Part shown: positions 1 through 43,315 of the stretch, piece by piece
Position numbering within the stretch: the stretch's first letter is position 1
Layout of the letters: each line of letters opens with the position of its first letter
From: Chrysochromulina parva
Taxonomy: Eukaryota > Haptophyta > Prymnesiales > Chrysochromulinaceae
Assembly: GCA_002887195.1 (NCBI GenBank)
Contig: PJAB01000097.1
Location: 1-43,315 of the forward strand
Direction of reading: 5' to 3'
DNA length: 43,315 nucleotides
Notes under the pieces: generated by a model
The model's database searches: none
What the model saw: only the letters and a program-made list of their open reading frames with translations
Told to the model about the DNA's origin: nothing
Translations under genes and position numbers: made by a program

Positions 1-383
1 TCCCTTGAATCTGAAACGTGAGCAGCATATCTCCCGGTATGCGTCCGCACGGTACCCCATATGCCCAATACCCCTTCCCCCTGGTTGGGCCCCTGTGGTA
101 GCTCTGCCAACAGTCTCATCCCACGTTGAGTTCACGGCCGCTTAACTGTTGGGGTCAAGCGGCAGGGCAGCAATAAATGCAATATCATGAATGTCAATGT
201 GCCATGCCCATGGAATGTGCATTCTTGGAAGGTTGGATCCAGCGTGGGTCAGCATAATCCGTACGTAATCCAATATCCTTTTCAGAGAAGTCGCAAGTCC
301 CAGGATTATAACCACACATGAAATGATGACCGATGGACTTTTGGTGTCTGACGTGAGGGGTCTCGGTGTCGACTACAATAACG
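1..383. other. Left-edge flank, no gene recognised
   Basis: This stretch lies 3' of the F-box gene. It has only a short minus-strand open frame that overlaps that gene's end and resembles nothing I know. Composition is less GC-rich than the genes. It may hold the 3' UTR of the F-box gene or the edge of a gene outside the window. Confidence 0.5.
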
Positions 384-1214
384 CTATGCATCTCCGCACG
401 GACAGGCTGACCAGCTCCGAGCGCATCCATCGCGCAACGGTGGCGGCCGACTCAGAACATCACGTATGATGGAAGGGTGCTCTTCTTCTTCGGCCATGTG
501 TGCGGCACGCTCGCGGTGAGTACGCCTGCCTCGTTGCTGCGCCTGTGGCGGTCGTCGGTTTGGAGGTGAGTAGTTGAGATTCAGCCGATGCAGGTCGCCA
601 ACGTGATCTGTATCGCCGCCCTGTTCTGGGAGCACATGCAGCCTCCATTGACCCCCGAGGCATAGCATGTGTCCCTGCAGCGTGAGCTCGGACGTACTGA
701 CGCGAAGCTCAAAGGAGGCGAGGCTCGGCCCATCTTGGCTTGCGCAATAGTCGAGCAGCTCGATGTTCAGCGCATCGCCGGTCCATGTGCCACGAATCTT
801 GGAATATGGGCCGCGCTGGCATTTGGCGGCTGGGGTCGCCAGCGCCGCGAGGTTGACGGGTTGGTCGAGCAGAAAGTGAGAATACACACCGGAAAGTGTG
901 CCATCCGAATGTAAGCGCATGCGGCCGCCGTGGCAGCCGATGGGAACGAGCGCCGTAGGCAGAGCGTCGAACGTGAAGAAGCCGGTTTCCACACTCAAAC
1001 CGGGCCAGCGACGTGGGAGCACACCGCGCCCTGCACTGCAGAGTGAGCGGCTCACGCACTTGGCAGTCATGCACTCGATCGTCGAGAGATGATCAAGAAT
1101 GTGGCTCAGGAGCTCGACAGGCAGTTGGCTCAGCCCGTTCACCTCGGACCAAGCGTTGTCAGCCCATGAAAATGTCAAGAGTGAACGCACAGGAAGAGGC
1201 AGTGGCAAAGGCAT
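384..1214 (-). CDS. F-box domain protein
   Basis: The product has 276 residues and starts at an ATG. Residues about 28-62 read LSQLPVELLSHILDHLS followed by a Cys/Val-Ser-Arg pattern, the usual F-box helix set that docks to Skp1 in SCF ubiquitin ligases. The rest (about 90-200) has alternating hydrophobic strands with a GRMRLHSDGTLSGV stretch and a later GTWTGDAL, suggesting a small beta-barrel substrate module; this part is inference. The last 70 residues are Arg/Pro-rich and low-complexity, so the true C-terminus could differ if an intron is present. The next gene upstream is on the same strand about 300 bp away. F-box is fairly sure; the substrate is unknown. Confidence 0.75.
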   Translation of the reverse strand: MPLPLPLPVRSLLTFSWADNAWSEVNGLSQLPVELLSHILDHLSTIECMTAKCVSRSLCSAGRGVLPRRWPGLSVETGFFTFDALPTALVPIGCHGGRMRLHSDGTLSGVYSHFLLDQPVNLAALATPAAKCQRGPYSKIRGTWTGDALNIELLDYCASQDGPSLASFELRVSTSELTLQGHMLCLGGQWRLHVLPEQGGDTDHVGDLHRLNLNYSPPNRRPPQAQQRGRRTHRERAAHMAEEEEHPSIIRDVLSRPPPLRDGCARSWSACPCGDA

Positions 1215-1514
1215 GCTTTGGACGCGGCGTGCACGTTTCAGAGCTAGCCTTCTAGGCCTACTTCACGACCTGTTAGAAGACCAACACTTTCTGCTCGTTG
1301 ATGTTCGGACATGGGAAGCTTGATGGCGCGCAAGCTTGATATCGCCCACAGATGATCTCGGATGACCTCGGATAACCTCTGATGACAACAATGTACGGAC
1401 ACATTCATACCGCTTTTGACGAGGCTGACGAAACTCAATCAAAACGAACGCAGTCTGACTGTAACCAACAACGTTTTCGAAAGTTTGCATTCCTACGTAT
1501 AAAGAGGCACACGC
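1215..1514. other. Intergenic with GATGACCTC-type short repeats
   Basis: No gene is seen here. Around 1347-1388 the plus strand carries about four imperfect copies of a 10-12 bp word of the form GAT(G/A)ACCTCGG. It closely resembles the minisatellite filling the intron at 7542-7760, which contains ACCTCTGATG on the minus strand. It may be an old intron remnant, or part of the F-box 5' region or the neighbouring gene's 3' UTR. Confidence 0.5.
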
Positions 1515-3416
1515 TCATGCAGCAAGCGGCCCCGTCACGACGTTGTTGATCCTGGCCACCATCCTCTCGACGACGCCGAGCAGCTGCAGCTTGCGGAGCA
1601 CCATCATCCTGAAGGCGGAGAGCACCTTGTCCCAAATCTGGACAGCCTCTTCCTCCGAGATGGTGCCGCTGCCATCGACGTCGAGTTCCTTGCACACCTC
1701 GCGCCAGTGGCTCATCATGTATCGGAGCGAGGGGGCTTCATCCCAGAGCGCGCCCAAGTTGGAGAGCAGAGCCTCGACGAGAAGCTTTCCCTCCTTCGCC
1801 TCGTCGCCCGCGGACTCGGTATAGTCGATTTCGCCATTGGGGCCAAGCTTGCCGCCACACTCCTTCTTGACGTCTTCGATGGCCATCGTGACCACGCCCT
1901 GCTCATCGTACCCCGCGAGCTGGGTGCACTGGTCGAGAGCCTTCATGTACTTGACGACGTACACGTCCTTGTCCGCCTCGGTCGCCGGCCCAACGCTCGA
2001 CACCTCGCGCACCTCGTCTGTGCCGTCGTCGAAGAAGATCGCGTGCGTCGTGTCCACGTACGTGGCGAGGTACAGGCGCTGGGGGTCGGAAACGGACGCC
2101 TCGCTCGGAATGCATCGGACCATGCAGAAGTCGCCCTTTTCAAGGAGTAGCGGCAGTGGATACACGCCTAGCTTATCCAGCTTGCTCGTCATGGCACGCA
2201 TCGTTTCGAGAAGGATCCGGTCCCAGATGGCGACCGCCTCCTTGGGCGTGATGGTGCCCGAGCCGTCCTCGTCCGCCTGAGCGCATGCGACTTGCCAGTT
2301 GGCCGCCACCGCCGCCGCCGCGCGGCTGTGCGTCTTGAGCGCCCCTATGTTCTCCATGAGCGCTGCGCAGAGCAGCTGACCCTCGCGCGCCTCGTCCCCA
2401 GCCTCTTGGGTATAGCTGATGGCCGCGTCCTTGCCGAGGGTGCCGCCCATGGCCGCGCGCACCTTATCGATCGCCTCGCGAACCAGCTGCTTCGAAGGGC
2501 GGCGAGCGATCGCCTTCAACTGCGCGACCGCCATCGTGTAGCGCAAGATGGCCTTTTCCTTGGCCGCTGCAGACGCGGGCGCGATCCCAACGGCATTCTC
2601 GACTTTGCCGTCGCCGTCGAGGAACACTACCTGGGTACTGCTCATGTACGTCGCGAGGCTCGGTCCTGGGTCGCTGCCGAGGGAGCTGACCCAGACCCCA
2701 AGGTCGCCGCCGGCGCCGGCGGGAAGAGCTGATAGGGGCTGCTTCGTCTGCGACGCGAGGCACAGGTCACCACGGTAAAGGCGCGCTGGCGCGCCGAGTA
2801 CGTCCAACTTGGCGGCGACGAATTCGCTGATTGTCATGGCCATCTGCGCCCAGATGGACGCCGCCTCCGCATCAGAGATGGTCCCCGAGCTGTCCATGTC
2901 ATGCTCCGCACACACCTCCTGCCAGTGCGAGCGCATCCAGTCGATGGCCGGGCTCTGCTTCGCGATGGCGCCAAAGTTTTGTAGGAGCGCCTCGAGGAAC
3001 AGTTGGCCCTCCATCATCTCCTCGCCGGCTGCCTGCGTGTACGAGATCATGCCATCATCTCCTAGTGTACCGCCCATCTGCGCCTTCACCTTCGCGATCG
3101 CCGCGGAAATGATCTCCTCCGGGTCGTTGGCCAGAAGCGTCTTGCACTCGGAGAGCGTGGAGCCGTACACGGCCTTGGCGGCTTCGCGATCGTCGCGGGT
3201 CGCCTCCGAGAGGGCAGCCACCTCCACCTCAGACTCGGAGCCGTCGTCAAAGAAGATGACCATCCGCTTCTTGAAGTCGACGACTGTGGCGAGGAAGTAC
3301 TTTGAGCCCTCACCGACGCGGCGCTCATCTTCTACCGGCAGCGCCATACACAGTTCGCCCGGCTCGAGCGCATGTGTGGGATTTTTCCTGGGCTTACCGA
3401 ACATGAGGCGCATCAT
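1515..3416 (-). CDS. Triple Tudor-like/EF-hand repeat protein
   Basis: About 633 residues from the first in-frame ATG; the frame stays open to a TTG at 3536, so an upstream exon is possible (a TTCTCACAG acceptor-like site lies just before the ATG). Three tandem modules of about 190 residues each hold (a) a small beta-barrel with the pattern YLAT(Y/V)VD...IFFDDG, similar to Tudor/agenet folds, (b) a helical block with GGxLGxxxxISYTQxAG, and (c) one canonical EF-hand loop: DMDSSGTISDAE, DEDGSGTITPKE and DVDGSGTISEEE. All three loops keep the calcium ligands at positions 1, 3, 5, 7, 9 and 12. The second module's barrel is the most degraded. Calcium binding is well supported; the partner and role are unknown. 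Confidence 0.8.
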   Translation of the reverse strand: MMRLMFGKPRKNPTHALEPGELCMALPVEDERRVGEGSKYFLATVVDFKKRMVIFFDDGSESEVEVAALSEATRDDREAAKAVYGSTLSECKTLLANDPEEIISAAIAKVKAQMGGTLGDDGMISYTQAAGEEMMEGQLFLEALLQNFGAIAKQSPAIDWMRSHWQEVCAEHDMDSSGTISDAEAASIWAQMAMTISEFVAAKLDVLGAPARLYRGDLCLASQTKQPLSALPAGAGGDLGVWVSSLGSDPGPSLATYMSSTQVVFLDGDGKVENAVGIAPASAAAKEKAILRYTMAVAQLKAIARRPSKQLVREAIDKVRAAMGGTLGKDAAISYTQEAGDEAREGQLLCAALMENIGALKTHSRAAAAVAANWQVACAQADEDGSGTITPKEAVAIWDRILLETMRAMTSKLDKLGVYPLPLLLEKGDFCMVRCIPSEASVSDPQRLYLATYVDTTHAIFFDDGTDEVREVSSVGPATEADKDVYVVKYMKALDQCTQLAGYDEQGVVTMAIEDVKKECGGKLGPNGEIDYTESAGDEAKEGKLLVEALLSNLGALWDEAPSLRYMMSHWREVCKELDVDGSGTISEEEAVQIWDKVLSAFRMMVLRKLQLLGVVERMVARINNVVTGPLAA

Positions 3417-3609
3417 CGTCGCTGTGAGAACTACTGCGCAGTGTTTGGTATCGCCGTCGTCCACGGTCAGCACGGTGAGCAAAGTTGCAGCTTTCTCGGG
3501 TTCACGAGGGCTCCGCCGAAAACGCTTTCGGGTCAAAAAGTACTTCAGACTTCGGAAGTCCCTGGAAACTCAGTTTCGTCAAGTTCACGCGCCCCTCCAA
3601 CTCTTCTCA

Positions 3610-3843
3610 CTAATGATGTCCACCGCCCGTGGGTGTGTCCTCTAGTTCCTGTTCTACGAGCGACACGTCGACATGCTCGTCGAGCATAACGGCCATGGTG
3701 GAGGCGTGAGCGTCGCTGTCCTTGGTGCTGCCGCTCGACGTGCAAGTGGGACGTCGTGCCGCCGGCGCACCTCGTCGAGGGAACTTGGGAGACCTGACGT
3801 TGCAGCACTGCGGCGAGAGGGGCGAGAGGGGCGAGAGTGGTGC

Positions 3844-3907
<64 letters not shown>

Positions 3908-4581
3908 GGCTGCTGCGTCTGCGGCTGAACCGGCAGAGGGGCAGCTGGCGACGGTCGCCCATCCGAGCGCCTGATCGGGCTGCAAGCCGGGCGCGCCCTG
4001 AGCGTGGGTAGGAGGAGCTCTTGAAACCATTCGTAGGCGCTGTAGAGCTCTTCGAGATTCGTGGGTTCGGGCGCAAGCCTGGCCACCGCGTCAGCGATTC
4101 CAGCCTGATCGGCGTCACAGTCGTCCTCCTGGCCGCGAGGGCCCAAGGAGGAGCGCAGCGCGTAAAGGCCTGTTGGCCCGCTCGTGGCAAGGCTGCCCGA
4201 AGGGTTGCGGCGGCATCTGGCATGGAGTGCCTCCTGGTCGCCACTCCCATCCTCGATGAGTGTGGGCAGGCTCGGCCGCCTGGAGGCGCGCGAGCGGCGC
4301 AGCGTGCTAGGGCTGCGCCGTTCGAAGGCAACCATCATGTCGCGAGCAGCCCGTAGCATCTCGTCGTTCCCGATCTCCAAGGCACGAGCCCGCAGTATAG
4401 GGGACCGTTTGCACCGTTGCATCGCTTCGGCGACAGGCCGCAGGGCAATGCGGCACTGGTGAAGGGCGACTGCGGCGATGATGACCATCATGACCGTCGT
4501 GCCTATCAATAAGTCTATAATCTCCTGCGACATAGCCGACGAGAAAGCCGCCGTCACGGTGGCGTCTTGAGCACCCGACAT
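3610..4581 (-). CDS. Single-pass membrane protein with polyQ tract
   Basis: 323 residues from the ATG at 4581; the longer frame starts at a TTG and was not used. One membrane segment lies at about residues 20-42 (EIIDLLIGTTVMMVIIAAVA), preceded by a short acidic N-terminus, which suggests a short lumenal or outside end and a long soluble tail. The tail has a basic Ser/Arg-rich part, a short helix (LEELYSAYEWFQELLLP), then a run of about 20 glutamines encoded by uninterrupted CAG, then a PLSPLSPLSP repeat. No catalytic domain is recognised. It is divergent from the Rieske gene at 4918. The frame is probably real given its consistent length and clear membrane segment, but the function is unknown. 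Confidence 0.6.
3847..3906 (+). repeat. (CTG)20 microsatellite, CAG on coding strand
   Basis: Twenty uninterrupted CTG units on the plus strand give a pure CAG-encoded polyglutamine run in the minus-strand membrane protein. Imperfect CTG/CGG units continue to about 3925. A pure tract is expected to be length-variable between strains. Confidence 0.95.
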
Positions 4582-4917
4582 TTCCAAGTAATTTTTGCTG
4601 CAAATGAGATGATCTCCCGATCTTCCTGCGAGGTTTCGGAAATCGTCAAAATTAATGGTCGCGCGACGTACGCGTTCACGTTCACGTTAATATGCCATCT
4701 CAGCAAGACGCACAGCCACAGGTCCCGTGGAGACACAACGTGGGGGGCGCAGAGTTGGTCGTGCGTCCACCCGTAATCCGTGGAAATATGATCCCACTTG
4801 CAGTTGTGAGTGAGTGAGAGAATCGCTCACGTCTCACCACTCTTTTAATATGATAGTAGTTTTGTGTGTTCTTGTCTTGACTTGACTTGACTTGACTTGA
4901 CTGTTCTTGGTTTCTCA
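4582..4917. promoter_or_regulatory. Divergent intergenic region, probable shared promoter
   Basis: This 336-bp gap separates the start codons of the polyQ membrane protein (minus) and the Rieske protein (plus). It is AT-richer than the flanks. It should hold both promoters; no TATA box or other core element is called with confidence. A pentamer array sits just before the Rieske start. Confidence 0.4.
4876..4900 (+). repeat. (CTTGA)5 pentamer repeat in Rieske leader
   Basis: Five perfect CTTGA units end 17 bp before the Rieske ATG at 4918, so the array probably lies in the 5' UTR or core promoter. Confidence 0.9.
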
Positions 4918-5490
4918 ATGCGATTTACTCGCCACGTGTGTTCCGTCGCTTCGCGATTGACACTGCTGGACGCGAGCGAAGCTAAGACGCTCGCGACGGG
5001 AACAGCTCGCCAGCTCACAGTGCGTGTGGCTAAGAACGACACACAAGTGCGGCTGCTTGACATATTTGTGTGTCGTGACCTCGAAGGCCGCCTGCGTGCC
5101 TTCGAAAACTATTGCCCACATGCCGGCGGCCCGCTCAACATGCTGCCCGACCGCTTCTTCACGCGTGATGGCACGGCACTATTATGCACGAGCCACGGCG
5201 CAAAGTTCTCGCCGACGAATGGCGAGTGCTTTCACGGGCCATGTGCTGGCAAGGCTTTGCACATGCTCGAGCTTGAGGAGGACGAGTCGGGTGCGATCGG
5301 TACATGCAATCGAGCGCTCGAATTGCTGTGCGAGAGCGGCGGTGGTGCTTTCATTTTGCGGGAGCGTCACGAGGCTGATGCTCAAGGGCCCCAAGTACAG
5401 CGACCCACATCGCCGCCACCAAGGCCAGCGCGGAGCCGGCGCCGAGCTAGCATACCGCACTCCGAGGGCACTCCGGAGCCTGCCAAGTGA
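4918..5490 (+). CDS. Small Rieske [2Fe-2S] domain protein
   Basis: 190 residues from the ATG at 4918; an upstream in-frame TTG was not used. The cluster ligands are clear: C66-P-H68 in NYCPHAGGPLN and C90-T-S-H93 in CTSHGAKFSPTNG, followed by a Cys-rich ECFHGPC segment typical of ferredoxin-type Rieske proteins. There is no catalytic oxygenase domain, so it is a stand-alone electron-transfer or regulatory Rieske protein, not an oxygenase alpha subunit. The last 45 residues are Pro/Arg-rich and probably disordered. No strong targeting signal is visible, although the basic first residues (MRFTRHVCSVASRL) could be a short mitochondrial presequence. Its partner is unknown. Confidence 0.85.
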   Translation: MRFTRHVCSVASRLTLLDASEAKTLATGTARQLTVRVAKNDTQVRLLDIFVCRDLEGRLRAFENYCPHAGGPLNMLPDRFFTRDGTALLCTSHGAKFSPTNGECFHGPCAGKALHMLELEEDESGAIGTCNRALELLCESGGGAFILRERHEADAQGPQVQRPTSPPPRPARSRRRASIPHSEGTPEPAK

Positions 5491-5902
5491 GTTGAGGACA
5501 AAGCACTTATTCACAGATTGTGCGAGCTTGCGAGGCCGCGCCCGAGGACGGGGAACACATCACAGTGCTCGGTCTGGCTTGCGACGTGTGCGCGGGCCCG
5601 GGCCCTCGTCCACACGATGCTACGTCGGGTCGGCACGCTCTTCTATCGTATGAACTTGACGAGTTCAGCCTCTTCGTGCAGATGACGCCCACTTGTACGG
5701 TGCCATTCTGGCTCTCTCTGTGTGTACACCGAAGCAAAAAATCCAATCTGCAATCATATCGTATGTGCGCGCTTTTTCAACTCAACTGATACATCCGGGA
5801 TGATCGATCAATGAATCATCCGGACCGCTTCAGACGTCGTCTCTACATGTACCACTCCACTTTCTCTTTCAAGTATCATGCGCGCGGCGTAGTACGTCAT
5901 AC
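5491..5902. other. Convergent 3' flanks, no gene seen
   Basis: This lies between the stop codons of the Rieske protein and the large coiled-coil gene. A plus-strand open frame through about 5520-5789 has no recognisable domain and is probably 3' UTR. Confidence 0.5.
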
Positions 5903-8900
5903 TCATAGCCATTCGCCGTCCCCTGTGGCCACCTCGGCCTTTGCCAGCCGCTCGGTGAGCTCCCGCCGCGCTGTCTCGAGCTCGTCGGCCAAGTCATAGT
6001 CCTCATCAGCGCAGGCGGCATCTATGGCTTCATCGAGTGCGCCCACGCGCGCCCGCATCGCCTGCACCTCCGCCGCGCTCACGCCAGCTGCCGCCGCGCT
6101 TTCGTCAGCTGCCATCGCGCCCGCAGCCGCGTCCACTCCAGATTGGGACGGTTCCGCATTTGTTTCCTCAGGCTTCGTCACGGAAGATAGGGACGGTTCC
6201 GCATTTGGTTCCTCAGGCTTCGTCACTGAAGATTCGGACGGCTCCGCATTTGGTTCCTCTGGCTTTGTCTCTAGCTCCGCCACTGGCTCCAGATGAGCCT
6301 CGAGCGCGGGCACGGCGGCGCTGCGCTCTGGATTCGCTTCCTGCAGCGCTCGTGCAACGGCGGCGCCCACGAGTGCCGAAGCCGTGGCAGCATCGGCAGC
6401 ATCGGCAGCATCGGCCACCGACGCATCGTCAGTCGACAGCAACGCCTGAGCCACCGCTGCCGCGACGACGCGCTCGGCTTCGGCGCTCGCCTCATCGGTG
6501 GACGTGGCCACCGTCGGCGCCTCGGCAGACAGCTCTACCTCCTCGTAGGCCTCGTCGTCGAGCGCCGTGTCGGGCGCTGGCTGCCATGCCTCAAGAGAGT
6601 CGTCCACTTCGGCCGCCGCGTCCCCGTCATCCCTATCGTCCCCGTCGGTTGCGTCAGTCGCATCGTCCCGTGGCTCTCTGGGCTCGTCGGCCTCCCCGTG
6701 CATGCAAGTGCTCACCACGGCTCGATGTGGCTCATGGGCCTCGCCTGCCTCCTCCTCCGCCACCACCACCTGGGCCTCCTGCTCGCCGTGCATGCAAGCG
6801 CTCACCACGGCGCCCGCCTCCTCCTCCACCACCTGGGCCTCCGGCTCGCCCACGCCCCCGTCCCCCGCCTTGGGCGCGCGCGCCGTCACGAGCGCCGCGC
6901 GCCACTCGGCGAGTGCGTCGAGGTGCGCTCGAAGCAGCGCTTGCTCGGCGCTCAGGACGGCGCCGGAGTCCGCCTCGCGACCGCCCTCGCCCTTGCCCTC
7001 GGCGAGTGCCTCGTCGAGCATCCGCCGGCCGATCCGTTGCTGCGCCGCCAGCAGCCTGCTCAGCCGCACGTCCGCCGCCGCGCGCTGCCGGCGTGCCTCT
7101 TCACGCGCCTCGGCCTCGGCCGCGCCAAGCACGAGAATGGACGTGTCATCCGCGAGCGTCTGTCGACGGAGAGCCTCTTGTCGTGCGGTCAGTGCTTCCT
7201 CCTCCGCCGCCATCGCCTTGAGCTCCACCGCCACCAGGCCCGCCAACTTGAACTCCCGAGCGGCCGCCGCGGCCCTCTTCCTCTCGACGAGCTCCGGCTG
7301 ACGCTCCGCGAGGCTCTTGAGTGCCTCTCGGACTGCCTCGAGCTCGGCCTTATGCCCAAGAGCGGCCGTGCGAACCGCACCGAGCGCCTCGCTCACGGCG
7401 GCGGCCTCCTCCTCCGTGGGCGCCAACCGAGCGCGGCTGGCCGCCGTCGCCTGCTCGCTCGCTCGAGAGTGCTCGCAGACCAGCCGCAGCAGCCTCGCCG
7501 CCGCGCGCCGCGTCTCGCGCTCGGCACGAAGGGCGACGTACCTGATGAGGGACGCAATCAGAAGGCCATCGGAGGTCATGAGGAGGGTCATCAGAGGCCA
7601 TCAGAAGGCCATCAGAGGTCATGAGGAGGGTCATCAGAGGCAATCAGAAGGCAATCAGAAGGCCATCAGAGGTCATGAGGAGGGTCATCAGAGGCAATCA
7701 GAAGGCCATCAGAGGTCATGAGGAGGGTCATCAGAGGCCATCCGCAGAGCTGCGACGCACCTCTCCCGCAGAGCACGAAGCTCGGCGGACTTGGCCGCCA
7801 CCTCCCCACGCGCGGCATGCCACGACGCGACACGCTCGCGCCGCTGGCGCGCGAGCTCCGCGCCGGCGTGCTCGAGAGCGCCCAGTTTCGTCAAGAGGGC
7901 GTCGCGACGCAGCCCGAGCTTCGCAAGGGGCTTCTCGAACGACGCGCGCACGGCCGTGAGCTTCTCGTCATGCCGAGCTACCTGCCGAGCGCACTCGGCC
8001 TCCTCCACGAGCGCCGCCGCGAGCATTGCACGCAGCTCCTCGACCTTAGCTTGCGCGGCCGTGTGCTTCACGAGCCAGCTCGCGCGCGCCTCGTCCTCGG
8101 GGGCGGCTGCCTCTCGTATCTGCCCCTCGATCGCCTCGGTCTCCGACGCAAGCTCCGCCTCGTCCTCCCTCAGACGCGCCGTGTCGAGGGCGAGCCGCTC
8201 GGCTTCGCCCTGGCACCATTCCGAGGCCGCCGCGCTGGCCTCGCGCGCCGCCTCACGCATGGCCGCCACCTGCGCCAGCTGCTCGTCGCGCGAGCGCACG
8301 AGCTGCAGCGCAGTGCCTTGAAGCTCCTCGAGGGCTGCTCCCGAGGCCGCGAGCAGCTCCAACCGGTACTCATGGAGCGCGGCGGTGGCGGAGGCGAGCC
8401 GCGCGTGCGCCGCGCCCAGCTCGGCGCGCGCCGTCCTGAGCGGCTCCTCGAGCGCCTCGGCCACTTCGAACTCGTCTTTGGCGGTCGCCTCGAGCTGCGC
8501 CGCCTCCATGCTGGCGACGCTCGCCTCGAGCTGGACCACCACGGCGGCCGCCTCCGTGCGCTCGCTCAGCACGCTCGGCGCCGCGTTGCGGAGCGTCTCG
8601 AGTGCTTCCACTGCGCTGGCATCGAGCGCCGTCGACGCGTCTAAGGAGCTGGCCGACGCTGCTTCGCTTGCGGCGGCGGTAGGGGCGGAGGCGGTGTGAG
8701 CGGCGGCGGCGGTGTGAGCGGCGGCGGCGGTGGGAGCGGCGGCGGTGTCGGGCGGCCCTACTGCCACGCTGTCTGGCGCTACTGCCGCGCTCTTCCCACA
8801 GGGCGTCTGCGACGGCTCGACAGCGCTTGCGACAGCGCTCGCGGGAGCGGCGGCAGAGAAGCCATCCCGATTGGGGGTGGCCGTTGGCACAGGCTGTATC

Positions 8901-9253
8901 TCGTTCGTAGGTTTACTACCGGTAGACGAAACCTCGGATGGCCTCGGCGTGTCAACGGCCACCACCATGCTGCCGTCGGCTGGGCGCGCGGGCGGCTGCG
9001 ACTCGAGGGTGGAGCCGGCCGACGTGTTGGCTGCGGGCGTGGCGGCGGCGGCGGCGGTGGCGGCGGGTGTGGTGGTGGCGGCGGCGGAAGGCGTGCTGGG
9101 GGTGGCGACGTTGCGCGACGCGGGTGTGCGCAGAGTGAGCCCCGATAGTAGCGAGCCCCCGGCCGGCGAGGCGCCCAAGACAGCGCGCCCACCGACTGCC
9201 GGCGAGGACGGCGGCAGGCTCGCACGCGCCGCGGTGGGCGCGGGGCTGGCGGA

Positions 9254-9285
<32 letters not shown>

Positions 9286-10669
9286 AGGCGGCGGCGGGGA
9301 GGGGGGCAGCGACGGGGACGGCGGCAGCGGCGGCGGCGGGAGCGGGAGCCGTACTACCGCCTCCGCCGCCACCGCCACCGCCGCCGGCGGCGGCTGGGGC
9401 AGTGACGCCGTCGCCGCCGCCGCCGCCGGCTGGGGCAGTGTCGGCCTCAGCAAGGGGTGGTGTTTTGAAGTAGTCCGGCAGAGGCAGTGGGCGGGAAGAC
9501 GACACAGTGGCGGCGGAGGCGAACGACTTGAGCTCGGGTGCGACCGAGGCCGAGGGTGGGTAAGCTGCTGGCGCTGCTGGCGGCGGTCTGCGCACTGTCA
9601 TCCCGCCAAACACGCTCGCTCCGCCTGCAGCGCCGTGTTGAGCTCCGCCCGGCGGAACGGCGGCCGCTCCGCTGTGAATGCCCATCACGGCGCTGTGGAC
9701 GCCGACGGCTACGCCCATCGCGGGCGCTGCCGGCTGTGTGGGCGGCATCACGGCGGCGGGGGCGGCGGGCTGCGCCGTGATGGGCGCAGCCGCTGGCGCT
9801 TCGAGCGCAGCGGAGGCCCACCCTGGCTTCCTCGCCTTACTCGTCTTCTTCTTGGGACCCGCTGCGCTAGGCGCCTCCGCCGACGGCAAGGTCGACGTCG
9901 GGCCGAGCGCCGCGATCTCGAGCAAAGCGGGCGCCGCGGCCATGGCTGCTGGCGCGGCCATGGCTGGCAGCACTGCCGTCATCGGCACTGCCGGCATCGT
10001 TGGCGGCGCAGCTACAGCGACGCTGCCGACGACGCTGGCTCCCGATCCGACAGCCACGTCCGCGACGACAAAGCCCAAGCCGGCCGCTAGGCTTGAGAGC
10101 GCACTCGGTTGCGCGGCTGGCTGCGATGGCATCGCTGCGGCCGCCAGACGGGCTGCGGCCGCCAAACCGTCGATGGTCATCGGCGCTGACGGCACAGACG
10201 GTGCGATCGACAGGCCAGCGAAGGAGCAGCTGCAGCCGCTCGCGGGCAGCGGTACGGCGGTGCCAGCGTCGGAGGCGATGCACATGCCAGCAAAGCTCAG
10301 ACCGCCGGAGCCGCCGGCCAGTACAGGCGTTGGCATGCTGCTAGAAGTGGACGTGATCTCAAGGCCAGCAAAGCTGCAGCAGCTGCTGGCGGCGGCGGCT
10401 GCTGCGCCAATCGCTGGCGCGTCCAGAGTCGGCGAGGCGCCCGCAAGGTTGAGAAAGGAAAACGCCGAGCTGCTCGCCGACGACTCTGGAGGAGGAGGTG
10501 CCGCTGGCGTGGTATCCGCCGCGCTCGGCACCGGCGCTGTATTCCCAGCGTTGAGGAACGAGAAGGCAGATGCATCAGGAGCCGCTGAGAGCGTAGGCTC
10601 GGAAGGTGCCGGCTTGCCGTCGGGTGTGGGTGCATCGAAGCCGCCAAACGTTTCCTCCGAGTCCGCCAT
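5903..10669 (-). CDS. Long coiled-coil protein with UVR-like motifs
   Basis: Two exons, 10669-7761 and 7541-5903, join in frame (phase 2) to give about 1515 residues. The join restores a continuous helix, ALRER then YVALRAE, and the intron is full of repeats. The N-terminus has SEETFGGFDAP, which looks like the acidic-Phe FGGF motifs bound by GGA/AP-1 gamma-ear domains. Next comes about 650 residues of disordered Ala/Pro/Ser-rich sequence with repeated short AFSFLN and SFAGL motifs, then a long coiled coil. Three UVR-like helices are visible: near KDEFEVAEALEE, REFKLAGLVAVEL and the C-terminal DEDYDLADELETARREL. A 15-residue TKPEEPNAEPS repeat occurs three times. It may be a membrane-traffic or cytoskeletal scaffold; that is inference. 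The start is the first ATG, as the longer frame begins at GTG. Confidence 0.75.
6141..6275 (-). repeat. 45-bp in-frame tandem repeat, 3 copies
   Basis: Three 45-bp units encode a TKPEEPNAEPSxSSV-like 15-mer in the second exon of the coiled-coil gene. Unit 3 has diverged at its end. Confidence 0.85.
7542..7760 (-). other. Intron made of a 43-bp minisatellite
   Basis: The 219-bp intron has donor GAGAG|GTGCGT and acceptor ATCAG|G. Four copies of a 43-bp unit (plus-strand words starting ATGAGGAGGGTCATCAG at 7578, 7621, 7675 and 7718; spacing 43, 54, 43) fill most of it. Stops occur in the frame entering from exon 1, so retention would truncate the protein to its N-terminal two thirds. Boundaries are inferred from splice consensus and restored coiled coil. 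Confidence 0.8.
9255..9430. repeat. GGC/GCC-rich low-complexity tract
   Basis: Near-pure runs of GGC/GCC encode poly-Ala and poly-Gly stretches in the disordered part of the coiled-coil gene and create long false open frames on the plus strand. Confidence 0.8.
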
Positions 10670-10948
10670 CGGCGGTCTCCTCCGGGTCCACCGACGGGAC
10701 CGGACCGAGAAGCTTTTTGCTCCAGCGCGTCGAGACGCATTTCCATTCACATGAACTCAAAACTTTCCCCTCACGGCCGTCTATCGGCGGCGATGCCGAG
10801 GACGACGCAGCCGAGGCGTACGGGACTTGACGATGAAATCGCACGTGGTCTGCAAAGTTGTTCCCATGATCCCATCTGTCGTGTGCATGTAGATGTACCG
10901 TACTACATGTATTCGTGAACACCGTTCCTGGTACCAGTCGGCTACTGG

Positions 10949-11752
10949 CTACGATCGTGCGGCGAAAATCTGGTTTGAGGACTGGTTGCGCGCCACGTCT
11001 TCTAGGGCATAATAGTATCTCGCATATTGGCCGCGCCGGACCGTCGTGTTGTAGTTCACGAGCTTGAGGAGCTCGAGCTCCTGCGCGGATGCCGCGTCCA
11101 GGCAGAACTCAGGCAGCATGTCGCGGTAGTCCGCGAGGTACACCTTCTCATCGTAGACGACCTTCGACGCGATGACGATGGCCATGAGCAAGGCGGGTCG
11201 CCATGTGCGCGCGCACAGCGTGAGACCCTCATCGCCCATGGCGCGTTCGAGGAGGATGAGAGAGGTGACGAGGCTTGCATCATCAAGCTCGAGAGAGAGC
11301 TGCACTGTGCGCACGAAGGCCTCGACCGTCTGCTGCTTGGGCATGAAGCGCCACTGCCGGCTCGCATCAAGCGGATTCGTATCCTCGTCGAACACGCTTT
11401 GAGAGAGTTGCCAACGGCTCTGAGCTGCAGATGCGTGGTCCTTTATGTACGCATGTATGACGGTGCCGATGGCGCAGATGATCGCCTCGACGTTGGCATT
11501 TTCCATCGTCGTAATGGAGCGCCCTACTGGGGATCCCGGCATGAGCTCCGAGCGGCGCAACGCCCCGCCTGCTGTCGGGTCTGAAACCTTGAGCGAAGCT
11601 GGTGCTAGCGCCGAGTGTCGGAGATGCTTTTGTGGCCTTGGCTTGAAGGTGAGCATCTCCTCATCGTCGGTGGCTAAGGCATCGAACAATGCTCCTGCGT
11701 GGGCCTCGCCTTTCACGAGTCTATTTGTCATCGATCCCTTCGGGATGTCCAT
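10949..11752 (-). CDS. Cyclin Y/PHO80-like cyclin
   Basis: 267 residues from the ATG at 11752 (five codons inside a longer TTG-started frame). The cyclin box lies at about residues 90-245: LLERAM, then TWRPALLMAIVIASKVVYDE, then LADYRDMLPE and LELLKLVNYNTTVRRGQYARYYY. The W-R-hydrophobic helix followed by ASKV and a hydrophobic-NYN-Y-A-K/R-YY ending is the pattern of cyclin Y and Pho80-type cyclins, which activate PCTAIRE/Pho85-class kinases, often at membranes or in nutrient signalling. The first 90 residues are disordered with several Ser/Thr-Pro sites. Subfamily is fairly sure; the partner kinase is not in the window. Confidence 0.85.
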   Translation of the reverse strand: MDIPKGSMTNRLVKGEAHAGALFDALATDDEEMLTFKPRPQKHLRHSALAPASLKVSDPTAGGALRRSELMPGSPVGRSITTMENANVEAIICAIGTVIHAYIKDHASAAQSRWQLSQSVFDEDTNPLDASRQWRFMPKQQTVEAFVRTVQLSLELDDASLVTSLILLERAMGDEGLTLCARTWRPALLMAIVIASKVVYDEKVYLADYRDMLPEFCLDAASAQELELLKLVNYNTTVRRGQYARYYYALEDVARNQSSNQIFAARS

Positions 11753-12143
11753 GCTTACAGAGACCAAGGTCGGAGTGGCCGTCTCAGACTCGCGGCGTCG
11801 GGAGCAAATGGGCGAACATCAAACTTTCAAGAACAAGTTGCCCTCTTTGGAAACCCCTGCCAAGTGTTTGAGCCCCCGTCCTACGTTTTGGTGCTCGATT
11901 CTTTTCACGCGTTGGTGGTCGTGGCTACTATATGTACATAACAGTAGAAAGTACTTAAGTAGAAACTACAGCAGCGTTACGTTACCGTACGGTACGTTCC
12001 CGGGGTTCTTTAGAATCTTACCTGCACGTCATTTTCTTGAGAGTTCCGTTCCGACCCGTCCGCCTCGCCTTGTACACCCCTCCGCCACGTGTACGCTGCC
12101 TGTTGGCGGATTTTACTAACTTACTACTTTTTAAGTCCTGTGC
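11753..12143. other. Intergenic, no gene seen
   Basis: This lies between the cyclin start and the exchanger stop, both minus strand. It contains a perfect 12-bp palindrome TACCGTACGGTA at 11983-11994 and AT-richer sequence. It probably carries the cyclin promoter and the exchanger's... upstream neighbour boundary, that is, the cyclin 5' region plus the exchanger 3' UTR. Confidence 0.4.
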
Positions 12144-13973
12144 TCACGCTGGCGGCCGCGCCGGGCGCATCGCGCTGTCGTTGATGATGATCGCGAGGTA
12201 GAGCGCGTATAAGATGAGCAGGTAGACGCCGAGCGCGCGCGTGAGGCGGAGCTGGTTGGCGAAGATGGCTAGCAGCGCGAGGGCGATCGCGCAAAAGCCG
12301 ATGAGCGATGGGTACCACGTCCCGCGCGCGGGCGGGAAGATGTCGGCGTACGTGCCCAAGATGGCCCAGGGCAGGCCGAGCGCCGCGAACGCGTTGAAGG
12401 CGAAGGCGCCAAACGGGTTGGCGGCCGCCATGGTGAGCATACCGGGACGGCGCGCGATCACCATCGCGGTGATCAGGTCGGGGCAGCCAGCCGCGAGGGT
12501 GAGCACGCTCGCGCCGAGCGCATTCTTGCGCACTCCGAGCAGGCAGATGGCGCGCGTAGCGATCTGGACCATCACATACGAGAGCAGCAGAGTGTAGCTG
12601 ATGGATAGGACGAGAGTCAAGCCCCACGGCCGCCGGCCGCCCAGCAGCGCCATAGGTGCGTGTGCATCCGGGATGATGCATCCGAAGAGCCAGCGTGGCG
12701 CCGTCGCGAGCGCATCGAAGATGCTCCAGCTATGCCGCCGTGGCGTGCTCTCGCGGCTAGCGATCGCCTCCCTGCGTCCCTTGACACCTTTGAGGCCGTC
12801 GAGCGGCGCGCGAGCGGCCGCTGCGGGGTACCACTCGGACGCGGCGGCAAGGCCCGTCCCAGCCGAGCCTCCCACCACCGCTGAGCCCACCACCGCTGAG
12901 CCCACCACTGCCACTTGTGTGCCGCGACATGGAGCGGCCGGGCGCAGGAGTGGCGTCGTCTCGCGAGGGGCGGCGGCAACGCCATCGGAGTTAGCACAGC
13001 TACCGCTGGCCGCGCGGACGGCAGCAGCAGAAGGCGCGGCAGCGCCTGCCGCAGCGAAGGCGTACGAGCTACCCAAGGGAGATCTCCCCGAGGGAGATCG
13101 CCTCTGAGCGACGGCCGCCTCCATCGCGTCGGCCGCATCTGCCACCGCCGCGTCATTGGCCATGCCTACCAGCGTCGGATGGAGCGCCTCCGCCCTCCCG
13201 GTCACGTCGATGCGCTGGTCGAGCCGCTGCGCCGAACGCACAGCCGTGATGGCCGTTGGCGTGACGAGACCCCGCGCACCGGGCGCGCACGTTGCCTCAG
13301 CGGTCAAGGTGAGCACTTTCGGGGCAGGGGAGAGTCGCGAGGCGACCTCGTCTTCGCCCACAAAGCCGGGAATGAGGCGCCAGCACACGAAGGCGCCGCC
13401 GATGAAGCACAGGTAGAGCGCAAGCATCACGAGGCTCGCCGACCACATCGTCTCTAGATCTGCGAAAAAGAGACTTGCGTCCGCCGCGGTGCCGATCGCG
13501 GCCCAGGCACAAAAGTAGAGCACCAGCGGCGGCGCGAGGCGGATGCCGTCGCCTTCTGGCGCGAGGATCCCGAGGACCCCAAGGATTGCGAGCAAGTCGA
13601 AGACGCAGCTGCCAAACACCTCACCCGTGCCAATGTCCTGCGAATCACTCAGCAGCACGGCCGCGAGCGACATGGAGAGCTCGGGCAGGCAATTGCCGGC
13701 CGCCATGATGGTGCAGCCGATGAGGGGCCGTGGCACGTCGAGAAAGTCGGGAGAAGTTACTAGCTCGAGAGCAGGCACATACCACTCCTCAATAAGGACA
13801 TGCATGACGACGATCACGTATGGAAATAATAGGAGCTCCACGAAGACGCCGCCGTTCATCTCGAAGTCGAAAAGGTCGACCTGCGCGTTGCACTCGGCCA
13901 CTTCCTGTGCAGTGAGCGCCGTCGATGCCAAAGGCAGCAGCCCGAAGAGCAGCAGAGGCCGGAGGGTCGCCAT
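12144..13973 (-). CDS. NCX/NCKX-type cation/Ca2+ exchanger, variant alpha-repeats
   Basis: 609 residues from the ATG at 13973. There is a cleavable signal-like N-terminus (LRPLLLFGLLPLASTALTA), five or so membrane helices with alpha-repeat 1 at about 85-133 (GCTIMAAGNCLPEL, then GSCVFDLL), a long Ala/Ser-rich cytosolic loop at about 190-450, and a second helix block with alpha-repeat 2 (LTLAAGCPDLITAM, then NPFGAFAFNAFAALGLPW). The E of PEL and D of PDL are kept. The usual AAGTS-x-PE/PD Thr-Ser pair is replaced by NC in repeat 1 and absent, by a two-residue gap, in repeat 2. The Asn and Asp usual in GSxVFN (repeat 1) and GSxVFD (repeat 2) are exchanged. Family is sure; ion selectivity is not. 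Confidence 0.85.
   Translation of the reverse strand: MATLRPLLLFGLLPLASTALTAQEVAECNAQVDLFDFEMNGGVFVELLLFPYVIVVMHVLIEEWYVPALELVTSPDFLDVPRPLIGCTIMAAGNCLPELSMSLAAVLLSDSQDIGTGEVFGSCVFDLLAILGVLGILAPEGDGIRLAPPLVLYFCAWAAIGTAADASLFFADLETMWSASLVMLALYLCFIGGAFVCWRLIPGFVGEDEVASRLSPAPKVLTLTAEATCAPGARGLVTPTAITAVRSAQRLDQRIDVTGRAEALHPTLVGMANDAAVADAADAMEAAVAQRRSPSGRSPLGSSYAFAAAGAAAPSAAAVRAASGSCANSDGVAAAPRETTPLLRPAAPCRGTQVAVVGSAVVGSAVVGGSAGTGLAAASEWYPAAAARAPLDGLKGVKGRREAIASRESTPRRHSWSIFDALATAPRWLFGCIIPDAHAPMALLGGRRPWGLTLVLSISYTLLLSYVMVQIATRAICLLGVRKNALGASVLTLAAGCPDLITAMVIARRPGMLTMAAANPFGAFAFNAFAALGLPWAILGTYADIFPPARGTWYPSLIGFCAIALALLAIFANQLRLTRALGVYLLILYALYLAIIINDSAMRPARPPA
12866..12912 (-). repeat. 15-bp in-frame repeat in exchanger loop
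   Basis: About three copies of a 15-bp unit (plus strand ACCACCGCTGAGCCC) encode repeated GSAVV in the cytosolic loop of the exchanger. Confidence 0.8.
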
Positions 13974-14187
13974 CACGTTATCCACGTTGCACCACCCCCT
14001 TTTTTGCTGAGTCCGCAAAGAATCCAACCTTTCAATTCCCCACAAGTCTGCAGTTGACGGTTGAGATTTGGTGCGTGAGTTTTTATCTGATCGTCTCGTC
14101 CTAGCTTTTGACCCGCAATTGGATCGAAAGCGGCGCTCGCGAGGAGACGCCCTCTTGACGATTCTCGACACGGGGCCTTTCCAGGCC
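13974..14187. promoter_or_regulatory. Divergent promoter region, exchanger and Cys/His protein
   Basis: The 214-bp gap between two divergent ATGs presumably holds both promoters. No core element is called. A TTG-started extension of the plus-strand frame runs through part of it and was rejected as coding. Confidence 0.4.
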
Positions 14188-15855
14188 ATGCCGCTAGCGG
14201 GGGCGGCATTTGTGCCATCGGCATTGCTCTCGGCGCCGGCGCAAGCTTACGACAAGGCCCTCAACGACGGTCTCTCGGAAGAGGAGGCGTTAACAGCAGC
14301 GCAAGCGCTTCAACAGGCGGCTCCAGCGCGACTGGTGGGGGACTTTTTAGGAGGCAACGACTGCAGAGCGTGCAAAGGAGCCCACCGGGCCCACATATGC
14401 GGCAAGGTTCGCGGGGCTGAGTTGCCCTCCCCGAAGCCACCCAAGCTCGTGCCCAAAGCCGTGCCCAAAGCCGTGCCCAAGGCCGTTCCTAAGCCTGTGC
14501 CCGCATCTGAGCCGGAGCTGCCGGAGCAGCCGCCGCCTGCCAATTTCCAGCGCGTCTTTCTGCGGTTGGTCGCCTACTGGATGTCGGCCGAGGAGGAGGC
14601 GATGCTCGCGAAGGCCGCGAGCGGTAGCGTGCTCGGAGAGGAGACCAAAGAGATCGGCCAGTGCTCTTTCCCTGGATGTGTCTACATAGAGAAGCATGCC
14701 GGAGAGCACGGCTTCGATGAGGCGATTACCCTTCTACCGACGCCGAAGCGGCAAAAGTGCGCGCCCACAAAGTTTGAGATCGACCATTCGGTGCCGCAGC
14801 TCGCTCATTCCACCAAGCACCGGGCGGACGCCTCCAGCAGCAGCAGCGTCAGCAGGAGCAAGAGCAGCGCCGGTGCCCACGGCAGCGCCGGTGCCCACGG
14901 CGGCGCCCAGGTGATGGCCCCGCCGCCCGCGAGGGCGCCCTCGTCCAAGCAAGCGCCGGCGCGCGCGCCAGCCGTCGGCGCAGCGAGTTCGGCGGCGAGT
15001 GCTTCTGCGGCGAAGCGCAAGTCGCTCTCGGTCGCCGTGTACGACGGCGGCGGCGACGGCGCGAGCAGCGCCCACGGCGGCGCGAGCAGCGCCCACGGCG
15101 GCGCGAACAGCGCCCACGGCGGCGCGAGCAGCGCCCACGCCGCTGGCAGTTACTCTGGCAGCTCCATGGACGCCGACGATGGCCTGCCCGCGGAGGCGGA
15201 CAGCCCGCTGGGCAGCCCGGAGAGCCTGGAGGACAAGCGTGAGGTCTACGCACAAGCCTACCGTCTTGCGATCGAAGAGGGATGCTCCACGCTCGAGGCG
15301 CTGCAACGGGCACAGCAGGCTATCTCGTCGCCCCTCTCCAAGCACGCGCCCAACAACCCCAAGGGGGGGGTCAAGCCCAAGGCCGCCGTACCCAAGGCGC
15401 CCGCGCCCGCCGCCGCGCGGAGCTCTGAGGACGTGGCGGGCAGCAGCAGCGCCAGTGCCAGTGCCAGCGCACCGGTATCAGCACCCAAGCCTGTGGCGGC
15501 CGTCTTTCGCGGCGGGATGGCCGTCTCGGCAGTCACTAAGGCCGTCGCGCCCACGATGTCGTCACCCAAGGCCTCGGCACCAAAGGCACCCGCGTCCAAA
15601 GCGCCAACGGCCAAAGCAACGTCGGCCTTGTGCGCGCCGTGTGCCTCGCCAGGTGGCGCCCACCACGGCGCGCCGGCACCGCACTACCGGCGTGTGCATG
15701 TACGCCTCAACGCGTGGTGGGAGACGCCTGACGCGCTGCGCACGTGGCGCCTCTGGGCCATGGAGGGCCTTTGCGGCTTCCCGGGCTGCCCGCTGACCGA
15801 TCGGCATGGAGGACCGCATGAGTTCGACCCCGAGCTCATAGATCTCGCTCGGTGA
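14188..15855 (+). CDS. Cys/His-repeat protein, two C-x4-C-x5-H-x3-H modules
   Basis: 555 residues from the first ATG. Two similar halves are visible. Half one: a helix with GLSEEEALTAAQALQQA, a CRACKGAHRAHICGK zinc-knuckle-like motif, a PKAV repeat, then FLRLVAYW and CSFPGCVYIEKHAGEH. Half two: a helix with IEEGCSTLEALQRAQQAI, a low-complexity linker, then VRLNAWWETPDAL and CGFPGCPLTDRHGGPH. Both endings fit C-x4-C-x5-H-x3-H with an aromatic-rich helix 40-50 residues before it, so each probably binds zinc. The middle has four GASSAHG repeats. I do not recognise the family. DNA or RNA binding is possible but unproven. The coding sequence ends inside copy 1 of a 22-bp tandem array. Confidence 0.7.
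   Translation: MPLAGAAFVPSALLSAPAQAYDKALNDGLSEEEALTAAQALQQAAPARLVGDFLGGNDCRACKGAHRAHICGKVRGAELPSPKPPKLVPKAVPKAVPKAVPKPVPASEPELPEQPPPANFQRVFLRLVAYWMSAEEEAMLAKAASGSVLGEETKEIGQCSFPGCVYIEKHAGEHGFDEAITLLPTPKRQKCAPTKFEIDHSVPQLAHSTKHRADASSSSSVSRSKSSAGAHGSAGAHGGAQVMAPPPARAPSSKQAPARAPAVGAASSAASASAAKRKSLSVAVYDGGGDGASSAHGGASSAHGGANSAHGGASSAHAAGSYSGSSMDADDGLPAEADSPLGSPESLEDKREVYAQAYRLAIEEGCSTLEALQRAQQAISSPLSKHAPNNPKGGVKPKAAVPKAPAPAAARSSEDVAGSSSASASASAPVSAPKPVAAVFRGGMAVSAVTKAVAPTMSSPKASAPKAPASKAPTAKATSALCAPCASPGGAHHGAPAPHYRRVHVRLNAWWETPDALRTWRLWAMEGLCGFPGCPLTDRHGGPHEFDPELIDLAR
14449..14496 (+). repeat. 12-bp in-frame repeat, 4 copies
   Basis: Four units of GTGCCCAAAGCC and variants encode VPKA-type repeats. 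Confidence 0.9.
15061..15144 (+). repeat. 21-bp in-frame repeat, 4 copies
   Basis: Four 21-bp units encode ASSAHGG-type repeats; the third has Asn for Ser and the fourth diverges at its end. Confidence 0.9.
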
Positions 15856-16051
15856 GCTCATAGATCTCGCTCGGTGAGCTCATAGATCTCGCTCGGTGAG
15901 CTCATAGATCTCGTGCGGTGAGCTCATAGATCTCGCTCGGTGAGCTCATAGATCTCGTGCGGTGAGCTCATAGATCTCGCTCGGTGAGCTCATAGATCTC
16001 GCTCGGTGAGCTCATAGATCTCGCTCGGTGAGCTCATAGATCTCGCTCGGT
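15832..16051 (+). repeat. 22-bp minisatellite, 10 copies, starting in a CDS end
   Basis: Exactly ten 22-bp units (GAGCTCATAGATCTCGCTCG plus GT). The first unit encodes the last residues ELIDLAR of the Cys/His protein, and its final T starts the stop codon TGA. The other nine lie in the 3' flank, two with a CTC to GTG change in the middle. Each unit contains the palindromes GAGCTC and AGATCT. Confidence 0.97.
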
Positions 16052-17429
16052 AGAGCCATGCTGTGGTAGTGGGCTGCCGTGGAGTGGAGTGGGCCGCGCC
16101 GTCCTGAGCGCCCGCCGCACACGCGCCGTCCTGAGCGCGCCGTGGAGTGGAGTGGGCCGCGCCGTCCATTCGCCCTTGGCCGCGCCGTTACGTCTTCCGA
16201 TGCGCCCACCGCTCGCGCGTGCCGCGTCGGCCGTCGCTGCCGCGTGGCACGCCCCTGGGACCGGATGCGGGCGTCTTCCCTGCGTGACCGAAGGTGACCG
16301 TCCTGCTCCTGGTGCCTCGGCGTGCCTCTGGGCCGAGCTGCGCTTGGCGAAGCTACGCGCCCGCCCCCTAAAGCGTTAAATATAAATATTTTCGAACGAC
16401 GACGCTTTCCGACCGTCCGCCACAGCGCACACCGGCCGCACCCGGCACGCCGCACGCCATGACGCGCACCAGCGACCAGGACCGCCCGTCTTAAAGCCCT
16501 TCGCTTTCGCCGCCGTACCGCTTACGATATGCGATCTTTATGGGATGAGGGATCTTGGCGCTTAAAAAGTTTAAAACCCTTGACGCCCGCGCGCGGCTTG
16601 AGGGTTGAGCCTTCCTGAGTGCTTGATGAAAGTAGGCTGAGCCCCGTGCTGGTTCGCGCGGGTTGCGGCAGGCCTACTAGGAGGTTTATTGCTTGCACCC
16701 GCGTGGTTGTACTTACGGTCGAGTCGTGGCTCCGCTGACCGCTCGGTTCGCGGTTCGAATGTATCGGATAACGCCGCGGATATCGCGCCGCGGTCCCCAG
16801 TGGAGCCTCGACCCTCGAGGCTCGAGCGAACTCGAGGTCGAGCGTCGGTCGCCGGTCGGTCCGGTCGCCGTCCGGTCGGACCCGGATGATGTCGCGGTCG
16901 GACCCGGCCGCCCCGCTCCACTGACCGCTCGCGCGCGGCCGGCCAGCGGGAGCCCCGGGACGTGCCGACGTGTCACCGCGTGACCGTGATCTGACCGGTG
17001 TTCTCAGTGAGACCTGGCATCAAATTCGGATCCTGACGGCGATCAGGCGATCTGATCCGGGGATGTGTGCAGCTCGACAAGGGCCACATCAGCACGGCAC
17101 TAATTTTACCATTTATGGTATGTCTATCACACCCGCACACTCCGATATGCATCCCGCGACCGCCGTACGAGATACGCCGGCGCTGCCACTCAAATGATGG
17201 AAAACATGGATCTGCCCCAAAGAGGGGCGCGCCGCCTCGCATCTGCCCCAATGCTTTGCTCAGGCCGCAGGTAGCCCGCAGGGGAGTTATTCTATAGTTG
17301 CGGCCGGCTGGTTAATGGCGCCGTACGCTGTCACATCACATCCGCACTGCCCTTGTGCCCGAATCGAAACTCCAGGTAGACGCCACGCGAGACGACAGCA
17401 GCGCGCGCCGAGAGGTCTTATGCGGTCTC
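16052..17429. other. 1.4-kb non-coding region, no gene recognised
   Basis: No convincing coding frame. Near 16078-16170 there is a direct repeat of about 30 bp beginning GTGGAGTGGAGTGGGCCGCG. Around 16376-16400 and 16555-16580 there are short AT-rich patches in otherwise GC-rich DNA. Around 16790-16930 the sequence is dense in GGTCGGxCCGG-type words. No tRNA, snRNA or rRNA could be recognised by eye. It would contain the 3' UTRs of both converging genes. Confidence 0.5.
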
Positions 17430-19093
17430 TTAGCATGGGCTTACATCGCCGCCGCAAATGCTGCTGCCGCAGCTTCCAGAGCAAATGCCGCCTCCACTGC
17501 CGCTGCTGCTGCTGCTCATCAGCAAATCGCCTGTGGGCGCTGCGGCGAGAGCGCCGTCAGGCGGCATCTCGGAAGGCAGGCCCGCCGCCGCGCTGCAGCT
17601 TGCGCTCGCGCCGCGGCCAGCCGCCGCAGAAGCAGACACACGTAGCGGCGGCACGGGCGGCATCTGCGTCACGTCACCGAGCCGCTCCCTAAGCTTGCGA
17701 TACAGGCTGTGGAACTCGAATGTGTCGCCCTGCAGCCGCATGAGGCTAATGGCGTATGTGCCCTCGTCATCCTCAGGCATCACGTGCACGACGGCGCGCA
17801 TACCAGCCGCACCGCTGATACCGCTGATACCGCTGATACCGCCCGCGCCTGCCGCCCCCAACGGAGCGCCCGCATCCGCTGAGCTGCCGCCCGCTGCAGC
17901 GCCGAAGACCGCGGGACCGCGGATCTCCATTCGCATGACCTCTGTGCCAGCGACCTCGACGTCCTGCGTGATGGCGGGAAAGCCGAGATCGTTGCACTCG
18001 TGCCGGAGCCGGTCGAGCAGATACTCGGGCTCGAGCTGCAGCCCGCCGAAGCCCAGCCGTTTGACGTGCCGAGGAGGCACGCCCCCCCCTGGCGCGCCAA
18101 CCCCCACCGCGACGTCTATCTCCTCGGTGTCGCTGGCGTAGATTCCGACGGAGGCATTGTCTAGGTCGCGTGCCGTCACATCGACGATACGCGCCTGCGA
18201 CAGGCTGCGCGCACTGCGCAGGTTCCCCAGCCGCACGCGATACTGGAAGCAGCTGCCGCTCTTGCAGAATTGCGCCGGCTTGAGGGAGACGAGGCGCGTC
18301 AAGCGATGGGAATAGTCCTGCAAACGCGCCGCAAAGAGCACTAGCTCGCCCTTGAAGAAGATGGGTTGTACCTGGACGTTGGGGAGGGGGGAGCGGGAGG
18401 GAGGATCAGCGCAGGTCCTGAACAAGAGGCCGGGACCAAGAGGCGTCTACGCCCATGATGACGTCTACACCCATGATGACGTCAACACCCATTTTCGTCT
18501 TGACATCGTGTGCCCGCGACAACGCGGCGGCGGGGGCACAAGGGCATTGGGCGCACCGAGAGGCAGTTCCAGAAGGGCTCGTGATTGGCGCCGCCACGAT
18601 AGTTGATCAGGCGAACGCGGCACGCCTGCTGATTGCTCAGCGCAACCCCCATGCCTCGAATAGTGTCCTTATCCGAATGCTCGCCCTGCGTACAACGAGG
18701 GTTCTGCCCAATAGCCTCGCTCATCCTGTACCCGCACATATCCTGCCACGCGTTGGTAACGTAGACGATGGGCGAGCACGGCTGCTGCGGGTTGCTGATC
18801 ACGACGCTGTCCTGCGTTGTGTCCAGCATTCCAATGATGCGTGCTATGATCGCGCGTTGCACTGCGCTAAGGTTCTGATAGGTGGGGAAGGACTGGTAGC
18901 AGTCGTCGTTGTGCTTCGCGCGAGATCCATCCGATCGCTGCTCGAGAAGCTCGTCTCCCTGCCGTTTGCGCGACGTACCGTCGCACGAGCTGCTGCTGGG
19001 TGGCTCTGAGGCATCCATCAAGCTGCTCTCCTCGCCGCTAGGGTGCACACCCCATCCGTCAAGCGGAGGGCATTTCCATTGCTGCGCGGCCAT
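17430..19093 (-). CDS. LOV-like PAS protein with KA1-like domain
   Basis: Two exons, 19093-18557 and 18371-17430, give 492 residues; start at the first ATG. Exon 1 holds a PAS domain: SVVISNPQQPCSPIVYVTNAW, then GQNPRCTQGE (residues 129-138) and NHEPFWNCLS. Splicing supplies the last strands VQPIFFKGELVLFAARLQ, completing the fold. The pattern resembles LOV domains (GxNCRFLQG), but the flavin-adduct Cys position is Pro132, with a Cys two places later (C134). Residues about 286-413 resemble a KA1 domain: LEPEYLLDRLRHECNDLGF, then MRLQGDTFEFHSLYRKLRERL. KA1 domains bind acidic lipids or inhibit a kinase, yet no kinase domain is present. The tail is Ser/Gly/Cys-rich. PAS is firm; light sensing and KA1 are inference. 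Confidence 0.75.
18372..18556 (-). other. Intron in LOV-like gene, contains 18-bp repeats
   Basis: The 185-bp intron has donor TCG|GTGCGC and acceptor CCAG|GTA, phase 0. Its removal joins CLS to VQPIFF and completes the PAS core. A tandem 18-bp unit (GTCTACGCCCATGATGAC, 2.5 copies, 18445-18490) sits inside. Confidence 0.85.
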
Positions 19094-19578
19094 TGTCGCG
19101 AGCTGGCTCGAGCACGCTGACGCGCTTGCGGGGCGCTCGCCAGGCAGCGAGTTGCCGGCGCAGGGGCCTGGGCGCAAGCTCAAGGAGCGATCGCCCTAGA
19201 GGGCAGAGCTGGCTTGCGAGAAAACCGAGACAGATTCCCCGGGTTGGTTCTTACTTTTCCCCGATTCCCGGTACTTTCGCTACTAAGAAAGCTACATCGG
19301 ACATCAGATCCCATCCCCGATGGTGTGCTTGCAAGCCAAACAAGTCACCGGTGTACCCCACCCCGCACGCCCGCAGCGCCCGCAGCGCCCGCAGAGTGTC
19401 GATTCAACTGACCTTTTTGAAGCAAAAGCACGGCGAAGCAGCAAGCACGAGCAACGGCAAGCCGATTACGCGATCATGGCCGGAAGTACCGCGCAAGAAG
19501 CTATGCGCTAGCTGCAACAAGTGGTTTCGACTTTAATTAGCTTGCTTCATGCTTGCTTACCTGGCAGGAAGTATAATG
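19094..19578. other. Intergenic, no gene seen
   Basis: This lies between the LOV-like gene start and the glycosylase-like gene stop, both minus strand. Plus-strand open frames here lack any domain. A CGCCCGCAG 9-bp word repeats three times near 19369-19392. Confidence 0.4.
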
Positions 19579-20766
19579 TTACTCTGACCCAAGTTCATTC
19601 GTGATATGACTCGTGTGCGCTCTCGCGTCCAAATCGCTCCACCGCCACGCGGGTCCGCCGGGCGTCGCCGTCGCTACGTGCACCGCGTTCGGTGTTGCGA
19701 GGGCCGCCTCCACAACCTCCGCCGGGAAGCCTGCGTCGAGGAAGGCGTCATACGCCAGCAGCAGCCGTGCGCGCACGGGCTGTGCACGCGCCATGAGCTC
19801 GAGCTGCCTTCGGCGGAACTCAAGACGGCCCGTTTCGGTCTCGATGCACACGGGCGCCAGGTCATATCGCGTCAGGTCGTAGGGCGAGGCGCTCACATCG
19901 AGCGTGCGCGCCGCGATCGCAATCTCGAGGCAATCTCCGACCAACTCCGCCGGCAGCCACGGGTGGAGCTTGAGCGCCATCTTGAGCAGGTCCATCGACG
20001 CGTGCACGCACGCGGGCTGCTCAAGTAACGGCTGCTGCGCACGCACGAGGTGTGCGCCGTGCTTGTTGAGCAGCGCGGCCGAAGGCGCAAAATAGCGAAG
20101 CGCATCCACGTGTGTGCATGAGACGCCGCTGCGCTCGACGGCAGCGTTGATCTGCTCTCGGCTCACCCGCAGCGGCAGATGCGACTGGTATATGGCACTC
20201 GGCGGCGGCGCAGAGCCCTCGGGCCAGTACTGCATCGCCCACTCGTGGAGGCCATAGCAGTGCAAGATCGGCGTCGCCTCGCTAGTGGCCGCCAACACGT
20301 CCCGATACCACAGGAAGGCCGCGCACTGCTCGCGGGTGGCCGTGCGCTTGAATTCGCGCGCGTCGTACACGACGCCTTCAGGCACAAGGGTGGCGCCGCG
20401 AGGCGAGAGGCAGCCGTTCTCAAACTCCGTCTGTCCAGCGCCCTCGAGCAGCACGCCTCCATGGCTCAGCGCAGGAGACCAGCGACCAAGGCGCCGCATG
20501 CTCTTGGCGCCCTTGAGGGCGTAGTACTCGAGCAGGAAATTGTACACAGGATGTTCCGGGTCGAGTGCTCGCCAGCCGTCCAAGGGCGTGGCGGCGTGGA
20601 TGCCACGCCTTCGTGTTTCTGCTTCGTCGATGAAGCCGGGCGAGAGTAGCGAGCGCATGCGATCGGCGTGTGCGGCGCTTTGGGTGCGCCATTGGGGCTC
20701 GCGAATGGCCAACAGGCTAGAGCAAATGGCAAGTGAATGGACTGCCATCTGAACCTGATGGCGCAT
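19579..20766 (-). CDS. Conserved protein, possible 3-methyladenine glycosylase-like family
   Basis: 395 residues, ATG start. The layout is compact and intron-free: HPVYNFLLEYYALKG near residue 73, then a LGRWSPALSHGGVLLEGAG block, AFLWYRDVLAATSEATPILHC, and an HxDALRYF motif near 220. The sequence reads like the bacterial cytosolic family that is often labelled 3-methyladenine DNA glycosylase; I recall that label from annotation practice and cannot verify an enzymatic basis. No HhH-GPD or AAG fold motif is obvious. The first 26 residues (MRHQVQMAVHSLAICSSLLAIREPQW) are mildly hydrophobic but not a clear targeting signal. A bacterial origin is possible but needs a tree. Coding status is firm; function is unresolved. 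Confidence 0.6.
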   Translation of the reverse strand: MRHQVQMAVHSLAICSSLLAIREPQWRTQSAAHADRMRSLLSPGFIDEAETRRRGIHAATPLDGWRALDPEHPVYNFLLEYYALKGAKSMRRLGRWSPALSHGGVLLEGAGQTEFENGCLSPRGATLVPEGVVYDAREFKRTATREQCAAFLWYRDVLAATSEATPILHCYGLHEWAMQYWPEGSAPPPSAIYQSHLPLRVSREQINAAVERSGVSCTHVDALRYFAPSAALLNKHGAHLVRAQQPLLEQPACVHASMDLLKMALKLHPWLPAELVGDCLEIAIAARTLDVSASPYDLTRYDLAPVCIETETGRLEFRRRQLELMARAQPVRARLLLAYDAFLDAGFPAEVVEAALATPNAVHVATATPGGPAWRWSDLDARAHTSHITNELGSE

Positions 20767-21289
20767 TTCTGAGTTTTACCCGGGGTCGCAGACTTTGCGT
20801 CCCGTCCGCGATGACCGCTCGCGTCCTTGAGCTTCCGCACATTCTATAACACAAAAGTGGGTGCCCATCAGGGCGCGAAATGGCGCTGCGGGTGTGGGCA
20901 ACCCCTCCGTCTACGCGACGGTGCGCGCGCGCTAATTTATCTGCTGAAAGATCTTGCAACCCCACTGAACACAAACGTAGACAACAGTTTTCCGACTGGG
21001 TCTCAATGTGCGACGTCGTGGCGTGCGTGGGTCTCTGGCGTCTGCGTCAGCCGTCACAGCGACATGTCAGCCTCTCACACATTATCATTAGCGCGCCCCC
21101 GTGTCCTGGCTCACGGCCCCTTGCGTTGTTATCTCGCGAAGCGGGGGGTCACCTCCCGTAGCATGCACCCTGCCCTCGTCCCCTGCTGTCGCCCGTCATC
21201 GAGACTGGAAGGCAAAGGCTCCCCTAGCCACGGGGGCCTGGAACCTACTCGTGCTCACCAGGTTCGGCGTGGGTCGCTGGACGAAGGAC
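20767..21289. other. Intergenic, no gene seen
   Basis: This contains the upstream region of the glycosylase-like gene and the 3' flank of petC, both minus strand. Open frames on the plus strand are short and low-complexity. Confidence 0.4.
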
Positions 21290-21928
21290 TTACGACTTCC
21301 ACCACGGCGCAGTGTTGGTGCGGAAGTCCGTCTCGGTCCACGGCGAGAGCACCACGTTGCCCTCGACGTCGTCGACGTGCGCGAGAGCGAGCGAGAGCGG
21401 CGCCGGGCCACGGATCACCTTGCCCGTGGGGTCGTACTGCGAGCCGTGGCACGGGCACATGTACTTGTTCTGCGCGCGGTTCCACGGCACGACGCAGCCC
21501 AGGTGGGTGCACACGGCGTTGAGCGCGAAGTTCTCAAGCGAGCCGTCCTGCTTCACGATCAGGTAGTGCGCATCGCCCTTAAGGCCCTGCACGAGCGAGC
21601 GCTCGGGGAAGGGGTGCGCCTTCGCCCACACAGCGGTCTTCACGTCGTCGCCAAGCGCGTCCTTGGCCGTGAGGCCACCGCCGCCGCCGCCCGCCGAGGG
21701 CGGGATGAAGAAGTACACGAAGCCGCCAGCGAGCCACAACACCGGGACACCCGCACCACCCAGGAGCACGAGGTTCATGATGGTGCGGCGCTGCATGTCG
21801 GGGACCAGCTCGCCCTCAGCGGCAGCCATCGTGATTGGCGACGCCTTCGCCGGGCTCGCCGCGCGAATGGGCGCCACGGAGAAGGCATTGGCGGACGCGA
21901 CAAGAGCGGCAATGGTGATGCGCAGCAT
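21290..21928 (-). CDS. petC: Plastid cytochrome b6f Rieske iron-sulfur protein
   Basis: 212 residues, ATG start. It is the electron-transfer subunit of cytochrome b6f in the thylakoid membrane, passing electrons from plastoquinol to cytochrome f or c6. The ligands are C140-T-H142-L-G-C145 and C158-P-C160-H161-G-S, including the two disulfide cysteines, followed by the b6f-type [18 protein letters not shown] single membrane anchor lies at about 51-75. The leader [20 protein letters not shown] looks like a signal peptide followed by a transit peptide beginning at a Phe, as in plastids derived by secondary endosymbiosis from a red alga. This gene is the best evidence in the window for a photosynthetic alga with a complex plastid. 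Confidence 0.97.
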
Positions 21929-22257
21929 TTGTTAGTGCGTGAGATGTGAGCTCGATGCTCCTGTTGCAAGAGTTGATCGAGCGCCGATCAGAATCTTTTT
22001 CCCCACACGTGTTCGCCGCTGATTCGCGATCTTCAAAAAACACAAAAAATACAGCACGCTCCACGCAGCAGCCAGCACCTGACTCTCTGCGAAAGGCGTA
22101 TTAAACTCATACTGGGTCTGTAGGTGTCGGATCACCGCCGGGCGGGACCCGGCGCGCGCGCGCGCGCGCTCTCGCGTCGCGCGGACGCCGCGCGGGCGCG
22201 CGAGTTGACACGTGCACAGCACGTGTGTAGACGCGGCGGCATAAGGAGCGGCGGCAG
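21929..22257. other. petC upstream region with (GC)n tract
   Basis: This lies between the petC ATG and the phosphatase stop codon. It should hold the petC promoter. An alternating (GC)9 run at 22152-22169 sits within a longer CG-dense stretch to about 22200; such DNA can adopt Z-form. Confidence 0.5.
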
Positions 22258-23379
22258 CTACAGGAAGTAGGGCAGATTCCCGCGCGCGCCGCTCGAGGGC
22301 TCGGGCGTGTCGACCTCGCGGAAGATTTTGAAGTTGCGCTGCAGCGTATCGTCCAGCTGCAGGATGGCCGCCACGTTGCCGCAGCGGTAGCAGTAGTTGG
22401 GCGCGGACCAGACGGTGACGAGGCCCTCGGAGAACATGTACTTGTACCCCTCCTGCACCAGCTGGTGCGCGCGGCAGATGAGCTCAAGCCCATTCAGGGC
22501 GTTGAACTCGGACGTCACCTGCGCACCGAAGAGCCATCCGGCGCCGCGCGGTGAGACTGCCCAAGTCTCGATGTCGTCCGGGTCGGACCACATCAGGTCG
22601 CAGAAGGCGCCCTCGTGCGGGATCTCCATCTTGCGATCGATCATGCGCATCTGGTCGATCGTGCGCACGTCTGGCGACAGCCCGCCGTGCACGCACAACA
22701 CCGACCCGTCGACGAGCGCCGCGAGCGGGCACCAGTCGAAGAGCTCAGTCACGTACTTCCATGGGTTGGCGTTGCCGTATTTTCGCTGGCACTCGTCGTA
22801 GAAACCGTAGACCTGCGTGATCTGCCGCGATTCGTGGTTGCCGCGCAGCAGCGTGATGCGGTGCGGATACCGCGCCTTGAGCAGCAGCAGCATGGTCATC
22901 GTCTCGACGCTGTTGTGGCCACGATCGACGAAGTCGCCCTGTAGAGAGGAGCGCCGGACGCTTGTCAGCACACTGAGGCCAGCAGCGGGCGCAGCTGCGA
23001 ACGTCGAGGCACGGGGGCGCACCATGAAAATATAGCTCGTGTAAGGGCACTCGCCTCCGTTGCGGAACAGCTCGAGCAAGTCGTGGAACTGCAGCAGGGA
23101 ATCGATGGCAAGGGCGCGCAGGTGAGTCAGCAGGCTGACCCGATACGGTCTGCAGCAGCAGGCAGGCGCTATCGAGCTCCCTTCAGCAGGCAAGGCTGCG
23201 CAGGCATGCACCTGCCCATGAATGTCTCCACAGATAGTGACCGGCGATTGTACTGGCTGCACTGTGCTCTCCTCGAGCATAATCTCCTGCACGTACTCGC
23301 ACAGGTGCTTCAGGTCGCGCTCTGGGATCAGCTCGCACTTGCGCACGAGCGCGATCCACTCGTCTAAGTCCCCTCCCAT
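22258..23379 (-). CDS. PP4/PP6-type protein phosphatase catalytic subunit
   Basis: Three exons (23379-23212, 23088-23023, 22938-22258) encode 304 residues, the usual PP4/PP6 length. Catalytic metal motifs are intact: [13 protein letters not shown] and GNHESR, plus the [11 protein letters not shown] loop and the conserved C-terminal YFL that is methylated in this family. [18 protein letters not shown] and the PYFL end favour PP6, while [12 protein letters not shown] favours PP4, so the exact subfamily is open. It is a Ser/Thr phosphatase of the cytosol and nucleus that works with regulatory subunits. Both introns are multiples of three without stops, so the unspliced frame is open through 373 residues. 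It is divergent from the DNA polymerase gene. Confidence 0.93.
22939..23022 (-). other. Intron 2 of phosphatase gene, 84 bp, stop-free
   Basis: Donor ATG|GTGCGC and acceptor CTACAG|GGC. Removal turns [11 protein letters not shown]... into the canonical YIFM-GDFVDRG. It is 28 codons long with no stop in the host frame. Confidence 0.93.
23089..23211 (-). other. Intron 1 of phosphatase gene, 123 bp, stop-free
   Basis: Donor CAG|GTGCAT and acceptor CTGCAG|TTC. Removal restores [14 protein letters not shown]. It is 41 codons long with no stop in the host frame. Confidence 0.93.
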
Positions 23380-23606
23380 GCCGTGCAGAAAAAGTGGGGA
23401 TGAATGTTCTCGGGGCTCCTCGGGGACACTGGTTGATCGTGTGAATGCGCCGCGAAACTAAGCGAAGTGTGAACGCGGTCGTAGTTGAGCACGCAACGCA
23501 CCCTCGGTCGGCGTCCGACGCAAGCTTGATTGTCGATTGCAACTCACACGAACGATTCCGCCATGCTGTCGCTGCGGGAGCTCTTGGGCGCCACGCGCAG
23601 CAGTGC
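23380..23606. promoter_or_regulatory. Divergent promoter region, phosphatase and DNA polymerase
   Basis: The gap is 227 bp to the preferred polymerase ATG at 23607, or only 65 bp if translation begins at the upstream in-frame ATG at 23445. It presumably serves both genes. Confidence 0.4.
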
Positions 23607-23896
23607 ATGCGCCGCACGAGCCGCCTGGCCGTGTTCATAGCCCTGTCGATGCTACGGCCGACTGCTTCGCTCGTGGCCACGGGCGCCCGCGGCGCGTGGC
23701 CACTGCTGCGGCCGCGCCGGGCCATGGCAGCGGCAGCCGTGCACAGGCTGCCCGCGCCACGCTGCTCAATGATGCCGCCGTCGGGTGGCGCGCCGCGCTC
23801 GTCGCGCCCATTTGCCAGCGCTGCCGCACCCGCGGTTCATGTCCCACTGCAGTATTCCGCGGGGCAACGACAGCCGGCGGTGATGCCGCCGCCATC

Positions 23897-23958
<62 letters not shown>

Positions 23959-26369
23959 CGAAGGCGGCAGCGCCGCCGGCGGCCTCGGCAGCGCTGCCAG
24001 ACCTTGCGCCCATCTTCGAGGTGAGCGACGCGGCCACGATGCGCCAGGTAGTGGCCAGGCTGCTCGCGCTGCCCAAAGATACGATCCACGCGTGCGATAC
24101 AGAGGTGCACAACATCGACGTCAAGAAATCGCCGCTCGGTCAAGGGAGGGTGACGTGCGTCTCGATGTACTCGGGGCCCGAGGTCGACTATGGCTGCGGT
24201 CCGGGGCATGCGCTCTGGGTCGACACCACCGACCTCGAGGTGCTCGAGGCCATGCGCCCCTTTTTGGAAAGCGAGCGCTGCCTGAAGGTGTGGCACAACT
24301 ACGGCTTCGACCGTCACGTGCTCTGGAACCACGGCGTGGACGTGCGCGGCTTCGGCGGCGACACGATGCACATGGCGCGCCTGTGGGACGCGTCGCGCCT
24401 CGCGGGCTACTCGCTCGAGGTGCTCACCGATGAGCTCGTAGGCCGGCGCAAGGCGCCAATGAAGGAGCTCTTTGGGATCCCAGCTCTGAAGAAGGACGGG
24501 CAGCCGGGGCGTAAGCTCGACATGCCCTCGATCGAGGAGCTGCAGAACAACCCGCTCACGCGCCCCGACTGGATCCAGTACGCGTGCTACGACTCGCAGG
24601 GCACGTGGCTGCTGCACGAGGAGCTGCGCCGCCGGCTCACCAGCATGGACTGGGCCGATGGCGAAGTGTTTGGCGAGCCGAACCTGTACCACTACTACAC
24701 GCGGTACTGGCGGCCCTTCGGGGAGCTTCTCACCTCCATGGAGCGCGAGGGCATCAAGGTGGACTCGACGAACCAGTTGCCCGCCGCCGAGCGGCGCGCG
24801 ATTGCGCAGCGCGCCAAACTAGAGCTCAACTTCCGCCGCTGGGCGGCCTCGTACTGCCCGGCCGCCTGGTTCATGAACCCATCGAGCGGTACGCAGGTGG
24901 CGCAGCTCCTCTTTGGAGGTGCCGCGAACCCAGTCAGCCGCGAGCACACACCGCTCCGGCGCTCGTTCAACCTGCTCCGCTGTGAATATGAAGAGCTCCT
25001 CGCCGCCCGCGACGGCGCCACCCTCGCTGAGGAAGCTTCGTACGGCTTCCACCTCGAGCCCGGCAGCTCCACACGCGAGGTCGAGGCCGAGCGACTGCCG
25101 CACCGACGCGCCGCCGGCCCGACCGCCGCCGTCGTGCCGCTGGACCCTCTCGAAGCTTTCGAGGCCGTCAAGCCGGGCGTCAAGAACGTGGAGTTTGAGC
25201 TCATCTCTCTCGGCCTCACGGTGCCCGGCACGACCAAAAAAGGTCAGCCCAGGACGGACGCGGCCACGCTGCAGTTGCTCGCGGGCGCACCCTTTGACTC
25301 GCCGCCCGTGTACGGCACCGCGTACGAGCAGTTCGGGGGCGGCGCCAAAGGTGCCGAGGCGTGCGAAGCGATCGCGTCACTCGTCGGCATGGGCGCGATC
25401 GACACGATGCTCTCCAACTTCATCCTGCCACTGCAGGAGAACGCGGACGAGCGCTCGCGCGTGCACTGCTCGCTCAACCTGAACACCGAGACCGGGCGCC
25501 TCTCCTCGCGGGCGCCCAACCTTCAGAACCAGCCCGCGCTCGAGAAAGACCAGTACCGCATCCGCGAGGCCTTTTGCGCGGACGAGGGCAACGCGCTCGT
25601 GGTGGCGGACTACGGACAGCTTGAGTTGCGATTGCTCGCTCATATGACGGACTGCCAATCAATGATCGCCGCGTTCAAGAGCGGTGGCTGCTTCCACTCG
25701 CGCACCGCCATGGGTATGTTCGCACACGTGCGCACCGCCGTCGATAAGGGCGACTGCCTGCTGGAGTGGGACTGGAAGCAGGGCAAGCCGCCCGCACCGC
25801 TGCTCAAGGACGTCTTCGGCTCAGAGCGCCGTCGTGCCAAGACGCTCAACTTCTCGATTGCGTATGGCAAGACGGTGCACGGCCTCTCAAAAGACTGGGG
25901 CGTCACAGTGGGCGAGGCCCGGGCGATGCTCGACGCGTGGTACGCAGACCGTCCAGAGGTACGCGAATGGCAGCAGCAGACCATCCGACGCGCCCACGAG
26001 ACGGGCTGGACTCGAACTCTCATGGGGCGGTACAGGAAGCTCGAGGGCATCCAGACCGGCACGCGCGCCGTCGTGGCGCACCACGAGCGCGCCGCGATCA
26101 ACACGCCCATCCAGGGCGGCGCCGCCGACATCATGACCCTCGCGATGCTCAAGATCAAGAGCTCCCAGATTCTCGCCGAGCTCGGCTACCGGCTCCTCCT
26201 CCAGATCCACGATGAGGTCATTCTCGAGGGGCCGCAGGAGCACGCGCTCGCGGCCAAGGAGGAGGTCGTGCGCTGCATGCAGCACCCCTTCGACGACGCG
26301 CTCCCGTCGCTCAAGGTCGACCTCGTCGTCGACGCGAAGACCGCCAAAAATTGGTACGAGGCGAAGTAG
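23607..26369 (+). CDS. Plant-type organellar DNA polymerase (family A)
   Basis: 920 residues from the ATG at 23607, preferred because it opens a targeting-like leader (MRRTSRLAVFIALSMLRPTA); an in-frame ATG at 23445 would add 54 featureless residues. A polyQ run lies at about 98-117. The 3'-5' exonuclease has Exo I DTEV (about 165), Exo II HNYGFDRH and Exo III YACYD. The polymerase has motif A DYGQLELR (about 668; usual DYSQIELR), motif B RRRAKTLNFSIAYGK and motif C QIHDEV (about 867). All catalytic residues are kept, so it should be active with proofreading. This matches the plant and protist organellar polymerase (POP) group, which replicates plastid and/or mitochondrial DNA. The leader does not settle which organelle. 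Confidence 0.94.
23898..23957 (+). repeat. (CAG)20 tract with one CAA, polyQ
   Basis: Twenty Gln codons, all CAG except CAA at 23928-23930, lie between the leader and the exonuclease domain of the organellar DNA polymerase. Confidence 0.95.
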
Positions 26370-27242
26370 GCTCCCTACCGTGTGACTCGCAAACTGTGTC
26401 TCTCGCTCACTCGAGTCGGGGTCCCACCGCTCGTCCGCTCGCGGCTCTCTGCCCCCGCTGCCCCACCTCGCCTCCGTGGCTCGTCCCATGTCCACGTCGC
26501 TCAGACATACTCGGCAATAATACTTTTTCAGAGGGCACGGCCGCGCCCGCGGTGACGTCGCGTCGTCGGACCACGCCGCGTGCGGTGCCGTCGGCGCGGG
26601 GCGCGCGGCGTAGGTGACGTGTAGCGTGCGGTCACCGGGCAACGCGTTTTGTCTCTCGCGTGACCGATTGTCGTGCCATGTACGTACACGGTACAGCTGT
26701 GCTTAAACTTATAGTCGTATTACGTTAGATACGATGGGCATGTCGCACGGCCGGTAACCGAGCTAACAGCTATGCGATTGCCTTCGTGGAAATTTGGAGA
26801 CGGGCATGTCGGCACGAACAAACCGTCACGGCACCTGTCCGTAGTCCATCATGTACGACACCTCGCGCCTTCGTCCATTATGTGGATAGGCTCGCCATTG
26901 ATTGTGGGGGCGCCTCCAGCTCGGCCCTGGCCACGCGAGCGGCCATTTCGGGTCCCACAGCTCTCATAGGCGGTGGCTCATCAATTGGCTCATCTCTCCC
27001 AACTCTTCGCGCTCCGAGGGTGCATCTCGCACGTTCTCCGAGCGCGCAACGCCGAGGGATGGCCAATAACGGCTCAGTAACGGTCAATAACGGCCAATAA
27101 CGCCGAGGGATGGCCGAGCCCAATAACGGCGCTCCTCAACCTCTCCTCGAAGAAGAGAGGTGTGAAGAAGAGAGGTGTGAAGAAGAAAGGTGTAGGCTCA
27201 CACAGGGCCATCTCGCGCCGAGCGAGCCTACCGAGATCATTG
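26370..27242. other. Convergent intergenic region with small repeats
   Basis: No gene is recognised. Around 27061-27105 and at 27120-27130 words of the type (C)AATAACGG recur about five times. At 27149-27193 there are three 15-bp units GAAGAAGAGAGGTGT. The region should contain the 3' UTRs of the polymerase and the OGFOD2-like gene. Confidence 0.55.
27149..27193 (+). repeat. 15-bp tandem repeat, 3 copies
   Basis: Three consecutive GAAGAAGAGAGGTGT units, the last with one A-for-G change. Confidence 0.9.
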
Positions 27243-28934
27243 TCAGCCAGCACAGCGCTCTCGCCTGGGCACTACACCGGCGGGCAGAGGCCTGTACTTT
27301 TCATAGTCGTCGTCGTGTGTGTACGAGAGGCACACGAGGTCCGGCTTGTCTGCCTCGTCCGCCTCCGGCCGTGCGACCTTATTCATATAGTCCTTGGACG
27401 CGCGGAAGGTCGACGACTTGTTCCACAGGATGAGGTTGTACCGCTCGCCGCCCAGGATGTCGTCGGCGCCGTGCCGGTGATGCCCTGCGTGCATGATCGC
27501 GCGTCCCTTGACGTGCTGATGGCGATACGAGAATGTGCGCTCCCGCCCGCCGCCACGCAGCCCACAGAAAGTCAGCCCCGCGCCCGTGAACTCCTTGCCC
27601 AAGCACACGTTGAGCGTCACGTCGCATGCATCCGTGTGCATATCGAGACCAAGGTCCTCCCCGTGCTTGTACTGCACCATGAAGGCGTGGTGATGGTCGA
27701 CGTGCTCGCCCTCGACTGGAAAGAGCGCCGCGGCGAGCGCCCGCACGTAATGGCGCTGCAGCGCGTCGATCGTCTTCTCCATCCCAATCGAGTTGAGAAC
27801 CACGCCGTACCGGTTCATCGAATTGGGACGCACCACGGGCAGCCCGGACGAATCGTAATGCTCGAGCTCGCAGAGCAACCTCTCGCAGAACGAGGGCGAG
27901 AGGAAGTCGAAGGCGAACACTCCCGGACTCACCTCCTCCACGAGCGCGCGCACGGCCGCGGCCGTCGGTGGACCGTGCGCAAACGCCGCCGCAAAGCTCG
28001 GCGCGAACCACGAGGGCTGCGGCCGTTGGAAGAGCTCCGTGTGCAGGCACAAGCTCTGGTACGCCGCACACGTCTGCGCATCCTCATGGTGCGAGGCGGC
28101 GACGCGGTACCACGCGGCCTCGTGGGCGTCCTTCGCGGCCTCGTGGGCGTCGTCCGTTTCCTCGTGAGCGTCCGCCGGCCTCCACCTTGGTAAAGGCCCC
28201 TCAAGCGCCTTGACGAACATCGCGAGGGCCATCGCGACCGTGTATGATCTCTCTTCATCGGACCACTCCTTCTCCTCATCGTCGTCCTCTCGCTGTCCAC
28301 CCGATGTTGTTGAATGAGCCAACGTAGTTTTAGCGCTGCTCGGAGCCCCGTCAGCGGCCGTCGTTGCCTTTGGTCGCTTGGCTCGCCGATCGGCGGCGTC
28401 CGCATGGTCAAGCGCCCGCTTGCCTCCGCCATCGCTTGAAAACGCGCTGCCGCCAGCGACGGAGCTACCACTGCTGCATGCACCAACTGATGGCATCGTC
28501 GTCACCTCCATCGCACCAGCGCGCACACGCTCGAGGCACTCGTAAAAGCTGTCTTCGAGCTGGCCCTCGTATGGGTCACGAGTCTCCACCTCTACGTGCG
28601 AAAAGATGGAGAGTACCAGAATGCGTGGCGGCAGCTGTGGGTAGCAGCGAGGCACGCGCACGAGCACGCGGTACGAACTGCCGGCGTACAGCGTACCCGC
28701 CGGCCCGTGCACATTGCACTCCCAGCGCCACGCAAAGCGGGCCCATTTGTTGCGGCCACGTTGCTGCTCCAGTTGCATGGGTGTGGGTGCTGCGTCGTTA
28801 TCGGCGGTCGTATCGTACCACGATGGCGGATTCTCGATGATGGCCGCGATTTCATTGCGAACGAGCGTCTCAAGGGCCTCGGAAGAGAGGCACCCAACCA
28901 GGTTGTCGACCAATGCTGGCTGTCTTCGGCGCAT
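27243..28934 (-). CDS. E2-like (UBC-fold) plus OGFOD2-like 2OG-Fe(II) oxygenase
   Basis: 563 residues from the first ATG; the longer frame starts at GTG. Residues about 59-130 read like a ubiquitin-conjugating fold: WECNVHGPAGTLYAGSSY, then YPQLPPRILVLSIFSHV. After an acidic low-complexity insertion, EWSDEERSYTVAMALAMFVK fits the later E2 Trp-Ser helix. No HPN motif is seen, and the only nearby Cys is in FYECL, so it is probably not a working E2. The C-terminal half matches OGFOD2/prolyl-hydroxylase-like oxygenases: iron ligands H-T-D in LDMHTDACDVTLNVCLG (about 432) and H in HAGHHRHGADD, with the 2OG-binding Arg in GERYNLILW. It is an oxygenase of unknown substrate. DAHEAAK-type repeats link the halves. 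Confidence 0.82.
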   Translation of the reverse strand: MRRRQPALVDNLVGCLSSEALETLVRNEIAAIIENPPSWYDTTADNDAAPTPMQLEQQRGRNKWARFAWRWECNVHGPAGTLYAGSSYRVLVRVPRCYPQLPPRILVLSIFSHVEVETRDPYEGQLEDSFYECLERVRAGAMEVTTMPSVGACSSGSSVAGGSAFSSDGGGKRALDHADAADRRAKRPKATTAADGAPSSAKTTLAHSTTSGGQREDDDEEKEWSDEERSYTVAMALAMFVKALEGPLPRWRPADAHEETDDAHEAAKDAHEAAWYRVAASHHEDAQTCAAYQSLCLHTELFQRPQPSWFAPSFAAAFAHGPPTAAAVRALVEEVSPGVFAFDFLSPSFCERLLCELEHYDSSGLPVVRPNSMNRYGVVLNSIGMEKTIDALQRHYVRALAAALFPVEGEHVDHHHAFMVQYKHGEDLGLDMHTDACDVTLNVCLGKEFTGAGLTFCGLRGGGRERTFSYRHQHVKGRAIMHAGHHRHGADDILGGERYNLILWNKSSTFRASKDYMNKVARPEADEADKPDLVCLSYTHDDDYEKYRPLPAGVVPRRERCAG

Positions 28935-29126
28935 TGCCGCGGCACGAGGCGGAGGACAAAAACTTCTGTGACATTTCACAGAATGAGCTTGTGAAATGCG
29001 GTTTGGCTCAAGTTTTGTGGCTATCCCAGAGCCTTGACAAAGTAAGTTTTTGTAACGACGTGGTCACGATTGTGGTCACTGTCGGCTTGGGACGCGCCAC
29101 CGACCGCCAGCAGCTTGAACCACACC
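28935..29126. promoter_or_regulatory. Divergent promoter region, OGFOD2-like and ankyrin genes
   Basis: The 192-bp gap between divergent ATGs has the inverted pair TGTGACATTTCACAGAATG-type sequence near 28967-28985. It presumably contains both promoters. Confidence 0.4.
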
Positions 29127-29894
29127 ATGGACGAGGTCGCGTCCATGTCGCTCTCGCAGCTGCGCGCGACTATCACCGCCGCCGGCCTCAGCCACGCTGA
29201 TTGCCTCGAAAAGTCTGAGCTGCAGGCGCGGGCTCGTGAAGCACTCACAGCCGCAGTCGTGCAGCCGACGGAACAGGTTGAGAGTGCTGAGGAAGGCATG
29301 GAAGCAGAGGCTTGCGACGCGGACATGGCCGAGGAGGAGCCCGCATGGGACCAGCGCATGTACCCGATTCTCGAAGCGGCGGAGCAGGGTGAAGCCACGA
29401 TCATGGGCCATCTGCTTGACATGAATGGCCTCGGTGTGGACACCCCCGGTGAGGACGGCGACACAGCCCTGCACATCGGCTGCTTGTACGGTAAGATCGA
29501 GGTCGTGCAGGAGTGCCTCCGGCGCGGCGCGGTCGTGACGGCACTCGATGAGGACCGCTCAACGCCTTTGCACGACGCCTGTGCGGGTGGTTTCTACGAG
29601 ATCGCAAAACTGCTGCTTGACGCGGGCGCGCCCATCTTTGTGCGTGACAGCGATGGTGACACGCCACTCCATCTTGCCGCTCGAGGCGGCCACGGTCACG
29701 TCGCTGAGCTGCTGATGCTGCGCGCCGGCGAGGCCACCGCGCAGGAGATGCTTGCGACGCAGAATGAGCTGGGCGAGCGACCTGTTGACCTGGCCGAAGA
29801 TCCCACACTGGTGGCGCGGCTGCGCAATCTGGCAGCCGCCGACGAAGAGGACGAGGATTCAGACGAGGAGATTGGACCGCAGGCCAAGCGGTGA
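29127..29894 (+). CDS. Ankyrin-repeat protein with SAP-like N-terminus
   Basis: 255 residues; the ATG lies in a strong CACCATGG context, and upstream in-frame TTG was not used. Residues about 7-45 (SLSQLRATITAAGLSHADC, then LEKSELQARAREAL) form a short two-helix domain like SAP/LEM-type modules. An acidic linker follows, then about four ankyrin repeats: GDTALHIGCLYGKIEVVQEC, STPLHDACAGGFYEIAKLLL, DTPLHLAARGGHGHVAELLM and a degenerate last one with GERPVDLAED. The C-terminus is very acidic (DEEDEDSDEE). Ankyrin repeats bind proteins; the partner is unknown. Confidence 0.9.
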   Translation: MDEVASMSLSQLRATITAAGLSHADCLEKSELQARAREALTAAVVQPTEQVESAEEGMEAEACDADMAEEEPAWDQRMYPILEAAEQGEATIMGHLLDMNGLGVDTPGEDGDTALHIGCLYGKIEVVQECLRRGAVVTALDEDRSTPLHDACAGGFYEIAKLLLDAGAPIFVRDSDGDTPLHLAARGGHGHVAELLMLRAGEATAQEMLATQNELGERPVDLAEDPTLVARLRNLAAADEEDEDSDEEIGPQAKR

Positions 29895-30754
29895 GCCAGC
29901 TGAACACTCACATACGTGGGCACGCCTCGGTACGGGTCGATCGCCGCTGCGGTGCAGCTGAGAAAATCCCATTACGGCATCCGGCCCTCGCACACCTGAC
30001 CGACCGCGACGTGCGCGAACGTGGAAATCCAACTACGCGCCCGCAGACGTGGGATGGAGAGATGCGAGAAGGGATGGAGAGATGCGAGAATCAGCCCGCG
30101 ACCCACAGTGTAGCCGTGGGTGATCCGGAATCAAGTATCAAGATGATCCATTATGCGCCTCGTGATTCGATGGATCGCTAGGCCGCTAGACGTTCGCGGA
30201 TTGACGTTCCGCACGGTCGGACTTCAGTTCACGAACGGAAGGGTGACCCTATTCGATTAGGGTGCGTTGGCCGTTGCACACGACGCCGACCCGGTGAGAC
30301 ACGAGACAAGCGCCGAGCTCAATTGTAATTGAGCGCGAGACTTTAAACGTCTAGTACGGTGACCGTTGCGGTGGCTCTCGTCTCCAGAACGCTCGCGGGC
30401 TGGCCGGGCTACCGTACAAGAACGGAACAGTAGAAAACCGCACCGCGGGGGCGGCCGACCGCTCCACCCGGGTACGGCCGACGGTAAGTTAACACCTCGT
30501 AGTCGGTAACGCACCCAACACCGTGCCGAGGAGGCGATCGGGTACTACAGTATGATGTATGTGGCACGACTCTCGGTGACCACGTCCGGTCGACGGCGCT
30601 CATCTCTGACTCTGTGTCGATCTCACACTGGGTGTTTACTCTGTTTCTTGCACTCGGACCGTGTCGTCGGGATCTCGTTCTGTTTTGTGCTCCTCCGGAA
30701 CTGAGCGTGACGGCATCACTCTCGATGCGTAGCGGCGGGTGTCAGCATGGGGCT
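29895..30754. other. 860-bp convergent intergenic region, no gene seen
   Basis: No convincing frame on either strand. It contains a perfect 20-bp direct duplication at 30051-30090 and an inverted repeat ACCCTA-TTCGAT-TAGGGT near 30246-30263. Composition is more even than in the genes. Confidence 0.5.
30051..30090 (+). repeat. 20-bp direct duplication, 2 copies
   Basis: Two adjacent perfect copies of GGGATGGAGAGATGCGAGAA. Confidence 0.95.
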
Positions 30755-32113
30755 TCACGCGGTCGGCTGGAGCTGCTGCCACGCGCCGGCGTGCCTTTGC
30801 GCACCCTGGGGCACCTTGGGGCCCCTGTACTCCTTCTCCTTAGAAGAGGTTAACTCTTCGCCCTTGTAGACCGGGCTGCTGCCACTGATGCGCGTCGGAC
30901 TCTTTTTCTTCCCTTCATCATGCGACTTTGAGGTTGCAGAGATCATCTTGGCAAGCTCCTCGTCCCGCGCGATCTGCGCTTCGGAGCTCAGCCTGGTCTT
31001 TCCTTCCTTGTTTTTGATATTGGTCGGCACCACCTTCTGCTTTGGCGGCGGCGGCGGAGGAGGAGGAGGCGGCTGCTTCTTCTCAAAGCGCATGGCGGCG
31101 GCGTGGGCGGCGGCGGCTTGATAGTCGGGGTGGGCATATGTGGGCGGCGGCGGCGCCATCGTCGGCTGCATCGTCTCCCGTGGGGGCGGCATTAGCGGCG
31201 CGGGCGCCGTGGCGGGCGGCGGGGGCGGGGGCGGCGGTGCAAACTCCACCGCGGGCTGGTAGCGCGAGACGTACGTGGTGCTCACCTTGTCGGACATTCG
31301 GGGGAGAGACGGGAATGAGACCGGCGTCGGCGGCGCCGGCATGAGGTACGACGTGCGACCGGCGGAAGTATGGAAGGCTTGCAAGGCCATTCGCTCCTGC
31401 GCGGCCGCGGCCGCCGCCTCGCTCTGAAGAGCCTCGAGCCGCTGCGACCACAGTGCGTTCGAGACGACCTGCCACTCCATCCGCACCGGCTTCTCGGGCG
31501 GCGGCGGCGGCGGCGGCGCAAGTAAGGATCGCGAAGGCGGTGGCGGCTGGGGCTCTGCCTCACGCTTCAGCAGCTCGAGCTGCTTCGCCGCAGAGCCCGG
31601 CGGGACCTCCTTGCCCTTGGCCCAGCCGGCGACCGAGGGGTGATTATAAGCTGGCTCAGGCTCGGGCGCGCTTTTGATCGGTGGCGGGCCCTTGGCCTTG
31701 GGCCCCTCCAGCTGGATCGAGCTCGTCTTTGCGGACTGCGTCCGTAAAATCTCGTTGTCCCGCGCAATCTTGCGGCGCAGATCCGCAGCGTCCAGCTGGC
31801 CGAGCGGGTTGAAACCGCCCTCCTCCTCCTTTACATACTTCATGTCCCAAATGGTTCTGTTATGGATGATCGGATCGCCCCACATTGCCATGCCACCAAC
31901 CTTCGCACGGTTGTCATCAGCCGACAGGCCCGCTGTCGATAGTCCTCCACTCATCTCGGTGCGGTCATTGTACATGTTGAACCATTCTGCAAGAGCTCCC
32001 TTCGGCTCGACCTTGGGCGCACCCGTCTTGCTCGAGATATTGGTGTTCGAAGACGAGCCGCCGCCGGTCAGCATGGCCTCCCGACGGTCGACGACGGGGT
32101 TGGCGAGACGCAT
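30755..32113 (-). CDS. Proline-rich protein of unknown function
   Basis: 452 residues from the first ATG; the frame runs on upstream to a GTG, and a CTTGCAG acceptor-like site there makes a further 5' exon possible. The first 150 residues look globular and conserved in style (GALAEWFNMYNDRTEMSGG, then AMWGDPIIHNRTIWDMKYV), with a short helix DAADLRRKIARDNEILR. The rest has four polyproline runs of 6-10 residues and Ala-rich helices, then a basic tail (GKTRLSSEAQIARDEELAKM). Polyproline runs like these bind profilin, SH3 or WW domains, so an actin or splicing link is conceivable, but no defining domain is seen. Confidence 0.65.
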   Translation of the reverse strand: MRLANPVVDRREAMLTGGGSSSNTNISSKTGAPKVEPKGALAEWFNMYNDRTEMSGGLSTAGLSADDNRAKVGGMAMWGDPIIHNRTIWDMKYVKEEEGGFNPLGQLDAADLRRKIARDNEILRTQSAKTSSIQLEGPKAKGPPPIKSAPEPEPAYNHPSVAGWAKGKEVPPGSAAKQLELLKREAEPQPPPPSRSLLAPPPPPPPEKPVRMEWQVVSNALWSQRLEALQSEAAAAAAQERMALQAFHTSAGRTSYLMPAPPTPVSFPSLPRMSDKVSTTYVSRYQPAVEFAPPPPPPPPATAPAPLMPPPRETMQPTMAPPPPTYAHPDYQAAAAHAAAMRFEKKQPPPPPPPPPPKQKVVPTNIKNKEGKTRLSSEAQIARDEELAKMISATSKSHDEGKKKSPTRISGSSPVYKGEELTSSKEKEYRGPKVPQGAQRHAGAWQQLQPTA

Positions 32114-32432
32114 GTTCCCACGGCCCAAAAATGTTCCTGCAAGTTTCGAAGTTTGAACGAAACGTTGATCCACTAGTTTGTGTCAGGTATGAGCGAGACC
32201 CGCGGACCCGCACACACGACCCGCACCCCGGCGAATGAGGAGAATATGCATGCACATTTACAGCGGATCGCGATAAAAGCGCGATTGGAAACTTGTACAA
32301 CTGTCGGTGTACTCGTAGGCTCTAGAGTGGTCATCTCCAAGGCGAGAGAGGGCCTCTCTAAAGAGATTCTCTCTAGCTAGGCAAGGTAGGCGAGGCAAGC
32401 CGAATGGAAGGCCGTTGCCCCGCCTAGACTCC
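32114..32432. other. Intergenic, no gene seen
   Basis: This lies between the proline-rich gene start and the transporter stop, both minus strand. An imperfect inverted repeat of AGAGAGGGCCTCTCT type occurs near 32344-32372. It could form a hairpin near the transporter 3' end. Confidence 0.4.
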
Positions 32433-33610
32433 CTAGGCGGGCCCCTTGAGGCCCTTCAACTCTTCAGCGCTCTCCTCTGAGGCGTATTTGGGCTCGATGA
32501 CGTACAGGATGCAGCCAGGGCACACGGCATCGAGGCAGTCCGAGTAGCCTCCGCTCGAGGCTTGCTGAATGTGCCCGTACAGGAGGACCCCGATCATAGC
32601 GACGGACACGCCCGCGATGTTGTTGATGATCTGCTGCGTGTCGCCGGCGCCACTTGAGAAGAAAACGTAACCGCCGGTGAGGACGAGGCACGTCTTTGCG
32701 TGTCCCACCACCTGAAAGGTGATCGGGCTCGTACGCCCGATGAGACCAAAGGAACACAGGTTCACCGCGAGTGCAAGGATGCACGTGCCGAGCACAATCC
32801 AGAGAGTGTGCTGCTTGACATGGTCGCCGGCGAACGCGAGCTCGAAGAAGCGCACAGCCGTGTCGCACGGGGCGCCCGAAGGCGACGGCTCGTAGCAGTA
32901 GCACTCAGTCGCGATCGACACGGCAGCTGCCTGGATCGATTGCCACGGCGCAATGCCCGCCTGCAGCTGCGTGGCGCTGATGCCAAACTCCTTCTGCTTG
33001 GTGCCCTGCCAGATCTGGAAGACGGCGGTCGAAAGCACGGCCAGCACGCCAAAAATGAGGCCCGTAGGCCGCAGCTCGACATCAGTCACCGTCGCGATGG
33101 CGACGCCCGCGAGCAGGATGGCGAGTGAGAGCTTGACCTTCGTCGTGGTGTACACGGCGTAGGCGACCGAGTTGATGACGAGCGTGACCGGCACGATGGT
33201 CAGCTTGGTGACCTGGTAGAAGCCGACCGAATTGTAGTTGAGCGACAAATTCATGAAGCCGATCGAGGCGAAGCCGAAGAGGGCTACCTTGAACTTCTCC
33301 ACTTGGCTCATGCCTGGCTCAGGGTTGGAATACACTCCGGCCGCATACAACATCTGGTACCACAGCCACGTGAAGACGAAGTGGAAGAAAGAGAGCGACA
33401 TCGGGAAGTGGAAGCCGCCGTTGAAGACCTGGCGCATGCGGAGGAGGTGCGCGCAGAAGAGAGCAGAAGGCAACGTTACTCTATGCCAGCGAACCGCACG
33501 TGCCGCTGATGGCTGGGTTGCGATCCGCGAGTGCGCACCTGCTTGTTCACGAGCACGAGTGCCACGGAAGAGGCCACGTTGCCCACCGCGTAGGCCATCG
33601 CGCTCACCAT
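32433..33610 (-). CDS. Triose-phosphate/nucleotide-sugar transporter family protein
   Basis: Two exons, 33610-33539 and 33428-32433, give 355 residues, the family's usual size. Exon 1 encodes exactly the first helix MVSAMAYAVGNVASSVALVL ending VNKQ, the classical hydrophobic-NKQ/NK start of this family. Exon 2 continues VFNGGFHFPMSLSFFHFVFT and about nine more helices, including SLNYNSVGFYQVTKLTIVP and TSPITFQVVGHAKTCLVLTG, both strong family signatures (the second is typical of UDP-sugar/GDP-sugar transporters). It should be a Golgi/ER antiporter, less likely a plastid-envelope carrier as no plastid leader is seen. The unspliced frame reading into 33773 is not the gene's N-terminus. Substrate is unresolved. 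Confidence 0.9.
33429..33538 (-). other. Intron in transporter gene, 110 bp
   Basis: Donor CAG|GTGCGC and acceptor CGCCAG|GTC, phase 0. Removing it joins VNKQ to VFNGGF. Confidence 0.92.
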
Positions 33611-33931
33611 TTGTCAGGCACAACACGGTGTGACTCGGCTGGTTCGCTTCCCGTCGGGCTTGCTTGCGCTTTGCGGTGAAATCGACTTTTGTTGACTTTG
33701 TACCGCGGCCCCGAACGGGGGAAAGGCAAGGGTAGCTTTTGACGCCCCTTCGCGGCCGCGCGTGGGCGTGCAATTAACCTATCAGAGTGTCTCCATCGTC
33801 CGACGTCCAATCATACGGAACAAATCGAGACAGTCCCCGTTGTATTTACCGCAGATACCGCATCTCAAGATCGCGTCTGTTCTCCTTCTGTTCTCCGGCC
33901 TGTGCGTGTGCCGTGTGCGGCCCCGCGCATA
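33611..33931. other. Intergenic, transporter upstream region
   Basis: This lies between the transporter ATG and the uS7 stop, both minus strand. It presumably has the transporter promoter; no element is called. Confidence 0.4.
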
Positions 33932-34744
33932 TCAGATCGCCTGTTCACCGCGGTTGGGCGCCGAGGGCCGTGGGGGTGGCTGCTCGCTCATGACGCCCTG
34001 CAGCCGCTTGTTCGCGCGCCGTCCGCGTGGCCGGTACTCCTTGCGGTCGAGGTCGATGGAGCCAGGAGTTTTCGAGTTACCCGCGCGCCAGCGGAAGTGC
34101 GCGGCCGCCTGGTTGGCTACGGCGGCCTTGTGCACGTCCTCCTTTTTCTGGATGGCGGAGCCCTTGTACTGGTGCGCCGCAAGCAGCTCGGCGGCGAGGC
34201 CCACGTCAAGCGACTGGCCGGTGCGCTTGCGTGCGGCGTCGCGGATCCACTTCATCGCCTGTCCCTCGGCGCGGCGCGGGTTGAGCGGGAAGGGCACCGG
34301 GCCCGACTTGAACGTGCGCATCTCCATCATGGGGCGCACGTTCTCGAGCGCGCCGTAGAAAACATCCTGCGGATCATGGCCGCCGTCGCGCAGCCGCACG
34401 AACGCCCTCCAGAGCAGCTTCCGCGCAACCTCCTTCTTGCCTGACATCATGATGATGTTGACGAAGCGTGCGTACTCGGGGCTCTCCCATGTCAGAAAGG
34501 CGTTGGGGCTCGCACCCCGCACAGCCGGTTCGTCGCTCACCGCGCCGACGAGCGGCGCCGCTTCGATCGTGCCACCACCTCTGGCCGACACAACGCTCGC
34601 ACACAGACTGCGGGCAGGCACGAAGACGGCGGCGAGCGGCGCGGAGCGTGCGAGTTGGCGGTGGCTGCAGGACGCGAGCGGCAGCGCGGCCAAGCTGATG
34701 CCCGCGCGCTGGCTGCGGAGGGAAGTGACGAAGGCTCGTCGCAT
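33932..34744 (-). CDS. Mitochondrial small-subunit ribosomal protein uS7
   Basis: 270 residues, ATG start. The uS7 core is clear: YARFVNIIMMSGKKEVARKLL, DVFYGALENVRPMMEMRT, PLNPRRAEGQAMKWI and KGSAIQKKEDVHKAAVANQAAAHFRW. uS7 binds the 3' major domain of 16S-type rRNA and nucleates assembly of the small-subunit head. The first 45 residues are basic, Ser/Ala-rich and without a strong hydrophobic core (MRRAFVTSLRSQRAGISLAA), which fits a mitochondrial presequence better than a complex-plastid leader. Red-lineage plastids usually encode their own rps7, which also favours mitochondria. The C-terminal 50 residues extend beyond the bacterial protein. Divergent from the SLOG/SLATT gene. Confidence 0.93.
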   Translation of the reverse strand: MRRAFVTSLRSQRAGISLAALPLASCSHRQLARSAPLAAVFVPARSLCASVVSARGGGTIEAAPLVGAVSDEPAVRGASPNAFLTWESPEYARFVNIIMMSGKKEVARKLLWRAFVRLRDGGHDPQDVFYGALENVRPMMEMRTFKSGPVPFPLNPRRAEGQAMKWIRDAARKRTGQSLDVGLAAELLAAHQYKGSAIQKKEDVHKAAVANQAAAHFRWRAGNSKTPGSIDLDRKEYRPRGRRANKRLQGVMSEQPPPRPSAPNRGEQAI

Positions 34745-34954
34745 GCGGCTGTTTTTCTTTCACGTACACACACTTATACCGGACGCGGACACAAAGTACG
34801 GTCGCGTAGCACGTTTGGGGGACGTTGGAAAGCATGATTTCGAAAATGGCGAGGCTTGCATGAAATTGCATGCTTGCAGCCGTTCTGTGGTAGGCACCCG
34901 TTGAATCTGCACCCGTTGTTTGTTTCTGGAGCAGTGTTGGCGTCGTGTTCGAAT
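34745..34954. promoter_or_regulatory. Divergent promoter region, uS7 and SLOG/SLATT gene
   Basis: The 210-bp gap between divergent ATGs presumably holds both promoters. A TTG-started extension of the plus-strand frame into it was rejected. Confidence 0.4.
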
Positions 34955-37900
34955 ATGGCTGCGCCCGTCCCGCCCGTGCTCCATCCCGAGCTGGTGGCGG
35001 CTGGCTGGGCGATCGCGGGCCAGGACGACGCCGGCGAGTGGTACTTTGAGAATGACGCGCTCGACGTGACAGCGTACGAGGATGACCTACCCCCTCCAGG
35101 ATTGCTCCCGGCCGCCCCAGTGGAGGGAGAGCAACAGGAGCCAGGTGCGGCACCGGAGAGCGCGCCGGAGCCAGCGGCACCGGAGAACGCGCCGGATCTC
35201 GCGGACGACGCGTCGGCCGCGCAGACCGCAGGCGGTGACCCCAAAGAGGGCTTGGTTCACCCACAGAAGGCGCTGCCCCCCCTCGCCCCCATCGCGGGTG
35301 TGGGTCCTGTCGGGCTGGCACCCCTTGCAGTGGCGGGCGCTCTCGGGCTCGGGGCGACACTGCGAGCCGCGACAGCCTCGGCGCTGCCCGCCATTGGAGC
35401 GCCGCCAGCCATGCTGGCTGTTGCTGAGGAAGCGTTGGACTACTTCAGGCCGTATTCCACGAAAAAGATCAAACCAGAGCCGAAAACCGAAATGGAAAAT
35501 AAACCCATCATCGGACATTGCAAGATGTCGTCATGCAAGAAGATAATGAAGTACGTCTACCTCCCGGACGGGCTTATCCTCGGCCCTACTCGCGACAAAA
35601 TGAGCGCAGCCAAGATCTTCGAGTACATGCAAATCGACATGCCACAGCAAATCTTCTACTTGACGAGTGGCGACGCGACGCAGACGTGGCAAATTCGGCA
35701 GCCGGGAGCCTTCAACTTTGACATGGGCGGTAGCGCTATGGCGGCCGCGGCTGCGGCCGCGGCGGCGGCCGCTAACCCCGGATTAGCGACGGCTCCGCCG
35801 GAGGAGAAGACCAGAGAGATTCGGATGGCGCACTGGCGCCACGTGATGCGGCAGAAGCTCACGCGCGTGCTCACTGGCACGGCCAAATCGTCCCTCGAGG
35901 CTGGCGCGTATTTTTGCGTGGATGCGTCCGCGAGTGACGCCATCGGCCAGTACTTGGCTTTGGGCTGCACCAAGGAAAACACGATCCTCTCGATTGCGCA
36001 CGGGTTGGTGGGCGACCAGGACGCCGACCAACCCATCGGCTGGTGCGAGGGCGTGATGAAAGCGTTCGCGGACACCGAAGGGAATGAGGACATGGACAAG
36101 GAACTCGGTGTCAGCGTGGTCTTCAAGAAGGAGGGTGCTGAGGGGCTGATCGAGCTTGATGACGAGTGGAACGGCAACGATCGCCTCCTGTACTCGGTGA
36201 GCGAGCTCGCGGCGCGCTGCGCTGCGATGGGCGTCGAGGAGGAGTTCGGGGGATCTGAGGCGTACAAGTACCACCCGTCGACGGCGCCGACGCACTACTT
36301 TGTGTGCGAGACGTTGGCCGGTCGTAGGGTCGTCGAGGAGTTGATTTACAAGACCATCTCGGGCGGTGAGTTCATCATCAACGGCTCGTACGTCTCCGCG
36401 GCGCGGCGCGTGCATAGCGCCCTCAATCTGGAGAGACCCCTCTTCGTCTTTCAGCACACCGGCGGATGCGCCGACCTAACGGCCGTCATGCTCCAGCAGG
36501 TGACGGCGATCGAGAACTTGCACAAGAAGATCGAGGCCGACGCGATCAAGAGCGGGGTCAAGGACAAGGGGAAAAAGAGTCTCGAGGACCTGATGAACGA
36601 GAACTTGCCGTTCGATCCCTTCCTTTCTCTCGACCCCATGTATGTCGTCGATCGGCCAGCGCAGCTCGGATTGCCGAAGATCAAGTTCACGGGGCCTGTT
36701 GGCAACGTGTACGGCGGCAGGCAGCAGCCCGCGCTCATCGCGCAGGTCAATGCGATCTTCGCCAACTTCCCGAGCAGTGCAAGGGCTGAGACTCGGCTCC
36801 TCGTCGACCCCTTCTCCATGCGCGGCGAGGCGCTGCAGGACATGATCTCGCGCACGATGAGCGCGGGGGACTCGGGCAACAAGGATGAGCTCAATGGCGA
36901 TGCCGCCGACAAGAAGCGCCTGCATCTCGCGTGGGAGATGCACGGTGCTCTCAACTTCGCTGCCCAGAAGCAAGCGAAGCTCGCCCAGAACCTGCAGCTC
37001 TGCGTGCTCGTCCTTTCTTTTGGGACCGGCGCTATCTCACAGCTGCGGACCTCGATCGAATGGTTCTTTCCCTTTTTGGGAGAAGAGCTGGCACGCCAAA
37101 TGGCAGACGAGCAGCTGCAGATCCCAGCGGGCGGAGGTGAGGGCGAAATCGCGGGCGTGCCCGCTTTGCCGGACGCGAGCTGCGACGCTATGCCGGACTC
37201 GGGCCTGTGCCAGCTCACCAAGTACCTCTCCATTATCGTGCCCGCGCTCGTGACCGTCATCCTCACTGTCCAGTCGTACCTTGATCCGGACTCGCAGTGT
37301 ATCGTGCTCAAGAGCGGCGCCGCACGGATCGAGTCCCAAATCTATATGTTCCGCACGCGCACCGGGCCGTATGGGAAGGCCCCGGCCGTCAAGAACGACG
37401 ACGACGGCGACGGCAAGGCCGACGCTCCGATCTCGACTCGCGAAAAATTCGGCACGACGATCACGGGCATTTGGGACGGCGTATTGAGCTCCTCGGTGTC
37501 GGACCACTCGATGCCCCGCCGGATCAGCGGCCATGACCACCGCGTTGCTATCCGCGAAGAGTTCCAAGCGGCGCAGGACATGGTCGCCAAGTACATGCCT
37601 GGTGAGCTCGGTGAAGACGCAGACGGCGACGGCGTCGCCGACCTGAAGGCACTGAGCAGCAAGGCTACCAAGTCGAACCCGTCGGGGCACGAGTCGAAAT
37701 TCGGCTTCCAGCTACTCGTCAAGTACGCGCCGTTCCTGGCCAAGTACGCGCCGTTCCTGGCCAAGGCGGGGGTCAACAAGGTCATGCCGACGGCCACGCC
37801 CGACGACCAAGCAGGCGCGATCGAGACGGGCGCTGCCCCTGCCGAGCCCGAAGAGGACGCCCCGAAGAAGGAACCCGATGATGACTCGGGCCTCAGCCCG

Positions 37901-38335
37901 ATGCGGGCGGAGGACTACGTGAAATTCCGCATGTTGCCGAAGCTGATCGCGATGTCGAGGCTCTCGCCCGAGCAGGCTAAACAAAAGTCGGCCTTCAAGA
38001 TGCTCTCAATTGGACTCGCCGCGGGCTCCACGCTACTCGGCGCGCTCGGCATCAACGTTCCCGTGCCTCTCGTCGTCCAGTTCGCGTCGGCGCTCGCCGG
38101 ATGGGAGTCGTACAAGCAGATGAATATGTCACTCAAACTGACCAATTCGGCCGTTGGCAAGCTCGAGCGGCTCGTGCTCTGGTGGCAGTCGCTCTCGATG
38201 ATCGAGAAGCGGCGGCCCGACCGAAAAGACAAGCTCGTGATGACGACTGAGGACATCCTCTCGGGCTCTCTGGTCGAACTCGCGATCGCCAAGCAGATGG
38301 AATCCAAAGAGGAAGAGGAGCCCAAGAAGGAATGA
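34955..38335 (+). CDS. SLOG (TRPM-like LSDAT) protein with two SLATT-like 2TM modules
   Basis: 1126 residues, no intron, from the first ATG. The N-terminus has a WW-like half motif (GWAIAGQDDAGEWYFEN) and an Ala/Pro linker. Residues about 215-520 follow the order of the TRPM homology (LSDAT/SLOG) domain: strand FYLTSG, a helix then LEAGAYFCVDASASDAIGQY, TILSIAHGLV, THYFVCETLAGRR and PLFVFQHTGGCADLTAVML. A first 2TM unit (helices about 680-697 and 757-776) ends with SGAARIESQIYMFRTRTGPY, the amphipathic helix typical of DUF4231/SLATT. Two DxDGDGxAD loops (about 816 and 889) look calcium-binding. A second 2TM unit lies at about 1016-1051. In bacteria SLOG senses or makes nucleotide signals and SLATT forms pores. 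No TRPM channel domain is present. Function here is inferred. Confidence 0.75.
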   Translation: MAAPVPPVLHPELVAAGWAIAGQDDAGEWYFENDALDVTAYEDDLPPPGLLPAAPVEGEQQEPGAAPESAPEPAAPENAPDLADDASAAQTAGGDPKEGLVHPQKALPPLAPIAGVGPVGLAPLAVAGALGLGATLRAATASALPAIGAPPAMLAVAEEALDYFRPYSTKKIKPEPKTEMENKPIIGHCKMSSCKKIMKYVYLPDGLILGPTRDKMSAAKIFEYMQIDMPQQIFYLTSGDATQTWQIRQPGAFNFDMGGSAMAAAAAAAAAAANPGLATAPPEEKTREIRMAHWRHVMRQKLTRVLTGTAKSSLEAGAYFCVDASASDAIGQYLALGCTKENTILSIAHGLVGDQDADQPIGWCEGVMKAFADTEGNEDMDKELGVSVVFKKEGAEGLIELDDEWNGNDRLLYSVSELAARCAAMGVEEEFGGSEAYKYHPSTAPTHYFVCETLAGRRVVEELIYKTISGGEFIINGSYVSAARRVHSALNLERPLFVFQHTGGCADLTAVMLQQVTAIENLHKKIEADAIKSGVKDKGKKSLEDLMNENLPFDPFLSLDPMYVVDRPAQLGLPKIKFTGPVGNVYGGRQQPALIAQVNAIFANFPSSARAETRLLVDPFSMRGEALQDMISRTMSAGDSGNKDELNGDAADKKRLHLAWEMHGALNFAAQKQAKLAQNLQLCVLVLSFGTGAISQLRTSIEWFFPFLGEELARQMADEQLQIPAGGGEGEIAGVPALPDASCDAMPDSGLCQLTKYLSIIVPALVTVILTVQSYLDPDSQCIVLKSGAARIESQIYMFRTRTGPYGKAPAVKNDDDGDGKADAPISTREKFGTTITGIWDGVLSSSVSDHSMPRRISGHDHRVAIREEFQAAQDMVAKYMPGELGEDADGDGVADLKALSSKATKSNPSGHESKFGFQLLVKYAPFLAKYAPFLAKAGVNKVMPTATPDDQAGAIETGAAPAEPEEDAPKKEPDDDSGLSPMRAEDYVKFRMLPKLIAMSRLSPEQAKQKSAFKMLSIGLAAGSTLLGALGINVPVPLVVQFASALAGWESYKQMNMSLKLTNSAVGKLERLVLWWQSLSMIEKRRPDRKDKLVMTTEDILSGSLVELAIAKQMESKEEEEPKKE
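37721..37762 (+). repeat. Perfect 21-bp in-frame duplication
   Basis: Two adjacent identical 21-bp units encode KYAPFLA twice just before the second membrane module of the SLOG/SLATT protein. Confidence 0.95.
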
Positions 38336-38914
38336 GCGGGAGTGAGTCCCGGGGGGGGCATGTTGTAGTTTCTTCCCATCCGATGGAGATTTTTGTTGTG
38401 TGCCTTGTCCATGCACAATCAGCATGCCTTTGTCCCTTGATGTCTGTGTCTCGGTGAGTGGTCGTACCAAGTGGGGCTTTCCCATGGGCTTTGATACATT
38501 CCCCGCCGTGGGCTGCGGCGTGTGTACGTACTGCCCGCGTGCACTTCACTGTGGGCGTTACTTTCGTGCCGTCCGGTCAGTCAAATGCTGATGTGGTGGG
38601 CGGCCACCAAACTCAACCAAACTCAATCTCATCGAGGTTCCGGAAATGGGCTATGAGGGACAATCCTGCGTCGTCAATGCACGATCACAAAATTCGTCAA
38701 ATTTCGCCGAGTAAGAGGACGGGACGGAACTTCGGGCTGCTCGCGATGTCGGACGGGTCTATCCTGGAAGTATCGAGGTGAGTGCAGAGCCCTAACGCGT
38801 GCTGTGCCCTAGGGGCACACACCACCTTGGCCGTACCTCGCCTAAGAACATTCATCAGCTCGAGTCCTTCCAGCACGACTCACGTTTGTACGCCATGCGC
38901 GCGCCTCGCTCCGA
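38336..38914. other. Intergenic; possible first exon of the TauE/SafE gene
   Basis: This holds the SLOG/SLATT 3' flank. A short open stretch from an ATG at 38653 to 38777 ends at a canonical TCGAG|GTGAGT donor. If spliced to GGGCAG|TCAG at 38922 it would supply an ATG to the permease frame (phase 2, 145-bp intron). The frames match, but no homology supports it. Confidence 0.35.
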
Positions 38915-40267
38915 TTGGGCAGTCAGCAAGCGGACTGGCTCAAGCCGAAGAACACGAAGATTGGACAGCACCACGAAGAATCCTGGGCGATACCATTATC
39001 AGCATCTTCTCCGTCCACGGTCTTCGCGATCCACGAGCCCAGCATCGAAGTCCTGCACCTTCCGTCGGCCTTTCCGCGCACAAGTTCCAGGCAAGTTGTC
39101 CGGGCCCTTGCGATCACCGTGATCTCCACGATCTGCGCCGCACAGGTGCTCGATAGCCTCTCCGATTTCGGTATCCAACTTTTCGAGTCGGTCTCGATTT
39201 CGGTAGATGGCATCTTCGTGGCCTCGATGTGTGCCGGTTTCATTGCACAACTCGTCGACGGAGCTCTCGGTATGGGATTCGGCATCACCTCGACCACAGT
39301 CATGGTGAGCCTCGCCGGCCTGTCTCCTCTCGCGGCCAGCACGTCCGTGCACCTGGCGCAGCTCGGGACGACGGCCCTCTCCGGCCTCTCGCACTACTCA
39401 TACGGGAACGTCGACCAGACAACTGTGTTCCGCATGGCTCCCGCCGGAATGGCCGGAGCTTTTGCCGGAGCCACCTTCCTGGCAACAATGTCGCCACGCT
39501 CTACTGTGCCCATTTCCGCGGGTTTGCTCTTCGGCCTCGGTGCGTACGTGCTCGGCCGCTTCTGTCTACGAGCCAAGACAGCCTCGGCCCAGCGATCAAA
39601 TGAGACCCCATCCTCTCCTAGTTGGGAACTCCTCGTGCCTCTCGGCGCATGGGGCGGCTTCGTCGACGCCACGGGCGGTGGCGGCTGGGGTCCCGTCGCC
39701 ACGACCGGCCTGCTCACCGATGGCCACCTGACGCCTGCCAAGGTCGTCGGCACCGTCTCGGCGGTCGAGTTCCTCGTCACCGTCGCCGCCGTCGCCGGTT
39801 TCGTCCATCAGCTCGGCACACACTTCGAGACGATGGGCGCACGTGTCGACCTCGTGCTCGCCCTACTCGTCGGCGGGATGCTCGCCGCTCCGATCGCGCC
39901 TCTGCTTGTGAGCTCCCTCGAGCCCGAGACACTCGGCGTGTCCATCGGCGGCTTCATCTGCCTCACGAACGCGCGCGTACTGCTCAAGGTGGCGGGAGCG
40001 TCGCCCAGTGCGTGCGCCCTCTGCTACGTTGGGATCGTGCTGACGTGGCTCCTCGCGCTCCATACACTCAGCTCACGCCGCGGCCCTTCGGGTAGCGTCG
40101 CCTCAAAGGCGGCAGTGGGCCTGTATGCCCTGCGCGCCTCCTTTCGCGTCTCTCATGAAGCATGGAGCGACACGCACTGGAGCGAGATGGGGCCCCGCGG
40201 CCAAGTGGGATGGAGCGCGTTCAAGTGGGATGGAGCGTATGACTTCTTGACGAAAGAGGCGTACTAG
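38915..40267 (+). CDS. TauE/SafE (TSUP) family permease, 5' end uncertain
   Basis: The frame is open from about 38846 to 40267 but has no ATG before 39227, which already lies inside the transporter core, so the gene probably has a 5' exon in 38.6-38.8 kb. The core is clear: CAGFIAQLVDGALGMGFGIT, then SLAGLSPLAASTSVHLAQLG, SGLSHYSYGNVD and, in the second half, GGFVDATGGGGWGPVATTGL and the VGTVSAVEFLVT helix. These are the two inverted halves of TSUP proteins, which move sulfite, sulfonates or other organic anions. About eight membrane helices are visible. The cytosolic C-terminus has a GLYALRASFR segment and Trp/Gly repeats. Family is sure; substrate is unknown. Confidence 0.85.
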   Translation: MGSQQADWLKPKNTKIGQHHEESWAIPLSASSPSTVFAIHEPSIEVLHLPSAFPRTSSRQVVRALAITVISTICAAQVLDSLSDFGIQLFESVSISVDGIFVASMCAGFIAQLVDGALGMGFGITSTTVMVSLAGLSPLAASTSVHLAQLGTTALSGLSHYSYGNVDQTTVFRMAPAGMAGAFAGATFLATMSPRSTVPISAGLLFGLGAYVLGRFCLRAKTASAQRSNETPSSPSWELLVPLGAWGGFVDATGGGGWGPVATTGLLTDGHLTPAKVVGTVSAVEFLVTVAAVAGFVHQLGTHFETMGARVDLVLALLVGGMLAAPIAPLLVSSLEPETLGVSIGGFICLTNARVLLKVAGASPSACALCYVGIVLTWLLALHTLSSRRGPSGSVASKAAVGLYALRASFRVSHEAWSDTHWSEMGPRGQVGWSAFKWDGAYDFLTKEAY

Positions 40268-40779
40268 TACTGGCAGGCAGCAGGCAGCAGCAGGCTATGG
40301 GACGGTCTTTACAGTGCATACACTGACGCGGCGATGCATGTGGCGGGAAGCGGCTGAATGTCAACAAGCACGAAGGGAGGATGAGCGTGTGGGGCGGCCG
40401 TGTGCAGCACCTCCTAGACACTGCAGAGCCCACGGGCAGAGCAGCGCAGCGATCGACGTGGCCACGTGCGTCTGATACATTCCAGATCTTGCTACTCGCA
40501 CAAGTGTTGAGGCCGGGCCCGGCGGGGAGCGTCGCGTTTCAACGGATCTCCTAATATGGACCGAGCTGCGAAACTTTTAGGACACCCCTCAGACCGGGGT
40601 TCATGTTGGGGTACCGACATCAGCTGCGTCAGCGCTCCGGTTTAATATGAATTTTGTGACTTTTGTACCGTGCTAGGTCATCGGCATTCACTCAGTGTGA
40701 CAATTCACTATTCAAACTCCAAGCCGAGTGGCCAACGCGCGCCGACGGTTCGAGATTCGCGCGTATGTTGGAGCGGAGA
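40268..40779. other. Convergent 3' flanks, no gene seen
   Basis: This lies between the permease and glycosyltransferase stop codons. A GGCAGCAGGCAGCAGCAGG microsatellite-like stretch occurs near 40274-40293. No coding frame is supported. Confidence 0.5.
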
Positions 40780-42546
40780 TCACATCGAGTCCCATCTATC
40801 GGACTTGGGATGCGCCCGCGGCCACATGCCGTCGGGCTCCCAACTCTCAGCCGTGCTGAACGGCTCGGCAAAGTCGCACGCATGCGGCTGCGCCCCGGGG
40901 CTCTGGTCGTGCGACGCATAGCAGCGCGGCTTCGAGCCTCTGTACGCGCCACCCCAGCCAGGTGGGCCCAGCTTGGTGCCGGGATCGGGCGGGTGCACGC
41001 ACGTTGTGTTGTCACGCGTGAGGTAGCCTTCGAGCCACGGCCGCGAGAGCGCATAGTGACGCCACAGGTCATCTTCGCACTCAATGTGAACTGCGCCCGG
41101 CTGTGGGCGCACAGGAAACATGAGCCTTTTCGAGTACTGCGAGAGGAGCTCGAGCATGAAATCGGAGAGGCCCCGTGCGTCGAGTGAGGCCATGCGCGCA
41201 CGCCCCGCGTGCGCCACCGCGCGTGCGTACTCGTCATTCTTCTGCAGCCAGCGCACCATCGCGGGCACATCCGAGGCACGATCGACGGCGACGTAGTGCA
41301 CACCGGCGAGCAGACCGTGCTCGTAGAACTCTTGATGACGCATCCCATCGCGCACGTAGAGCACCACCGAGCCGCAGAGCAGCAGGCTCTTGAACTTATT
41401 GGCGTACCCGATCGACGCCGAGTTGAGCAGGTACTTGTACGAGCACTGGTCCTCAAACGTCATGAAGCATCTATGCTTTTGGTAGCCCCCAGTCCGATGC
41501 AGCCCGAGCTCTACGCAGCGCTTGCGGATGGTATTGTGATCGCCTATGAAGAGCTCGTTGACGAGCATCGTGTCCGGCGAGCCCTGGGCCACGGCGGCGA
41601 GCAGCTTGCGCTGGGCCGAGCCCACGTTGCCTGTGTGCATTGCAAGCTCGACCTTTGTCGCCCACGGGACGCTGCGGCCCGCGGCGAGGAGCTGCGGGTG
41701 CAGCACGCTCCAGGGCGGCGTGCGCAGCTTGTGCGGCCGCTTCGGGAAGAACCACGCGAAGTCGAGCCAGGGCAGGTCGAGCGTGGCGCGGTTCGTCGTC
41801 GATGAGAAGAGCGCCGGCGGGGCGCGGCCATCTGAGGTCGAGCTGCCATCACCGCAATAGCGTTGGCACGAGCGCCGCCACAATCGAGGGTCGCCCGGCA
41901 CGTTGTGCACGCGCGGCTCATCGTTACCCGCGACTACAATGTCCAGATTGCGCAGCTGTGGATGCCGTCGCAGCGTGTCGAGCAGCGGCAGCACGCGCGC
42001 AGGCGCATAGTGCCGATCGAAAAAGATTGCCGCGTAGTCCGTGATGTAGAGCTTGCCGTCGTGCACCTGGAAGCGCTGGCAGTACATGGCGCTGCCGTTA
42101 CAGGCGGCCACGGCGCTGTCGAGCTGCTCGTATGAGATTGTCGGCCACGGCCGCAGGTAGTTGTCCACGATTGAGCGCCAGTCCCACGTCGAGTGAACGC
42201 TGAGCAGCGTGGCGGCGCTCATGTCGTCGGCGGTGCTATTTGTGGCGGCAGCGGGTCTGGCGGTGCTTGTGGTGATGGTGCTGAGTTTCGGATGTGCAGG
42301 TGTACACAGCGGCGCTCGTGCTGCCGCCGCATCTTTGATCTCAGCTTCATTCATCTGAGCTTCCAGGCGATTCAGTCGCCGCATGAGCGCTTCCACGTCA
42401 TCAGCACGCTTTTGCAAGGCGGCATTCGTGTGACGGAGCTGCGTGATCTCGTCGTGGAGCTTTGCTGCTCGGCGTGCGATGTGGAAGGTGAAGAGGCAGA
42501 GAGTAGCGGCGACGGCGAGTAGCAGCACGGCGGCCTTGGTGAGCAT
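40780..42546 (-). CDS. GT90 (CAP10-like) glycosyltransferase, type II membrane protein
   Basis: 588 residues from the ATG at 42546; a longer frame starts at GTG. The N-terminal anchor is MLTKAAVLLLAVAATLCLFT, followed by a coiled-coil stem (LHDEITQLRHTNAALQKRAD) and a Ser/Thr/Ala-rich linker, the usual Golgi type II layout. The catalytic part matches GT90: DIVVAGNDEPRV, then VELAMHTGNVGSAQRKLLA, YKYLLNSASIGYANKFKSLL, CGSVVLYVRDG, EFYEHGLLAGVHYVAVDRAS and the helix NDEYARAVAHAGRARMASLD. Relatives transfer xylose or glucose to proteins or polysaccharides. It probably acts in glycan assembly in the Golgi; the exact sugar and acceptor cannot be read from the sequence. The C-terminal 90 residues extend past the core and are Cys/Pro-rich. 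Confidence 0.9.
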   Translation of the reverse strand: MLTKAAVLLLAVAATLCLFTFHIARRAAKLHDEITQLRHTNAALQKRADDVEALMRRLNRLEAQMNEAEIKDAAAARAPLCTPAHPKLSTITTSTARPAAATNSTADDMSAATLLSVHSTWDWRSIVDNYLRPWPTISYEQLDSAVAACNGSAMYCQRFQVHDGKLYITDYAAIFFDRHYAPARVLPLLDTLRRHPQLRNLDIVVAGNDEPRVHNVPGDPRLWRRSCQRYCGDGSSTSDGRAPPALFSSTTNRATLDLPWLDFAWFFPKRPHKLRTPPWSVLHPQLLAAGRSVPWATKVELAMHTGNVGSAQRKLLAAVAQGSPDTMLVNELFIGDHNTIRKRCVELGLHRTGGYQKHRCFMTFEDQCSYKYLLNSASIGYANKFKSLLLCGSVVLYVRDGMRHQEFYEHGLLAGVHYVAVDRASDVPAMVRWLQKNDEYARAVAHAGRARMASLDARGLSDFMLELLSQYSKRLMFPVRPQPGAVHIECEDDLWRHYALSRPWLEGYLTRDNTTCVHPPDPGTKLGPPGWGGAYRGSKPRCYASHDQSPGAQPHACDFAEPFSTAESWEPDGMWPRAHPKSDRWDSM

Positions 42547-43315
42547 GCAAAATTGTACAAAGTTGGTCAGACCGCCGCCCGCTCGCGGCGGTCGGGCGAC
42601 TAGGTCGACAACATGTGCACCAGGCACTGCTCATTATACCTGTGAATTGGTGCCTTCTAAGAGAGCTCCTGCTCAGAGCCGTTTCACAAAGAGCTGGCGC
42701 CATGGATCCCAAAAATAGCCCAAAGAGTAGGCGGGGAGTATGTGAAGAGTGATGGGATGACGTGACTCTGTGAGTAAGTAAGTAAAACACGCCAAATCCC
42801 CGGCAAATGGCAGCGTACACGTGCGAGGGGGGTACCCAGGCATACAGAGCGTGTACGGTGGTTGACGTGGCACTGTGGGGAATTCGGTGCATGGGGTTGT
42901 TGCGTCTAGATTAGGGTCGGTTTTGGGTGTATATGTCAGATTTAATCTCCGAGATTTTAATTGTATATGTCAATTGTATTTGTAGTGCGCAGGACCGCCT
43001 CCCGTCCGATACCGATTGGCTGTGATGCTGGCCGCACTGGTGACTGGGTGGCCGTCTACACACGGCCCTACATCCCCTCTTTTTCCTAAAAGATGGGGAT
43101 CACGAGACGTCGGGGATTGGGGTTATTTTCGATACAAGAAAAGCAAAAGGGAGTTTTCGATACAAGATATCATTATATATCATCATATATCTTTTTTATA
43201 TCATTGTGTATCATGTGTATCATCATCTTGTATCTCATGTATCATGTCCCTCGTCGACACATGATATATAGATATATTCATGATACAAATGCATGACATG
43301 ATATATGATGATATA
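42547..43315. other. Right-edge flank, GC-rich to AT-rich transition
   Basis: No gene is seen. The first 300 bp hold the upstream region of the glycosyltransferase. From about 42900 the composition falls sharply in GC, with two GTATATGTCA words at about 42930-42975, and the last 160 bp become a degenerate satellite. Confidence 0.6.
43159..43315. repeat. AT-rich degenerate satellite (ATATCAT/GTATCAT words)
   Basis: Overlapping words such as ATATCAT, TGTATCAT and ATGATATA recur many times without a fixed period, and the array runs off the window end. Confidence 0.85.

What the first reader, a model, noticed from the sequence alone, without database searches (positions are those of the whole stretch)
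34955..38335. Algal SLOG plus double SLATT-like protein: possible nucleotide-gated membrane effector
The protein combines a TRPM-homology (SLOG/LSDAT)-like sensor with two separate two-helix membrane modules, the first ending in the amphipathic IESQIYMFRTRTGPY helix of DUF4231/SLATT. In bacteria, SLOG and SLATT domains are described as parts of nucleotide-signal conflict systems (family knowledge from Burroughs and Aravind's work). Here sensor and two pore-like modules appear in one eukaryotic chain with no TRPM channel, plus two DxDGDGxAD loops that could add calcium control. That is an unusual architecture and could be an algal stress, cell-death or ion-signalling effector.
Basis: partly seen in the sequence, partly recalled or inferred. 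Interest (0 to 1): 0.78.

Follow-up and report, generated by a model that had tools for sequence, protein, structure and literature searches.

The report
Algal TRPM-type sensor fused to pores
A haptophyte alga carries a small family of large proteins that appear to join a sensor domain shaped like the one in animal TRPM ion channels to two paired-helix membrane modules, an arrangement that some cyanobacteria spread over neighbouring genes, so these proteins may open the membrane in response to a small nucleotide signal.

The parts
34955..38335 (+). Whole gene frame, 1126 aa: WW-like start, SLOG, SLATT module 1, linker, SLATT module 2
   Evidence: open frame; homologues; the public model Ctob_004962 (P0003, 783 aa) lacks residues 64-277 and 415-515
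34982..35089 (+). WW-like start, residues 10-45 (weak)
   Evidence: two strands, block pLDDT 51-72, in the otherwise failed model; homologue P0011 has a WW domain at 7-35, E 2.6e-9; no Pfam hit in this chain at E<=1
35492..36904 (+). SLOG / TRPM MHR1/2-type domain, residues 180-650
   Evidence: aligned to residues 90-513 of P0008, whose model matches TRPM MHR1/2; profile match to LSDAT
36923..37378 (+). SLATT module 1 (DUF4231-type 2TM hairpin), residues 657-808
   Evidence: Pfam DUF4231 E 0.0014, below cut-off; profile match to module 1 of the cyanobacterial tandem, P 3e-9, not to module 2
37181..37210 (+). Cysteine pair C743-x8-C752 in the loop between TM1 and TM2
   Evidence: pattern C-x6..12-C[QE] in 6 of 6 family-A sequences tested; C-x7-C in C1380
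37328..37372 (+). IESQIYMFRTRTGPY helix after TM2
   Evidence: [IT][YW]x[FYL]R kept in algal and cyanobacterial sequences read
37397..37423 (+). DxDGDGxAD loop 1, not conserved
   Evidence: 3 of 6 family-A sequences, 0 of 17 family B
37616..37642 (+). DxDGDGxAD loop 2, not conserved
   Evidence: 2 of the 4 family-A sequences that reach it, 0 of 17 family B
37907..38269 (+). SLATT module 2 (SLATT_1-type 2TM hairpin), residues 985-1105
   Evidence: NCBIfam SLATT_1 at 996-1103, 42.2 bits over cut-off 41; profile match to module 2 of the cyanobacterial tandem, P 2e-12, not to module 1

Best explanation
This is a single-chain SLOG-SLATT-SLATT membrane protein of a haptophyte: a TRPM MHR1/2-type SLOG sensor, probably cytosolic, fused to two 2TM hairpins. 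It corresponds to the fused form of a bacterial gene pair (LSDAT_prok sensor + tandem SLATT), which is followed by a TIR gene in two of the three tandem cases found. Most likely working: an NAD-derived nucleotide of the ADP-ribose / cyclic ADP-ribose class, made for example by a TIR protein, binds SLOG; the change passes through the long helix that joins SLOG to TM1; the SLATT hairpins oligomerise or rearrange and make the membrane leaky to ions, as signalling or as a cell-death response. Shown: the frame, the domain order, the fold of SLOG in a paralogue, module-by-module kinship with the bacterial tandem, the bacterial neighbourhood, TIR matches in the same alga. Inferred: the fold of SLOG in this very chain (by homology), ligand, gating, pore, topology, biological role.
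Against: No ligand, pore or phenotype is tested. This chain's own model failed (pLDDT 33.8, 6 rows), so its fold rests on a paralogue 18% identical overall. Pfam finds no SLOG in it; neither the sequence nor a 23-row profile finds a TRPM among PDB sequences. Family A alone against LSDAT_prok is reached by 2 of 25 shuffles, family B alone against joint LSDAT equalled by 1 of 25; the first half against LSDAT_prok is reached by 1 of 25. The glycine motifs of classical SLOG look degenerate (by eye, motif recalled). Paralogue C1380 lacks SLOG. The TIR neighbourhood rests on 2 readable loci; in the alga TIR is only co-present and not on this contig.
Confidence: 0.55

Rival explanations
1. The SLOG fold is kept as a structural or protein-interaction domain that no longer binds a nucleotide; the protein is a constitutive membrane scaffold or trafficking factor, with the WW-like start as docking site.
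For: No Pfam SLOG hit in this chain; glycine motifs look degenerate (by eye); SLOG-less paralogue C1380 keeps both SLATT modules and the start; WW domain in homologue P0011.
Against: GEFIINGS and QHxGGCADL are invariant in the six family-A sequences, and N-G and G-G there stay invariant over 23 sequences of both families, which suggests a retained pocket; six of 8 C. tobinii loci keep the SLOG part.
Confidence: 0.25
2. An ordinary physiological ligand-gated ion channel (not a death effector), working like TRPM2 but with a 2+2 TM SLATT pore, for example for calcium signalling.
For: Eight related loci in one alga, easier to square with signalling than with suicide; the fold match is to channel sensors.
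Against: The same alga has an LSDAT + TRPM2-like + Ion_trans protein for that role; two bacterial kin sit beside TIR genes.
Confidence: 0.15
3. A gene of viral or mobile origin, as SLATT genes are common in polinton-like viruses of algae.
For: SLATT reported in cryptophyte polinton-like viruses, n = 868 (PMC12220804, passages); giant-virus proteins named after SLATT appear among weak fold matches, E 0.67 and above.
Against: Two scans of the viral contigs, each with two short peptide patterns, gave no relative; no viral fold match at E<=1e-3; near genes for ribosomal protein S7 and TauE.
Confidence: 0.03
4. A calcium-regulated protein through the DxDGDGxAD loops.
For: Two such loops are present.
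Against: Loop 1 in 3 of 6, loop 2 in 2 of 4 close homologues, 0 of 17 others; no EF-hand family listed at E<=10.
Confidence: 0.03

Closest known systems
Bacterial LSDAT_prok + SLATT gene pairs (SLOG/SLATT conflict systems of Burroughs and Aravind; their 2015 paper is recalled, not held)
   Same: sensor class; tandem order DUF4231 then SLATT_1; module-by-module match
   Different: separate genes in the bacteria read, one chain here; WW-like start, Cys-bearing loop, long linkers; eukaryotic host; eight related loci
TRPM channels (LSDAT_euk / MHR1-2)
   Different: no TRPM2-like or Ion_trans hit; 2+2 TM SLATT hairpins instead of a 6TM channel
Thoeris (TIR ThsB + SIR2-SLOG ThsA)
   Same: logic: TIR product sensed by a SLOG domain (passages)
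   Different: membrane module instead of SIR2; P0001 and P0008 hit no PADLOC model at E<=0.01
DRT10 reverse transcriptase systems
   Same: need a SLATT protein for defence (passages)
   Different: reverse transcriptase and ncRNA partner; cDNA proposed there to act on SLATT
SLATT proteins of polinton-like viruses
   Same: SLATT domain in an algal setting (passages)
   Different: no relative of this chain found in viral contigs

Membership tests
SLATT (DUF4231 / SLATT_1) | match to a curated SLATT model over its cut-off | tested here: met
   NCBIfam SLATT_1 42.2 bits over 41; both Pfam models below cut-off in this chain, above it in P0022. Module 1 rests on the Pfam sub-threshold hit and
SLATT (DUF4231 / SLATT_1) | 2TM hairpin | tested here: met
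   paired helices in the P0008 model, 513-584/615-637 and 812-858/861-880. In this chain the hydropathy scan flags TM2 of module 1 and module 2, not TM1 of module 1, which it flags in P0004-P0007
SLATT (DUF4231 / SLATT_1) | pore formation | not testable with these tools
   needs electrophysiology or liposomes
SLOG / LSDAT | sequence match over a curated cut-off | tested here: not met
   no hit in this chain; LD_cluster2 and LSDAT_prok E 0.036-0.16 in two homologues
SLOG / LSDAT | Rossmann-like fold of the LSDAT type | tested here: met
SLOG / LSDAT | nucleotide binding | not testable with these tools
   needs a binding assay
TRPM channel | LSDAT plus TRPM2-like plus Ion_trans | tested here: not met
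   no Ion_trans or TRPM2-like family listed at E<=10; all three found in another C. tobinii gene, C2076
bacterial LSDAT_prok + tandem SLATT (+TIR) system | LSDAT-type sensor and DUF4231+SLATT_1 together, same order | tested here: met
   in one chain here; adjacent genes in G361, G283, G347
bacterial LSDAT_prok + tandem SLATT (+TIR) system | TIR gene next to it | tested here: not met
   of four neighbouring frames scanned, three are S7, TauE and TPT, one has no hit; no TIR_2 match on this contig

The most novel reading that the evidence does not exclude
These chains are a new class of eukaryotic nucleotide-gated membrane protein: a TRPM-type sensor that opens a SLATT pore instead of a 6TM channel, activated by TIR-made NAD derivatives, serving algal antiviral or stress-induced cell death, and descended from the same bacterial sensor/pore operons from which the sensor of animal TRPM channels may have come.
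Probability: 0.22. Interest if true: 0.88.

Novelty: new variant of a known kind. Interest (0 to 1): 0.66.

Why it matters
If right, a bacterial sensor/effector pair was fused and expanded into a gene family in an alga that also has a TRPM-like channel. That makes two open questions testable in one protein: whether SLATT domains form ligand-gated pores, and where the sensor of TRPM channels came from. It also offers a candidate executioner for the TIR proteins of this haptophyte; haptophytes form blooms, which viruses help to end (recalled). The public gene model drops part of the sensor, which may be why it has gone unnamed.

Tried and rejected
Calcium control: loops not conserved. Viral origin: no support in the viral scans or viral folds. 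Plasmid relatives by tblastn: none for P0001 or for the C1471 frame. Prokaryotic contigs with the family-B profile: 1 confirmed of 91 pattern matches, L039, a 'Synechococcus' MAG contig that looks chimeric, algal only in its last part (by eye), not counted as bacterial. First structure job, on this chain, failed. The first LSDAT_prok alignment was faulty because minus-strand loci were not turned; redone with 20 of 25 loci, 5 left out because they lacked the motif that I used to pick the frame; the faulty numbers are not used. Family B alone vs joint LSDAT is equalled by 1 of 25 shuffles, vs LSDAT_prok by 0 of 25 with P 0.03. The C1471 sensor part beats all shuffles only against the joint LSDAT profile (P 5e-4, 0 of 25); against LSDAT_euk 5 of 25, LSDAT_prok 1 of 25, family A 1 of 25, family B 2 of 25, A+B 1 of 25 reach it. 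In one search family-B modules came from 6 of the 8 sequences taken (of 17), two lacking the split motif; B module 1 against bacterial module 2 lies slightly above its shuffles (22.7 against 20.5), C1471 module 2 against bacterial module 1 equals them, and C1471 module 1 matches bacterial module 1 only weakly (P 0.013). LD_cluster2 in the own genome: none, but its control rang nowhere. PADLOC at E<=0.01: no hit for P0001, P0008, LSDAT_prok or tandem SLATT; only the two TIR genes hit. Tandem gene in the order of G347: 2 of 38 genomes, one being G347 itself. WW domain in this chain: no Pfam hit at E<=1. A hydrophobic Ala/Gly-rich stretch at 109-136 could be a further membrane segment; not pursued. 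Paper searches: no listed title or passage that I saw describes a SLOG-SLATT-SLATT protein of an alga; only 20 of 121, 55 and 85 papers were listed, and the library lacks most subscription papers, the founding 2015 paper included. Protein searches scored only the roughly 8000 candidates sharing most words, so the homologue counts are lower bounds, and no organism was named for most.

Full report
What is there. The frame 34955-38335 (+) encodes 1126 residues without a stop. The window is contig C97 of a 45 Mb, 2199-contig genome. The protein search returned 'Ctob_004962 [Chrysochromulina tobinii]' for the same gene. Of four neighbouring frames scanned, three are ribosomal protein S7, a TauE permease and a triose-phosphate-transporter family gene, one has no hit. 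I take this as a haptophyte nuclear locus.

SLATT modules. NCBIfam SLATT_1 scores 42.2 bits over a cut-off of 41; Pfam gives DUF4231 at 672-808 (E 0.0014) and SLATT_1 at 1013-1103 (E 0.0017), both below cut-off. Homologue P0022 is above cut-off for both. The [IT][YW]x[FYL]R motif after the second helix of module 1 is present in 24 of 24 P-sequences, 6 of 6 own paralogue frames and 3 of 3 bacterial tandem proteins read. The loop between TM1 and TM2 carries a cysteine pair in 6 of 6 family-A sequences, which suggests, by inference, a lumenal or outer loop and thus a cytosolic sensor. In this chain the hydropathy scan flags TM2 of module 1, module 2 and an Ala/Gly-rich stretch at 109-136, not TM1 of module 1, which it flags in P0004-P0007.

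Profile tests (P values are for one comparison). Family A (this protein) vs family B (P0008) over the sensor: score 51.7, P 5.4e-6, 318 columns, 0 of 60 column shuffles as good. Family A vs six LSDAT_euk proteins of the same genome: 38.1, 0 of 60; family B: 35.5, 0 of 60. A and B together vs joint LSDAT: 51.1, 0 of 25. These matches cover mainly the second half of LSDAT; the first half of A+B vs LSDAT_euk gives 27.9, P 0.005, shuffle maximum 16.0. Against my reading: family A alone vs LSDAT_prok is reached by 2 of 25 shuffles and family B vs joint LSDAT equalled by 1 of 25; the first half vs LSDAT_prok is reached by 1 of 25; no TRPM among PDB sequences by sequence or profile.

The bacterial counterpart. 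In 386 cyanobacterial genomes LSDAT_prok was found in 28, in frames of 228-319 aa, DUF4231 in 56 and SLATT_1 in 66 at E<=1e-3. Of 29 LSDAT_prok loci, 18 have a SLATT on the same strand within 1.5 kb (17 downstream; one in G061 upstream, shared with a second LSDAT_prok gene) and 21 any SLATT within 5 kb; 8 have none within 5 kb. Reading the tables I found three loci (G361, G283, G347) in which the neighbour is one gene of 345-357 aa with DUF4231 and SLATT_1 in tandem; Pfam confirms both above cut-off. In G361 and G347 a TIR_2 gene lies next to it; in G283 the contig ends. In three single-SLATT loci that I read (G192, G377, G134) I saw no TIR gene in the 3-3.5 kb fetched (by eye). The algal tandem aligns with the bacterial tandem with P 5e-16 over 314 columns (no shuffles run for this one); for family A, module 1 matches module 1 (P 3e-9) and module 2 matches module 2 (P 2e-12), while crossed pairs do not exceed 15 shuffles; for family B the matched pairs give P 1.5e-4 and 6e-9, and one crossed pair lies slightly above its shuffles. 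Hence the algal chain is equivalent to the bacterial gene pair fused in the same order. This argues for common descent of the tandem; where the sensor came from (bacterial or eukaryotic LSDAT) is open.

Family in the alga. P0001 matches 8 loci in C. tobinii. Six keep the sensor part (C97, C549, C581, C2011, C3, C1471; C581 with its first part in another frame), C1380 has lost it, C340 is a fragment. C1471 carries DUF4231 and SLATT_1 above cut-off in two frames with an N-part that matches the joint LSDAT profile only. The genome also has 11 LSDAT_euk matches on 8 contigs, among them a protein with LSDAT_euk, TRPM2-like and Ion_trans (C2076) and one with LSDAT_euk and NUDIX (C161). TIR_2 matches 17 places, none on this contig. 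Most homologues are listed under sources jgi, ena and lgn without an organism, so the spread by name is not known.

Gene model. The public model skips residues 64-277 and 415-515. Both pieces are open and keep the frame. The second holds the best conserved end of SLOG (PTHY, GEFIING, GGCADL), present in homologues P0002 and P0004-P0007. I take these as mispredicted introns; RNA evidence was not seen.

How it may work. From passages only: SLOG of Thoeris ThsA senses TIR-made cADPR isomers (PMC10022894); TRPM MHR1/2 binds ADPR in zebrafish TRPM2 (PMC13143021); SLATT is predicted to be an ADPr-derivative-regulated membrane effector (PMC9503650) and a pore former in conflict systems (PMC7159879), and is needed for DRT10 defence (PMC12632851). 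With the operon context this makes nucleotide-triggered membrane permeabilisation the most likely working, at about 0.55. Shown: domains, fold in a paralogue, kinship with the bacterial genes. Inferred: ligand, opening, outcome.

Novelty. SLOG and SLATT as partners in bacterial conflict systems are a known theme (Burroughs and Aravind 2015 recalled; later papers as cited). A single-chain, multi-gene SLOG-SLATT-SLATT family in a eukaryote was in no paper that I saw listed, three of which listed only part of their finds. I file it as a new variant of a known kind.

Noticed in passing
34955-38335, public model Ctob_004962 (P0003): The public gene model removes two in-frame open pieces (residues 64-277, 415-515), the second carrying the best conserved end of the sensor; probably false introns.
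   Followed up: partly
L105 and L107 (cyanobacterial genomes G361, G347): Gene row LSDAT_prok - tandem DUF4231/SLATT_1 - TIR_2; the first two genes hit no PADLOC model at E<=0.01. A candidate defence system.
   Followed up: partly
L031 (contig C1471): Second, divergent LSDAT-like + DUF4231 + SLATT_1 locus in two reading frames (intron or break).
   Followed up: partly
L029 (contig C3), frame 460-7254: 2265-aa member with a long extra N-terminal region of unknown nature before the sensor and tandem SLATT.
   Followed up: no
L032 (contig C1380): Paralogue with the WW-like start and both SLATT modules but no SLOG: a natural sensor-less version.
   Followed up: no
L038 (contig C161): C. tobinii frame of 1589 aa with LSDAT_euk and a NUDIX domain, reminiscent of TRPM2's NUDT9-H.
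   Followed up: no
34955-38335, residues 109-136: Hydrophobic Ala/Gly-rich stretch before the sensor that passes a simple hydropathy threshold; membrane segment or low complexity.
   Followed up: no
L039, from about base 4680: 'Synechococcus' MAG contig that seems to turn into algal SLATT sequence: probably a chimeric assembly.
   Followed up: partly
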